A model generated the notes under the pieces. The model searched no databases, was not told the DNA's origin, and saw nothing but the letters and a program-made list of their open reading frames with translations. DNA of 64,000 nt, from positions 2,982,344 through 3,046,343 of the forward strand of contig JACTAT010000035.1 of the NCBI GenBank assembly GCA_014526335.1, given 5' to 3'. The DNA is from Chrysaora quinquecirrha (lineage: Eukaryota > Cnidaria > Scyphozoa > Semaeostomeae > Pelagiidae). The translations under genes were made by a program, and so were the position numbers. Below are positions 1-64,000 of this stretch, in pieces; the first letter of the stretch is position 1; each line of letters opens with the position of its first letter.

Positions 1-58
1 GGGGGGGGTAAAGAAGACTTTCAACGGGGGCACTACAGCTTGTAAAGAGGGTGTTCAA

Positions 59-531
59 CAGTGGCGGCGCCAGGGGGGGGAATGGGGGGGACTAGTCCCC
101 CCCACTTTTTCAGAAAGATGGTCTCTGAGATTCATGCAAATCCGATGAGAAAACTGGGGGGGTCAACGACGTTCAGCCGACGTTCAACGCTGCTATCAAC
201 GGGTGTTGTTTCAAAACATTTTCGCTGAGATTGACTCTCGTGCACTGAGGTTTTTTGTGTTGTTCTAATAATGTATGCAGAAAGAGAAATCAAAGGATCC
301 TAAGCCATTTTGAGACCTCAGAAATGACAAAACCCCGGGTGCTTCCAAGGGCTTCGCCCCCTGGACCCCTACCAGGGCGCTGCCCTGGACCTGCTGGGGG
401 GCTTCCAGCGCCCCCCAGACCCCCAGCTGTTTTAGGCAACGGCCTGCGGCCATTGCGTGCATGCCTTCGGCACGCAATGTACCCCTATGAAAAATATCCC
501 CCCCACTTTTTTGGAGCTGGCGCCGCCACTG
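59..531. mobile_element. hAT-like non-autonomous element (MITE)
   Basis: The two ends are perfect 15-bp inverted copies (CAGTGGCGGCGCCAG at 59-73 and its complement at 517-531), followed inward by G/C-run sequence that is also partly mirrored (C-run plus ACTTTTT near 101-114 and 498-511). The interior is GC-rich and carries no credible gene. A CAG terminus and about 470-bp size fit hAT MITEs, but the 8-bp flanks (GTGTTCAA and TGTTTACA) do not match well enough to call a target duplication. Confidence 0.6.
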
Positions 532-1034
532 TGTTTACAGAGAGAAACTGGATCGGTTCTAGTCCAATCCAGAGCCAGCTCTGGCTCTTTCCCAACGCCT
601 TTACACGAGAAGATCAGATCCAATCAAGAAATATTTGGCTACCGTATTTCTGTGAGTTGATGCATGCGCTACCACACTTGTGGCTACAAAACTACTTGAA
701 ATTTCCTCGTTTTATCACAGTAGCATCTTGTGGGCGCTAAAGCAGAAAATACAATTTCTCCTCGAAAACTGAAGTCTTCTTGTAGGCTTTATTCACTCAC
801 TTTTAGGCAAGTATCGTATCTGTACCAGTTTGGATCCGATCCAAAGCATTTATATGGGATCTAAGCATAGCCAGAGACGAGCTTGCTCTGCTTCTTAACA
901 GATCCACAAGTGGCTCGAAACAAAGCCAGAAAAGGAATGGATAAAAAAGATCCCTTGTGAACGGAAGGAGTTTCTGAGCCAAAACTGGCTCGATGAATCG
1001 GACCAGAAACCTATCCAGTTTCTCTCGCGTAAAC
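532..1034. mobile_element. Inverted-repeat element, foldback type
   Basis: The left end (GTTTACAGAGAGAAACTGG and on) and the right end (complement of CCAGTTTCTCTCGCGTAAAC) are imperfect inverted copies of about 35 bp, with further mirrored GATCC/GAGCCA motifs inside. It directly abuts the 59-531 element, which probably inserted into or beside its left end. No gene is visible between 1 and 1179. Confidence 0.45.
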
Positions 1035-1179
1035 GGGGTCTAAAGAAAGTGGGCTTTTAAACAAAGAAAAAGATTATAAGCAGAATGGCAAAAATATTCG
1101 TTGTGCATGCTAGGCTGATTACAGCACATAGGCACTATTTTCACAGTTTCACAAATAAGTAATTCAGTCTTCCACTCAC

Positions 1180-2944
1180 ACGTTGGAGGATGAGGCGAGA
1201 ATGTAACTCGTTTGAAAGCATGATCTTTATTGTTTCTAGTCCACGGTGATGGCAACATTGCCTTTGCAAAATACTGGAAAAAAGAGAAAATATGATTTTA
1301 TCCACTAAAAGTTTTGATAACGGGTCAAAGCTTGAACAACTGCAGACAATACACATATTTTTTAGAAACTTTTTATAAGAAACCCACACTCTGGAGCAGC
1401 AAAAGTCTAAGAAACTCCAGTATTGGAAAAATTTTATCGAAGAAACTTTGCATCAACCTTAATTTCCGTATTTCATGTGGAATAAAGTAGTTCCTTAAAA
1501 ATTCCTACATTCTTGGGAATTTTAAACCTTGAGATAAGAAAGCATGTACTACCTCATTTACTGCATTCTGGGCTGCAATCTCATCTTCTTCTCTGTAAAA
1601 GATATGATTGATTGCTTATTTTGAAAAGTGAGACAATTTACAGAGATTCCGTTCATTAGCGATGTATGGGTGAGTTGATTAGTAGAATGCTAGGATCTGA
1701 GCTTGGACTTTTTGCTGAAATTAGGTTGAAAGGGGCTCTGCTGCCTGGTTGCATATGCTTATGGTGAAGAGTTGAACCCAGAAGGGGTACATGACTTATG
1801 GATGGACTAAGATATAGACACAGAAAAGGGCATAGACTCTATATCAAGGGCAAAAACAAGTGGAATATGAGAGAAATAAGGCTTTCTATTGATTTCCAAT
1901 CTTATTACCTGCAATGGCACTACTAAGATACCCATTCCAGATATGTATTATGAAACCCTCTCCCCAAGGGTTTAGTCTGCACAGGGGCTAAAGTTCTGAT
2001 CATTGCTGTGCTTGCAAGGTTAACATGCACAATTGATTACTCAGTTCTAGTCAAAAGCAAGGGACTCTTTCTTATCTTTGTTTTGCTTTTAGGTGGGCTG
2101 ATGCTTAAATGCCTTAAAAAAGGTCAAAATTTAAAATCTGTAGCTTGTTAATTTTAGAATTCATTTACTACAAATCAGCAAGGCAACATTAATTTTTAGT
2201 TGTTAATACCTGACATAAGAAACACTGTACTCCTGGTAAGGATATTCTTCAATATCTGCTGGCTTCTGTAAAAGAAAATTTCGCTTATGATGCAGAGCAT
2301 ATGCAGAGCAGAATTTTAAGTCAAAAGGATAATAGACTCATAGCAGGGGCACCACCACAAGAAGCACAGGGCAGTGGTCGCTATTGCCCCTTGCCCCTAA
2401 ACTGTTGAATTCTTTGATTTTCCTCTTCTTTTGCCCTGAATTCGTTGCTTCTACCCCTGCTGCCTGATTCCTTGTTTCCGGCACCCCTGACTCATATGAT
2501 AGACATCATCAATCAATATGCACCAAGTTTGAAAACAATCAACTACTTTTTGTGAAGTATGTAAAAGTATGTATAATTATACTTACCAAGACAGCAATCT
2601 GATCAATAGACCATCTAAAATCTTTGTTTTTCTAAAAAAGCAAGTTTAAGAGGAACTTACAACTTAAGCAGCTCTCTAGATTAGAACTTAACTCGCCAGC
2701 CCACATCCACTCAATCTTTCTCAAATCATCTTTTCCATTGAAAGAGAAATGATTTTACTTGAAACATAGCTAATTAAAATTAAGATCTCTTTACCTTTTC
2801 TGAACTACCTTGACTGGATGATTTTACAAAAATGGACGGACTAAACGCAGGACAGTTCTCTTTGTCAAAATCTTTGCTGTCAAATGGGTTTCTTGTCATC
2901 TCCAAGTCTTCATTATGCAGTGACTTGCAGGGTGTAAAATCCAT
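1180..2944 (-). CDS. BORA: Protein aurora borealis (BORA), N-terminal exons, 3' end outside window
   Basis: BORA activates Aurora A towards Plk1 at mitotic entry. Five coding exons with compatible phases can be read: 2944-2795 (start Met, 50 codons, containing NPFDSKDF and SPSIF), 2631-2587 (FRWSIDQIAVL), 2265-2210, 1592-1553 and 1273-1180 (YFAKAMLPSPWT). FRWSIDQ and the block ending PSPWT are the signature segments of the conserved BORA N-terminal domain and occur in the right order and spacing. The last visible exon ends at a GTGAGT donor; the poorly conserved C-terminal part was not found in 1-1179 and must lie beyond the left edge. It is transcribed divergently from MZT1. The assignment is firm; boundaries are from splice consensus and phase only. 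Confidence 0.9.
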
Positions 2945-3211
2945 CGTTCAACAAAATAAAAGCGAGATGTATTATGCGAGGAGAATATGAGATATGTCAA
3001 GCTTCTATTTTAGTAATATTTCGAGCATAGATACCAAATCTACACGCACTTTATGTTCGAGTTTATGATAAGAAGTTTTCATGTAGGCCGTTCCGTTCCG
3101 TTGAGTTGAAGACTGGACTGGAAATGAATTTGAAATTCTGCGCCAAACAGTGAAGCCTCGTTTAAAATACGTTTACCTCGTTCTCGTTTCTACTTTGGAA
3201 GTTTTGAAAAA
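2945..3211. promoter_or_regulatory. Shared bidirectional promoter interval BORA/MZT1
   Basis: Only 267 bp separate the two start codons of the divergent genes BORA and MZT1, so both 5' UTRs and core promoters must fit here. It has no clear TATA box; a CCGTTCCGTTCCGTTGAG stretch lies near 3090. Promoter function is inferred from gene arrangement. Confidence 0.65.
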
Positions 3212-4200
3212 ATGGCGACCAGGGAAGATCGTGAAAAAGCTGTGGCTGCAAGAGAAACTCTTGACAGTAAGCTCGAACTGCTCTTCATTATACATTTAGT
3301 ATACCAGTGGCTTTGAACACGAGATTTATCATTGATTTTCTGCATTAAGTGGTGTTTTAGGTCTATTTGTGATAAATATTATGACAATTTCTAGGACTGC
3401 TTTCAGGCCTCCTAATAAGAAACGACTTGACAATTTCAAAATAATAGGCCTACTCTGCTTAATTGGTAACTTTTAAGCATATTAAAGCACTAAAAAAGGT
3501 ATTTAAAACGTATTCAAAAATCAACCCATGCTTTATAAAAGAGTCTAAATTATTTCTGTCCTTGAGATAGTCTTTATGTGTTCTTCTATAATAACACGCA
3601 ATTTTTTTTATAAAGAAGTGCTTTTTATAAGGAAGGTAGTACTCGGGCTGGCAAAAGCTTAAGGAATTTCTAGTACTGGACCGTAGACTACTTAGGAATC
3701 TGACTTTTTCTTTAACTTAGCATTTCGATTAAAAAATGAAGTTTTGAATTAACAGAGCAAGCATTACTTATCGCCAATGGTTTTCAATCAGTATTCATTT
3801 CTACTCGTCTTCTGAAACCTTTACGACCTATATTTCCTTGACCATTGGTTGTTTTTAAGAATCACAAAGTAAGAAGTTTAGGAATTGCTAAGGAATATTG
3901 AGTACTCAATTTTCAACATCAGTTAAGGAATTTTCAGTACTGACTCTGAGCCGAACTTCCTTATAAAAAAATGCGTGTAAATGTCAATTGTAATAGTTGT
4001 TTATTATTAATATTACTAATTTTTTCTTTCTTAAAGTTTTAATGGAAATATCAAATTTGCTAAATACTGGATTGGACTCTGAGAGCTTGTCAATATGTGT
4101 AAAACTTATTGAATCTGGAGTAAACCCTGAAGCTTTGGCCGTCGTTATAAAGGAACTAAGAAGGGAATCTGCTGCATTACAGGTAGGTTCTATAGATTAA
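3212..4200 (+). CDS. MZT1: Mitotic-spindle organizing protein 1 (MOZART1)
   Basis: MZT1 is the small subunit that binds N-termini of gamma-tubulin complex proteins and recruits gamma-TuRC to centrosomes. Exon 1 is 3212-3266 (18 codons plus one base, donor GTAAGC); exon 2 begins at 4037 after TTAAAG. Together they give [17 protein letters not shown], then [17 protein letters not shown] and VIKELRRE, which is nearly the whole MOZART1 fold with the expected intron. The frame reads to a TAA at 4198-4200 (about 71 residues; human about 82), but CAG|GTAGGT at 4182 is a good donor and human MZT1 has a short third exon, so the real C-terminus may be spliced from an unrecognised exon downstream. The intron carries a MITE (3595-3977). 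Confidence 0.9.
3595..3977. mobile_element. TA-type MITE with TATAAGGAA subterminal motif
   Basis: The ends are inverted copies: CACGCA plus T-run plus TATAA on the left and TTATAAAAAAATGCGTG on the right, followed by TA. Subterminal segments with GTACTCGG/CAGTACTGA are also mirrored. The same family recurs at 5566-5939, 11182-11435, 16586-16950 and 48905-49490, with single ends near 25420, 40472 and 61020. It lies in the MZT1 intron. Confidence 0.7.
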
Positions 4201-4297
4201 ATGACTTTGCTTGTTTTGTTATCTTTATTACATTATGTTTTTGGGTATGCATATGCATTTCAAGATTTCAGGGAAGAATTTTATATGTATGTGAGTA

Positions 4298-4302
4298 ATG
4301 TA

Positions 4303-4374
<72 letters not shown>

Positions 4375-4542
4375 CAACTAAGTAACTCACTAACTAACTA
4401 ACTAACTAACTAACTAACCAACTAAGTAACTTACTAACTAACTAACTAACTAACTTAGTTAGTTAACCAGTTGGTTAATGTGTTAGTTCATCAGTTAGAT
4501 TGTAAGTAAGTAAGTCAGTTAGTAAGTTAGTTAGTTAGTTAA

Positions 4543-4592
<50 letters not shown>

Positions 4593-4718
4593 CATTAGTT
4601 AGTTAGTTAGTTAGTTCGTTAGTTAGTTAGTTAGTTAGTTAGTTTGTTTGTTCGTTAGTTAGTTAGTTAGTTAGTTAGTTCGTTAGTTAGTTAGTTAGTT
4701 AGTTAGTTTGTTTGTTCA

Positions 4719-4756
<38 letters not shown>

Positions 4757-4757
4757 C

Positions 4758-4788
<31 letters not shown>

Positions 4789-4852
4789 CGTTAGTTCGTT
4801 CGTTCGTAAGTTAGTTAGTTAGTTAGTTAGTTCGTTAGTTAGTTAGATATTT
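4298..4852. repeat. (TAAC)n then (GTTA)n inverted microsatellite
   Basis: About 155 bp of near-perfect TAAC units on the plus strand switch around 4450 to about 380 bp of GTTA units, the reverse complement. The whole array is therefore a potential long hairpin. Interruptions such as GTTC and GTAA are themselves repeated. Confidence 0.95.
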
Positions 4853-6402
4853 TATTTAGGTGTTCTTGATTAAAATCTTTCTAACGCCATCCTAGGCTGC
4901 AAGTACCTAAGAATTGCGAGAGAAGAGAACACGACATAAAGATGAATGATGAACTCTGATGAATTGGAAGCATCAAGATCCAGCTCACATAATGAATGAA
5001 AAAATCTTAGAATTTCGCAAAAATACAAAACTGCTGTCGTTTTGAAGTAAGATTTTTGTTTAGATAGCACTTTCATTTCATTTAGCTTTTTATGTAAATA
5101 TTAGTCAAGAGGTTACAGGAAGTCTTTTTTTATAACAAGATTTCTCATTTGGAGGAGATCAATTCATTAGAACAGCTTTTTATAAACGTCTAGAAACAAG
5201 TTGCAAGATACAGGGGAAAACATTTTTGGGCATACTTAAAAGCTTTTTTCGTCTGAAACTCCTCAGAGTATAAACGTCAGAACTTCACCGAAATTATACC
5301 CAGGAATTTATACCCAGTTGCGGATGGAAAAGCACCAATCAGAAAGAAGCGCTAAGTTGGCATCTGTTTTAAACACCAATCAGCTTGCGAGATACAGCGG
5401 GAAGACCCATAGCATTAACTGAAGAGTTCAAGTGAGAAATGGACTCTTTCAGATGACGTAGATGAAGTAAGTTCCATCGGCCAAATACCTTTCTAGAAGG
5501 CTACCCCTCGTTGTCTCAGAGAATGACTATTTGCCGCTTGCCCATGCGAGCATTAACTTACCCTACACTCTTTTTTTATAAGAAACTAAGATTTTGGTCA
5601 GTACTCAAAGTTTCTTAGTTTTGGGACAAATTTGGTACTGAAAGTTTCTTAGCAGTTTCTTAGAATCAAAATTTTAAGTGCCAAAACGGGCAATTGACAC
5701 TTAAATTCTACAAATAGAAGAAGCAATACAATTCACGTTTACATCAGCTGTTTTTTCTGTCAAAATAGACACTTATGGTGCAACAGAAGTTTGTTTTCTC
5801 GATGCTTTATTTCTAATTCTAAAGATTCTTGAGACCTGCGAGTTTCTTACCATTTTGGTCGAGTACTGAAAGTTTCTTAACCAATATTGATCTCAGTACT
5901 GAGTTTCTTATAAATGGGTTTCTTATAAAAAAATGAGTGTAGTTTACCAAAGAAATTATTTTTGGATTTTGTATCTGAGTTTTCTGCTTCCCGTCACTCT
6001 CGGAAATAGGCTGCACCGCACCCCTCTCTCAAGCTCCCTCTGGTCACAAGATTTTCACGTCGGAAAAGCGTTTTGAGAGCTTCAAGACGAAAATACTTCA
6101 TGTTCCAGTCTTGAATTTTCGCGAAATGCTTTCGCGCTTTAGCGATTTGCTATTGAGATTGCAAGGAGCGGTCAAGACTCGCTGATTTATTTTCGCGAGT
6201 ATTAGGTCATAGCTGTTGGAGCACAGCTTGGCTTCATAGGCAGCCAGGTCAGTGGGCCTAAATTTTGCTGCTAAACATTTCTTTGATTAGAAGAATTTTC
6301 AACATATCTGGGCATCAGATGTAAGGTTTTAACAAATAAAACATAATTGAAATATCATAATTTTCAATAAAATCGAGAAAAGGTATCGAGGAAGATTGAA
6401 AT
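4853..6402. other. Intergenic, repeat-filled, MZT1 to ATP6V1C
   Basis: I see no gene here. It contains a copy of the GATAAACAGCGGAAAC-type foldback repeat (about 5195-5420, with GTCTGAAACTCCTCAGAG) and a TA-type MITE (5566-5939). The last 400 bp upstream of 6403 should contain the V-ATPase promoter and 5' UTR. Confidence 0.6.
5566..5939. mobile_element. TA-type MITE (CACTC...GAGTG)
   Basis: CACTC plus T-run plus ATAAGAAAC on the left and its complement (TTCTTATAAAAAAATGAGTG) on the right are flanked by TA on both sides (5564-5565 and 5940-5941). It is the same family as 3595-3977 and closest to 16586-16950. Confidence 0.75.
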
Positions 6403-9400
6403 ATGGCTGAATTTTGGCTGATTTCTGCTCCTGGGGACAAGAGCCCGCAGCAAACATGGGAGAAGTGCAAAGTTTTCACGAAAGATCTTTCGCTAAATTA
6501 CAAGTTCTCTTTACCAGAGCTAAAGGTATTTACATTTAAAGTTACTTATTTATGAAGAATTAAAGAAGTTTAGCAAATTAACTCTTATATTAATGCTTAA
6601 ACTTTGCAGTGTTTTCTACTATTGCCTGGCCACTGTTTATATATTTCCCTGGGTACCCTACTAGGCCCCAGACAGACATGTTGATTTACCTTTGCAAGAA
6701 AAATCTCTTTGATTGATCAATTGTTATTTTATTGTAGGTTGGTACACTTGACACTTTGGTTGGTCTCTCTGATGATCTTGGGAAGCTGGACACCTATGTT
6801 GAGAGGTATACTTCTACTTCTTGTTATTTTTAAACTTGTAATCAGTAGAGGAGAACGTCTCAATCAACTGGTAAGAACTAAGGGTAATAAATCAACTTGC
6901 TACACTGCCAACTCATTTAAATTTTACTCTAAGAGTTAAATATTTCTACTCATCAAAGAGCTTAGCCGAACCGACCAGCAACTTTGGCCGAATCAACCAG
7001 CCACGTTTGCCAAGCAGTCCACTGAGGTTGGGCGAACCATCTGACAAGGCTGGTCAAATGGATGCTGGCCGAATAGGAGGTTGGCGAAAACGTCTTGAAA
7101 ACCTTGCAACAGTCAAGTTGCCACACATCTGGTCATTTTGCCTCTTCAAAAGACAACTTGCCACACTCACCAACTGAATAAGTTGACTCTATCAACTTGA
7201 TAAACAGGGGTTAGGGGGCAGCACCCCCAATATCTTATTAGAAACAAATATAAACAAATTTTTTAGAATTTGAATTTCTAACTGAGGCAAAGGTATGGTG
7301 AGTTGACCAGAAACCCCAACTTAGCAATGGAATACAGTGACTATTCGATTGGATAGTAATTGCTCAATTGATTAGCAAGGTCACTTTTCAATTGCTATGT
7401 TACTATTTGGTCAAGTGGTACCTGAGACTGCTTTTCATGTTGTTTATGGAGAAGATCACAATGTGAAGTAGAACAAAGGAAAACAATTAAGTTATTGTTT
7501 TGAAAACAATAGCTAAGCCCACAGCTTCCCTGTGCTTTTTACAGACTTATCAGTCAGGTGGTACCCAAATAGACATGATTTGGCAAAACTGGTACAAGGG
7601 TGCATCACAAAAATAATACACCTTTTCAACTAAGGGCCTCGCTTTCAAAAAATTTGAAAGTTGCCTCACAGAAACATTTGGACTTTGGATTCGAATTCAG
7701 CACCTTCGCTTTTGTGTTGAGGCAAATTTTAACGCCTCTAGTCCTTACAATGATGATTTTATAGCGATAAGAAGTTTGAAAATTTATAAGGGATTTGACC
7801 GTGAAAAATGACTGAGGGTGTAAAATTTCACCCGAGCAAATTTTCACTGTCAAATCCTTTATAAATTTTTAAACTTTTCATCACTATAATTTCAACATCG
7901 TAAGGACCAGAGGCGTAACGATTTCCCTCAACACTAAAATGAAGGTGCTCAATCTGAATCTGGGGTCAAAATTTTCGTACGAACGAATTTTCGTACATTT
8001 TGAAAACGAGGCTCTTAGTTGAAAAGGTGTATTCCACTGGAAACGCTGTAACCACTGTAATCATTGCTATTCTTACCACTGCAGTGTCACAGCTCATGTA
8101 TTCCATAATAGTAAGGTTATATATTATTTTGGAGCAAATAAGACTGCTATGTATTTGCAATAATGTTTGATATTTTCATCCGCATTTTAGTGTTGTGAAA
8201 AATTGCTGGGTATACTGTGGATGTCCTTGAAGAAAGGCATGACAAAGTTTTAGAAAATTTGCAGGTTCACAGAAGTAAGTTTTCTAAAACAGTGCTCCTC
8301 TGTATATTCGCCTTGTAGTTAAATTCTAAAGCTCTTAATTGCCACAAAAAGCTTGAAAATTGCAATTTTTGTTTTGGAGTTGTAGGGTTCAAAATGCAGG
8401 GCATAGTTGATTGAAGATTCAAAACTTGCTGAATTCTGAGAGATGTTTTATTCACAGAAATCAAAGATGTTCCCAAACAATATATAAAAACTGATTAATT
8501 TCCCAATCTAATTGATGTCTGTTAGTTTGGAAAAGCTGTATATTCTTTACAAACAGTGTTTAATCAAGGCTTGAATTTGTTCTGAGTTCAGTTCAGATTC
8601 ACTGAGTCGACTGAATCTTCTGCGGTATGGAGAGAAAGTTTAGAAGAAACCTTCCAACCCTGCTGAATAAAGCATTTTACAATGTCCAGCTGAACTAATA
8701 GTACTTCTAATTTTGCCAATTTTGTTGTGACAGAGTTTATCCAAGCCAAGTAGACTGCTAGTACTATGTCTGTTGTTTTATAGAGCTTAAAACAATAATT
8801 CCTGTGCTTTTTAGTGGACCCATCAACATACCTTACAAAATTTCAGTGGGACTCTGCAAAATACCCAATAAAACAACCACTACGAAATCTAGCAGAAATC
8901 ATTAGTAAGGTAAGTTATAGTTTTAGCTCTTTCTGTTTTGACGATTTATTTTTTGCTTCATTATAGTGTCAAAATACACCATTTAGAATTGAAATAATGG
9001 TTTTTTCCAGCAAGTTACGCAGATAGATACTGATTTGAAATTAAAGGCATCGGCATACAACACAGTGAAAGGAACTCTGCAATCTTTAGAGAGAAAAGCA
9101 ACGTAAGATACCTTAACTTATATTGATTAATAATGTATATATATGAAAATGTGACGACAAGAAATAGACTAGAATATTATAGTTATTTCGCTTTCCCTTC
9201 ATCAGTACTTTCAATACTTGAGAAGGATTGATGAAGCGAGAGTGAAAATGAAGCGTAGTGAAACGTCTAAAAAAGTTTATGTAAGTACTTGTCTTCTGGT
9301 CTTGTTTATACTGAAAAACAAATAATCGAGACCACACCAACTTTTCAATAGAAGTAAAAGTTAACCGTTAATTCGTAAGATGTTCAGAAATCGTACGCTG

Positions 9401-12400
9401 TCTGTAAGAGAATCTCTTGGAGGAATGACAGATCTGCCCACATAATATTTATTTTCATATCAGCATGCTTTATTGAAATTTAGACTGCAGCGATAGTTTT
9501 GTGCGAACATGTTTCCCCCTGAAGCCAGAGCCACCCCGTACAACGTGAGTGCAGTAACATGGAGGATGTGCCGTATAGTGGAGGGTGCCAATACAACATA
9601 GAGGGATATCATCAGTATAGTGGAGGGTGCCAATACAACATGGAGGTTTAGCATCAGAGAGGGTTATCATCGTGAATGGTACAAAGTTAAAACTTTACTT
9701 TGTTTTAGAATTAAAGAAACTCAATGTATGTAACTATCCGACCTATAGTATCCGACTTATTGAAGAAATCTCAAAGCATTCAAATGCAAATCGGTCTGAG
9801 GCACTTTCTGTCTGCATATTGTACGAGTCGTGTGCGAGTGTGACTCTACCAAATTTTATTTATATATAATTTATTTCACAGAGGAAGCTTGATGACAAGA
9901 AACCTCAATGATATTGTGAAGAAAGATAATTTTGTTCTTGGATCTGAGTACTTATCGACGTTGTTGGTCGTTGTACCTAAGTAAGTACCATATTGCGATC
10001 CTACATGCCTTAAAGGTGGATTTCCGTTCAGTGCTTTTTGTCGCGTCTGCGGCATTTTGCGATCGACTTTTATGGAAATCCACCTTTATGTAGTGAAGTA
10101 CATAGACGAGGAAAATGACTCAAGCTGTCTGTCACTTACATGAGTTAAGTTTCGCAAGCTTATATGTATGGTAAGTGCTGAAGAAGTGTAAACATATATA
10201 GCCTAGACACCAAAGCAAGCTAGAGGGAGTCTTTGGCTGTATGGCTCGGAGAGTTATTCGTATATTTAGCTCGGTGGAATTTTCATCGGATCTTTTATCA
10301 TACAGTTCGGGTTTGAATCCTATCAAGTGTGGTGTGCCACTAGTGGAAAAATCTCTCCTTGTTTGTCATTCATAAACAAAAATATAAATGGATATGTACG
10401 ATACTAAAGTAATGCTCAACATAGCCTAAACACAGATCCAAATAGAAGAGGAGAGCTATAGGCTGCGTGACTGTGAGAGATAACCGACGATTATAGTGAA
10501 CTTTTTAGCTTATTTGAATAGGCATTGGCTGGATCATGCTGAGTGAAACTTGTCAGTTCAGTTGTTGCTCGATTGACCTTAACAGATTAATCTTGGCCGC
10601 CCTCTTTTCCATTGGTCTTATTATCAGGACGACCTGATTTCTATTATCGCTATTATTCCGCTTGTTGTCACTACATTTAGATCTTAATCTTAGAAACCAA
10701 GTTGATGACTGGAAACTTTCTTATGAAAAGCTGACTGATATGGTTGTGCCTCGATCATCAAAGTAAGCTTTAGGTTGTTTTTATCTAATAATTTTTTGCT
10801 TGCAAATGAAGCATTCTTTTGACTCACAATACTTCAGCTTTCATTTGTGACTGCTGTAGGGCTGCATATGTTGGACATCTAAATTGATTTTGCTGTTTAT
10901 TTCCATTAATTTCCTGAAAAGCTATCTGCTCTTACAACTATCTACTATTCTAATACGTCTATCTATTACAATTCTGTACAATATTATTCAAATTATTCGT
11001 CGTGATAATAAAGTTGGGTTTAAAAATGAATTGATTCTTTCAACAGGATGCTGTTCGAAGACAATGAAAATGCACTCTTTTCAGTTACATTGTTTAAAAA
11101 AGTCGTAGATGAATTCAAACTGCATGCTAGAGAAAAGAAGTATGTCTAGATTCAGCAAGATTATTTCATTCTTTTGAGGTGCACGTTTTTTTTTCTTATA
11201 AGAACAACCTTTATAAGAAACACCAGGCTGAAATTTTGGTCAGAATTTTTGCTATCTCCAAAACTATTTGAGATAAACACAAGAAAAGTTCACCAGCGTG
11301 AAGCCCTTGCCTGAAAACGCATTTTAAACATTTTTGAGAAGGGTAGGGGGTGATAAATTGGTGAAAAATCACTTCAAAAGTAAGAAACAGGCAGGCTGAA
11401 ATCGAAGCCAAGTGTTCTTATAAGGAAAAATGCGTGTACTTACTAATTTGCAACATCTCAAAATGCTTGTCTAACATTGTTTGTTTGTGACAAGCAGACA
11501 AAGTGTTTGAACTTTGTCAAAAACATCGTGAAACGCAAACAAATTCTCCTTGTCGGAAAAATGTTCTGTGACTTGGCCAAACGTGGAAACATTGCTTGAT
11601 AAGATTTCCAATGTTTGACAAACAATCTTTGTTCTTTTTGCCGGCGCCTTACTATGGCTAAACTAGGAGACTTTTCGCGCGTGACATTGTATTTCGCGTG
11701 TCTGCAAGGGTGGCTAAACATGCGAGTGACAAGCGAGCAACATCTCCTCAGAGTCATTTGCATGTCGCGGAGACAAGAAATGTTTCTGCTGTCTTCCAGA
11801 AATATTTGCGTATCTCTTGCTACAAATTTTGTCGCGGGCTACAAAGTTTCCGGAGTGGCTAAACTGGGAGACACCGAGGGAACATCAATGTCGCGTGCGA
11901 CATGTCTCCTCGTTTAGCCAGGCCTTTAGTCTAACTTACATCTCAGATTGGCCTTTTTAGTTGATGACTTTTAATTGTCTCTTTTAGATTTGTCGTTCGT
12001 GATTTTGTTTATGATGAAGAAGAGTTAGCTGCCAGTAAAAATGAAATCTCCAGATTGACTTCAGATAAAAAGAAACTCTTTGTAAGTACACTACTCAATT
12101 TGTACAGCTTTATAGAGCTTAGTGTTTGCTACTGATATCACAGAACAAATCCAGGTGCACGAGTGAATTCCTAATAAATAGCTTAATTTTTGTCTTTGTC
12201 TCAGACCAGACTTCCCTGAATTGGTTCTTGAACGTTTTATGTTGAATAGTGTTTGAGTTATACAAAGCTTCGAAATTGCGATAAACAGCGGAAACATTTT
12301 CGGGTGTACCGCATTTGGGTATAAATTCTGCCTTAGCTTATTGTATCGATCTGTTTCTGACGTTCATGCTCTGAGGAGTGTCAGACGAAAAAGGCTTTTA

Positions 12401-15400
12401 AGTATGCCCGAAAATGTTTCCGCTGTTTATCGCAGTTATAAGTTGAGAAATCTTTTGAATTTATGAAATTTTAGCTTACCTACAAGCTAGCAGCCAACGT
12501 TGCTTGAATAGTTATTTTTATTTGAGCACAGCGGCTCTGCATACCTAATGGCTGTGGGCTCACAAAATGTCAACTTAAAAAGCGGATGAAAAGCGAAAAC
12601 ATCTTAGGATATATTTGACAGCTGAGTATGGACGTCAGAAACAGACCGAAACAATTGTCTAGGGCAAGAGAAGGAACTCTTCTGTTTACACAGAACCGGC
12701 GTTTTTTTTTTTGGATGTGGACAGATTTCAAAACTTATACAAATGAAACAACGATCTTGCTGTGCCATTCAAAGATTTAAGACATTTATTTGACAAGAAT
12801 ACTAGCTGGCAATTTTCTGCCCGATCCGGGTGATCCAGCAACTGCTGTTCTGTGGCAGGGTGGGCTGTTATTTGGAGTTGTTTGAAAGTCAAGGACAGCT
12901 GTAAATCTGATTTTCAGAGGGACAAACAAAATTTTCACGTAACTTAAAGAAACAAATTTCATTGTACGAGCTGTTAGTATGCAAACTTATGAATGCTTGC
13001 AACTTAATATATCTTTTATACCTGTTTTATTTTCTATCTAGGGACCTTTGGTAAAATGGCTGAGAGTGAATTTTGGCGAATCATTCATTGCTTGGATTCA
13101 TGTAAAGGTGAGGAAGCTTGATGCTTTGTTCGAAGTATAACTTTTTTAACAGTTATAACATTATAGATAATACGGTATTTCTGTTATTTTCCTTGCAGGC
13201 GTTGAGGGTATTTGTGGAATCTGTGCTACGATATGGCCTTCCAGTTAATTTTCAAGCCATGCTGTTGCAGGTTAGTTGTCATGTTGGATATCTTCGTGTT
13301 TGTGTGATTGAATGAACGTTAAAATTTACGCAGAGAAGTTGAAACCTGAGGAGCCAACGGGGTAGGAACCAGGGGGAGCCAACGGGGTAGGAACCTGAAG
13401 AGCTTGAGCGGTAGGTTACTGAGGAGTCAAAGGTGTGAGGACCTGAGGAGCCAGGGGTAGGAACTTGAGGAGCCGAAATAGTAAGGGCCTTAGGAGCAAG
13501 AAGAATAAGAGCCTGAGGGGCTAAAAGAGTAGGACCTGGGGAGCAGAAGAGTCAGGTACCTGGGGTGCCAAAAAGCTGACTCAATAGACATTGAAGTCAT
13601 TTTACTGTGTCCCCTCCAATCGTCGATGAACCATTAGTTTTAATATCAAGATCGATACTGTATAGTTGATGAAGTTTTACGTGTCTTGGTGTATTTTGAT
13701 CTTATAAACGTTTTGGTAGATACTATTTGGTCGAACTTAAAAACAACAAGGACGTTAGCTAGGTATTTGCCAATTAACCGCTTGCATAGGTAATTTATTG
13801 CTACCAGCTGGCTACTTATGTTAATTTTTCTAGGTCGCTGTTTCAGTAGAAGATTGCAGACAATATTTAGTGTAGCAGATTCGCTTTGTTTTTCATTGTC
13901 TTTGCGTAGTGTTAAACCGCTTTGGCAGTGTCATGACTTTAAACCTTTTATAATCCAAGATGGATCCTGAATTGTTGTAGATGCGAGGGGCTTCTTTTTT
14001 TCTATTTGATTTTGCAGCCTTTCACTTCTGGCTGATCTTAACAAACTTTTCTTTTTTTACAGCCTAGCAAGGGAAAATCTCGTAAATTGAGAGACTGCTT
14101 GTTGAATCTTTATTCACATCTCGATACTCAAGCTTCAAAGGGACAGCAAGGAGATGTAAGTCCTTTCAGTCAATCTTAAATCTTTCGTATTTGCTAGTAT
14201 TTAGATTATATCTAAAGCAGTAAGCCCTTGCTTTTAAACCTGCCTTCCAGTAGATTGCTGGCTGTCGTTGAGTGTTGTTGAGCGTCGCTGTTGTGTTGGA
14301 AACCCCGTTAGCTGTTGGTGAAAATACCGTTTCGATTACACTAGCTGTTGCTAAGTTTTCACCCCGCATAACGTATGTGCAGTACAGTGGTGGGTGTGCA
14401 GTACAGTGGTGGATGTTCAGTACAGTGGAGGGATACCATGAGTACAGTGGAGGGATACCATGAGTACAGTGGTGGATGTTCAGTACAGTGGAGGGATACC
14501 TGGAGTACAGTGGAGGGATACCATGAGTACAGTGGTGGATGTTCAGTACAGTGGAGGGATACCTGGAGTACAGTGGAGGGATACCATGAGTACAGTGGTG
14601 GATGTTCAGTACAGTGGAGGGATACCATGAGTTGCGTGGAGGGATACCATGAGTACAGTGGAGGGATACCATGAGTACAGTGGTGGATGTTCAGTACAGT
14701 GGAGGGATACCTGGAGTACAGTGGTGGATGTTCAGTACAGTGGAGGGATACCATGAGTTGGGTGGAGGGATACCATCAGTACAGTGGAGGGATACCATGA
14801 GTACAGGGGTGGATGTTCAGTACAGTGGAGGGATACCATAAGTACAGTGGAGGGATACCATCAGTACAGGGGTGGATGTTCAGTACAGTGGAGGGATACC
14901 ATCAGTACAGGGGTGGATGTTCAGTACAGTGGAGGGATACCATCAGTACAGTGGTGGGCGTGCAACTCATTAGAGAAATTGCAACGGTGTTGTATGAACG
15001 GGAAGTATCTCTAAGCAGACAGTGATGCGTTTTGTGGGGCCTACATCTGTAAAAAACAGCTCCAAACATACGCTTTTTTAATAGAAGAGTGTTCTGGGCT
15101 TCCATTTTATGAAAAGTCGCGCTAATTTATACAACTAGTTATTGATACCTGACTCCCGACGCTCGCTGCTTTCTTATAGAGAGTCAGTTGCGCGAAATGA
15201 AAACTCTAGACAACCATGAAATATTGAACCATTCAAAAAGTGCTGCAAATTTCAATGAATCAAAGTCGAATTATATTTCTTTAGACAAAACGATAAATAC
15301 ATAAATACCGTAAGAATAATACGAAACTCACCTATAGACCTAGGAATGGTTATAGAAACTAAACAAAATGGCGGAACTGGCGGCTTCTTACTGTAAACCT

Positions 15401-18400
15401 AATCTAGAAATAGTAGCTATTCAAACAGCAAAATACTCGTATAGTAACAAAAGTTGAGTTTACCAACAAAACGAAAATCGTATTATAATAAAAAGTATAA
15501 ACCACACATTATTGTTGTCAAATTAATGACTTAGCGTCCTTGTTTAAATCTTTACTCGTTGTTTGAATTTAAACTTTGGTATAACAGTATGATAACAAAA
15601 CGCTATTTCCCTATAACTCATCATCACAGGTTGGTCATTCTTTCTTCGCCATAATTATTTGCAACATTTCATTCATTAGTTGTGCTGCCACTGAATAGCT
15701 TCTCGGGCAATATCTTTGACTCATCACAACGATGATATGCCCTGACTGGCTGCGCTTTTCGTGGCGGAGCGCCAAATTCTGACAGGGTGCCTGGCTTTCT
15801 CTTTCCTTTTGTTCGCGCCCGGTCCTCAGTGTCGAAGAAGTCGTCTCTGCAAATAGGAAAGTTACTTAAGGTTTTTATCTTTCTGTGTAAAGCAACTATA
15901 TTCTCTCTGAGAAGAGCCTCTAATTAACAGCAGTTCTATAAAAATACTAGCAATAAGTGAGAAACCAATTTGAGGGAGCAAACTTATGAATCCTAATCTT
16001 ACCTTATTATGATGGATGTAATCTTCTTTGGTCTTTCGAATTGCCCACTGAAAAATGGCGTATCGATTTCTTTTCTCGTGCCTTCAACTGTTTTTACCTT
16101 ATAAACCGTACTTTGAGTTGTTTTGCAATCGAATACTCTAAAACAATGAAAGAGTTATCATTAGAATCATTGGCATTTATGTTATAATCAATTTGTATTA
16201 CGTTAATACACTTGTGAGAATCGTTGGTCTTAGACATACAGAGTCAAGAAAAGGTTACAGTCACACGGTCATTGACCGGAGGAAGGTGAAGTAAAACGAA
16301 TGAGAATCTCATGCCACACCCAGTAAACGCCCGTTTTTTTCGAGGAAGGTCTGCAATGCAGCTTGGGTTTTGTTATGTGGAGGAAGTCTAAAAAATTTTC
16401 CGGACTCTGTAAACATACAATGGTGCTTAATACTTTCTTGAACTTCCCAAAAACAAACCGTACCAAATATACCATTGTTTAGGCGTAGCTGAGAATTGAA
16501 GCTAATCTGAAACAAAATTATTATTTGTTTTTGAATATATTTTTGTGAAGATGCGAAGTGTTTTACATTTCCCGACCGTACAATACACTCTTTTTTTTAT
16601 AAGAATACTATAAATTTTGTCCAACCTCAATATTCTTAAAAAATGTTCGTTTTGAGCCTGCATATATTCTTAAAGTATTCTTATTTTTCAAATCTGATAT
16701 GCGGTTTTAGGGGAACATGGAAAAATCATCTCATATGGTCGAGCGAAGAAAAATTGAACTATTATAAGAAAAAGAATGCTGTTAACAATCATGAAGTTTC
16801 GTTCTATCATTGCAAATCAGGCATCTGCTGAAAAATGAGACAGAAATAAGGGAGAGCTGAGGCTGAGCATATTCTTACAATATTCTTAAAAATAGGATGA
16901 TTCTGAGCCTGATTATTCTTATAAACAATATTCTTATAAAAAAAAGAGTGTAATGCATACTTATCTGGGTTGAGCCGAATATCCACCATTGCACAAGCTG
17001 TTCCCATGCATCTAGGTACATCCTCTGCTCTCAGATAGCCAGTGCCACTGCTATCAAGCTCGATTAGCGAGCTAAAAAAGTTTTCTGACATCAAGCTTGA
17101 GACTGAGCGTGTATTGTATGATTTCGGTGTCAAGGCATACAATTGGTTCTTCGAATCTATATTTGACAGGAATCCCTCATATAATTTTCTTGGAAATCCT
17201 GTATCAAATATAAGAAGAAAAAATGAAAATTGACAGTGAAAATGATTCGAAATCTTCAAATGTTAACATCCCAATATATTGAAATAATGCTCATGATTTT
17301 AGATCAAGGCTGAAAAGTGACGAGTGAACGATTTACAAAAAGAAACTCTATATGTTTCAAAGCTTATGTTAAAAAGTTGCAGCATGGTCAAATGCTTCCT
17401 CCTTGATAGGGTCTTGGTTAAAGTTTTAGTGAGCAATTCTTACTTTTTTATGACAAGGACCTTGGATTTCAACCAGAGTTGAGAGCTCAGAGTTTAAGAA
17501 CAAGCTAAGAACAAGCTGAGCCTTCTCATAAGCCTTGCATAAACGGGACTAAAAAGTAAACATGAGCAGATCGAATAAAATGCAAATAAAAAAGAAGAAG
17601 TAACATAATATGCAATTCTAATATTACCTTTAATATAAGATGTAAATGGTGGGAATTTTCCAAAATCCACATCTTCGAGCATATAGTTGCGAAGTTCATT
17701 TCTTTTCTGAACTCTATGGATAGCAGCTATACCCGGCTCATCTTCGGCAGCCCACCACTCTCGAATATGTCCGCAAAATTTCGCCTCTTCGTGAAAACCT
17801 TTCCTCTCCATCGCGTTCTCGACATCAAAAGCGAAGGTAGTCAAAGCGAAGGAAATGTCCTGCTTGTCTGGTAGGTCTAAGACCATTGATGGCTTCAGTT
17901 TAGTGGCAGGATCTTGTGCAGCCGCGACCCATGCCTCTTTTTTCAAATTCCTTGTTCCTTTGCCACAAACTACTCGCCTCATATTCGTCATCAGATGTGT
18001 CGAATCCCAGACTTTGTGCTCTAGTCGTTGTCTACTTTGGTTGAATTCGGGGATGCAATACCATACGTCGGGAAAACCTTCCATGCCATGTTGAATGGGG
18101 CTGTTTTCTTTCCACCGACTAAGCTCATCTTGCCATATTATTTTGCAAAAGCTGACATTTAAAGCTGACTTATAATATTTCGCAGACTCAATAATTTTTC
18201 TGGATATCTGTGCCAATGACTTCGGTTGGAATATTGTATTCTTTTTTTTATTCCCTGGTTTAGAGCTTTGGGTTTCCTTAGCTTTGCCCTTTTTGCCCTT
18301 TGCAATTTTCCCAGCGCTTGGCTGTGGCACACTTTGCGACCGTTTCTTTCCTTTATCATGCTCTAAAATGGCAGTATAAAGCTCTTCATATGGATTTTTA

Positions 18401-21400
18401 GGTAACTGCAACCCCTTCACTACAACCTTTCCAGTGACGCCGTACTCATTCTTATTGATTTCCTTTTCTTCTTCAGTTAAGGCAGTTTTCGCTTTCGATA
18501 TTATGCTGCGAATTATTTCTTGTTTCGACATCTTCTTTGCCTTTTCAAATACTTCATGTTGAAGCTGGATCAGAGTTAATGGCTTGCCCTCTGCATCTTC
18601 GATAATTAGCGAAAAGCATTCGCCGTCAAATGATGTCGCTAGAATGTCGATTCCTTTTTCGTGGCACGCATTCATCACAGCATCGTACATTTTTCTTTTC
18701 TCTGATTGGCTAAACACTTTCCCCTTCAGACCATAAAAAACTGGAAAGCATGCTGGTTTTTCTGGGTCGTACATTCTTGTCGCCGGGGACAGAAGACAAA
18801 CAAATAGCTCTTTTGCCTTGACACGACTTATTTCATAGCCAGTATTAACAACAGCATTGAAAACAGTAGAAAACCTCACCAGTGTTTCCCCAGTCACTGG
18901 AAATAAGTCGTCATTTGGCGGTTGTGGTACACTGAACTGAGTGATCTGAGACGTAGTCAAGAGCCTTCTTTCTGCGTCTTTCTCGTTGTCTTTTACAGAA
19001 GGAACCTCAATGAGAATGTCAATACAGTTTTTCAAAAATTGATCTATTTTTCCTGGTAACACATCTTTGGCAAATGGCGTCCTTTGTTTCGGAAGTCTTC
19101 CTGCATTCATCATTCCTAAGATATTTTTTATCTCTGTTTTGGCTGAAAGGGGCTGGGTTTGCTACAATCTGGGACAAAAATTATGAGACTAACTTTAGTT
19201 TTCATTAATAATTGTCTTATCTTCGCATCCCCCCCCCCACTCAACGTTGATCAAATGGCGCGAACTTGTTTTTCATTATCACTCAAACATTGTTCCCAGG
19301 GGAGGAAGGGGAGTGAATTACTGATCAGCGACGTTATGTTAAGTTAAGTAATTGCGAGTCTTTATCGGAATCTTCTGGTTATCTCGTTATATTTAGTCCA
19401 AGGTTGTAGTATAGATAAATCATTGCCTGTTACAATTACTTTGTTGAGCTTTAAACCACAAAAGCAAAATATGGTAGCTAGCTACGAAATACCAATTAGT
19501 GTTATGTGTTATGGAATTACCTGAACGCAATATTGAGTCAGATGGTACAGCAAAGTTGATAGAACTTCTTTCTGGGTTGTAATGGCCTCTTTTTGTATCT
19601 CCATTCAAAAATCTGCTGAATTTCAGTCCTCTATTAAACCTCAACCATTTTCCGTGAAAAAGTAGAAAACCGAACATCCAGAACAGCATTGTCTCTTTAC
19701 GGTATCGCATTCCACTAACATTCTGCAATCCATAAAATCTTACTACGTCAAGAAAGAGAAGGAAAGATATGTTCGATAAAGGGAATTTATCATTTGCAAC
19801 TAACTTTAGAAAAAGCTTTATATCGTTTATGACTCCTGACTCTGTCAATGCAGGTATGGCCTTCTCCAACAATTCAAGCAGCGACTCTTCTTCAGAATTT
19901 ATAGAAGAAAATGAATCATCTAGCATCGATTCATCTAAATCACCAATAACGTCTTCAATGCTAACTGTGCTCTCTTCTACATCAACACCATCGTTCTCTT
20001 GAGTCACTGAAACGTCCAAGTCATCTATTCCTGAGAGATTAAACGGAAATAAGGTGCGTCTGACTCCGGTCGTAGAAGATCCAAGCGAATCTTCAAAGGC
20101 TCGTTCCGCAGACGCCGGGTCGGTGTTTATATTGCCATTGTAACTTTCTAGAAATTCCTGGTAACGACTCGCAGGGCTGCTTGTTCTCTTTGAAGGTGCC
20201 CTCTCTAAACTTTCAATAAATGCTTTGAATCGTGGATCCATGACAAAATTCCAACGACCAATCGAAATCAACGTACTAAGAGTAAGAGTAAGACGTTTAA
20301 CATCAGTAACATTACTCCAGTCTCCGATCCCTCTCCAGTCTTTCTACTCTTAACACAGGCAGTAAAATGATAATTAACTTTTCAGGTGAGAATAAGGAGG
20401 TGACGCATGATTCAATTAGTTTATACTACCCTATTATTTTTGATGAATACAAAGAGCAACCACGTGACTACGTCCGATTCTATTTTCCTTTCTGCATCAA
20501 CCTTAATCGAATTTATTGTTCTAACAAAGGATAAATTCACATCTGAAGCTTGTAACTCCTTTAAGTTAATGGATAGGACATGAAAATCGTTGGAACATAT
20601 TAAGGAAATAGTCAAATCTCTTTGTTTTTGTTTGGTTTTCGATCGAAAATAAGATTGTTGCGTGCTAAGTTTCTCCCGTAATTTGTTTAGATGTTTTCAT
20701 TTTGATTTTTCAATTAAATCTCCGCTAGTTGTCTGATAACTGCTTTTGTTAAGGACGTTCAATGTAATATAACTGGAGAGATAACAAAGATATATATAAT
20801 CGCTAATTGGTTGCGTGATGGAATAACTAATTGCTTGATTATGATGTCAGTTCACAACAAAAGGAAGCAAAAAAACTTTTTAATGGGAAAGCATATGAAT
20901 GAATAAACAGACAGGGTGTATTCAATGAATGAGAAGAGCGTGTTTCAGATTAAATTTAAAAAGTACATTTGCATTTCTGTAATTACATTTATGGCTAATT
21001 ACCTTACGAAGTGAAATGAATCGCAGGTAACAAAATCTAGTCCATGGTTATTAATCTCCAGGAAACAAATTTCTAAAACATTAATGTTGTAAAATAGGCT
21101 TTTCAAACCAATCAGTGATGGGCGCAATTTCACTACCTCGTTTGGCTATAAACACCAGAAACACTATTGTCGATTGGCACTTGGTACATTATCAACTAGA
21201 AGACTAGAATATTCCTTGAAGTCAATGCTCAAACATATGAATCATAATGTCACAGAACAGTAGGCCTAAGCATCAACAGAAATCGGTATTTCGCAGCCCT
21301 CAACCCGGATTCCAAAACAGGAATGTATTATATAATCAAGAACTGGAGTCATCAACGTTTTGCGCAGAGCCACTAACTCTTCCAAAGCCTGTTTTCACTG

Positions 21401-24242
21401 AGAATGTTTTGGAGAACCGTTCGAGGTATAGAGAAGACGAACAGGGTGGAGGCCCAAGAGTTGAGGAAACAGAGAGTGACAGTTTTCTAGACTTTAGCCA
21501 AAGCAGAGACGATGACGAAACCTTTTATAGCAGTATGAACACCTATCAAGATTTAAAAACTCCTGGTGCTGCTCCTCAACATGCGTCATTTACAGTAGAA
21601 AGTTCGAACATAAGTCAGCATTATGGGAGAGAAAAGGAAGACAACGCAAAGGAGAGGAAGAAGAGCGGATTACGCTGCACTAAACCGGGATGCAGCAAGG
21701 AATTTTCAAGGAAGGATGCCCTTCAAAGACATCTCGATAGTGTGCACAAGGGAATGAAAATCGCGTGCCCACAGTGTAGCAAACTTTTCCGGGACAAAGC
21801 TGCCCTAAAAAGACATGCCACTAACCACCATGACAGCCAGGATTTTCAATGTGATGCGGTCGACTGTGGAAAAACATTTTCCTCGAAAGATAGCCTGGCA
21901 CATCACAAGAAGGCAAAACATTTTCAAGGCAATCTTTTTAGATGCGATGCTCCGCAATGCAGAGCGAAATTCACCCACAGGCACTTGTTGGAGGGTCATA
22001 TGGTGACACACACTGGAGAGAGTGATTTGGAGTGTCCCCTATGTAGCTCAAAATTCACTTACAGGCACAACCTCGCAAGACACAAGCTAAAGTGTAAAGG
22101 CAAGGGAAGGGCACCACCTGGTTCAGGAGGATTTGAATGCAAGGTGAACGGCTGTGGGAAAAAATATGCCGACAACAGGTGCTTGAAGAGGCATTTTTCA
22201 GCATCTCACAGTAAAATAAAATACATGTGCGAGTTCTGTAAGACGCAGTTCTCCTACAGATCTGGTTTATCCAGACACGCATGTGCAGTGCAGAAACTCT
22301 AAGTGGTAGAGAGAACTGTGGGCCCTGAGTAAAACATAACAAGGACGCTAAGTCATTAATTTGACAACAATAATGTGTGGTTTATACTTTTTATTATAAT
22401 ACGATTTTCGTTTTGTTGGTAAACTCAACTTTTGTTACTATACGAGTATTTTGCTGTTTGAATAGCTACTATTTCTAGATTAGGTTTACAGTAAGAAGCC
22501 GCCAGTTCCGCCATTTTGTTTAGTTTCTATAACCATTCCTAGGTCTATAGGTGAGTTTCGTATTATTCTTACGGTATTTATGTATTTATCGTTTTGTCTA
22601 AAGAAATATAATTCGACTTTGATTCATTGAAATTTGCAGCACTTTTTGAATGGTTCAATATTTCATGGTTGTCTAGAGTTTTCATTTCGCGCAACTGACT
22701 CTCTATAAGAAAGCAGCGAGCGTCGGGAGTCAGGTATCAATAACTAGTTGTATAAATTAGCGCGACTTTTCATAAAATGGAAGCCCAGAACACTCTTCTA
22801 TTAAAAAAGCGTATGTTTGGAGCTGTTTTTTACAGATGTAGGCCCCACAAAACGCATCACTGTCTGCTTAGAGATACTTCCCGTTCATACAACACCGTTG
22901 CAATTTCTCTAATGAGTTGCACGCCCACCACTGTACTGATGGTATCCCTCCACTGTACTGAACATCCACCCCTGTACTGATGGTATCCCTCCACTGTACT
23001 GAACATCCACCCCTGTACTGATGGTATCCCTCCACTGTACTTATGGTATCCCTCCACTGTACTGAACATCCACCCCTGTACTCATGGTATCCCTCCACTG
23101 TACTGATGGTATCCCTCCACCCAACTCATGGTATCCCTCCACTGTACTGAACATCCACCACTGTACTCCAGGTATCCCTCCACTGTACTGAACATCCACC
23201 ACTGTACTCATGGTATCCCTCCACTGTACTCATGGTATCCCTCCACGCAACTCATGGTATCCCTCCACTGTACTGAACATCCACCACTGTACTCATGGTA
23301 TCCCTCCACTGTACTCCAGGTATCCCTCCACTGTACTGAACATCCACCACTGTACTCATGGTATCCCTCCACTGTACTCCAGGTATCCCTCCACTGTACT
23401 GAACATCCACCACTGTACTCATGGTATCCCTCCACTGTACTCATGGTATCCCTCCACTGTACTGAACATCCACCACTGTACTGCACACCCACCACTGTAC
23501 TGCACATACGTTATGCGGGGTGGTTTTCTTGAGTAGCAGTCAAGGAAATCAACTCGGCAACATTTGAATTCTTTACCTAATATTGTCGCTATGTCTTTGA
23601 CATCAGTGTCTTTAAGGTCCTAAGCCTATGATTAGCTGTTCAGAGACACCAAGAAATGATGTCGCTGACATATTGCTAGCTGTGGGAGAGGTAATTATAC
23701 GAGTGGTTCCAAAATTTCGCTAGCCTATATCACAAAACTCGTCGACAGCTTGTGGCGTACACTTTTTTTCAATAAGCAACTGGTCAATAAGCAACTAAGG
23801 GCTTAGATTTGCTCAAATATTTTGTTGACTTGAAATAGCTTTCTTTATACAATATATCATTGCAAACTTATTGCAAATTACATTGAGCAGCATGAAAGTA
23901 GCCCAAAAAAGAGTTTTTACGGGGTACCCAGTCTTTCTGTGAGGGTTGAAAGACTAGATATGTTAAGCAACTTCGAGGGCTAGACCGAAAGCCCAGTTGC
24001 TTATTAGAAAAATGTTTATTGGAATCCACGCTTGAAGAATGAACTTTTTCGGTTCAGTGTATTGTTATACAATGAACTGGTTTTACCAATGATATTAATA
24101 AAAATAAAATAAAAGAAGTATCAATATGATTTAAGATATAAAACTTCATTTTTAGATGGATATTCCTGGATTGATGATTGGACAACGTGAATACTACCCT
24201 TACGTTTATTTCAATGTCAAACTGAATTTATTTGAACGTTAA
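6403..24242 (+). CDS. ATP6V1C: V-type H+-ATPase subunit C, 13 exons
   Basis: Subunit C of the cytosolic V1 sector, the stalk subunit that clamps V1 to V0 and leaves on reversible disassembly. Exons: 6403-6525, 6738-6805, 8191-8274, 8815-8909, 9011-9102, 9882-9980, 10694-10762, 11047-11139, 11988-12081, 13042-13107, 13199-13270, 14063-14155, 24156-24242. All junctions are GT-AG and in phase. Landmarks: [20 protein letters not shown] at the start, [27 protein letters not shown], the highly conserved [19 protein letters not shown], and the C-terminal YYPYVYF. Length is about 378 residues (human 382). Exon 3 is two bases short at an A run (8198-8202), which throws it out of frame although exon 4 resumes correctly; an assembly error is likelier than a pseudogene. 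Intron 12 is about 10 kb because it hosts the 14360-23522 transposon. Confidence 0.95.
7619..8029. mobile_element. TA-flanked palindromic MITE
   Basis: CACCTTTTCAACTAAG at the left is mirrored by CTTAGTTGAAAAGGTG at the right, with GCCTCG plus TTTCAAAA continuing the inverted repeat; TA lies on both sides (7617-7618, 8030-8031). It sits in ATP6V1C intron 2. Confidence 0.75.
9532..9680 (+). mobile_element. Decayed terminus related to the 14360-23522 transposon
   Basis: It starts CACCCCGTACAACGTGAGTG, close to the CACCCCGCATAACGTATGTG end of the large element, then runs into degenerate units of the form CAGTA-x2-GTGGAGG followed by GGATATCATCAGTA or GTGCCAATA. No matching right end is seen, so it is a truncated relic in ATP6V1C intron 5. 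Confidence 0.6.
10205..10385 (+). mobile_element. tRNA-derived SINE, copy 1
   Basis: An A-box-like TAGCTCGGTGG and a B-box-like GGGTTTGAATCC are followed by the family tail GTGCCACTAGTGGAAAAATC and CATTCATAAACAAAAATAT. Related copies lie at 36369, 37287 and 48468-48730. It lies in an ATP6V1C intron. Confidence 0.65.
11182..11435. mobile_element. TA-type MITE
   Basis: CACG plus T-run plus CTTATAAGAAC on the left is mirrored by TTCTTATAAGGAAAAATGCGTG, which is followed by TA. It is the same family as 3595-3977 and begins 43 bp after ATP6V1C exon 8. Confidence 0.65.
11455..11640. repeat. Copy of the GTTTGACAAACAATG repeat family
   Basis: Left half TGCTTGTCTAACATTG and right half AATGTTTGACAAACAATC are inverted and surround GGCCAAACG-type sequence. 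It is a diverged member of the family seen more completely at 50700-50970. Confidence 0.5.
11641..11927. mobile_element. Inverted-repeat MITE (GGCTAAAC...GTTTAGCC)
   Basis: GGCTAAACTAGGAGAC plus TCGCGCGTGACATTG at 11656-11690 is mirrored by CATTGATG-type sequence ending GTCTCCTCGTTTAGCC at 11915. Internal GCGAGTGACAAGCGAGCAAC suggests further short repeats. GC content is higher than in surrounding intron. Confidence 0.6.
12270..12440. repeat. Foldback repeat family (GATAAACAGCGGAAAC)
   Basis: GCGATAAACAGCGGAAACAT at the left and ATGTTTCCGCTGTTTATCGC at the right enclose GTCTGTTTCTGACGTTCAT and GAGGAGTGTCAGACGAAAAA. Other copies or fragments: 5195-5420, 12570-12660, 28420-28470, 31560-31620, 33965-34505, 36205-36320, 42489-42731. 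Confidence 0.65.
13335..13570 (+). repeat. Minisatellite, about 28-bp degenerate unit
   Basis: Repeated units around GAGGAGCCAACGGGGTAGGA with variants (GAGGAGCCAGGGGTAGGAAC, GGAGCAAGAAGAATAAGAGC) run for about eight copies in ATP6V1C intron 11. No coding signal. Confidence 0.75.
14355..14359. repeat. 5-bp target-site duplication, left (GTTTT)
   Basis: GTTTT precedes the left terminus CACCCCGC and recurs at 23523-23527 just after the right terminus GCGGGGTG. An exact duplication on both sides supports a cut-and-paste insertion. Confidence 0.8.
14360..15544 (+). repeat. Left terminal inverted repeat
   Basis: The outer 600 bp are tandem units (see 14379-14958); the inner 585 bp are unique AT-rich sequence. 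Identity with the right copy stops between CCTTGTT and the next base at 15545. The inner end is 125 bp from the transposase stop codon. Confidence 0.92.
14379..14958 (+). repeat. 19-bp/22-bp alternating tandem units in left TIR
   Basis: Two unit types share the core AGTACAGTGG. The short one is 19 bp (AGTACAGTGGTGGATGTTC). The long one is 22 bp (AGTACAGTGGAGGGATACCA plus TG, or CTGG in place of CATG). About 28 units occur in a non-random order, mostly one short followed by one or two long. There are no spacers, so this is not a CRISPR array. The mirror array is 22924-23503. Confidence 0.9.
15669..20271 (-). CDS. Candidate RNase-H-like (DDE) transposase, spliced
   Basis: Exons read: 20271-19521, 19133-17628 (about 502 codons), 17198-16961, one near 16501 (3' end unclear), 16137-16003, 15846-15669 (stop TGA). 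Phases agree except around the fourth. A second Met at 20241 (MDPRFKAF) is a likelier start. The first exon has an acidic region, then [20 protein letters not shown] and [17 protein letters not shown]. Exon 2 has [13 protein letters not shown], a Lys/Gly-rich basic stretch, and [15 protein letters not shown]. Exon 3 has [21 protein letters not shown] propose D of FDGE, D of VWDSTH and E of SENFF as the catalytic triad, with an insertion domain between the second D and E as in hAT and P transposases. The C-terminus holds [13 protein letters not shown]. It resembles uncharacterised transposase-like proteins I recall from cnidarians. Transposition role is inferred from fold-like motifs and location between TIRs. 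Confidence 0.7.
16586..16950. mobile_element. TA-type MITE nested in transposase intron
   Basis: CACTCTTTTTTTTATAAGAA on the left and TTCTTATAAAAAAAAGAGTG on the right are complementary, flanked by TA on both sides (16584-16585, 16951-16952). It lies in the third transposase intron, 10 bp from the exon edge at 16961, so it inserted beside the splice donor without touching the GTATGC. Confidence 0.8.
20272..21246. promoter_or_regulatory. Divergent intergenic region inside the transposon
   Basis: About 975 bp separate the transposase start from the zinc-finger start, AT-rich and without an open frame of note. GGCTATAAACACC at about 21142 is a plausible TATA element roughly 100 bp upstream of the zinc-finger ATG. 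No transposase-side TATA was recognised. Confidence 0.45.
21247..22302 (+). CDS. C2H2 zinc-finger protein carried by the transposon
   Basis: Single-exon, 351 residues. Residues 1-140 are polar and acidic without a recognised domain. From about residue 144 there are seven fingers: CTKPGC...H...H, CPQC...H...H, CDAVDC...H...H, CDAPQC...H...H, CPLC...H...C, CKVNGC...H...H and CEFC...H...C. Linkers are short with only one TGE-like linker. The alternating C-x4-C and C-x2-C spacing resembles TFIIIA-type arrays. It is divergent from the transposase and ends 36 bp before the right TIR. Seven fingers would cover about 21 bp, close to the 19/22-bp units of the TIRs, so TIR binding is a reasonable but untested inference. 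It could instead be a captured host factor. Confidence 0.85.
   Translation: MSQNSRPKHQQKSVFRSPQPGFQNRNVLYNQELESSTFCAEPLTLPKPVFTENVLENRSRYREDEQGGGPRVEETESDSFLDFSQSRDDDETFYSSMNTYQDLKTPGAAPQHASFTVESSNISQHYGREKEDNAKERKKSGLRCTKPGCSKEFSRKDALQRHLDSVHKGMKIACPQCSKLFRDKAALKRHATNHHDSQDFQCDAVDCGKTFSSKDSLAHHKKAKHFQGNLFRCDAPQCRAKFTHRHLLEGHMVTHTGESDLECPLCSSKFTYRHNLARHKLKCKGKGRAPPGSGGFECKVNGCGKKYADNRCLKRHFSASHSKIKYMCEFCKTQFSYRSGLSRHACAVQKL
22338..23522 (-). repeat. Right terminal inverted repeat
   Basis: Inverted copy of 14360-15544, equal in length; the mirrored tandem array is 22924-23503. It is followed by GTTTT at 23523-23527, the right target-site duplication. Confidence 0.92.
23760..24016. mobile_element. 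MITE with AATAAGCAACT subterminal motif
   Basis: CACTTTTTTTCAATAAGCAACTGG on the left (after TA) is mirrored by CCAGTTGCTTATTAGAAAAATG on the right. A related copy is nested at about 48990-49250. It sits between the large transposon and the last ATP6V1C exon. Confidence 0.6.
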
Positions 24243-24945
24243 ATTTATATTTTGTAATTCAAATTTTATTGTCAATGTAGAAGCTAAAGTATAGGAAGTA
24301 TTACATCAACCAATGGACAAAGGAAGAGACTCTTGTTCCATTATAATTTAGAAATTTATAATGATTTTGGCTAGATTCGATCCATCTTACGTTGTATGCA
24401 TAAATTGTGAAAGGATAGATTTACGAGCTTCAGTTCAAAGATATATGGTTTCATTTTTGACAAATTTTTCATTAATCATATTATTTCAATTTCTATCTGC
24501 CAGCACACCAATGAAATCATGTCCACTCTTGCGAGGAAATTTTGCCAGCTTAAGTTTTCACGAGGAAAAAGATTTATTTCATTCACAGATAATTCATTTG
24601 TCAGTAACAACATAATTTCGTGGAGAATTCAGTTTCCTGGAAACAAACACCCCCTGCTGTGTTTCCTGGAAAGAAGAGAAAAGACAAAGACCCCCTGTGG
24701 TGGTTGGAGCCTCGATTTGAACCGATATTATTTCCTGTCTCAGACCACGTGGAACATGATGAGCATGCTTGCTTGTCAGCTTGTGGTTTCTCGGTTTGGT
24801 CCTCATGTGAATATTACATAACTGTATCTGCTGAAACGTTACTTTGTTCTTATGTTAATCATTGCTGATGATTAATAATAAATAACTCCTGCTTTTAGGT
24901 GACCTTTCTCAAGTTTTAGTCAGGAAAAACAAGACGTAGTTCAAG
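24243..24945. other. Intergenic, ATP6V1C 3' side to GULO start
   Basis: About 700 bp that should contain the ATP6V1C 3' UTR and the GULO promoter. I see no gene in it. An AATAATAAATAA stretch near 24872 could serve as a polyadenylation signal. Confidence 0.5.
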
Positions 24946-27900
24946 ATGACCATTGAAGGAAAGTCAAACCATCTTTTTACAAACTGGGCAAAAACATTCT
25001 CATGTCAGCCTGAACTGTATTTTGAGCCCAAGACAGAGGAAGAAATAAGAGCGGTATGATTCTAGTTATGTAATTTTACTTGATCACTTTTAGAGCATTA
25101 GGTACTTTTCTAAGGAACTTTTGAATTTTGAATACTTTTTTATCACGGCAAATAATCAAGAATTAGAAAGCCGGTTCCATTCATTTGCAGTCAAAAATCA
25201 CATAAATTGTACATTAAGCATGCATCCAATGTTTCTTTGAGTAGTCTTGAGCTTTGCTCACATGCAAGTGTCTCTCTATTATTGTTATGACCATTGTATG
25301 TGCAGTTAAAATTAAGGAACTATTAAGGAACTTTTGGAACTACAACTGCCTCAAAAGAGGCCCAAAAATGAGGAACTTTAAGAACTAGGTCTTAAGGTAG
25401 GTTCCTTATAAAAAAGCGTGTAAATTCATGTAATAAATTTCTTCAAAGATCTGCATTCAACATCATTAGTACCATAACACCAGCCTTAGCTTAAGGGTAG
25501 AGGTTATCTAAAATAGCCCGGGTAAAATGTTGTGTCAAAAAGCTTGGAGCCTAAAAATGGCCCCAAAACAGGACTTTTTTGATCATGATGATCAAGAGTT
25601 ATACTGTAGATAGGTAAAATGTTTTTACAAAAAGCCGAGAGTCTGATAAAAGCCCCCAACTCAGGGCACAATACATTTTAGACCTTGCTTTTATGATAAA
25701 ATGACTGAATAGTATAAGCCAGTATTGATTTTTTCCATCAGATTTTGCTCAAGGCATCTGGAAACAAGAAAAGAGTCAAACTTGTTGGATTTGGACATTC
25801 ACCATCTGATATATCATGCACCAAAGACTACATGATGTGTCTTTCAAAATTCAACAGAGTTCTGCAGGTATCGTTTTGTTATTAGAAATTTTAAGCTCAT
25901 TTAATTATTGATACTTAGAGAAGTTTTGAGATGAATATTGTTTTGATATATTGTATGAGGGAGCATTTCAGTGCTTGCGTGTGAACCCTGTTAACCCTTT
26001 TTGGAAATCCTATCTTTCTATGGAAATATATCTAAGACATTCCCTTATGTTAAAGCAGACACCTTGTATTCTTTTTGGAGAGAGCCAGGTGTAGTGGCAA
26101 TGTAGTCCAATCCAGTCACTTGTTTGGAAGGAGCTTAGTCAGGTTGGGATTCAAGCCCTAGCCATGGTTGCTTCACACGTAATAAAATAACTAAATAACA
26201 TTTTGGGCCAACATTGGAGTGGGTGGACTTGTCCATAGAGGTGGGCCGACTTGGTAGGGGGCCGACTTGGCAGTGGGCTGACTTATTTAGAAAGAGTTTC
26301 ATTGTTACCTTCATCTAATGCCTTCTTATGCCCCAGGCACTTGCTTTGTACTGCTCCTTGCACGTATATAACACTCTTATTAATTAGCTTAATTTCACAC
26401 TGACTTGTATCTTCTAGATTGACAGCAGAAAGCACACAGTAAAAGTCCAAGGTGGAATAATGCTAAGAGATTTAAATGAAGTTCTGGAAAGAAATGGCTT
26501 AGCAATGCAAAAGTAAGAGTCAGTAGATGCTTTGTTCTTTATTTTGTCGAAAGATGGGGAATGAAGTTGAGGATTTAATTGGATAAGTCATAAAGCATCT
26601 GCCACAGGCAGAGGATCTATTTTCAAACAATTTGGTGGTCCCAATTAAGACAATTTAAAATTTTATGACCCGGATGTTAAAATAAGAGAGTTATTTCAAA
26701 CCTCTGGAACATTGGGATGGGCAGAGATGAACTGTCATTACATAAATGTAGTGAGGAAATGAGATGCAAGAACTTTTTGGTGCAGGTTTACTTTGTTAGC
26801 AATGACAATTTGAAGCAGGGACACCCTCCTAGTGACAGCCCTAAATACTTAAAAGCACCAATCTATAAAACGAGAGACAAATAAGACAACTTGACCCTGA
26901 AAGTTTCAATCAAGGGGCAGTTACTTCCAATTATCTCATACCCTTGCTCCAAAATCTATTGTTTTCATGGAAATTCTTTTGAAAATCCTTTTGTTTTTTG
27001 TTAATTCTAGTAAAGCAAAATACCCCACGGTTGAATCATTAATTTCAGCTGTCACAAAAGTCCCTGAACATAGGTGCCCCAAGATTCAATAGTCTTTCTC
27101 CTTGTGTGATAAATCTCTAATGATCCCTAATTCTTTGAACACTAATAATACAATTCTCTGTTTCATTTAGCTTACCTGCAATTGATGATATCACATTAGC
27201 AGGCATCATTGCAACCGGCACTCATGGATCTGGTGTCAATTATGGTATCATAGCAACCCTGGTAGGTTCCCAGGGGGGTACTCAGTAACTTTCAATACGG
27301 GGGGTCCATGCCACTATTTCCTTGCAGACCCCCAAATATTGAGTTTAATGTTTTGGAGACCCCAAATATTGTTATCTATTTTTGAACCCCTAAAATGTTT
27401 TCTCGGATTTAGCCATCAGGTTCATGACAATTTACAATTTATAAGCCCTTGGCAGTTGGATGGCATTGTAATGAATTGCACCAAATCGCAAGATTCTTCC
27501 GTCAGATTTGTGGACCCCAAATATTGAATTTTTGTCCATGTTATATTCACAGACCCCAAATATTGAATAAGCTTAAGATTTCGGACCCCAAATATTGGCA
27601 TGGACCCCCCCGTTTTGAAAGTTAATGAGTACCCCCCCTGGGGGTAGGTTGTTCTTTGCTTCGATATCCTTTTTTAGACCAAATGACCCATAACCAAATT
27701 TTCTTCCACCAATACTCGACATCCAGTTAGTTCAAGGCTCTGTCATTAAATTGGTCAATAAGTCCTGCTGTCAAAAAAATATGGCAATTTTTTCTGTGGC
27801 TGGCAAAATCACTCTTTTGCATTCATGGATCATTTATGCTATTAAGACTTAAAGCTATGGAAAACAATGGGAAGTAAAAAAGAACCACTGCAGAAGCATG

Positions 27901-30900
27901 GAGCATCTTTGCTTCATTAGGGGGAGGGTTGACCAAACGAAATTTCAACAATTACTGTGATACTACAAGTTGAAGTTATACAATCAAAATTTTCTGGAAT
28001 ATGCAATATTTTCTCCATTTTTTGACTAGGTCGGAGGTTTAGCCAGCCACAATTCTCCAGAGCAACAAATATTGAGACCTATTCATTGCATGCAATGCAG
28101 AATCGATTAAACTCTATATGTAGCAAGCAAAAACGTTAGTCAATCTTTTGGATTTGTAAAGGATTCTGATGTTCAAAGATGTTTCGGCTTTGTAAAATCT
28201 GATATAGAATCTAATTGATACTGCATTACATACAATGAATAGATCTCAATATTTGTTGCTTTGGAGCATCGTGGCTGGCTGAACGTCAGACCTAGTTGGA
28301 AAATGTAGAAAATATGGCAAATTCCGGAAAATGTTGATTGTATAACTTCGACTTGTAGTATCGCACTAATTGTCGTTATCCCCCTCCCTCGAAAACTATT
28401 GTTGGGACAGCCGTGGTTTCCAGCGTTTATGCTCTGAGGAGTATCAGCCAGAGATTTTCGCACTTTTTCTTGCAACTCTTGCTCAGTATTTACTCAGCTC
28501 AGCAGCAGCCATTTAATTACGGAATGATAGTAGTATAGTTGTAAGCTTAATGATTATATTGTTATTCAGGTTTTAGAGTTGGAGATGATGACAGCTGATG
28601 GCAAGATCATCACTTGTAGTAATGAAGTTAATGCTGAGCTGTTCAAGGCTGCATTGCTTAGTCTTGGTGCGCTGGGTGTTATTTTAACAATTACACTACA
28701 GTGTGAGCCTGCCTTCATGCTGCATCAAGTTACGGAATCAGAGACCCTGGATAAGGTATCTTTATCAACTAAAATTTAGCTTTTTACATTTTTCAGGGCG
28801 TATTTTTTTTTGTCACATTCTGTTTTCAGCAAACGCCTTCTCTTTAGAGTAGACATCAAAACTTGATTTTTGGTAGCATCTTCTGAAAACGGCAGGTTGG
28901 GTAGGCCTCGAAAACCTTCTGTCCCTGAAGCTGGAAGGTTTCGTAGACATGACAAGCAATCTTGCTCTGGCTTTAAAATGAATGGTTTAGTTCGAGTTTG
29001 TTCTAATCAGCCTTCATTTCCTTCATTTCCTACCATTTTCAGAATTTGGAAGCCAAAAACAAGAGGTTTCCAAAAAATACGCCCTCTGGGTTGTCTTTTT
29101 CTGAAGGTTTCTGAGAGATCAAACTTCTGTGAGGCCGTTTTTTGGATAACTCTTGGGAAAATTAAAGACTTTAGAGGCTTCTAACTCCCTCCTGACTTCA
29201 GAGCTGGTATGGTTTCGCAACCTTTGCAGAGGTTTCCAAGATTTGGGAGAGATTCTCCTTTTCAAATAATTTTCTCTAAAGTCTTCCGTTTTTTAATAAA
29301 GTGCTCTCTTTGGCGTCTGGATTTGGAACCCTACAAGTCTACTTTCTCAGAGTACGAGACTTATCAAATCCTTAGGTCGTATTTTTGGCCATTTTTTCAA
29401 GGATTTTGCAGACTTTCACGGCATCTTTCAGCATGCCTCAGAAAATCGACTAATTTTGGAGCCTTCTAAGGGCATACTTTTTTGGTCACATTCTGTTTTC
29501 AGTAGATGACTTCTCTTTTCGGTAGACGTCGAAACTTTTTTTTGGTACCATCTTCTGAAAAAGGCAGGTTTGGTAGGTCTCCAAAACCTTCTGTGCACGA
29601 AGCTGGAAGGTTTCGCAGACATCGCAAGGAATCTCGTTCTCTCTCAAAATGAATGATTTAGTTCAAGGATGTTCTGATCAGCCTACCGCTTTCGGCAAGT
29701 TTTTTTTGGTGCAAGAAACTTTTTCCTGCTAAGTCTTCTATTCTCAGATTTGGAAGATCTGCCAAAAACAGAAGGTTACCAAAAAATACGCCCTTAGTCT
29801 TCCACCTTGAGAGCTGAAATGTTTTGCAGGCACTTCAGAATATTCAATGCTTGTCGTTCTCAATATTCCCAATCGTTTGACTTATGTTTTCAAAAATTTG
29901 TTAAGTCAGCATAACCTTCTTATCTATAAAGCTACATTATCAGTAAAGCTCCTGTGGGTAAGGTCACTCCTTAAGAGTTGAAACAAGTTTGAAATCAACT
30001 TCTTGCGGTGTAGTTTGGGAACTTCATATTTTCTAGACTCTACAAGATCTTGAAGAAGATGTGCATAAGAGTGACCATTTCAAATTCTTGTACCATCCTC
30101 ATACAAACAGATGTGTCAAGTATCATATTAAAAGAACCACCCAGGTATGATTCGAAACATTTCAGTGCGTCACTCAATTTACTCATGTCCGTTACAAAGC
30201 TCAAATGAAAATGTTTCAAAACATTGTACAATAATTGACTGGTTAACTAATTTTTCAAATCAAGGTTTTCGTTTAGTTTAGGTTGGATGTTTAAGTGGTG
30301 TTAGATTTTCCTTGTTCATTTTAAGATCGTGATAATTTCTTAGAGAATTCTTAAGAAATTTAAAAAATTCCTAGGATTTTCATCGAATTTCAATTATACA
30401 GTAGCTTGTTGAATTTCGTGGTGCACACACAAGAATCTTGTGGTTCTACAGTTGACATCCGCTATCTCGAACTCTCAAGGGAAACTGGAATTTGTTCGAG
30501 ATATCGAATGTTCGAAATAACGGATGCCCCATATAAATATAAAAAGTTAGTTTTTAAGTCAGAAAAGGAACCCCTATTAACATTCAGGGTTACTGATCCC
30601 AAATTTCATCAAACAAGTCTGGTATTTTTTACATAGGAGTCAAAGCTCATCTGCTTTCATCCCTGCTATTGGTGAAATGGAGATAATGGCGATGCAGCAC
30701 ATCTCGAAAGAGAACAGCTTCATCTATTGTATACATGGGCAGCATATCACTTAGCTGCTGCTATTCCCGCTCCGCTAGGCGAACTTATACATATTTTCAG
30801 CCTGTCTCTTTATCCAGTTCAGTTCTGCAGGAAATTTGGCAAAGTTCGAGATAAAGAGCAGGTTTTCCTCCATGGGAAATCGAAAATGGTTCGAGACAGC

Positions 30901-33900
30901 GAATGTTCGAGATAACGGGGTTCGAGATAGCGGATGATTTTTCTATACAAACCCTTATACCAATACGAGGGGAAATGGAGACTCGTTCGAGATAGCGAAT
31001 GTTCGAGATAGCGAATGTCAACTGTATTTTATGATGTTGTTGGCCCATTGCATTCCTTGGTAATGTATGTGTCCTGTTACTCCATTTTGTTTGTTTACGG
31101 GACTATAAAAATCTGTCTTGTCTCTTATACTGCTTTCATACTGACACAATAAATCCAGCTTTGTTTGAACCAGTTTAAATCAGTTCTTATTACGAGACTG
31201 ACCAATCACAACGCAAAATTTATTAAACTGATTTAACTAAAACCAGTTTAACTTAGTGTGGCTGCGGTATTATTATGGATAACAAGGAATATTTTCCTAC
31301 ATTTCATTCATTTCAGTTCATGTTTATGTGACATTTTCTTCTTTTAAAACCCTTGGAGGTTCTTCCTATTAGATTTGGGAGAAGCTCTTATCTTTCTTCT
31401 TTTCTAGATCCATTTGCCTCTATTCCTTCAGACTTTTAATGTATTATGTATGTAACCTTTTGAAATAGCGTACCCTTGCGTACTTTTCGAAATTTACGAA
31501 CCTTTCCAAAGTCCGAAAAATCTTAGGACATACTTAACTGTTTTTTATGTTTTACCCTTCTTAGCCTCTAAACGTCAGAAACAGACTGAAAAATTTGCTT
31601 ATATCCAAATTCAAAGATGTTTCCAGTTTTACAAAGAGACCTTGAAATATTGTTCGACTCAATGACGATGTATACTACGGAAAACATAACATTACTGGAT
31701 GTGGCAATGTGCAAACTCCTTCCTGATTAAAAATTTTATATTTTTCTTCGTTTCAGCCTGTAAATGACCCTGGTGAAAGTTGGTTCTGGGATTACTTAGT
31801 TGGATTCCATATCTTACAGTTCTTCTTGTATTTAGGGTGAGTATCGCAAATCCTCGAATTAGCCCCCTGAGGGCTTAATTATTTTTCATTATTTTGGAGG
31901 GGGCTTATTCGAGGTGGGGGTTTAAACGAGGGGGGCTTATAATATTTCTCACAAAAGTGTGATTCATCATAGACTAAAAGAATGCATTTTTCTGTCCTAT
32001 TTCGATAAAGTACCAATATGGACGCAAAAGGCTAACACCAACATGTCAGGGGTAGGGGCTTATTCGAGGGGGCTTATTAACAATTTCTTGCTGTAGATTG
32101 GGGGCTAATTCGAGGGGAGGTCTTGTTCAAGGGGGGCCAATTTGAGGATTTTCGGTACTACATGAATCATACAATGTTCATGTTGAATTAAGCATTATAG
32201 GGTAAGAAAGCTTCCTTCTTCTTTTTATGTTATAATTAAACATATAAAATGAATAGTAGCAAGACTTCTTTAAGTTGGATATCTATCTCCTTGGTTGGTT
32301 GTAAAGTGAAGGCCCTACGATAAAGCCCCGGGGGGGGGGGTACTTCCATTGTTCGTTATACTAAACGTGCCGCCCAAATGGGTTACTTTTTCAGCGCCAA
32401 TTTCCCTACATATGGGTTGATTTTTCGTAAAGAATTTCTACACATGGGTAGTAAAATATACAAAAACTTTTAGACATGCATTGCTTTGAAACACCTGATA
32501 AAAAGTGCGTTGTAGTTCTGCGCAAAGGCCTTTTCAACGCATTTAGAGTTGACTCAGACGTTAAATTGGGTTCAAATACTTGAGATATTGGTACAAATGG
32601 GTAAAAAGTTTCGTTGTTCTTTCTATACATGGGTACCACGAGTAACAGAATTTATCGGTAGACATGGGTGGGTTTGGAAAAACTGGGCGGCACGTCTAGT
32701 CTCTTGAACAATGAAGTACCCCTCCCCGGGCGTCAAACAATCGAGCATTGTTTGTCAAACATTTGATATTTGCTTGTCAAGCAAAATGCTTGACCCTTCA
32801 CGGGTCGCATTGCATTGCAAAACAATACTCGTCAAATGTTTTTTGCTGTCATCAAGCAAAGAAGATGTTTTTTAGCAGGCTTTACAAAACAAATTCTGCT
32901 TATTTGTGCTTGTCAAGCAATGTTTTGTCATAATGATGTTTCCAAAATGTTCAGACATTGCTTGATAAGCAAAATCTAAATGTTTGACAAACAATGTTTG
33001 ATCATTTGGCCAGTTGCTAAAAGATATACACTTACCTCACAAAAGTATTGCATAGCTTGACCTAAAATGGCGGCCAACAGTAGCCGTAGGCCCAAATGAC
33101 AAAATTTGCATAACAAAGCCATGATGGCTCAGGGGCTTCACCGAATTTGGTTTAGGCGGGAAAATGTTCACAATTTCATTGACTTTCAATTAAAATAAAA
33201 AGTAAATGATTTATTTGTTGCTTCTTGTGGAAAATAATGAAAAACTTTGAAGAAGTGCCTTCCAGATTTCGAGCGAAATATTTCAAGGGTTGTCTTGATA
33301 AGGATCGATCAATGTTTGGCCAAAAGATCAAACATTGTCTCAACATCTGAAATTTGTTTGTCAAGCGAAATGTGTAACTGTTTTCTCACCTTGCAAAACA
33401 ATTCTTGCCATAAATGTTTTCTTGCATTAAGCACAAAATGTTTTTTGAATTTTTCAAAAATATTGTACAACGACATCTTTCTATTTGTACTAGTCAAGCA
33501 ATGTCTTATTGCGTTTTCAAACGTTGAAACATTGCTTGACTAGCAAATTCCAAATGTTGGAAAATAATGTTTGATCGTTTTGCCAAGGGTTAAGAGATAT
33601 AGTAAATGGACGAGTTATATAGCATGTTTTAGGTTGACAACAGGATAAAGTACATTGTGAATTCTATACTTTATTTTGTACTGATGTTATGTTTTTTAAA
33701 GGTCTTATTTTCCTCGAATGCTGGTATGCATAAACAGAGTTTTCCATTGGCTGTTCTTTAGAAAAGTGCAAGAGAAATGCAACACTGGGCCTAAGGTACC
33801 ATAATCCGTAAATATACCTTTTCCCGTGGACTTTATAAGGCCTCTTTTCGGTTGCATTGAATTTACACGTTTTGTTAATAAGGTACACCTTTATAAGGAA

Positions 33901-36900
33901 CTACCCAAATAATGAAAATACCCAAGAATTAAGGAACTGTCGAGGCTCGGATAAAAAACTAAGAATCACTTTGAATTGCGATAAACAGCAGAAAAATTTT
34001 CGGGCAAAGAAAAAACCTTTTTTTTCGTCTGACACTCCTCAGAGTATGAACGCCAAAACAGACCGAAACAATAAACTAAAGCGGGAACAGCATGTTCTAC
34101 AAACGTTCGTCACCACAACTTTCGGTAAAGGGAGCAACCACCGCGCAACTGTAGGCGACAACCCACCCTTAAACATGATTCTGCCATAGGACAACATTTA
34201 CTAGATCACCCAGAGTGTGAGAAAATTACAACAAGGACTGTTTTCGAATAATTGGCAGGGCTAGATCCTCGTTTCATCTCAGCACTTTGGAATCTGTCCA
34301 CGTCAAAACCAAAAAGCCGGTTCTGTGTCAATTCAGCTTCTGTTTCTGATTGGTGCATTTCGAGGTGCATCTGGGTATAAATTCCGCCTTAGTTTATGTT
34401 TTTGGTCTGTTTCTGACGTTCATTCTTTGAGGAGTTGTGTCAGACGAAAAAGAAGCTTTCAAGAATGCTCGAAATCGTTTCCGCTGTTTAATTGTTTCGC
34501 AATTCTCAAGTTTTTACAACACTAACTACATATAATGCCAATGTCTTTTTTATGCCATATTGAATTGATAGAATTCGACATGACCTAAAAGTGTCCTTTT
34601 AAAGTGACTCTGTATCTAAAATCTAATCACTGGATAACAATATATGGCTGATTTTAGAGAAGACAATATACAAATATTCAATCATTAAGACAATTAATTA
34701 TACAGAAACAATCTGTATCTGTACCTGTATCTTCTTCACAAAAAGTTTATGAATTTATAAATAGTCTGTTATTTTTCTCTGAAAGGTTCTGCATTTCAAC
34801 TGCCTGTTCCCTCAATACGTTAGTGAATGGTGTTTTCCAAGGTAAAGACAACTTTTTTATTTGGATACAAATATTTAAGCTGTTCTGTTTATTGTTCACT
34901 GTGATGCTCACATTAGGATGTAGGCTTTTCGATTGTCGTAGAGTGAGCGAGGGTGAAGGCACCTTAAAGTAAGACAAAGTAAAGTACATTTAAAGGGAAT
35001 CGACACCCATAAATGTGGCGTATGCCCAATCTATTTCTATCTAAGATAACGTCTTTGTCTTTCGCTAATGAACAATGCACTACTCTTCTGTGCGGAGCAA
35101 AAGATCATGACCTTGACAAATTGTATTGTGAATTCATTAGCAATTCAATAGGCTATTTTTGAAATGCCCAATATACCAGTGTCGATTCCCTTTAAAGTAA
35201 AGTAATTGTACAGTAGGAGTTAAGTCAAGTCAAGTAATGAAAAATAAAAATAAAGTAAGGTAAAGTAAAGTAAAGTAAAGTAACTTAAGTTAAGTTAAGT
35301 TAAGTTGATAATAGAAAAATACGATAAATCCTCTTGTTACACCAGCAATTCTTTTCAAATAGTCATTAATGCTGTGCTTTGTCCTGCACACATTTTTAAC
35401 AGATAGTTCATCAAAACTTAAGACATAACTAGTGAATTTCTTTTCAGAGATAAAACAGCATTCGTTCTTCGAAGTCTACGTGATCAAGTCAAAAAGAACA
35501 ATTTGCATGTGCATCTTCCTGGTTAGTTGCCTTTTAGAACTATTCATACATTAACTCAAGTTCTTCTCGTGATGCAGTGGAACTTCCATTAACAGTTACC
35601 AAACAAACAACAAACACTTTTCAAACTGCTGACAAAAATGTTTGTCTTAAGGGTAAGGGTTATTTCTTTGGGAAAACAAATCTCCTTAATATGGACACCC
35701 CCCTACTAGACTTATTACATTCGTCGTAGTCTATGCTCCTCCACACTACACCACCCCGCTTCAACTATGAGGAAACAGCTGTATGTTGTTGTAGTTGTTA
35801 GAAGCTGTTTCCGAAAGAGTGGGAGAAAGGTAATAAGTCTACCTCCCTACAATGGACAAAACAAGTGTCCGTTGTATGGAGATTTGACTGTATCTCTCTG
35901 TGTAACATTGGGTTCTTTGATGATGTTTTTCCCTAACTTTTTTCCTTTACCACAATATTCATGCTTGTATCACTTTCTTTGTTTTGTATTCATAATATTT
36001 AGATATCATCTTCTATTTCAGTGGAAATTCGTTTTGGCAAGGCAGATGACATCTTTCTCAGTCCATGCTACCACCAAGAATCAACTTTTATGAACATTTT
36101 GATGTTTAGGTAATTTTACAAATCTAAATCATTATTTCGTGATCTACCAGTTCAGCTTAACTTTACTTCTCTGATGGGTATATTTCGATCATAGTCTTTG
36201 TTTATATTCCACCTTGATCAAATATTTCCGCATGTTTCTGCGTTCATACTCTGAGCCTCGATTTCAGACCGCAAAAGCTTTCAAGTATGAACAAAGATGT
36301 TTCAGCTTTTCCCCATCATAATTATTTCAGTATTTCAATGTACGTAATAAGAGAAACGTTAATGTTAAACGGGAGGAGAGCCTTGGGCTGTATGACTTGG
36401 CGATTTCAATGAGCTCGATAGCTCAGTGGAAACGTTGTTGACTCACTGGTCATGCAGTCCGGGTTCGAATCCCATTAGGGGGTGTGGGGTGTGTCACCCC
36501 CAATATTTTGTCAGTCGGTCCAGTCGGTCCAAAAGTTTTACCTTATTGGAAACGTCAAAAGTACAGACCATGAAAGTTCTCTGAAGTCATCGAGTCTTTC
36601 AAAAGTTACGAGTGAAGAACCGATACATCTCACGATCACAATTGACTAGGACAGTTCAAATTGAATTCGGTCCGATTTGAATTGGAAAATAGTCAGTACG
36701 GGACAAAAAAGCGTTTTAGACGAATACGGCACATGAATTATTATGGGAATGTGTCGAGCACTTTGGGATGCTTGATTTTAAAGACCTATACAATAATACA
36801 ATAATGTTGAGGGTTGCTGAAGCCATCTATTTGCTCATCTAAGTTGAAGTCGTTTCTGATACCATACCATAGTTTTGTAACTCGTATGAAAAAATGCCGA

Positions 36901-38315
36901 TTTAAGCCAAACGAGGGCTGGTATAAATTTTCCGGGGAGTATGCCCCGGACCCCCTAAATGCTTTTTTCTTATAATACATAGTAAGTACAGTACAGTACA
37001 AGAAATTCTACCCCTCCCCTTGTCATTGCTCCAGCCCTAAACAACTGTTCGCAAGCCAGTTGCCACATCCTTGTAGACCGAGCAACTACAATTTATGCTG
37101 CTTTGTGCAGTGCTGAACATTTCTTGAAATGTTGCTAGCCTGATTACGTTTACTGTCTTCTGTCTTGCCTTTCGGGTAGAAATCATGGACAATTAGACAT
37201 CTCAAAAGGCCCAGTCGGTCCACAAAATCTAAGTCGGTCCCGTCTAGGCTTGCACCCCCCCAAAAAAATTTTGGATGTGCGCCCCTGAGTCCGGGTTCGA
37301 ATCCCATCTACTGTGGTATGCCAGTTGTGGAAAAATCTATTCTAGTGCTCGCCATACATGAAAAATATAATAAGAAAAAATATCTAGTTGTCAAATGTTT
37401 GACTACTGTTGTTATATCTTCATCGTAGACCATATTACAAAGATGTCCCTGGAAAGGAGAAGTACTGGGCTATATACGAGCAGATAGTTAAGTCAGTTGG
37501 TGGTAAACCTCACTGGGCAAAGGTAAGAATCTCCATATATACATCTGTTATTTCTAGAGTTATTTGAAGCTGCAGGTATAATTGTGAAACCACTGGTGCT
37601 ATTCAGAATATTATTCTTTGATAAACGAACTGTAATATTGAGGCTTGTACCTTCGCATATAAAGTTTAATAGCTGCAACAACAGTAACAACCCAGCTAGT
37701 GGACATCATAATCACTGCTTGTAATGATAAGCGGTGGTTATCATGTCAAATACAGTGTCAGAAACAACCTTCGTAATTGCAAATATATTTTCTCTAACAA
37801 CCCAGCTGTTCATTTCAACGAGTCTTCTAGCTTGTGAGATCAATTTGAGAGGTCTGAAATTAGGAGGTCTGGCGTATAGAGAGCTAGTTATCAGCGTAGT
37901 ATTTTAATGACATCTGATTGGTACGTGGGAACTTTCGTTGTTCAGAGAAGACTCAAATTCAAAACAAGTAAATGAAGTCACACTAGAATGTAGTAGCAAG
38001 TATTTTAAACCAGTTTTCGAACTACCTCATTGCTTCAGCAGAGAGATGATAAATAAGTTGAATTCTGAGTTAAGGGCCTGTCAGACTTACCTAAGGAGAG
38101 AGGACATCAAGTCTTGTAATACCTCTTCTCAAAGCTTTCCTCATGAGCGTCCATTTTCTACCTAGGCCCATAAAGTCACTCCGGAGGAATTTCGAAAGTG
38201 CTATCCTAAACTTGATGCTTTTCTGGAGATAAGAAAGAAGTTGGATCCAAACGGAATCTTTTTGAATGAATATCTTGAGCGCCATCTTCTTGGAACAACC
38301 TCTATTCAGATATAG
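24946..38315 (+). CDS. GULO: L-gulonolactone oxidase (vitamin C synthesis), 13 exons
   Basis: Oxidises L-gulono-1,4-lactone to the ascorbate precursor, using FAD, at the ER membrane in animals. Exons: 24946-25053, 25742-25867, 26418-26512, 27171-27261, 28570-28755, 30037-30144, 31757-31836, 33644-33701, 34786-34841, 35448-35521, 36022-36109, 37429-37522, 38166-38315. All phases close and give 437 residues (rat 440). Visible: [16 protein letters not shown]; the PCMH FAD domain with GFGHSPSD, whose His is the covalent flavin site in this family; [12 protein letters not shown]; hydrophobic membrane-associated exons 7-8 ([12 protein letters not shown]); [15 protein letters not shown]; and KPHWAK, the H-W-x-K motif of aldonolactone oxidases. 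Nothing is broken. Exon 8 is the least certain because it was placed from phase and hydrophobicity. MITEs abut the donors of exons 4 and 7. Confidence 0.95.
25060..25420. mobile_element. TA-type MITE, right end clear
   Basis: GTTCCTTATAAAAAAGCGTG followed by TA at 25421-25422 is a right end of the 3595-3977 family. Inner repeats TAAGGAACTTTTG are present at 25114 and 25320. The left boundary near 25060-25090 is not clear. Confidence 0.4.
26055..26160 (+). mobile_element. tRNA-like SINE fragment, second type
   Basis: GGTGTAGTGGCAATGTAG resembles an A box and GGTTGGGATTCAAGCCC a B box, spaced as in a tRNA head. It is not a plausible functional tRNA because the acceptor arms do not pair. It lies in GULO intron 2. 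Confidence 0.4.
27269..27642. mobile_element. hAT-like MITE inserted at GULO exon 4 splice donor
   Basis: The ends CCCAGGGGGGTACTCA and its complement are inverted, and TAACTTTCAA plus GGGGGGTCCATGCCA continues the TIR to about 45 bp. An exact 8-bp duplication GGTAGGTT flanks it (27261-27268 and 27643-27650). The left duplicate is the last exon base plus the donor GTAGGTT of GULO exon 4. Confidence 0.88.
28797..29085. mobile_element. GGGCGTATTTTT...AAAAATACGCCC element, copy A
   Basis: GGGCGTATTTTTTTTTGTCAC at the left and CCAAAAAATACGCCCT at the right are inverted. The interior (CTTCTGAAAACGGCAGGTT, AGCTGGAAGGTTTCG) is shared with 29468-29795 and 43822-44110. It lies in GULO intron 5. Confidence 0.6.
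29468..29795. mobile_element. GGGCGTATTTTT element, copy B
   Basis: AAGGGCATACTTTTTTGGTC at the left and GGTTACCAAAAAATACGCCC at the right form the TIR. The interior closely follows copy A and copy C. Copies A and B lie about 380 bp apart in the same GULO intron in the same orientation. Confidence 0.65.
30449..31024. mobile_element. pogo/Tigger-like MITE
   Basis: CAGTTGACATCCGCTATCTC on the left is mirrored by GAGATAGCGAATGTCAACTG on the right, with TA on both sides. A GTTCGAGATAGCGAATG motif is repeated several times subterminally. CAGT termini and TA duplication are typical of pogo-group Tc1/mariner elements. Confidence 0.75.
31844..32155. mobile_element. TA-flanked MITE abutting GULO exon 7 donor
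   Basis: TCGCAAATCCTCGAATTAGC on the left is mirrored by GGGCCAATTTGAGGATTTTC near the right end. TA at 31842-31843 and 32156-32157 flanks it. The left TA is within the splice donor GTGAGTA of GULO exon 7, so the element begins 7 bp into the intron. Confidence 0.75.
32326..32730. mobile_element. hAT-like G-rich MITE
   Basis: CCCCGGGG plus G-run GGTACTTCCATTGTTC on the left is mirrored by GAACAATGAAGTACCCCTCC plus CCGGG. An inner GTGCCGCCCA/TGGGCGGCAC pair is also inverted. Flanks CGATAAAG and CGTCAAAC match at only 6 of 8 positions. Confidence 0.65.
32731..33012. repeat. GTTTGACAAACAATG family copy
   Basis: GTTTGTCAAACATTTGATAT plus TTGCTTGTCAAGCAA at the left is mirrored by TTGCTTGATAAGC and GTTTGACAAACAATG at the right. 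Another copy lies at about 33310-33590. Both are in GULO intron 7. Confidence 0.6.
33310..33590. repeat. GTTTGACAAACAATG family copy
   Basis: The left side has TTTGGCCAAAAGATCAAACA and TTTGTTTGTCAAGCG; the right side has GCTTGACTAGC and AATGTTTGATCGTTTTGCC, mirrored. It is more diverged than the 50700 copy. Confidence 0.55.
33965..34505. repeat. Large foldback repeat copy (GATAAACAGC family)
   Basis: TTGCGATAAACAGCAGAAAA at the left is mirrored by TTTCCGCTGTTTAATTG at the right. It encloses GTCTGACACTCCTCAGAG and its mirrored TTTGAGGAGTTGTGTCAGAC. It is the longest member of this family in the window. Confidence 0.6.
35215..35305 (+). repeat. (GTAAA)n microsatellite
   Basis: AAGTAAAGTAAAGTAA units shift to AAGTTAAGTTAAGTT over about 90 bp in GULO intron 9. 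Confidence 0.8.
36369..36480 (+). mobile_element. tRNA-derived SINE, copy 2 (5' part)
   Basis: GGAGAGCCTTGGGCTGTATG, then A-box-like TAGCTCAGTGG and B-box GGGTTCGAATCCC. The family tail is missing here but appears at 37287-37370 after a repeated GTCCGGGTTCGAATCCCAT, so an unrelated segment of about 800 bp separates two SINE pieces. It lies in GULO intron 11. Confidence 0.65.
37287..37370 (+). mobile_element. tRNA-derived SINE, 3' part
   Basis: GAGTCCGGGTTCGAATCCCA followed by GTGGTATGCCAGTTGTGG, AAAAATC and CATACATGAAAAATATAAT, the same tail as copies 1 and 3. Confidence 0.6.
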
Positions 38316-38449
38316 ATGGACAATGCTTACTATAGTAGAACATTTGTGTTTTAAATTATTTTTAGGAAATTTGATAGGATTTTCGGCAATAAGTATATTA
38401 ATGCTGATTGCAGGCTAATTCTTAAATGCTGTTCTTAACATTTTCACAG

Positions 38450-39300
38450 TTGCTCACGCCTTACATTGTCATGTTACGTTAATTAACATTACGTTACCTT
38501 ACTTTATCATATTTCAACTCATCTCAACTAACTTGATCAATCACAACCTTTGCCTTCACCTCACTTTTCTTACTTAAACTAATCATAACATAGGTTACTT
38601 CACTTGAACTTGTTTTGCATAACTTTGCTTTACCTTACTTTACTTCGTCTAACTTAACTTAGCCCAGCCGTCATCTTAAACCCACCTTTGAGTGAAGTTA
38701 ATCTACCTCATCTTACCTTATCTTGACTTACCTTCACCAGACTTAGTTACCTTCAGTAACTTACTTTATACCCTTACATTATCTTGTCTTAACGTACTGT
38801 ACCTTTACTTAGCTCAGGTAGCCCAACGTAGCCTAAGGTTTAGCTCCTAACCCTACCTTACCTTTCCTTGACTTTCCTTTTCTTAATTAGCCTAAAACTT
38901 TTCTTAGCTCAGATAACCTAATCTAACCATTAGCTCACGATATGTAAACTTACTCTACCCTACCTTACCTTCTTGCCTAACCTAAACTTGCCTCCTTAGA
39001 TTACATTAAGTTGCCTAACCTTTGCAGATCTTATCTGACCTTTCCTGAAACTTTCTAGTTTACCTAGCAAATACCAACCTAATCGTTTCTTACATTGCGT
39101 TACCTTACTTAGCCCTTACCTTAGGTTATCTTACTTTGCTTGCCTTGGCTTTATCGTTCCTTACATTACCTTACCTAACCTGAACTAGCCCTTACCTAGC
39201 CCGTACCTCACCTTACCTTGCGCTTACGCCCTTACCTTAGGTTACGTTACTTTGCTTGCCTTAAATCTTTCCTCACCTTTCTTTACCTAACTTGTACCCC
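38450..39300 (+). repeat. Degenerate (CTTAC/CCTTA)n satellite-like tract
   Basis: About 850 bp made largely of CTTAC, CTTAA, CCTAA and CCTTA pentamers with strong strand asymmetry (few G). It lacks long perfect runs, which suggests an old expanded microsatellite. Confidence 0.8.
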
Positions 39301-39934
39301 AAGACAGTGGCTTATCTATGCAAATACCATCAAATAGTAGTATTGGAGAAAATATTAATGGCTTGGTTGAAAATAGTCGGCTCAAAATGGTAATTTAGAA
39401 TATTCTTGTAAAGTGTACTAAATTATTTTGTTACTTTTTATTGGACTATTTATTTAAATTTCGGATTAAGACTTGCTTTATATTTCAGAGTGTATAGCTG
39501 GTAATTGCTATTGATTGTTTTTGCTAATATTCACTGATGAACCTGAGATTTTATGGCTTTTCTGTGTTGGTTGTTCTTTCAACTGTTACCGTATCATTGG
39601 CTTCAGGACAAAACAGTCAGTTAGTCAGAAACTCAATGTCAGTTTTTTGGCAGTAAAACCCGGATGCATAGAAAGTGAATAGATTATTGTGGTGTTAGTG
39701 CTATTCATTTTAGTCTTCATCCTGGTGGGGCTTTTTGCGAGGCCCATTTTGTGGCAAAGACCACTGGCCACCATGGCAACCAGATATTGCCGTTCTTTAC
39801 TAACTGTTCATACCTTACTCCAGATATGGCTGTCCTCGACCATTTTGTGTTCAAGAATTTCCATGAACACATTGGTGTGGGCTGAGTACTAAAATTGTCA
39901 TGTAATTTTCAGATTTTGAGTACGTGTATATTGC

Positions 39935-39967
<33 letters not shown>

Positions 39968-41256
39968 ACTAACTAACTAACTCACTGACTAACCAACGCT
40001 TGAACAATGGAAAACGTGTAACAATAGTATAAGCATCTCAAGAATGCCATTAGGGCCATTGTCTCGGCCATTTATGCGCAATTTGCAGTTAGTTCTTCAC
40101 AATCACGGCCAGCAAGCCCCTTTGTCAATTTAAGGTCATGTGACAATTTTTCTCTTCGCACAAGCTTGATTGCATCTGACTCATGGCTGTTTACCATTTG
40201 AAACTGGCAAATTGCCACCTTGGATTGGTAAATGACATTTCACGCATTCACATTTCACGCATTCTCAACATTAATCAAAGAGTCTTGGCAAAGAGCGGCA
40301 ATTTCAAACCAGTTTTCAAAACAAATCTTCATTATTATCATACTTACATACTCAGCTGATATTCGTAGGGCTTTCGAAAAGGCCAGCCTCAGTTTGTTCT
40401 CAATTTGTTCTTAAAATCTGGGCAAAATCCAGGCTCGTTTTCTTATAAAATTGTTCTTATAAAAAAAGAGTGTAGTCTATCACCACTGACTGGTCGAAAT
40501 GAGCGCTCTAGTTCTTGGGGGATGGTAACTAGTCGGTGCATAGTTCTAGAACGTTGAACATGTTCCTATCCCTGCTCGCTCCCGCGATCAACTGTTTGCT
40601 GTCAGTTTTAACTTTATGTTAATATGTTGACAAAAGAAAGCAGTTGCATAAGTCGATGTTTGTTCCATCTTAGCATCGGTCAAGAAAACCCTGACTTAAG
40701 ATATCGCTACTTTCGTATTGAGGAGTTGTTGTTCGATTCATTGAATGCATGTACAGATGGCATAAGCAGTAGAAAAAGATGTTTTTCATAAAGAGTCTTG
40801 TCAATAATTACGACAATGTCAGGGATATTTATTTGAAAAGATTACACGAATGGGTAAAAAATGCCACAAAATTATAAATTAGCTGGAATTACCTTACTCG
40901 GAATAGCAACGATAATAATACAAGAACAGTGCCACAAAAAATTACCAAATAAATCGCTCGTGCTACGAATAAGTTACAAAAAATCGAGGCGTAAAAAAGA
41001 CAAATGTCCTAGATTCATAGAAGGTTTGTAGTCATCAACATATGATGTTTATTTGCATATTTGCATTTGTAAGGAGTCTCTATCTTTGCAGGAGTACATG
41101 TATTTATGCCTAATATAAAGAGGCTAAATGTTTATGGATTTTATGATTTTACCCGCCATCGATCTGCTGAGCCTGATTACCTGATTAAATGAAGGACTAG
41201 AATTAAGCCTAAATATGATATTAGAAACCCAAAATCGTTCATATGACTCTCGTTTA

Positions 41257-41646
41257 GGCCCCGTTTACACTACTGTATGCCAGTATGAAATGAATACGGA
41301 ATGATTCCATATCGGATGGGGAATTTGGAGTCCCCTTTTAACACTATACCGGTATGAAATGAGTACGATGAGCAAGGTCATAGTTTTTTGCCTAAAATCT
41401 ATTGTTTCATGTCAACATGAACAAAGAGTAATTGTTTTTTCTCTCATTCATTCAGCAAAGCGGCATCAAACTGTACCGTATTCAGGCGTTTACACCATGT
41501 CATTTTCAGATGAAGCCCGTTAGCGTATCGTATTCATTTCGTGCCGTATTCACATCAAAACTGTGCCGGCATAGTGTAGACGCAAGGCCAAAACGGTATA
41601 GTTTCCTACCATATTCATCTCGTACCAGCATAGTGTAAACGGGGTC
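41257..41646. mobile_element. GGCCCCGTTTACACTA inverted-repeat MITE
   Basis: GGCCCCGTTTACACTACTGT at the left and CAGCATAGTGTAAACGGGGT at the right are inverted. Internal CCAGTATGAAATGAATACGG and its mirror CGTATTCATTTCGTG are subterminal repeats. Confidence 0.7.
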
Positions 41647-42131
41647 AGAAAGCTTTGTGCAAACGATCAAAATGTTTTTCAAACATTAAAAATGTGTTTC
41701 TCAGGCAAAATGTTTGGCCGTTTCGTTTGAGCATGTTTTAAAACAATACATGACAATCATTTTTGCTTGCGTCAAGCATAACATGTTCTTCTAAACACTG
41801 CACAGCACATTTAGCTGATGCCAAGCAATGTTTTGTCACCTGGTCAAAAACGATTAAATGTTATTTGTACAGCAAATCTCAAATGTTTGACAAACAATTT
41901 TTCATCGTATGGCCAGAGCTTTATGAAGGCATTATGGAAATATTTTCAATATTGCCAATGTTTAATACATCTCCCATTTCTATTTAAGCTTGCTAACTAA
42001 CAGCAAATTCGGTTTTTTTTTAAAAAATCAAGGATTCATTGTTCATTTATTGTCATTATTATGCTATTAAGTACATAAATCCATAACGAAAAAACAGTGT
42101 TTGGAAATAGAACTAACTTGAGCTGGTCTCC

Positions 42132-45100
42132 TTATTCTTCCATAGCATCATCAGGGCCTTTCACTTTCTCATAAAAAGTTGGCTGAAAAAAGAGGTACTT
42201 GTGTTAGTCAGTGCTTTACGAAAATCAAAAAATAGAAATCATATATTAACATATTTATATATTAATTTTTTATAATTTTATGTGTTTATAATACTACTTA
42301 TTATTTATAATCATATATTTATTGTCATTAGTAACGTTGCTGTCAGTCGGTTCTTGCATTACGCCATTTATCAGGTTTGACCAAATAGGTCGCTTTAGTG
42401 GAAAAACTGGTTTCTCTATAACTTAGAGATGTTTTTAAACTCTCTCTTGATCATCATTAACCATGTTAGGTTTCGGTCCCCTGTTGAATTTGCGATAAAC
42501 AGCGGAAACATTTTCCGGCATACTCAAAGTATGAACCATGAACGTCAGAAACAGACCGAAAGAATGAACTAAGGCGGAATTTATACCCAGATGCGGCTCG
42601 AAATGCACCAATCGGTAAGAGAAGCTGAATTGGCATTGTGTTCTAAACACCAATCAGCTGACCAGATACAGCCTGTCAGACGAAAAAAGCTTTTAAGTAT
42701 GGCCAAAAATGTTTCCGCTGTTTATCGCAATTCTGAAGTTTTGTACTACTCAAAAACTATCTTTCTTGTATCTTTCTTGTAGCTTCTTGCAGTGATTTTC
42801 TGGCTGGAGTATCTTCATGTAGCATAATCTCAGCAGATGACGGTCATTCATTGACCTTCCCCCTTTGATGGTTTGACTTCAAGGTTTCCAGGCATTCGTT
42901 ACATATTCAATATAACTTTTCTTCTGAGATCTTATCCATCCACTTAATAATAGCAGTTGACTTCTTGTTTTTTTGGAATGCATCCATTTCATCTTCTAGC
43001 TGTTTGGCAATGTCAGCATCCATAACTCAGAGTAAAGGCCCATTTCCATTTCGTTCGCATTCTCTGTTCGCTAGCCATCAAAAAAAGGCGAACGCAAGGC
43101 GATTTTGATTTCCGCTGCAAGTCAAGCTCAAGCTTAAAAAGTTTCACTTTGTTTATCGCCTAAAATCGATCACCAAGGCTGTATTCTGTTCGCAAGCGAG
43201 CGGAGAATTTCAAATTCGCTAGCGAACAGCGAATGCGAACGAAGTGGAAAAGGGCCTTTAAACATCATTAATGTATCAATCACCTTGGTATACTTGGGTA
43301 TTCCAGACCAGGGGTAAAGTGTAAAGTCGACTGCGTAGCTCCAGGCTAGTAGTAGACTTATGCATCCAGACCAGGGTAAAGTGTAAAGTAGGCAACTTTA
43401 CTTCACTTTGTTCCAAAACTGAAACAGGAATTCTATTCTAGCTTTCTCTAGTCTAGCACCACGGCTGTAGTATCAGCTAACTCTAAATAACCATAGTCTT
43501 GATGACATAGCTTCAGTTGCTATGTTTTATGGTTCATTGCAACACTAGGCATGAATTCCTTCATGAGTGTCAGTGACAAAAACATCAAATTTTCATAAGA
43601 CCTACCTGAGTTTCAATTTTATTTTCCGAATCTTCATCATCGCTTCTTTCATCTCCAGATGATCCACTTTCAGCTAAATTTTCAGATTGTTTCCTTGACA
43701 AAGAGTCGACGTTACCTAAAAGTTGAACTTGATGTTAAGTTTTTAAGGTGACATGGAAAAGTCTTTCATCTCTTAAGTGTACTATGCTTTTAGAAGTTGG
43801 CAAGTTTAGAATTCCTAACTATTTGTTTGGTCACATCCTGTTTTTAGCAGACGCCTTCTCTTTTCGGCAGGCGTCGAAACATATTTTTGGTACCGTCTTC
43901 TGAAAACGGCAGGTTTCGCAGGCCTCCAAAACCTTCTGTCCCCTAAGCTGGAAGGTTTCGCAGACATCGAAAGGAATCTCGTTCTTGCTATAAAATGAAT
44001 GGTTTCGTTCGATTTTGTTCTGATCAGCCTAGCATTTTCGGAAGCTGTGTTTTTTTGGTGCAGGAAATGTTTTCTCTGTCAAAAACCGAAGGTTACCAAA
44101 AAATAAGCCCTAACATTCTAAAATGCTTATAATCAAAATGAAAGTTTGAAAATACCTGGCTTTTGATTTGCTCAGCATTGGCCTCCTCATCTGGTCTTGC
44201 TGTACCTGATGACAGCTTTTCATAGCAAGTATCACAAACTCTAATTGGTTTAGAGGAGATGTGTGGAAGGAGGAACTTTCTTGCTGAACAGTTTCCACAA
44301 ACAACCAGACCACATCGACGACAATGATGCTGTCAATAATAAAGAGAGTTCATTCCTCAAAAATAACTACGTAAAAAAATTTTTGTGATAATTTTTATTT
44401 TTATTTGTTTTTTTTATTATGCCCACGCTATTATCTTTCACTTGCGGATGATGAACCTTTGACATGTTTGAAACGTTCAAACAGCCTAGATAGTCGTTAA
44501 TATTTTACAAAGTTATTCACCAATGTATATTTCACTTACCCTTCGATTAATGGCAGTGAATTTTGACTTCTTACAATGCATGCAACACGTGGCATCTGAA
44601 TCTGGCACCCATACAGCAGCATGCTCTTTTGACGGTGTTTTACCAGCTAAACAGATATTTAATTAATTCAGTCAATTTTTCTGCTTCATTTCTTGTAACA
44701 ATGAGAATGAAACCTCTGAAAAAAGTATGAAAGCTTACTTTTGGAAAGAAGATCATCAATGCATTTATTAATATGTGCCATCCATTCTGCCTTCTCGGTT
44801 GCAGTAGCTGCATATACTGCAAATGACTTACTTGGGTTAATTATCTGCCAGCCATTTCGCAGACCTGTGAAACAAAAAGGAGTGATTTAATTTATGGTTG
44901 CAGCATTCTTCTCATTGCAACAGTCAGTTAGCCAATTTATTGGTCATCTTTCACTTCACTACATTGGAAAAATGACACATGGCTACTACAACTACTTGCG
45001 GCTACCAAATTTGTTGGAGCAGCTTACATACTGTTTTTGCAGAACTAAAACATTGCCATACCTTCTTCATCTTCTAATCCAATAATCTTCACTTCTTCTA

Positions 45101-47502
45101 GTGGCAAGATATGTTGTTTGTTATACTAAAATAAATAAGTATAAATTGTGAGTGAATATAGTGAGTTATAAAGCCAAAATATCTTTCAAGGACCCAAACT
45201 GTTATTAAACAAGACCAGATGCATGGTGTGTGTTGGGGAGAGGTGAAATAGTGTATTGTATAACAATTGCTAGAATCTCAGTCGTGCATAAACTAACAAC
45301 ACCTTGATAATGGTCATCATGCTACCCTACACTGGGATCAAACTCTGATCTCCATGAGAGACCATTTTGTGCTCTCACAAGAACTGAAAATTTGAGAGCC
45401 TTGATAGATTTGAATTTAGAAAATGAAATGTGCAGGGTATGATGATTTCTTTTGTCTTAACAGAAGCATTGTTACAAAATCACAAAACATTGGTGATTGA
45501 TGGTAAAATGATTTAACTGACATAAATGCTTACTTTCTTCTCATTTATAATGATGTTACCATAGCATATTGCATCATTGAAGAGGAAAAACTATAAGACA
45601 AAACACACAATATTTAAGATAACATGCATTTTGAAATAAAATTTTCTACGATTTGAAATGTATAAAAGTCAGGTAACTAGTTCCATTTTGAGGGCAACTA
45701 ATCGGCACACAGTTCCTTAAAAGTAGGCATGTTCTACTTCTGTGATTAGTTTACAACTGGCTCCCATCAGTCACAGTCAACCTGAGTGATCTTGCGACTG
45801 TGATCAATTGTATCTTAAAAGTTCTGACTTATTGTTGACATGTCAGCATAAGTTAGCAGTTACAACTAGTTGGCTTTATAGTTCTATCGTATTTTACATG
45901 GACGTAATCCTGGCTTAAGAACAGCACAAAGCTGTTAAAATAATGATACTAATTATCAAACTAACAACACAACAGCCTGAAATTTAGTTTAAAGGTACCT
46001 TTCTAGGTTTTGGCTTCTTTCGGCATATCTTTGTTAGAACACCCTCGCCAACAAGCACTCTCCCAGGTTTGAGCAGAGGCTGATTGAAAAGAAAAATTAT
46101 TTCTGAATAATCTAGCCTAAACATATCAATAAAAAGATATTCAATTCATTCTAAATTTCTTGCAAATATACCTTTATGTGCTACATAGCTTCTCGGTAAA
46201 GTGATGCAGGGGAATGCCGGGCATTCATACACAGAATAAACAGTTTGCTTATTGTGGGTGAAAACTGTAATGGGCCTGAGAACCTTTTTGTGTTTACATT
46301 GTGTGGGGTGAGTAAGGAAAGTAACAGAAAAGTGTTCTTCTCATGCAGAGCAACTTTAAAAATCTGGTTTCATACAAGGGTCCTACTGTATATGTAGTAT
46401 GGGTGGTGTGGCCAAGTTTTCAAGGTGTTTGGCTCACAATTGATCAGCAGGGTGTGGGGCAGACTGGAAAGTTTCATTTTTTGTACAGGCAAGTTGTGAT
46501 GGCCTTAAAATGCTGTTTGTCCTTTGTGCAGGGAAGAAACAATAGAAAAGGCTTGTACCCATTGTTCTTCTATTTTATGCCAGCTGCATTGTCAATTTAA
46601 AAAAATGAGGATAGAGCTTGTGGGAGCAATATCTTGGTGTGTATGGAGTAAACTTTCCAGTCTGGGTTGTTGGTTTGATTCTTGTTGGGATCACCTTCTA
46701 CAAGCCTACAGCAAACTCAGCTGTCCATCCTTCCACGGTCCCAGGGTATCCGTTCTAGAAAATTAGTCTGGTGATGCATGCTGAAGGTTCACATTAGCTG
46801 TATAGCTGCCAGAACCCCTAAAGATTGCTTGATTGTTTGCTCACAACTAAAATGGGTGGACTTTTTCATCCAAAACTCTATGATTTTAGTTAATCACCTG
46901 GCCTGAACTTCCAAAACAGTCCTCCACATTCTTGATTCTCCTTACATTTGCTTTGCTGTTAACTACAATGAGAAAATGCAAATGCTTATTGCTTTTTACA
47001 GATATAACTAGAGACCTATCTCAAGAGTTGTGGGCTTAGCAAAGGGGTCTGTTTTTCTGTAGATCAATTACTTTTTACACCTCCACACCTAAGTGCTCTA
47101 TAAAATCACCAAACCATCCCCCCTTGTGTGTGTTAGATTTCCAACAGAATGAGCATAATAGGCATACACATTATTTGACTGTTGCGTTGTGTAGTAGGCC
47201 TACGGTATTGAACTAAGGAAGAAAAATCTAAAACGGAAGATTTTTCCATTAACGTATTTTGCACTGATCAAATTTATTACTCACTGACCATGATTTGTTT
47301 TGAGAGTTGTCCGGCCTACGTGCGCTATCTGTCAACACCAAGCCTTCTTTTTAGGAAGGTCCAAACATGACGGCTTATTAGTTTATGACTTAAAAACACC
47401 CTAGCTTCGATCCTTCAAAATTTACATACTACAAGCAATAGGTGGTACAATATTAGCAAAATAGAATAATAGAAAGTTTGCCTCACCTAGTTTGTCAACC
47501 AT
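42132..47502 (-). CDS. PLEKHF: PH and FYVE domain protein (phafin, PLEKHF1/2)
   Basis: Endosomal PI3P-binding adaptor of early endosome, autophagy and lysosome traffic. Exons: 47502-47487, 46950-46898, 46079-45999, 45590-45534, 45125-45062, 44864-44739, 44646-44540, 44329-44206, 43715-43606, 42182-42132. All phases close, giving 262 residues (human PLEKHF2 249). The N-terminal stretch (MVDKLA, VRRIKNVEDCFG) matches phafins. The PH domain runs from PGRVLVGEGVLTKICRKKP to EWMAHINKCIDDLL. The FYVE domain has all three signatures: WVPD, R-HHCRRCG (split by an intron) and RVCD. The tail is acidic. A second donor at 44156 would extend exon 8 by about 17 codons but joins exon 9 out of frame, so I used the donor at 44206. 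Confidence 0.95.
42489..42731. repeat. Foldback repeat, near-complete copy
   Basis: TTGCGATAAACAGCGGAAAC and GTTTCCGCTGTTTATCGCAA are perfect inverted ends. The interior has the shared GAACGTCAGAAACAGACCGA and GCACCAATC...CACCAATCAGC parts. It lies in the last PLEKHF intron. Confidence 0.75.
43033..43260. mobile_element. AAAGGCCC...GGGCCTTT inverted-repeat MITE
   Basis: AAAGGCCCATTTCCATTTCG, TTCGCATTC and GTTCGCTAGC on the left are mirrored by GCTAGCGAACAGCGAATGCG and GAAAAGGGCCTTT on the right. Confidence 0.7.
43822..44110. mobile_element. GGGCGTATTTTT element, copy C
   Basis: The interior is shared with 29468-29795 (TTTTCGGCAGGCGTCGAAAC, TCTTCTGAAAACGGCAGGTT). The right end GGTTACCAAAAAATAAGCCC is preserved and the left end decayed. 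It lies in a PLEKHF intron, 45 bp from exon 8's alternative donor. Confidence 0.6.
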
Positions 47503-47689
47503 TTTGTCATGAGAGGTTGTGGATCAAGAGAAGTTTGGCAGAATGTGATGTTGCTTCTGATAAGGCAGTTCCTTCCCTTGGCCCCTTGTGACCCGATCAA
47601 CACAAACAATGGAGCGGACAAAGTACTCATCACGTGATTTATGAGTCAGATCTTTGCAGCACTGCAACGCTGGAGAGGACTATGTGCGT

Positions 47690-47905
47690 ATATGTGCTGT
47701 TCCTCTACCTGAAACTCATTAACCTGATTCACCCACCTGAGATGGGATACTGTATATGGATTGAGTCATGCCTGTTGCCTTGCGAGCGAAACGGATCCCG
47801 AACAAGACTCGAACCCAAGACCAACCAATCTTGAGACGAACGCATTGACACTCAGTCACACTACCTCACCGCCAGCACCGTTGCGCTGCCATTCCATAAA
47901 ATGGC
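47690..47905 (-). mobile_element. tRNA-derived SINE, second family
   Basis: On the minus strand, GGCGGTGAGGTAGTGTGACT and GTCTTGGGTTCGAGTCTTGT resemble tRNA A and B boxes at normal spacing. The flanking sequence is not a tRNA acceptor stem. Confidence 0.5.
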
Positions 47906-48467
47906 ACCCTTACATGTGTAGACAGTGGAGGTCTCTATCGACATCTCTAACTGCAGGTTAGGCATCCCTCCTGCAGGATGTAGCATACAGGTGTGGCAAG
48001 AACCGGTAAAAGGCAAAGAAGCAAGAATTCGTGATTGACAGATGCAGTTTTTAGAACTTTTTATAACAATATATTAAATTACAAATAACAACAACTAAAA
48101 TTGCATACGATTCTAAATTGTGCTTCAATTGCATATAAATTAGAAATTCAAAACAGCATTTTAAATCATTGAGTAAAAATCGGCATAAAACGATTCTTGA
48201 AATTGAAAATTGTTTAAATATGTATAATTGTATACGATTTGGTAAATGCAATACTAAGTTAAGAAAATATTGTCACAAGTAACAACAGGTCAATTGAAAG
48301 GTCTGTGCATAAAGCATATACAAAGAGTTGAGAGTTGAAACATTGACTAGTCTTTAGATGTCTACTACTTATCCGTGAAGTTTATGCCAAACGGGTGATT
48401 TTCATATGCGATTTTCATATGCGATTTTCATATGCGATTTGCTGAACCTGGGGTGCATGACCAGAGA

Positions 48468-48568
48468 CCCAACGACGTTTCCACTGAGGCTATAGAGCTC
48501 TAGAGCTCAATGAAATCGCCGAGTAACTCTCCAAGTCATCCAGCCTAAGGCTCTCATCCCGTTTGACT
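48468..48568 (-). mobile_element. tRNA-derived SINE, inverted copy
   Basis: The reverse complement reads GAGAGCCTTAGGCTGGATGA, GATTTCATTGAGCTC, CTCAGTGGAAACG: the same 5' head as the copies at 36369 and 48592. It lies head to head with the next copy. Confidence 0.6.
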
Positions 48569-48591
48569 TTTTCGTGTATCGGCTATGTTAA

Positions 48592-48730
48592 GGTGATTTC
48601 ATTGAGCTCTTTAGCTCAGTGGAAACGCCGTTGGCTCTCTGGTCATGCAGCCCAGGTTCGAGTCCCACTTATTGTGGTACGCCACTTGTGGAAAAATCTA
48701 TCCTTGTGTTCGCCATTCATGAAAAATATG
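48592..48730 (+). mobile_element. tRNA-derived SINE, copy 3
   Basis: Most complete copy: GATTTCATTGAGCTC, A box TTAGCTCAGTGG, B box GGTTCGAGTCCC, then the tail GTGGTACGCCACTTGTGG, AAAAATCTATCC and GCCATTCATGAAAAATATG. Confidence 0.7.
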
Positions 48731-48904
48731 TTTAGGTAAGACATACCATTTTCATTCCAACGGTTGTTCATAAGTTATAAGCAACGTAGAGCAACGTTTA
48801 ACACTTCGAAAAAAATTTCCGAAATTGCCTCTCCAGTTTAAGGGTCTGGCGTGAAATTTCACTTCATGAAGCATTCTTTGATAAAGCCTATAGGTTCAGG
48901 TTTA

Positions 48905-49490
48905 CACGTATTTCTTTTATAAGTGCTTTATAAGGAAGGCAGTACTCGGATATTCAAAAACTTTAGGAATTTGTAGTACTGGATGGGACACTTTATTTAG
49001 ATCTTTGAATAAGCAACTGTTCAATAAGCAACCAGGGCTGAGATTTTGTTAAAATTTCTGGTGAAATAGCTTTCTTTATACAGTACATCCTTGCAAACTT
49101 GTCAATTACATTGAGAAGACAGAACAGAGCCAAAATAAGAGGTTTTAGGGGGGTACCAGTCATTCTGTGACGGCTGAAATCCTAGATATCTTAAGCAACT
49201 CTTGAGGGCTAGACCAAAGTCAAGTTGCTTATTGAAAAAAAGTGTAATGTATTCCAACCACAAATATCTCTGATCAGCGGAAAAAATCTGTATTAGATTA
49301 CTCTATATCTGTCCACGACCCAATCATCAAATCAGTTTCAGCAACAACGTGCCTCTAAGTATATCTTAAAAAAACGAGAACTTAAAAATTAAAGAACTGC
49401 TAAGGAATTTTGAGTACTCAAATTTGGTCACCAATTAAGGAATTTTCAGTACTGAGCCTAAGCCGAACTTCCTTATAAAAAAAATGCGTG
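48905..49490. mobile_element. TA-type MITE with nested element
   Basis: The left end is CACGTATTTCTTTTATAAG and the right end CTTCCTTATAAAAAAAATGCGTG, both with outer TA. An AATAAGCAACT...GTTGCTTATT element (about 48990-49250) is inserted inside, giving the larger size. Confidence 0.7.
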
Positions 49491-49581
49491 TAAATCTAAA
49501 CACCAACAAGCCAATAGATTATTCTTTTGGGAAATCTCAATCTCGACTCGAGTAGAGGTGTACTCCATAAAAGCGTGTAAT

Positions 49582-52500
49582 TTAGGAGTTTAAACTTCTC
49601 CTGATACGGCACTGATTATATAAATTATGAAAAGCATAGTAAAGGTATAACACTACAAACAATCCAAGAATACAGTAATACATAGTTACCACTACAAACG
49701 TCAGCATATAAACACTTTCAGCACAGCATGGAGCTTTGTTCTTTTGGGTGGACGAGAAGTTGTTTTTAAAGAAATTTGCGTTGGCTTATTACTTACTTTT
49801 CGTGTATCTATGCTTGGAACAGAGTGGTCTGTTGTCTTCAGTAGTATGTTTGAAGGATGGTGGAGATTAGTTTTATTAGTTTCTGAGGTGGTTTTAGTCG
49901 TTGATGCGTTAGGTTTTGAAATGATGTGTTGAAGATACTATGCGATGTGTTGATTTTGCTATGCGTTGATGCGTTAATATTTCGATCTGATGCGTTGATT
50001 GCGTTGTTTGAAGCGTTGATATTGCTTTCAGCTGATAAGTTGCCTGTTCTGTTAACTGAAGCATTGACTGTACCGTGAAACGATCCATTGATTTGGCTGT
50101 AAGCTGAAGCGTTGAATACGTTGTGAACGGAAGCGTTGAAGCTAAGAACGGAGGTGTTTAATGATGCGTTTTGAATGGTCAGATTATGCTTTCCTCCAAG
50201 ATAAGGAGTCTCAGTTTTCAGCATACTTTTATCAACGGCGAGATTTTTGTTGATGTCTTTTCCAAGGTCTTTATAATAATCCTTTATATCCACGCCCATG
50301 ACGTCATATATCGAATAACAAGTTGGATATGTTTGATATGCCCACATACTACCAACAACGAACCAAACAACTATAAAGTACAGAAACGGATCTTTCAAAT
50401 TGTATCTGTTTCTTTGTTGCTCGTGTCTCTGCCTTCTGTTCTTAAACATTGAATATAAAAAACGTATAGCAGTCTCCAATAGTTGGAATGCACCAAGTGA
50501 CATCAAGAAAATTGGGAGTCTTGGCTGAGCTGGACAATAGTGGATGTTGCCAACGCCTATAAAACCAAAAACACTTGTTTAAAAAACGTTGTGTATACTT
50601 AAATATAATCTTCTGTTAAGAATACCTATGGTTTTCGGTTATCTTGTTTGGTTTGAAAACTAACTTGTGTTGCTCTTCCGACTTTTTGGAGGAAATTTCT
50701 TAGGCCCTGGCCAAACAATCGAACCTTGTTTGCCAAACATCTGAGATTTGCTTGTCAAACACAATATTTGACCGTATGGCCACATCACAAAACATTGCCC
50801 GTCAAACATTTTTTGCTTGATACAACCAAGAATGTCTTGAACTTTTCGAGAACTAAAGGTATTCTGCTTGTCTAGCAATGTTTTGCTACGTGGCCTAACT
50901 CAAACATTGCTTGTAAAGCAGAATCTCTAATGTTTGATAAACAATGTTTGATTGTTTGGCCAGGACCTAAAATAACTCAGTAGTGTTTCAGTTTTATCTA
51001 TTTTGTATTATCCGTCGTACTGTATCTTGTCTTAGACCCTGCCCAAACGACCAAACATTGTTTGTAAAACATTTGAGATTTTGCTTTGCAAGCAATGTTT
51101 GGCCGTTTGGTCAGATCGCAAAACATTGCTTGCAGCAAGCAAAATGTTTGAGAAGCAATGTATTTGTGATGAGGCCAAACTGTCAAACATTTTGTTTTAC
51201 AAGCAAATCTCAAATGTTTGACAAACAATGTTTGATCGTTTAGCCAGGGCGTAACACAAATTTCTAACAATAATATTTAAAAAATCATGGCCAAAAGATC
51301 GAAAACAATTTTTTCAAACATTTGAAATCCGCTTTCCGTGCAACCTTTGGCACCATCACAAAACAATCAGCAAGCATAATTTCGAGCAATGTTTTCGAAA
51401 GAATTCAAAAACATTTTTCTTGAACGCGAACAGAAAACAGTAAATTTTGCTAGACAAGCGAATTTCAAGAGTTTAACAAACAATGTTTGATCGTATGGTC
51501 TAAACAGGGCCTAAAAATCAAACTAACTTACCAACTGCTATCATTAACGTAGGAAGAACCAATAAAAGGCCAATACCAATACACATTATGCCTGAAAAAA
51601 TGGGAAATGAAAATAGGAGAACATTATTTTTGACTTTGGTAATCACATCTTATGACACATATTATGAACAATTACAGAGCTGCAGACTCTCATACGTCAT
51701 CAGCGAGACTTTGACCTAGGTGGGTATCATACCCGCAATTGCATTAACAGCCATTTGGTCATTGGCCATTCGAGTTAATGTCATGTTCCGAACTCCCTTT
51801 AAGCCTTTAAGGGCGAACATTTGCAGGAAGAAACTTTCCGCTCCCTTTGATTCAAAGATTCAAATTGGCAAAGTTTAGCGTCGCAAAGTTTTCACAAACA
51901 TTAAAAAATTGCATACAGTATTGTTTACGTTGTTTCAAAGTTGCAGAAGTTTCTTTAAGTAAAAGTTGCATCTCATAAAGTAAAAGAGCTGTAGTAAGTC
52001 CTACAGCACTGAAGTGTTAATACGCGATTTTTTTATAAGCAACTTAGGAGTTTTATCAGATCACAAGTTGCTTATTTTTTAGCCAAAATCTGGAACTAAA
52101 GTTGCTTAATGGTTGCTTAATATTATTCAAATAATTTTCGTAATTATATATGTAAGAAGGGAAAATAAGAAAATAAATCATATTTTCGGTCGTTCAGTAT
52201 GCCTTGCAATTTTTTGATTAGAGTTTTATTTCTTGTGTTCTAATAGCGTGCTTTTTAGTGCTTCGTAGAGCACTCTCTTTCGTGAGAAATAAAATTTTGT
52301 ATTGCTTAAGATTATATTTGTACAGAACTAAACTTGCTTAATAAGTTTTAAATCTTTTCAGTTGCTTATAAAGGAGTTTTTATAGAAAAAATCGTCTACA
52401 TCATTCATGTGAACAGAATTTGAAATAATAAAGACTCAGGATACTTACAGAATAAAGCTGTATAAAGAAATAATGACTTTAAAGACGAAATGAGACAACC

Positions 52501-54392
52501 CGTTTCGTTATCACTGCTGCCATTATTTGCCAGCTCCATCATTCTCGAAAACGACTGACTGAACAATGTATGGTAATCCGGAGGTGCATCTAGGGATAGT
52601 AAACATAAGATTATCAATTCAAAACCACAAGTTATTGAAGAATAACATCAGAGGCTTGTTTCGCACATCCAGCCGCACCAATAGAAATTTAGTTAGAGTG
52701 TGGTTCGACTCGGTATGCCTCTGTTTCATAAGGCATTTTCCTAGTCGCACAGTACCACACATAAAACATATTAACACTTGTGAACAGTTTCAAAAATATC
52801 TTTTCACTCAACCGACGTTTCGCTGGAACTGGATTTTGAAAGAAAAGCTGCTGAATTTCACAGTTCTCTCAGACTTGGAACAACGGTTCGGGTGGCGCTA
52901 CAGCTCTTCGTTTCATGTGTTGCTCTGGTTCAAACTGTACAAGAGGCGTTTGCCGTGTGGTATGACCAGTGGAATCAAGTGGGAAATTGATTTCATATAA
53001 GTCACGCCGTGCCAAATCACCCACGATGAGTCAAAATTTACTTGGTACGACACGGTACGGCACGATGTATGAAACAGTCCTGATAAGAAACGATGTGGTC
53101 GGTTCATGTTTTATGAAACCTCAGCATTTACCCATTTAAAATACAGTGCATCCTGGTTAACCAAACCCTGATTAACCGAACCTTGACTGACCCAAACAAA
53201 GAGTCTTGAAAAGACTAAATTTTCATATCCGAACAAATTACAGATTATCCTAACAGCTTTGGGCTTAAACATTCATTGGTGACACTAAATAAGAAACTCT
53301 GAATTTTTTCTATGTAAAGCAACAACATAATGATGCTTTTGTAGTTGCCAGAACTTGTAGTGGCTCGCAAGTGGGAACAATAGTGTAGTCATTTATCATG
53401 CCAAAAATACTATTCAAAGAAATCACTGTTTTCAATGCCTTTCAAGCCCTACAAATGGGAATATCTACTTGTGTATGCTGTTAGTGAAAAGTGGTCTAAA
53501 CTTGACGTCTCAATTAACTGGTATTTGGTACCTGAGTGGGAAATTTTGTTTTTGCTGCATTTCTGTATCATTTTTGTTCAACTGTGAACTGGCAGTATTT
53601 CAAACAATAAATTGATAAAGATGAGAGCAGTGGAAAACTGCAAAACAAGGGACCCCTAAACTGCAGCAAAACTTTAATTCCGGTACCTGTCACATCATTG
53701 TATGATGGAGGCTCAACATCATCTAGCATCATCAGCTCTTCACTATCGTGATCTTTATGCAATGTTTTTAGACATAGTGACTCATATGTTGGAGGTGGTG
53801 GAAGCTCATCAAGAGAGCTCCCTGTAAGGATAAGAGGACATTCCCTCCCATCATCCATTTCCTGACTAGAATCAGATGCATCACCAACTGTGAATATCAA
53901 ATGATGATGAGGCTTCTCTATTTGTATTTCTAATGGGATCCTATTATCTTCATTTCCCAGCATGTCCAGTACAACAGGTACTGATGAACTACGGTTTGCT
54001 GCCAAAGAAATCTTTGAAGTTTCAGAAACATCATCTGGCTGCAAATTTGTTGAATATTCATGATTTATGCTGTGACTTGACAATACTGAAATGGTTGAAC
54101 GAGATTCAAAGTCTGCTGGATTATTTCTGCCCAGATCATTATCTTTACTTTCTTTAGCATGAAACTGCATATTTCCTAAACTTCCTTGTTCATTTCTATT
54201 GTAATAAGACCTATTGAGTCTTATAATTCTCCCTCTATTTGTGTTTTCAGCTTCTAGAAACAGCCTTGGAACGCTCCGTGTTACGTTCAGCCTTTCTCTG
54301 CTCAATATGTCACTCTCGTTATTTCCAACTGGACTTTCTAGATTATGCTCAGTTTGGTCCACTACATTTGTGTCTTCTTCTTCACTCTCCAT
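49582..54392 (-). CDS. TMEM272-like membrane protein with PPxY motifs and sequon-rich loop
   Basis: Exons: 54392-53687, 52589-52449, 51591-51532, 50555-49582. About 626 residues. The N-terminal 235 residues are hydrophilic and contain PPPPTYESL and EPPSYNDV; PPDY follows across the first junction. These are three PPxY motifs of the kind bound by WW domains such as NEDD4 ligases. Membrane segments: SLFLYTALF into IGLLLVLPTLMIAV; CPAQPRLPIFLMSLGAFQLL; PFLYFIVVWFVVGSMW; and a last one, FVVVTMYYCILGLFVVLYLY. The Cys-Pro block and four-helix order resemble TMEM272. Before the last helix lies a loop with 15 N-x-S/T sequons in about 100 residues. Two single-base frame changes at A runs (near 49930 and 49737) are needed to reach the last helix. 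Function unknown; endolysosomal or plasma-membrane role under NEDD4-type control is a guess. Confidence 0.75.
50700..50970. mobile_element. MITE TTAGGCCCTGGCCAAAC, copy 1
   Basis: TTAGGCCCTGGCCAAACAATC on the left mirrors GATTGTTTGGCCAGGACCTAA on the right. Inside are repeats of TTGCTTGTCAAACA and AAACATTGC. It lies in TMEM272-like intron 3. Confidence 0.7.
51032..51254. mobile_element. MITE TTAGGCCCTGGCCAAAC, copy 2
   Basis: TTAGACCCTGCCCAAACGAC on the left and GATCGTTTAGCCAGGGCGTAA on the right. The interior is the same as copy 1 (AAACATTGTTTGTAAAACAT, CAAATGTTTGACAAACAATG). Confidence 0.7.
51284..51515. mobile_element. MITE TTAGGCCCTGGCCAAAC, copy 3
   Basis: ATGGCCAAAAGATCGAAAAC on the left and AACAAACAATGTTTGATCGT plus GGGCCTAA on the right. 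Third copy within 820 bp of the same intron. Confidence 0.6.
52023..52397. mobile_element. MITE ACGCGATTTTTTTATAAGC
   Basis: CGCGATTTTTTTATAAGCAAC on the left is mirrored by TTGCTTATAAAGGAG and TATAGAAAAAATCG on the right. It resembles the TA-type family in its T-run plus TATAAG design but has different internal sequence. Confidence 0.55.
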
Positions 54393-55279
54393 AATAATGA
54401 TTAATCAAACCAGCATTCTTAGACTCTCTAATTCTTTGGCTACCAATAAATATTTCTTTCTGCCTCTCCGATGACAAAATTCATTATCCGTTAGATTTTT
54501 CAAGGCACCTTCTACCTATTCTATTTCGAATGGGAGGCCTTTGATCTTTTTCTTTAGACCAATTCAGACAGAAATTATTAGGCCATCTCGAACGTCCACC
54601 ACGGTGAAGAAGGCAAATTTTCTTTAATCGCTTTCACAATGTTCTTTTCGTAAATTCAGATGAATTCTATGATCTTTCAAGAATATAATCCACTATAAAA
54701 GAACATAAAATTTTAATACGATTGTCCTGTTTTCTGGCAATCACTTGGTAAATATTTTTCGCTTGTTGCTTGTTGAAAATTTCGGCCAGACAACTCAAGA
54801 AATGGAGTTGTTGTTGTTTATGCGAAGGAAGGAAACGAATCCCTATTTGCTCCTTCGCAGTAACTTGGAAAGCTATCTTAAACTTAAACTTAAACTTAAA
54901 GAAACTTCATCCAAAAAGGCATGATAGATATATGAAAGCTTCCCAAAATGTTTTAAGTTAGTAATTTTCTTTGTAGTCTTCTTTTATTTTCGCAAATTTT
55001 CTCAACAGTAATTTTTTGAAGATTCGATAACGAGCCTTTCACTTAATCTGTCCACTAGTTCCAGTCTGCCAAATTGACGCATCATTTGCCAGCGTTGGTT
55101 TTGGTTGTTTTGTGTCAATTTCATGGCGGACAAGTTCTACTTGCTCCGAGGACTATTTTGTATCGACGTTTATCATCTTCATCCTGATATCTACCAAAAA
55201 GAGGAACAGAATTCTTCATTGTTCCTTTGAAAAAGTTTTAGCAGATCAAGTTATTTGACAGATTAAAAATTAGAACAGT
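54393..55279. promoter_or_regulatory. Divergent interval TMEM272-like / SNF
   Basis: The two genes start away from each other 887 bp apart, so both promoters lie here. No TATA box was convincingly placed and no further gene is seen. Confidence 0.45.
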
Positions 55280-58200
55280 ATGGAAGCAGCTCCAAAAGAA
55301 ACTATATATATCAACAACCTGAATGAAAAGATAAAGAAAGAAGGTGAGTTGATCTGGTTTCGTCGCCTTCATCAGGATCACCAATTAGTAGATCGTGGAG
55401 GAAACTGACTTACTTTTTCCCCACTTGGTTAAATTATGACCATGATGGTTAAACTCTGTGATTCTTCTTGTCAAACATTCAAACAAATGACCCCAAAATC
55501 TGCCCCTGGTGATTTAGGCCATTTTTAGGCCCTGGAGTTTTTATGGCCTAGGGCCATTGTTAGGCCCTAGCTTTTAATGTTTCTTCATGAAAATCTCGTG
55601 AAAGCTTTCTAGAAGGCTTTTCTGAGATCTAATAAAGGATTTTGGGGGCACTGCCCCCAAACCCCATTTATTACGCTGATAAAGTTGACTTGTTTAGTTA
55701 GTGTGGCAAGTCATCTTTTGAAGAGGGGAGTTGACAAGTTGTGTGGCGACTTGACTTCAGCATATTGTTTACATGAAATACACCCTAGGATCTGGCTTTT
55801 TTTGTATGGGGTGGTTGGAAGAAAATTTACACTCATCCCGATGGAAAACTTGCTTCAAGTTTCTGTCAAGGGAGCACTAATAACACAGTGTATAACCATT
55901 GCCGTGTCTGACTTGGATGATCAAGTAGAATGGTGGGCTCATCTCAAAACTAGCTAGGACACAAAAGAAACACTATGTAAAAATACCCTTGGAATGTAAC
56001 CTCCCTGTAAAGAGGTAAGTGTAGGGTAAATGTTCCAAAATCAGCTGTTTCAACCATCTAGTACTAAGACTGGAAATATCTGCTGTATGTCAAGATGTGA
56101 AGTTGTTTGACACTTTGTTTGTTGGTTTATTTGTTTGTTTGTCATCTTTTTTTAATTTGATATCATAATCTAGCTTCTACAGAAACTAGTTAAAACGAAT
56201 AAAAATAACATGTTTGTGCCTTAACTAAAAACAGTAACCAACTTCTATTTTACTAAATATGCCAAATATTAAAACAATACACACATGAAATATGCAAAAT
56301 TTCTTTTCTTATAGAGCTGAAGAAATCTCTGTATGCCATATTTTCTCAATTTGGTCAGATACTGGAAATAATTGCAATGAAGACGTTGAAAATGAGAGGT
56401 CAAGCTTTTGTTGTTTTCAAAGATGTTGCAAGTGCTACAAATGCTTTGCGATCAATGCAGGGCTTCCCTTTCTATGAAAAACCAATGGTTAGTACTGCTC
56501 CTCTGAATTTCTTTATCTCATTGGATACACTATTTTTTATGTCTTAAGGACATATTAAGAGGGTGTTCGTGGAACGCAAAGACAGATAGTCAGATAGATG
56601 CTTTTTCCTGCCAAAAGTTTAACGAAACATAAATCACAAATGCTGGGAATTAAACTTTGAAGTTGCTTAAGTGTTTTTGAAGACGGTGATCATCATTGTC
56701 ATCTTCAACCTGATCATCATGGTCACTGTCGTCGTCTGGAGCATCATCATCGTCATTGTCGTCTTCAGCATTATCATCAACATTATCATCCTCTTCAAAG
56801 TCATCATCATCTTCAAAATCATTGTCATGATCACCACCATGATCATGATCAGCATTATCACCATCATCATCGTCATCATCATCATCTTTCTTCTTTGACA
56901 TGATCATCATGATCATGATCATGAACATGATTCATCACCATTGTGTTTTCTTCTTGGTCAACTTTGTCACAATTGTTATCATTGATCATCATCATTGTCG
57001 TCCTTCAGACATTGCTACTGCATTGCTATATTTTGTATGGTTGAAAAGGGTGACAAATTAAGAACAGCCAGCTTCTATCAAAATTTGCTGGTTCTTATAA
57101 AAAGGGAGTTGAAATTTTTTTAGAAATCAGTGCATTTGGCAGCCCCCAATCAGTCCTAGAGGTATGTTTGTAGAAACACCCTTGAGAAAAACTTGCACAA
57201 TAAAACAGGAAGCACTCTGTTTTGCCTTAGGGCCATGAACTTTTTTAAGTCAGGTCTAATTCAAATAAGGACCCTCCTTATCATCATGATAGGACAACAG
57301 CTTCAAATTAGTACCTTTCGGACAGTGTTATCATTGAAATCTCCTCAAAAGACTATTGAAAATGGTTATTCTAGTATGTGACCACTCAGTGTGTGTCTTT
57401 TTCAGAGAATAGCATATTCAAAGACACGGTCAGAAGCACTTCAAAAACTAGAAGGAACCTTTGTGCCAAAAGAGAAAAAGCCCAGAGAAAAACGTAAAGC
57501 AGATGATGGTATGACATGATTTAAGCTTGGCTGCTTTTTTTCAATTGTCTGTTCCTTTGCTTTGTGTATATACCTAAACTACAACCTTTTGTTTTGAAGA
57601 TAAGTCTTCAAAGTCTGCAAAAAGATCAGCTTCTGCATCAAATTCACAAACAAGTGCACCAATGGCTCAAAATGGTAAGACTCAAGTCCAAAAAGATGTG
57701 ATTTGATTTCATTTCATTTGATTGCATTTCATTTGATTTGATCGCATTTCATTTCATTTCATTTGATATGATTTTTCTTCATTTGATTTGAGGTGATGTG
57801 ACGTAACGTGACATGACGTGACATGACATGATGTGATGTGATGTGACTTGACTTGACTTCATTTTTCTTTATTTTATGTGACCTGAGGTGATATGATGTG
57901 CTGTAACTTGACTTGACTTGACTTGACTTGACTTGACTTGGCTTGGGTTGGCTTGACTTGACTTGATGTGACTTGACTTGACTTGACTTGACTTGACTTG
58001 ACTTGACTTGGGTTCGCTTGACTTGACTTGATGTGACTTGACTTGACTTGATTTATCTTGATTTAATTGATTATATGAGCTGATTTGATTAGATTGTAAT
58101 TTGATTTGATTGGCTTTAATTTGTTTTGATTTCAATTGATTTGATTTGTTTTTTATTTGATTTCACAGCTCCTGTGGTTCAAGCTCCTGTTGCTGTACCT

Positions 58201-58993
58201 GCACAACAACTTCCAGAGGTTCCAAATCAAATCTTATTCTTGCAAAATCTTCCAGAAGAAACAACAGAGATGATGTTGTCAATGCTTTTCCAACAGTGAG
58301 TGTAACTTGTTTTCAATATAGTGCATGAAATCCATACATACAATGCATGCAACTCATACTAACTGATACCTCTTGTGTAATTCTGTCTTTTGTGATATAC
58401 ATTTTGCATAATTTTATTGTCGTCTTGGTGCTGTGCTCTTTGCACCAAAAAACACAAACCGCACTTTAAAACTAATAAATTATCATGTAGACAGCCCAAT
58501 CTGATATGATTTCAACAGGTCAACAACAATGCTTTATTTCTGTATTCTCTATCAGATATTTTCTGTATTTTCTGTTTACTAATGTATTCATTTCGTGGGG
58601 TTTTCATACATAAGCATATTCATTTCCATGAGCATATTCCTATTCCTAAGCATAAGCATAAACATAAGTAACTGTATTCTTGTAAACGCAGACCAATCCA
58701 ATATCAAATCATGTTGTTTTCATTTGAATCCAATATTTTGTTAATGTAGCCTTGGTTAATAAAGGAGGTTCAATAAAAGTGATAATTTACTTTCCAAAGC
58801 CAACCATTTGATGAACAATTGCTTTTCTTGCAGATTTCCTGGCTTCAAAGAAGTAAGACTTGTACCAGGACGAAGTGATATAGCATTTGTTGAATTTGAC
58901 AATGAGGCTGTTGCTGGACAAGCTAGAGACACATTGCAAGGGTTCAAAATTACTCCAAATAATCCAATGCATATCTCCTTTGCAAAGAAGTAG
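55280..58993 (+). CDS. SNRPB2: U1A/U2B''-type spliceosomal protein (SNF)
   Basis: Two-RRM protein binding stem-loops of U1 and/or U2 snRNA. Exons: 55280-55343, 56315-56487, 57406-57508, 57600-57674, 58169-58295, 58834-58993; 233 residues with all phases closed. RRM1 has RNP2 IYINNL, RNP1 RGQAFVVF and the [16 protein letters not shown] helix. The linker is short ([13 protein letters not shown], then Ser/Ala-rich and APVVQAP). RRM2 has [40 protein letters not shown] and ends FAKK. Length is nearer U2B'' (225) than human U1A (282). Many invertebrates have one SNF doing both jobs, so the symbol is provisional. Introns 2 and 4 contain large microsatellites. Confidence 0.93.
56665..57000 (+). repeat. 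(ATC)n-rich microsatellite
   Basis: Long runs of CATCATCATC with GTC and TTC variants in SNF intron 2. On the minus strand they read as poly-Asp, an artefact of the repeat. Confidence 0.85.
57700..58160 (+). repeat. (TTGAC)n / TTTGATTTC pentamer tract
   Basis: About 460 bp that moves from TTTGATTTCA units to near-perfect TTGACTTGAC and back to TTTGATT units, in SNF intron 4, ending 8 bp before the acceptor of exon 5. Confidence 0.85.
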
Positions 58994-59159
58994 TTGAACA
59001 GGTGGGAAAAGAGCATTTTGGTCAACTTTGATGTATGCATTTTCATATTGTCTTGTAGTTATGTAGAAGGTGCTGTGGTGTCGTGGTGTTATCTAGCTGA
59101 CTTCTGATGCCAGGAGCTCAGTGTGGTCAGGGTTGAGGTCTCAATTAGTTAACCTACTA

Positions 59160-59511
59160 CAGTAGTTATTCGATTATCCGACCCTCTTTTATCCAGACTT
59201 CGATTATCTGGTCCGTCAAAAATGTTTAACTACGAAATCATTATTCAGCGAATTTTCTGTTTTTCTTTGCGCAAAATATTCGAAGATCAAAATATCACGG
59301 AGAAATTATCACAAAATCACTCTAAAACCTCAAATACTCCAGTATGCGGAGAATGTTTTGTTTGAGAAATAATCTTAAAAAGCTACTCTTGTTAGTTTGT
59401 AACTGATTTTTGCTGTGATTATATATATTCGATTATCCGGAATTTCGGATCATCCGCACACATTTTGAAAATCTCGTGTCCCGAGTAGGCCAGATAATCA
59501 AATAACTACTG
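59160..59511. mobile_element. pogo/Tigger-like MITE
   Basis: CAGTAGTTATTCGATTATCC on the left is mirrored by CAGATAATCAAATAACTACTG on the right, with TA at both sides (59158-59159, 59512-59513). CAGT ends and GATTATCC motifs are typical of the pogo group. Confidence 0.78.
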
Positions 59512-60184
59512 TACTGAAATCCTTGCGCCTAGCGCTAAAACACCATTTCGCCTGGTTATAATAACATACACCTTTGCAACTAACAGCCACTATTACTAAA
59601 TTTTGTCAAAACCTCCGGATATATAGCTTTTGATGCCAAATTCGTATTCAGCATCAAAAATTGCAAAGTTTCGCCATTTGGCAGTTCAACAATTGATTTT
59701 CTGAACATCTGAAGTTTAAATTCTGTAAGGGCTTAAGTTGTACAATTCAAAAATATAAGTGCCAGGACGGTTAACGTTTGACAATATTGCTCTTTATGTA
59801 CATCACTGTTTCGACATTCTATTTCTTTATCCAAAGTTCATTTGAAACTTAAATCTCTAAAAGCAATAATGATAACTGAGGGCCTAAATTTCACCATTCT
59901 TTAAGAAAATTGAACAACTGGAAGCATAAGAACAGAACTAGGTAGCACATGCTTTGACACTGAGTTCGACTCACTTGGATAATTTTATGTCACTGTGCTT
60001 GCTAGCTAGAACTGTGAATATACAAAGCATTTGAAGCAGTTCAAATTACGATTAGTAGAAACTCTAGTTTGACTGCAGTTAGATGAGTGGCCAAGCTGGA
60101 AGATTCTCAGTCAGTTCTCGTTAGACAGCTGAAATTAAGCTTGGTTATGTGATGCTTCAATTTCGCATCTGGATGGGTGACTTT

Positions 60185-60345
60185 GCAGATGGATGACAAA
60201 ACAACTCACTCTACCGTCCTTCGGAAGGGACGATAAACTAGGGGTTCAATGCCTGGATGCGGCATGCATAGTAGGTCTAGATTACCTGATAAAGCTAGAT
60301 ATAACAGCGTACTCAAAATAAAGCAACAACAACAACAACAGTCCT
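60185..60345 (+). mobile_element. Possible non-LTR retroelement 3' end with (CAA)n tail
   Basis: GTCCTTCGGAAGGGACGATA is a short hairpin like those near the 3' ends of some LINEs, and the segment ends in ACAACAACAACAACAG. No reverse transcriptase is present upstream. Confidence 0.35.
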
Positions 60346-63123
60346 TATTGTTATGCATGGCAAATAATTATGACGTACTTAAGGGTGATTCCTCAACTAA
60401 CCTTTATTCGTTTTACAGCTTTGTCAACTTGCTAGTACTACTGGTATTCTCTGAAAGGAGCAAAGCAAAACTATTACAGAAGGTCACGACTGGCACGAGA
60501 TGGACCTGAAGTAAATTGGAAATTTTGGAAATTCTTAGCTAAGGTAGAACATATCTATTTGGCTGTATTCAGGCATGAAATTTTCCCTTAGAGGCTGTGT
60601 AAGCAGACGAATCTCTGTGCAAAAATCTCTTATTTTGATACAAATCTGAACTGGTTCATGACAGACGCCCTCTTTCAACAACTACCATTAGAAATTTGTT
60701 CAAACGAATTGCAGAAAGAGAAAACAAACACTAAAAATCTTCGTATTCCTCTATTTGAAGTTTCGCAAAAGTTATCAGATATTCTCTGTTACAAGCCTTC
60801 AATGGAAATTTTGTGATATATTGCTACTATTGTGTTTATAAGTTTCCTTCTGATGTTTTTTTTTATTAAAAGTTAAAAGAAAGCAATTGTTTGTCTTGAT
60901 ATTTGGCTGAAAACTTGTGGCATTGCACTTATGTTTCAGTTTCCATTGTCTCGTTTTAAGTGCTTAATAAATCGTTTCATTGTGTCTAACAAATCAGGTT
61001 AATCAAGTTCTTTGTACGTTTTTATTATAAGGAACACTTTTATAAGGAACTCGAGGCTTAAAATTTCCGAAAAGTTTAAGGACTGAAAAGGAATGAGCGA
61101 GGCTCGGATGAAAAACTTAGAATAACTATTTTCAAGAACAAAATGGTTTATGCAACTAACTACCATACATATCAACATCTTTCCCATCGAACTTCCCGAA
61201 CCATTTATTTTAAAAGTTAGAAAACGAAGCAAATTTACTGTGAAAATTACTATTCAAACCTTTTTGACGACAAGAAACAGTTTATGGAACTTTCAGCCTC
61301 ATTTTGCGATTAAATTAAGAAACTTCAGCCTCAAAATTCCGTATATATGTAAGATATCCGTGTACTGACTTTTTCAATAAGCAAATAACCTCCTTTGAAA
61401 AAACATATTTAGTAGCTGCTTAAACAATTAGAATGCCTTTCTAGACATTGAAACTCCCTTTTGCTTTTTGAAACCAACCTAACGTTGGAAAGGAGCAATT
61501 GTTTTATAGATTTTCTTAAGGTTTTTTTGAGTTGCGAGACAGATCAAGTGACTGAAGAAACATTGGAGATTTATCAGAGCAAAATTATTTCTTTGAATGA
61601 CACTTTAAAACAAAAAAAATTTTTTAATAATTTCTTACATCGTTTAAGAGTTAATTTGCCTGATTTCGAGATATACGTTACCGTTCATTATTGAGTTGCA
61701 CTTGAATGAGATTAATAGGAAGCTGAAACATTCCGTCCAAGTGACAGAACAATCTGGTCGATAAGCATTGCACTTTGCTGTCAATTCAGATAAGATACTA
61801 CACATTGATCGATGCCAATAAATTCCAATTCCGTCTTTTTGCGTCTACAGCAAAAAAGGTTTCGAGAAGCGATATTGAATACCTTTTATTGCTTTTACCT
61901 GATGGAACAATCCCACCAAATTTGCATGCATGGTTTCAGATTGTAGCAGAGTGCTTAATTATTGCAGAGTCGGGAACAAAAACAGATACACAAAACCTGC
62001 TGGTGCGATGTCGCTGAGTACAAGCGATCTCCATTACACCATTTTGGCAACGATCGTCATAAAATTTCGCTGCGAAAGAGTCCTTTCAATCTCCACTTAC
62101 CTAGTACCACGAGCGTAAAAGACAACAAAATCGTGAAAATGCAGCTTAGAGATTAAGCTGGGAATTAGATACGCTAAATTCTATAATGCCATTGGTTGAA
62201 CTGCTTGGGTAACAAAATGACAACACCCATTTGTAGAGGACGATAGCTTGGAGCATCCTGTGAGGTTGCTTCAGAAAGGAAGGCCTTAGGTTTTTATATC
62301 AGCCATCATACTTGCCACCACATACCTTGACTCATCTTGCTTGGCAAAGAAGCGTATGCAAGAAACCACATTTCTCATTGCCCGATGATGGGAGACGGAT
62401 CTCTCCCGAAACGTTGCCCAACTAAATATCAAAGGCTTGTCGTGATAAGTGGTGACTATCATGTCTAATACGGTGTCTGAAACAGCCTTGATAAATCCGA
62501 ATATATTTACTTAAGCGTATGCATATTCCCACAGTCTTCAATTTCGCGTATGATCCTTCATTCAGCTAAAACATACTGCATATGCCTGAATATAGTTTTG
62601 TTCCACAGATTCCTTTTCACTGCAACTGTACCTATTAAAGCTGCACTGTATTACGAATTGCTCCAAGTAAAAATAATTGCAGATAAAGGGGATACATTTG
62701 TATACCTTAATCGGCTTTTAGGTCATCTCGTTCTTCTCGTTCTTTGGTTAAATTTGAAGTTTATCTCCAAGAAAACAAGAACATAGAGACAGTGATGAAA
62801 ATTTTCCAAGGCTTCAATTACTCAATGGCAATGTTTGAATTTTTAGAAAATATCAAAATATTACTGTTGAAAATTCTGTACAACAAAACTAGTGCCTTGA
62901 AACCTTGTATGGAATATTTTTTTGCCTGCTCTGGACTTTTTTCTTTGCTCATATCCGTTTTTGTTACAAACATTGTTACCACGATGTTTTAGCAATTGAA
63001 ATCTTGAACCTTGACCTTCTACGTGGAACAAATTGACCTTTGGCCTTTGACATGTCATCATATGCTAAGAAACGCTAGCTGTCGCAGGGTTTGGTGTCGC
63101 AGGACATGATTCTTAAGAAAGAA
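60346..63123. other. Gene-poor stretch, possible decayed mobile DNA
   Basis: I find no gene with recognisable exons. Short frames at 61461-61694 (77 codons) and 61775-62017 (80 codons) lack known motifs. A segment at 61962-62156 (CWCDVAEYKR, HHFGNDRHKISLRKSP) has coding-like composition in one frame only and may be an old transposon fragment. GTGACTATCATGTCTAATAC at about 62451 recurs in similar form at about 37735, so it belongs to a dispersed repeat. Confidence 0.4.
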
Positions 63124-63128
63124 AGAAT

Positions 63129-63590
63129 CACCCTAGGTAATGTCTGCGCAGTATTGTGGAGGATGTGCAGTAATGTGGAGGGATTTTCGCAGTAATGTGG
63201 AGGGTGTTCAGGGATATCATCAGTAAGGTGGAGGGATTTTTGCAGTAATGTGGAGGATGTTCAGTAATGTGGAGGGCTATCTTTCAGTAATGTGGAGGGT
63301 GCGCAGTAATGTGGAAGGCTATCTTTCAGTAATGTGGAGGGATATCATCAGCAATGTGGAGGTTGCGGAGTAATGTGGAGGGCTATCTTGAAGTAATGTG
63401 GAGGGCTATCATCAGTGACGTGGAGGGCTATCTTGCAGTAATGTGGAGGATGTTCAGTATTGTGGAGGGCTATCTTGAAGTAATGTGGTGGCTGCGGAGT
63501 ATTGTGGAGGGCTATCTTGAAGTAATGTGGAGGGCGATCATCAGTAACGTGGACATCCTCCACAATACTGCGTAGACATTACCTAGGGTG
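63129..63590. mobile_element. Non-autonomous relative of the large transposon
   Basis: The ends CACCCTAGGTAATGTCT and its complement are inverted over about 37 bp, with one mismatch. An exact 5-bp duplication AGAAT flanks it (63124-63128, 63591-63595). The interior is tandem units with core CAGTAATGTGGAGG in 19-bp (ending ATGTT) and 22/23-bp (ending GGCTATCTT or GGATTTTCG) forms. It shares terminus, duplication length and unit design with 14360-23522 but not the exact sequence. No gene. Confidence 0.85.
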
Positions 63591-63728
63591 AGAATGATGC
63601 TTTCTGTGCTGCTCATGTTAAATAAAACAAGGCTTTGTATCTAAGAGAAGTGAAGAAACCGTATGAAAGGAAAATACAGGATTTCAGCGCAATGGAGGCT
63701 ATCAAAATTTACAAATAGACAGCTTATT

Positions 63729-64000
63729 TCAAAGTTTACTATTTTCAACTAAATTCTGGTTCAAGAAAGCAATGATACTTTTCCAAGCATGTTCTTGGGC
63801 AGCGTTGTGTTCTACGGCATGACCACCCCATGCCCAAAAATATTTGAAAGCTTTATGGTATGACATATTGCATAGTTGCATGTATGGAGGCTCAATCAAA
63901 TGGCCTGTGTTTGGATAAGACAAATGTACGATGCGTGTGTTAGATTTCTTCTCCCGTAGTCTATCTTTAATCTGATTTGCAAGCTCCACAGCCCTGAGGC
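63729..64000 (-). CDS. Acyl-CoA thioesterase / BAAT family, last exon, 5' part outside
   Basis: C-terminal portion of the BAAT/ACOT alpha/beta-hydrolase. The frame is open from the window edge to a stop at 63729. SYPNTGHLIEPPYMQLC is the hallmark segment; its His is the third member of the Ser-Asp-His triad in ACOT/BAAT enzymes. It is followed by FWAWGGHAVEHNAAQEHAWK, also diagnostic. The protein ends SKL, a canonical peroxisomal targeting signal (PTS1), so a peroxisomal acyl-CoA hydrolase or bile-acid-type acyltransferase role is likely. The nucleophile lies outside the window, so Cys (acyltransferase) or Ser (thioesterase) cannot be told. Confidence 0.85.
   Translation of the reverse strand, partial: LRAVELANQIKDRLREKKSNTRIVHLSYPNTGHLIEPPYMQLCNMSYHKAFKYFWAWGGHAVEHNAAQEHAWKSIIAFLNQNLVENSKL

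Follow-up and report, generated by a model that had tools for sequence, protein, structure and literature searches.

The stretch of Chrysaora quinquecirrha DNA analyzed here (the window, 64,000 nucleotides, C268:2982344-3046343 in a searched genome of 328 Mb) contains a transposon of 9163 bp at 14360-23522, with the termini CACCCCGC at 14360 and GCGGGGTG at 23522 (Table 1). At the junctions, GTTTT is followed by CACCCC on the left and GGGGTG by GTTTT on the right. A preliminary description of this DNA had proposed a transposon with these ends, terminal inverted repeats (TIRs) of 1185 bp without differences and an exact 5-bp target-site duplication (TSD). The element is confirmed as a real TIR transposon: the two TIRs are fully complementary, both flanks carry the duplication, and other copies in the genome place the ends at the same positions rather than elsewhere. 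The absence of any difference over the 1185 bp of TIR supports the recent insertion that had been suggested, with the caveat that gene conversion could also keep the TIRs alike.

Upstream of the element, two exons match V-ATPase_C in Pfam (E 1.2e-5 and 2.3e-11), and downstream, near 24150-24230, lies an exon identified by its motif REYYPYVYF and taken for the last V-ATPase exon. The insertion site is thus confirmed as the last intron of the gene for V-ATPase subunit C, which makes precise the V-ATPase intron named at first. The empty site proposed as a check was not found in this assembly: a search with the joined flanks matched the entire flanks at the window locus alone, in two separate halves, and otherwise gave short matches to repeats.

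Table 1. Features of the transposon in the window (positions are those of the window)
Feature	Position	Strand	Remark
Left TSD, GTTTT	14355..14359	.	flank read; other copies
Left TIR, 1185 bp	14360..15544	+	100% complementary to 22338-23522
Tandem repeats of left TIR; units mostly of 22 bp and 19 bp, starting with AGTAC	14399..14958	+	
Transposase last exon (E6), C-terminus and stop	15669..15846	-	by eye like C-terminus of Mercenaria P0020
Transposase exon E5	16003..16137	-	splice phase by reasoning
Nested MITE-like insertion, 27-bp inverted arms, apparently TA-flanked, just past E3 donor	16581..16955	.	
Transposase exon E3, SENFF motif (candidate catalytic E)	16961..17198	-	
Transposase exon E2, truncated 5' by the deletion; carries second D (SFDGE) and D-x-x-H motif (WDSTHL)	17628..19142	-	
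Internal deletion junction (1941 bp missing by comparison with C386 copy); alignment blocks overlap by 3 bp	19147..19149	.	
Transposase exon E1, N-terminal part, NFAVPS motif	19521..20241	-	
C2H2 zinc-finger partner gene, 351 aa from ATG, conserved N-terminal motif	21247..22302	+	
Right TIR, 1185 bp	22338..23522	-	100% complementary to 14360-15544
Right TSD, GTTTT	23523..23527	.	flank read; other copies

The element belongs to a dispersed group. An end pattern derived from the termini of two families, CACCCNNNANAACGTNTGTGCAGTAC, has 293 exact matches in the genome (144 + 149) versus 0 for the reversed pattern, and a search with the TIR finds at least 72 matches (1569 candidates, 40 scored). 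Among 34 element end pairs whose flanks were read, 21 show an exact 5-bp TSD and 13 do not. In one set of 15 pairs, both termini are perfect in nine, eight of which have the exact TSD; in the seven pairs lacking it, a terminus was not found (four), was only fuzzy (two), or was perfect at both ends with unlike flanks (one). A second set of 18 pairs comprises 12 with an exact 5-bp TSD, one with 4 of 5 bases alike in register, and five with none, among which one has a flank in common with its neighbour; no TSD longer than 5 bp occurs in these 18 pairs (lengths up to 12 tested). The remaining pair, from the element on contig C246, has the exact TSD GATCT. Contigs C170 and C389 carry one and the same insertion, so that the 21 exact cases represent 20 insertions, and their 20 independent TSDs, 81% A+T in composition, tend toward a symmetric RTWAY. 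Other copies with 5-bp duplications, as sought by the preliminary description, are therefore present, and the exact duplications across the end pairs read make the 5-bp TSD a property of the group.

The C246 element represents a second family. It is complete-looking, about 9.13 kb long (L092:2930 to L093:2063), flanked by GATCT, with TIRs of about 575 bp that are 98.5% identical. The region of exon 2 is 49% identical to that of the window element, and a C2H2 gene is present as well. The TIRs of the two families are built alike: each TIR contains 26 AGTAC starts in the window element and 26 in the C246 family, the spacings being 22 or 19 bp in 23/25 and 24/25 cases, respectively, with similar unit types, and the ends of both have in common CACCC...A.AACGT.TGTGCAGTAC. 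The genome also holds TIR-only foldback copies of about 1.9 kb and miniature copies of 200-350 bp (for example, C324:9811337-9813285, C124:7329298-7329519, and C187:335551-335902). A diverged terminus of the same group (CACCCCGTACAACGTGAGTGCAGTAA, with two mismatches to the end pattern) is found in the window itself, at 9532-9557.

The transposase gene of the window element is not complete. Aligned by blastn with the C386 copy, the element gives two blocks, at element positions 3724-4790 (99.9%) and 4788-8799 (99.3%), which adjoin in the window and are 1941 bp apart in C386 (L040 4048 and 5990). The piece missing from the window holds an exon with VLSFDGKLLRSGLTRDHGDIDMSG (DGK, of catalytic type) and an exon for a YqaJ nuclease domain, which in the C386 copy runs in frame into exon 2 of the window. 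The C2 copy has the same reading frame from YqaJ into exon 2, open over 777 aa, and the AG used by the apparent E1-E2 splice in the window is internal coding sequence in other copies. The window copy has thus lost the DGK exon together with the greater part of the YqaJ exon. It follows from the deletion that the exon first delimited at 17628-19133 is only the 3' part of a longer exon, and that the apparent splice upstream of it is a by-product. Of the spliced transposase-like gene described earlier, the transposase stands and the extent of this exon does not. Nor is the element intact, as had been claimed; an intact autonomous copy is ruled out by the deletion relative to C386, and activity is improbable for this copy by itself, with movement in trans as a possible exception.

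In C246, E1 and D1 lie in a single intron-free open frame of 436 aa, in support of their being joined, and another open frame of 819 aa extends from YqaJ to the end of E2. At the 3' side of the gene, the end of E3 at 16961 and the joining of E3, E5, and E6 in phase were set by reasoning. A coding exon near 16506 was considered and rejected since its phase does not fit, while the E3-E5-E6 joins are in phase and give a C-terminus like that of P0020 by eye. Nor can the C386 copy be taken for the complete element: it has exon 2 only up to residue 353, is broken downstream, and over about 11.6 kb gives no blastn match to the window element. In this unmatched part, L040:1826-2521 (-) is an open frame of 232 aa with CxxC pairs and no Pfam match above the cut-off.

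Exons 1 and 2 of the window have no match among the transposase families of Pfam, in line with the initial view that the transposase belongs to no nameable family, and exon 2 alone reaches a best E of only 0.44 in the PDB. Protein relatives do exist. At least 12 proteins are found with exon 2 alone at E <= 0.01, at least 16 with residues 140-700 of a composite 1268-aa protein, and at least six in a profile search at E <= 0.001 (about 8000 candidates scored in each). They include proteins from Mercenaria mercenaria (P0020), Solemya velum (P0028), and a contig binned as Candidatus Thiodiazotropha (P0013). A search for viral contigs led nowhere, the alignment not being conserved enough. YqaJ is recognized by Pfam on the composite protein (E 1.1e-6) and in 15 of 20 relatives at E <= 1, and profile searches of the PDB give lambda exonuclease at 2.3e-6 (profile A4) and 1.8e-4 (profile A3).

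The motifs that align are NFAVP, DGK, GD-D-G-E, the YqaJ D...E-x-K, D2 (DG), D-x-x-H, and E-x-x-F. In all 12 aligned proteins, D1 (DGK), D2, and D-x-x-H are present; E-x-x-F occurs in 11, the twelfth being cut short. In protein P0027, D, D, D-x-x-H, and E are kept and the catalytic residues of YqaJ are lost, so that the nuclease is not always needed. A DDE triad with a D(2)H motif between the second D and the E is given as the definition of the P superfamily (PMC4168063), and the D(2)H motif is described as common to other superfamilies also (PMC10045372).

Several comparisons point toward P elements. Four of the 20 members match the P-element/THAP9 RNase H family PF21787 (TNP-like_RNaseH_N) at E <= 1, all short of the Pfam cut-off (best E 1.8e-4), and none of the 20 matches PF21788 or PF21789 at E <= 1. 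The Pfam matches of the 20 members (some partial), and those of exon E1, contain no THAP family. As a reference, seven P-type ORFs from the same genome were aligned (A2). They match the P transposase 6p5a with E 2.9e-30, PF21787 in 7/7, and PF21788 in 6/7, and their FDE, SD, and QDxxE columns, counted by hand, correspond to chain positions 230, 303, and 531 of 6p5a, which are the catalytic residues of P transposase (PMC8230255). Matches to the P-type PF21787 domain number at least 150 in the genome, many with long open frames, so that canonical P-like elements are abundant beside the group described here.

With the YqaJ segment removed, hhalign of the family against the seven P-type proteins gives two segments, with scores of 52.8 (E 2.4e-5, probability 76%) and 43.6 (E 3.6e-4, 37%), colinear in both proteins, the first extending from DGK/FDEMK to DG/DG. 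In controls, 60 column shuffles reach at most 23.5, and reversal of one profile 19.9 and 20.7. With the YqaJ segment left in, the scores are 43.5 and 38.5, and the first profile comparison, before the cut, had a probability of only 25%. The cut was placed by us from the alignment, with five and then eight segmentations tried. The E motif lies outside both segments, the equivalence between SENFF and QDPLENYF being drawn by eye, and a plain HMM of the P-type proteins against the family is not significant (best 7.8 bits versus 4.4 for the best shuffle). Taken with the weak PF21787 matches, this colinear similarity makes a remote homology of the transposase with P likely. The preliminary description had left the superfamily unassigned; a relation to P can now be proposed, and the lack of assignment still stands insofar as the 5-bp TSD and the lack of a THAP match place this remote relative outside the usual definition of a P element.

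Single-template scores also bear on an assignment to some other superfamily with a C/D-x-x-H motif (hAT including hAT5, Kolobok, MuDR, or Dada) or to CMCT. The best scores are 29.4-37.1 for all seven P-type proteins and 14.6, the noise level, for the hAT template; of the rival superfamilies, only hAT is represented in this comparison, by a single protein. TSDs of 5 bp are known in hAT5, and CMCT elements have mostly CA..TG ends with TSDs of 2-5 bp (PMC12730594), which would suit such an assignment. Against it, no transposase-named Pfam family besides PF21787 appears in 20 members at E <= 1 or in 10 members at E <= 10, and in alignment A1 no Cys is invariant or nearly so from D2 to E. We consider it very unlikely that the group belongs there.

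The best reading of the alignments, not a proven one, puts the YqaJ nuclease inside the catalytic core. The insertion known in P and THAP9 is between strand 5 and helix 4 (PMC8230255); YqaJ would add a further one, located between D1 and D2. In the other arrangement, YqaJ would form an N-terminal module of its own and exon 2 would supply the true first catalytic D, with SDxDR as one candidate motif; the core would be unsplit, so that the window copy may keep a complete one. This arrangement draws on the D of SDxDR, which is nearly invariant (D804), and on the weak middle of the hhalign alignment between D1 and D2. It has to account for DGK, found in 12/12 aligned proteins and aligned with the P-type FDEMK strand, which corresponds to D230 of P. 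Moreover, the best hhalign scores require a cut shortly behind the DGK hairpin (52.8 for 120-320, 49.0 for 120-330); scores of 43.2-43.7, which come from the D-x-x-H region instead, result from five other cuts. An unsplit core is thus quite unlikely, and we retain the nuclease between D1 and D2 as the preferred reading.

The C2H2 gene noted at first is borne out by Pfam PF00096 (seven stretches; six fingers by regular expression). Its C246 counterpart, with five fingers by regular expression in a frame cut by the end of the locus, is 31% identical over 365 columns (E 2e-40), including the non-finger motif RYR-DE-GGGPRV-ET. The N-terminal part of the protein (query of 139 aa) occurs within 15 kb of a transposase position at 10 of 35 sites, where 0.12 are expected; the 35 sites were merged by hand from 38 rows, and the 37 transposase positions were picked and rounded by hand from 79 rows, the weakest left out. 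The C2H2 gene is thus a linked partner of the transposase. Two 4.9-kb elements on C324 consist of TIRs and a C2H2 gene (one a full frame, one shortened), with the transposase absent, and between the window gene and one of these, dS is 0.049 and dN 0.013 (ratio 0.27; Fisher p 0.0036).

A passenger gene with no role in transposition might show the variable orientation that is seen relative to the transposase (divergent in the window, convergent in C246), and in some molluscan relatives (P0020) the transposase itself carries N-terminal C2H2-like fingers. The linkage at 10 transposase sites, and in the C246 copy besides, the conservation of the N-terminal motif between families with exon 2 only 49% identical, and the dN/dS of 0.27 between two copies speak for a function, and a mere passenger seems rather unlikely. 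An array of six or seven fingers would cover 18-21 bp of DNA, nearly the length of the 19/22-bp TIR repeat, which is no more than suggestive.

In our judgment, the window element is probably a recently inserted, internally deleted member of a cut-and-paste group with a P-like split transposase and a separate C2H2 protein. Fuller relatives would encode a transposase of roughly 1300-1500 aa, ordered as an N-terminal part, the first RNase-H-like strands with D1 (DGK), the YqaJ/lambda-exonuclease-type nuclease, and then D2, the D-x-x-H insertion, and E, together with the separate zinc-finger protein. The latter, the N-terminus of the transposase, or both may bind the 22/19-bp repeat arrays of the long TIRs. 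The transposase would then pair the ends, cut next to 5'-CACCC, and join them to an AT-rich (RTWAY-like) target with a 5-bp stagger. Possible tasks of the nuclease are the trimming of ends at the donor or excision site and a bias toward repair of the gap from a sister copy. Since the window copy is without D1 and the nuclease, it was most likely mobilized by proteins supplied from another copy. Of this picture, the anatomy, the ends with their TSD, the deletion, the linkage of the partner gene, and the conserved motifs are established by the data, and the split fold, the tasks of the nuclease and the zinc-finger protein, and mobilization in trans are deduced from them.

The group appears to be new, perhaps a new superfamily remotely related to P; an entry for it in Repbase or Dfam may exist. 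The stronger claim is that of a new animal superfamily in which the DDE domain is physically split by a working lambda-exonuclease-type nuclease and end recognition falls to a separate multi-finger C2H2 protein, which reads a conserved code of 22/19-bp repeats in the TIRs. It is a tentative proposal, on which we are almost evenly divided. If the split core is true, a transposase and a lambda-exonuclease-type nuclease are united in one polypeptide, and a testable hypothesis arises for the processing of transposon ends or of the excision gap. The C2H2 gene and the TIR repeat, conserved together across divergent families, offer a system to test why long repeat-filled TIRs exist, and a branch with 5-bp TSDs is placed near P elements.

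With P elements and THAP9, the group has in common the cut-and-paste TIR anatomy and the colinear LPS-like, D1, D2, D-x-x-H, and E-x-x-F motifs. The profile similarity is only remote, however, and YqaJ between D1 and D2 and a separate C2H2 gene are features of the group here. The TSD of P and Pdre2 is 8 bp (PMC10983969), whereas it is exactly 5 bp here, with no Pfam match to THAP; for the P superfamily at large, 7-8 bp is expected against the exact 5 bp in 21/34 end pairs. In architecture, Galileo, a foldback-like member of the P superfamily, comes close: its TIRs exceed 1 kb and contain internal tandem repeats, in which several transposase binding sites were found (PMC3688188), and it has TIR-rich non-autonomous copies (PMC4168063). 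It differs by a TSD of 7, sometimes 8, bp and a transposase with a THAP domain (PMC4168063), and in the relevant passages of PMC3688188 and PMC4168063 neither a YqaJ nor a C2H2 partner is mentioned, both of which are present here. Foldback elements in general also have tandem-repeat TIRs and TIR-only derivatives, but the term is a structural label and not a transposase family.

The hAT dimerization domain PF05699 does not occur among the Pfam matches of the 20 members examined. CMCT (CACTA, Transib, and kin) is defined by C(2)C and H(3-4)H between the second D and the E (PMC12730594), and there is no conserved Cys pair between these residues in our proteins. The TSD of Zisupton (KDZ) is 8 bp (PMC12730594) versus 5 bp here. 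In passages from the literature on YqaJ, the P superfamily, and 5-bp TSDs, leaving aside, for example, PMC10225492, PMC7826175, and PMC8989519, YqaJ appears in transposons only as a separate ORF of ISL2EU (PMC4482050, PMC9179366). ISL2EU (PHIS), like the group here, combines a DDE transposase and a YqaJ nuclease in one element. It differs by its separate YqaJ ORF, its 2-bp TSD (AT), and a transposase with HTH/THAP (PMC4482050, PMC9179366), whereas the TSD here is 5 bp and, in the C2 copy and C246, YqaJ is in frame with the D2 part of the transposase.
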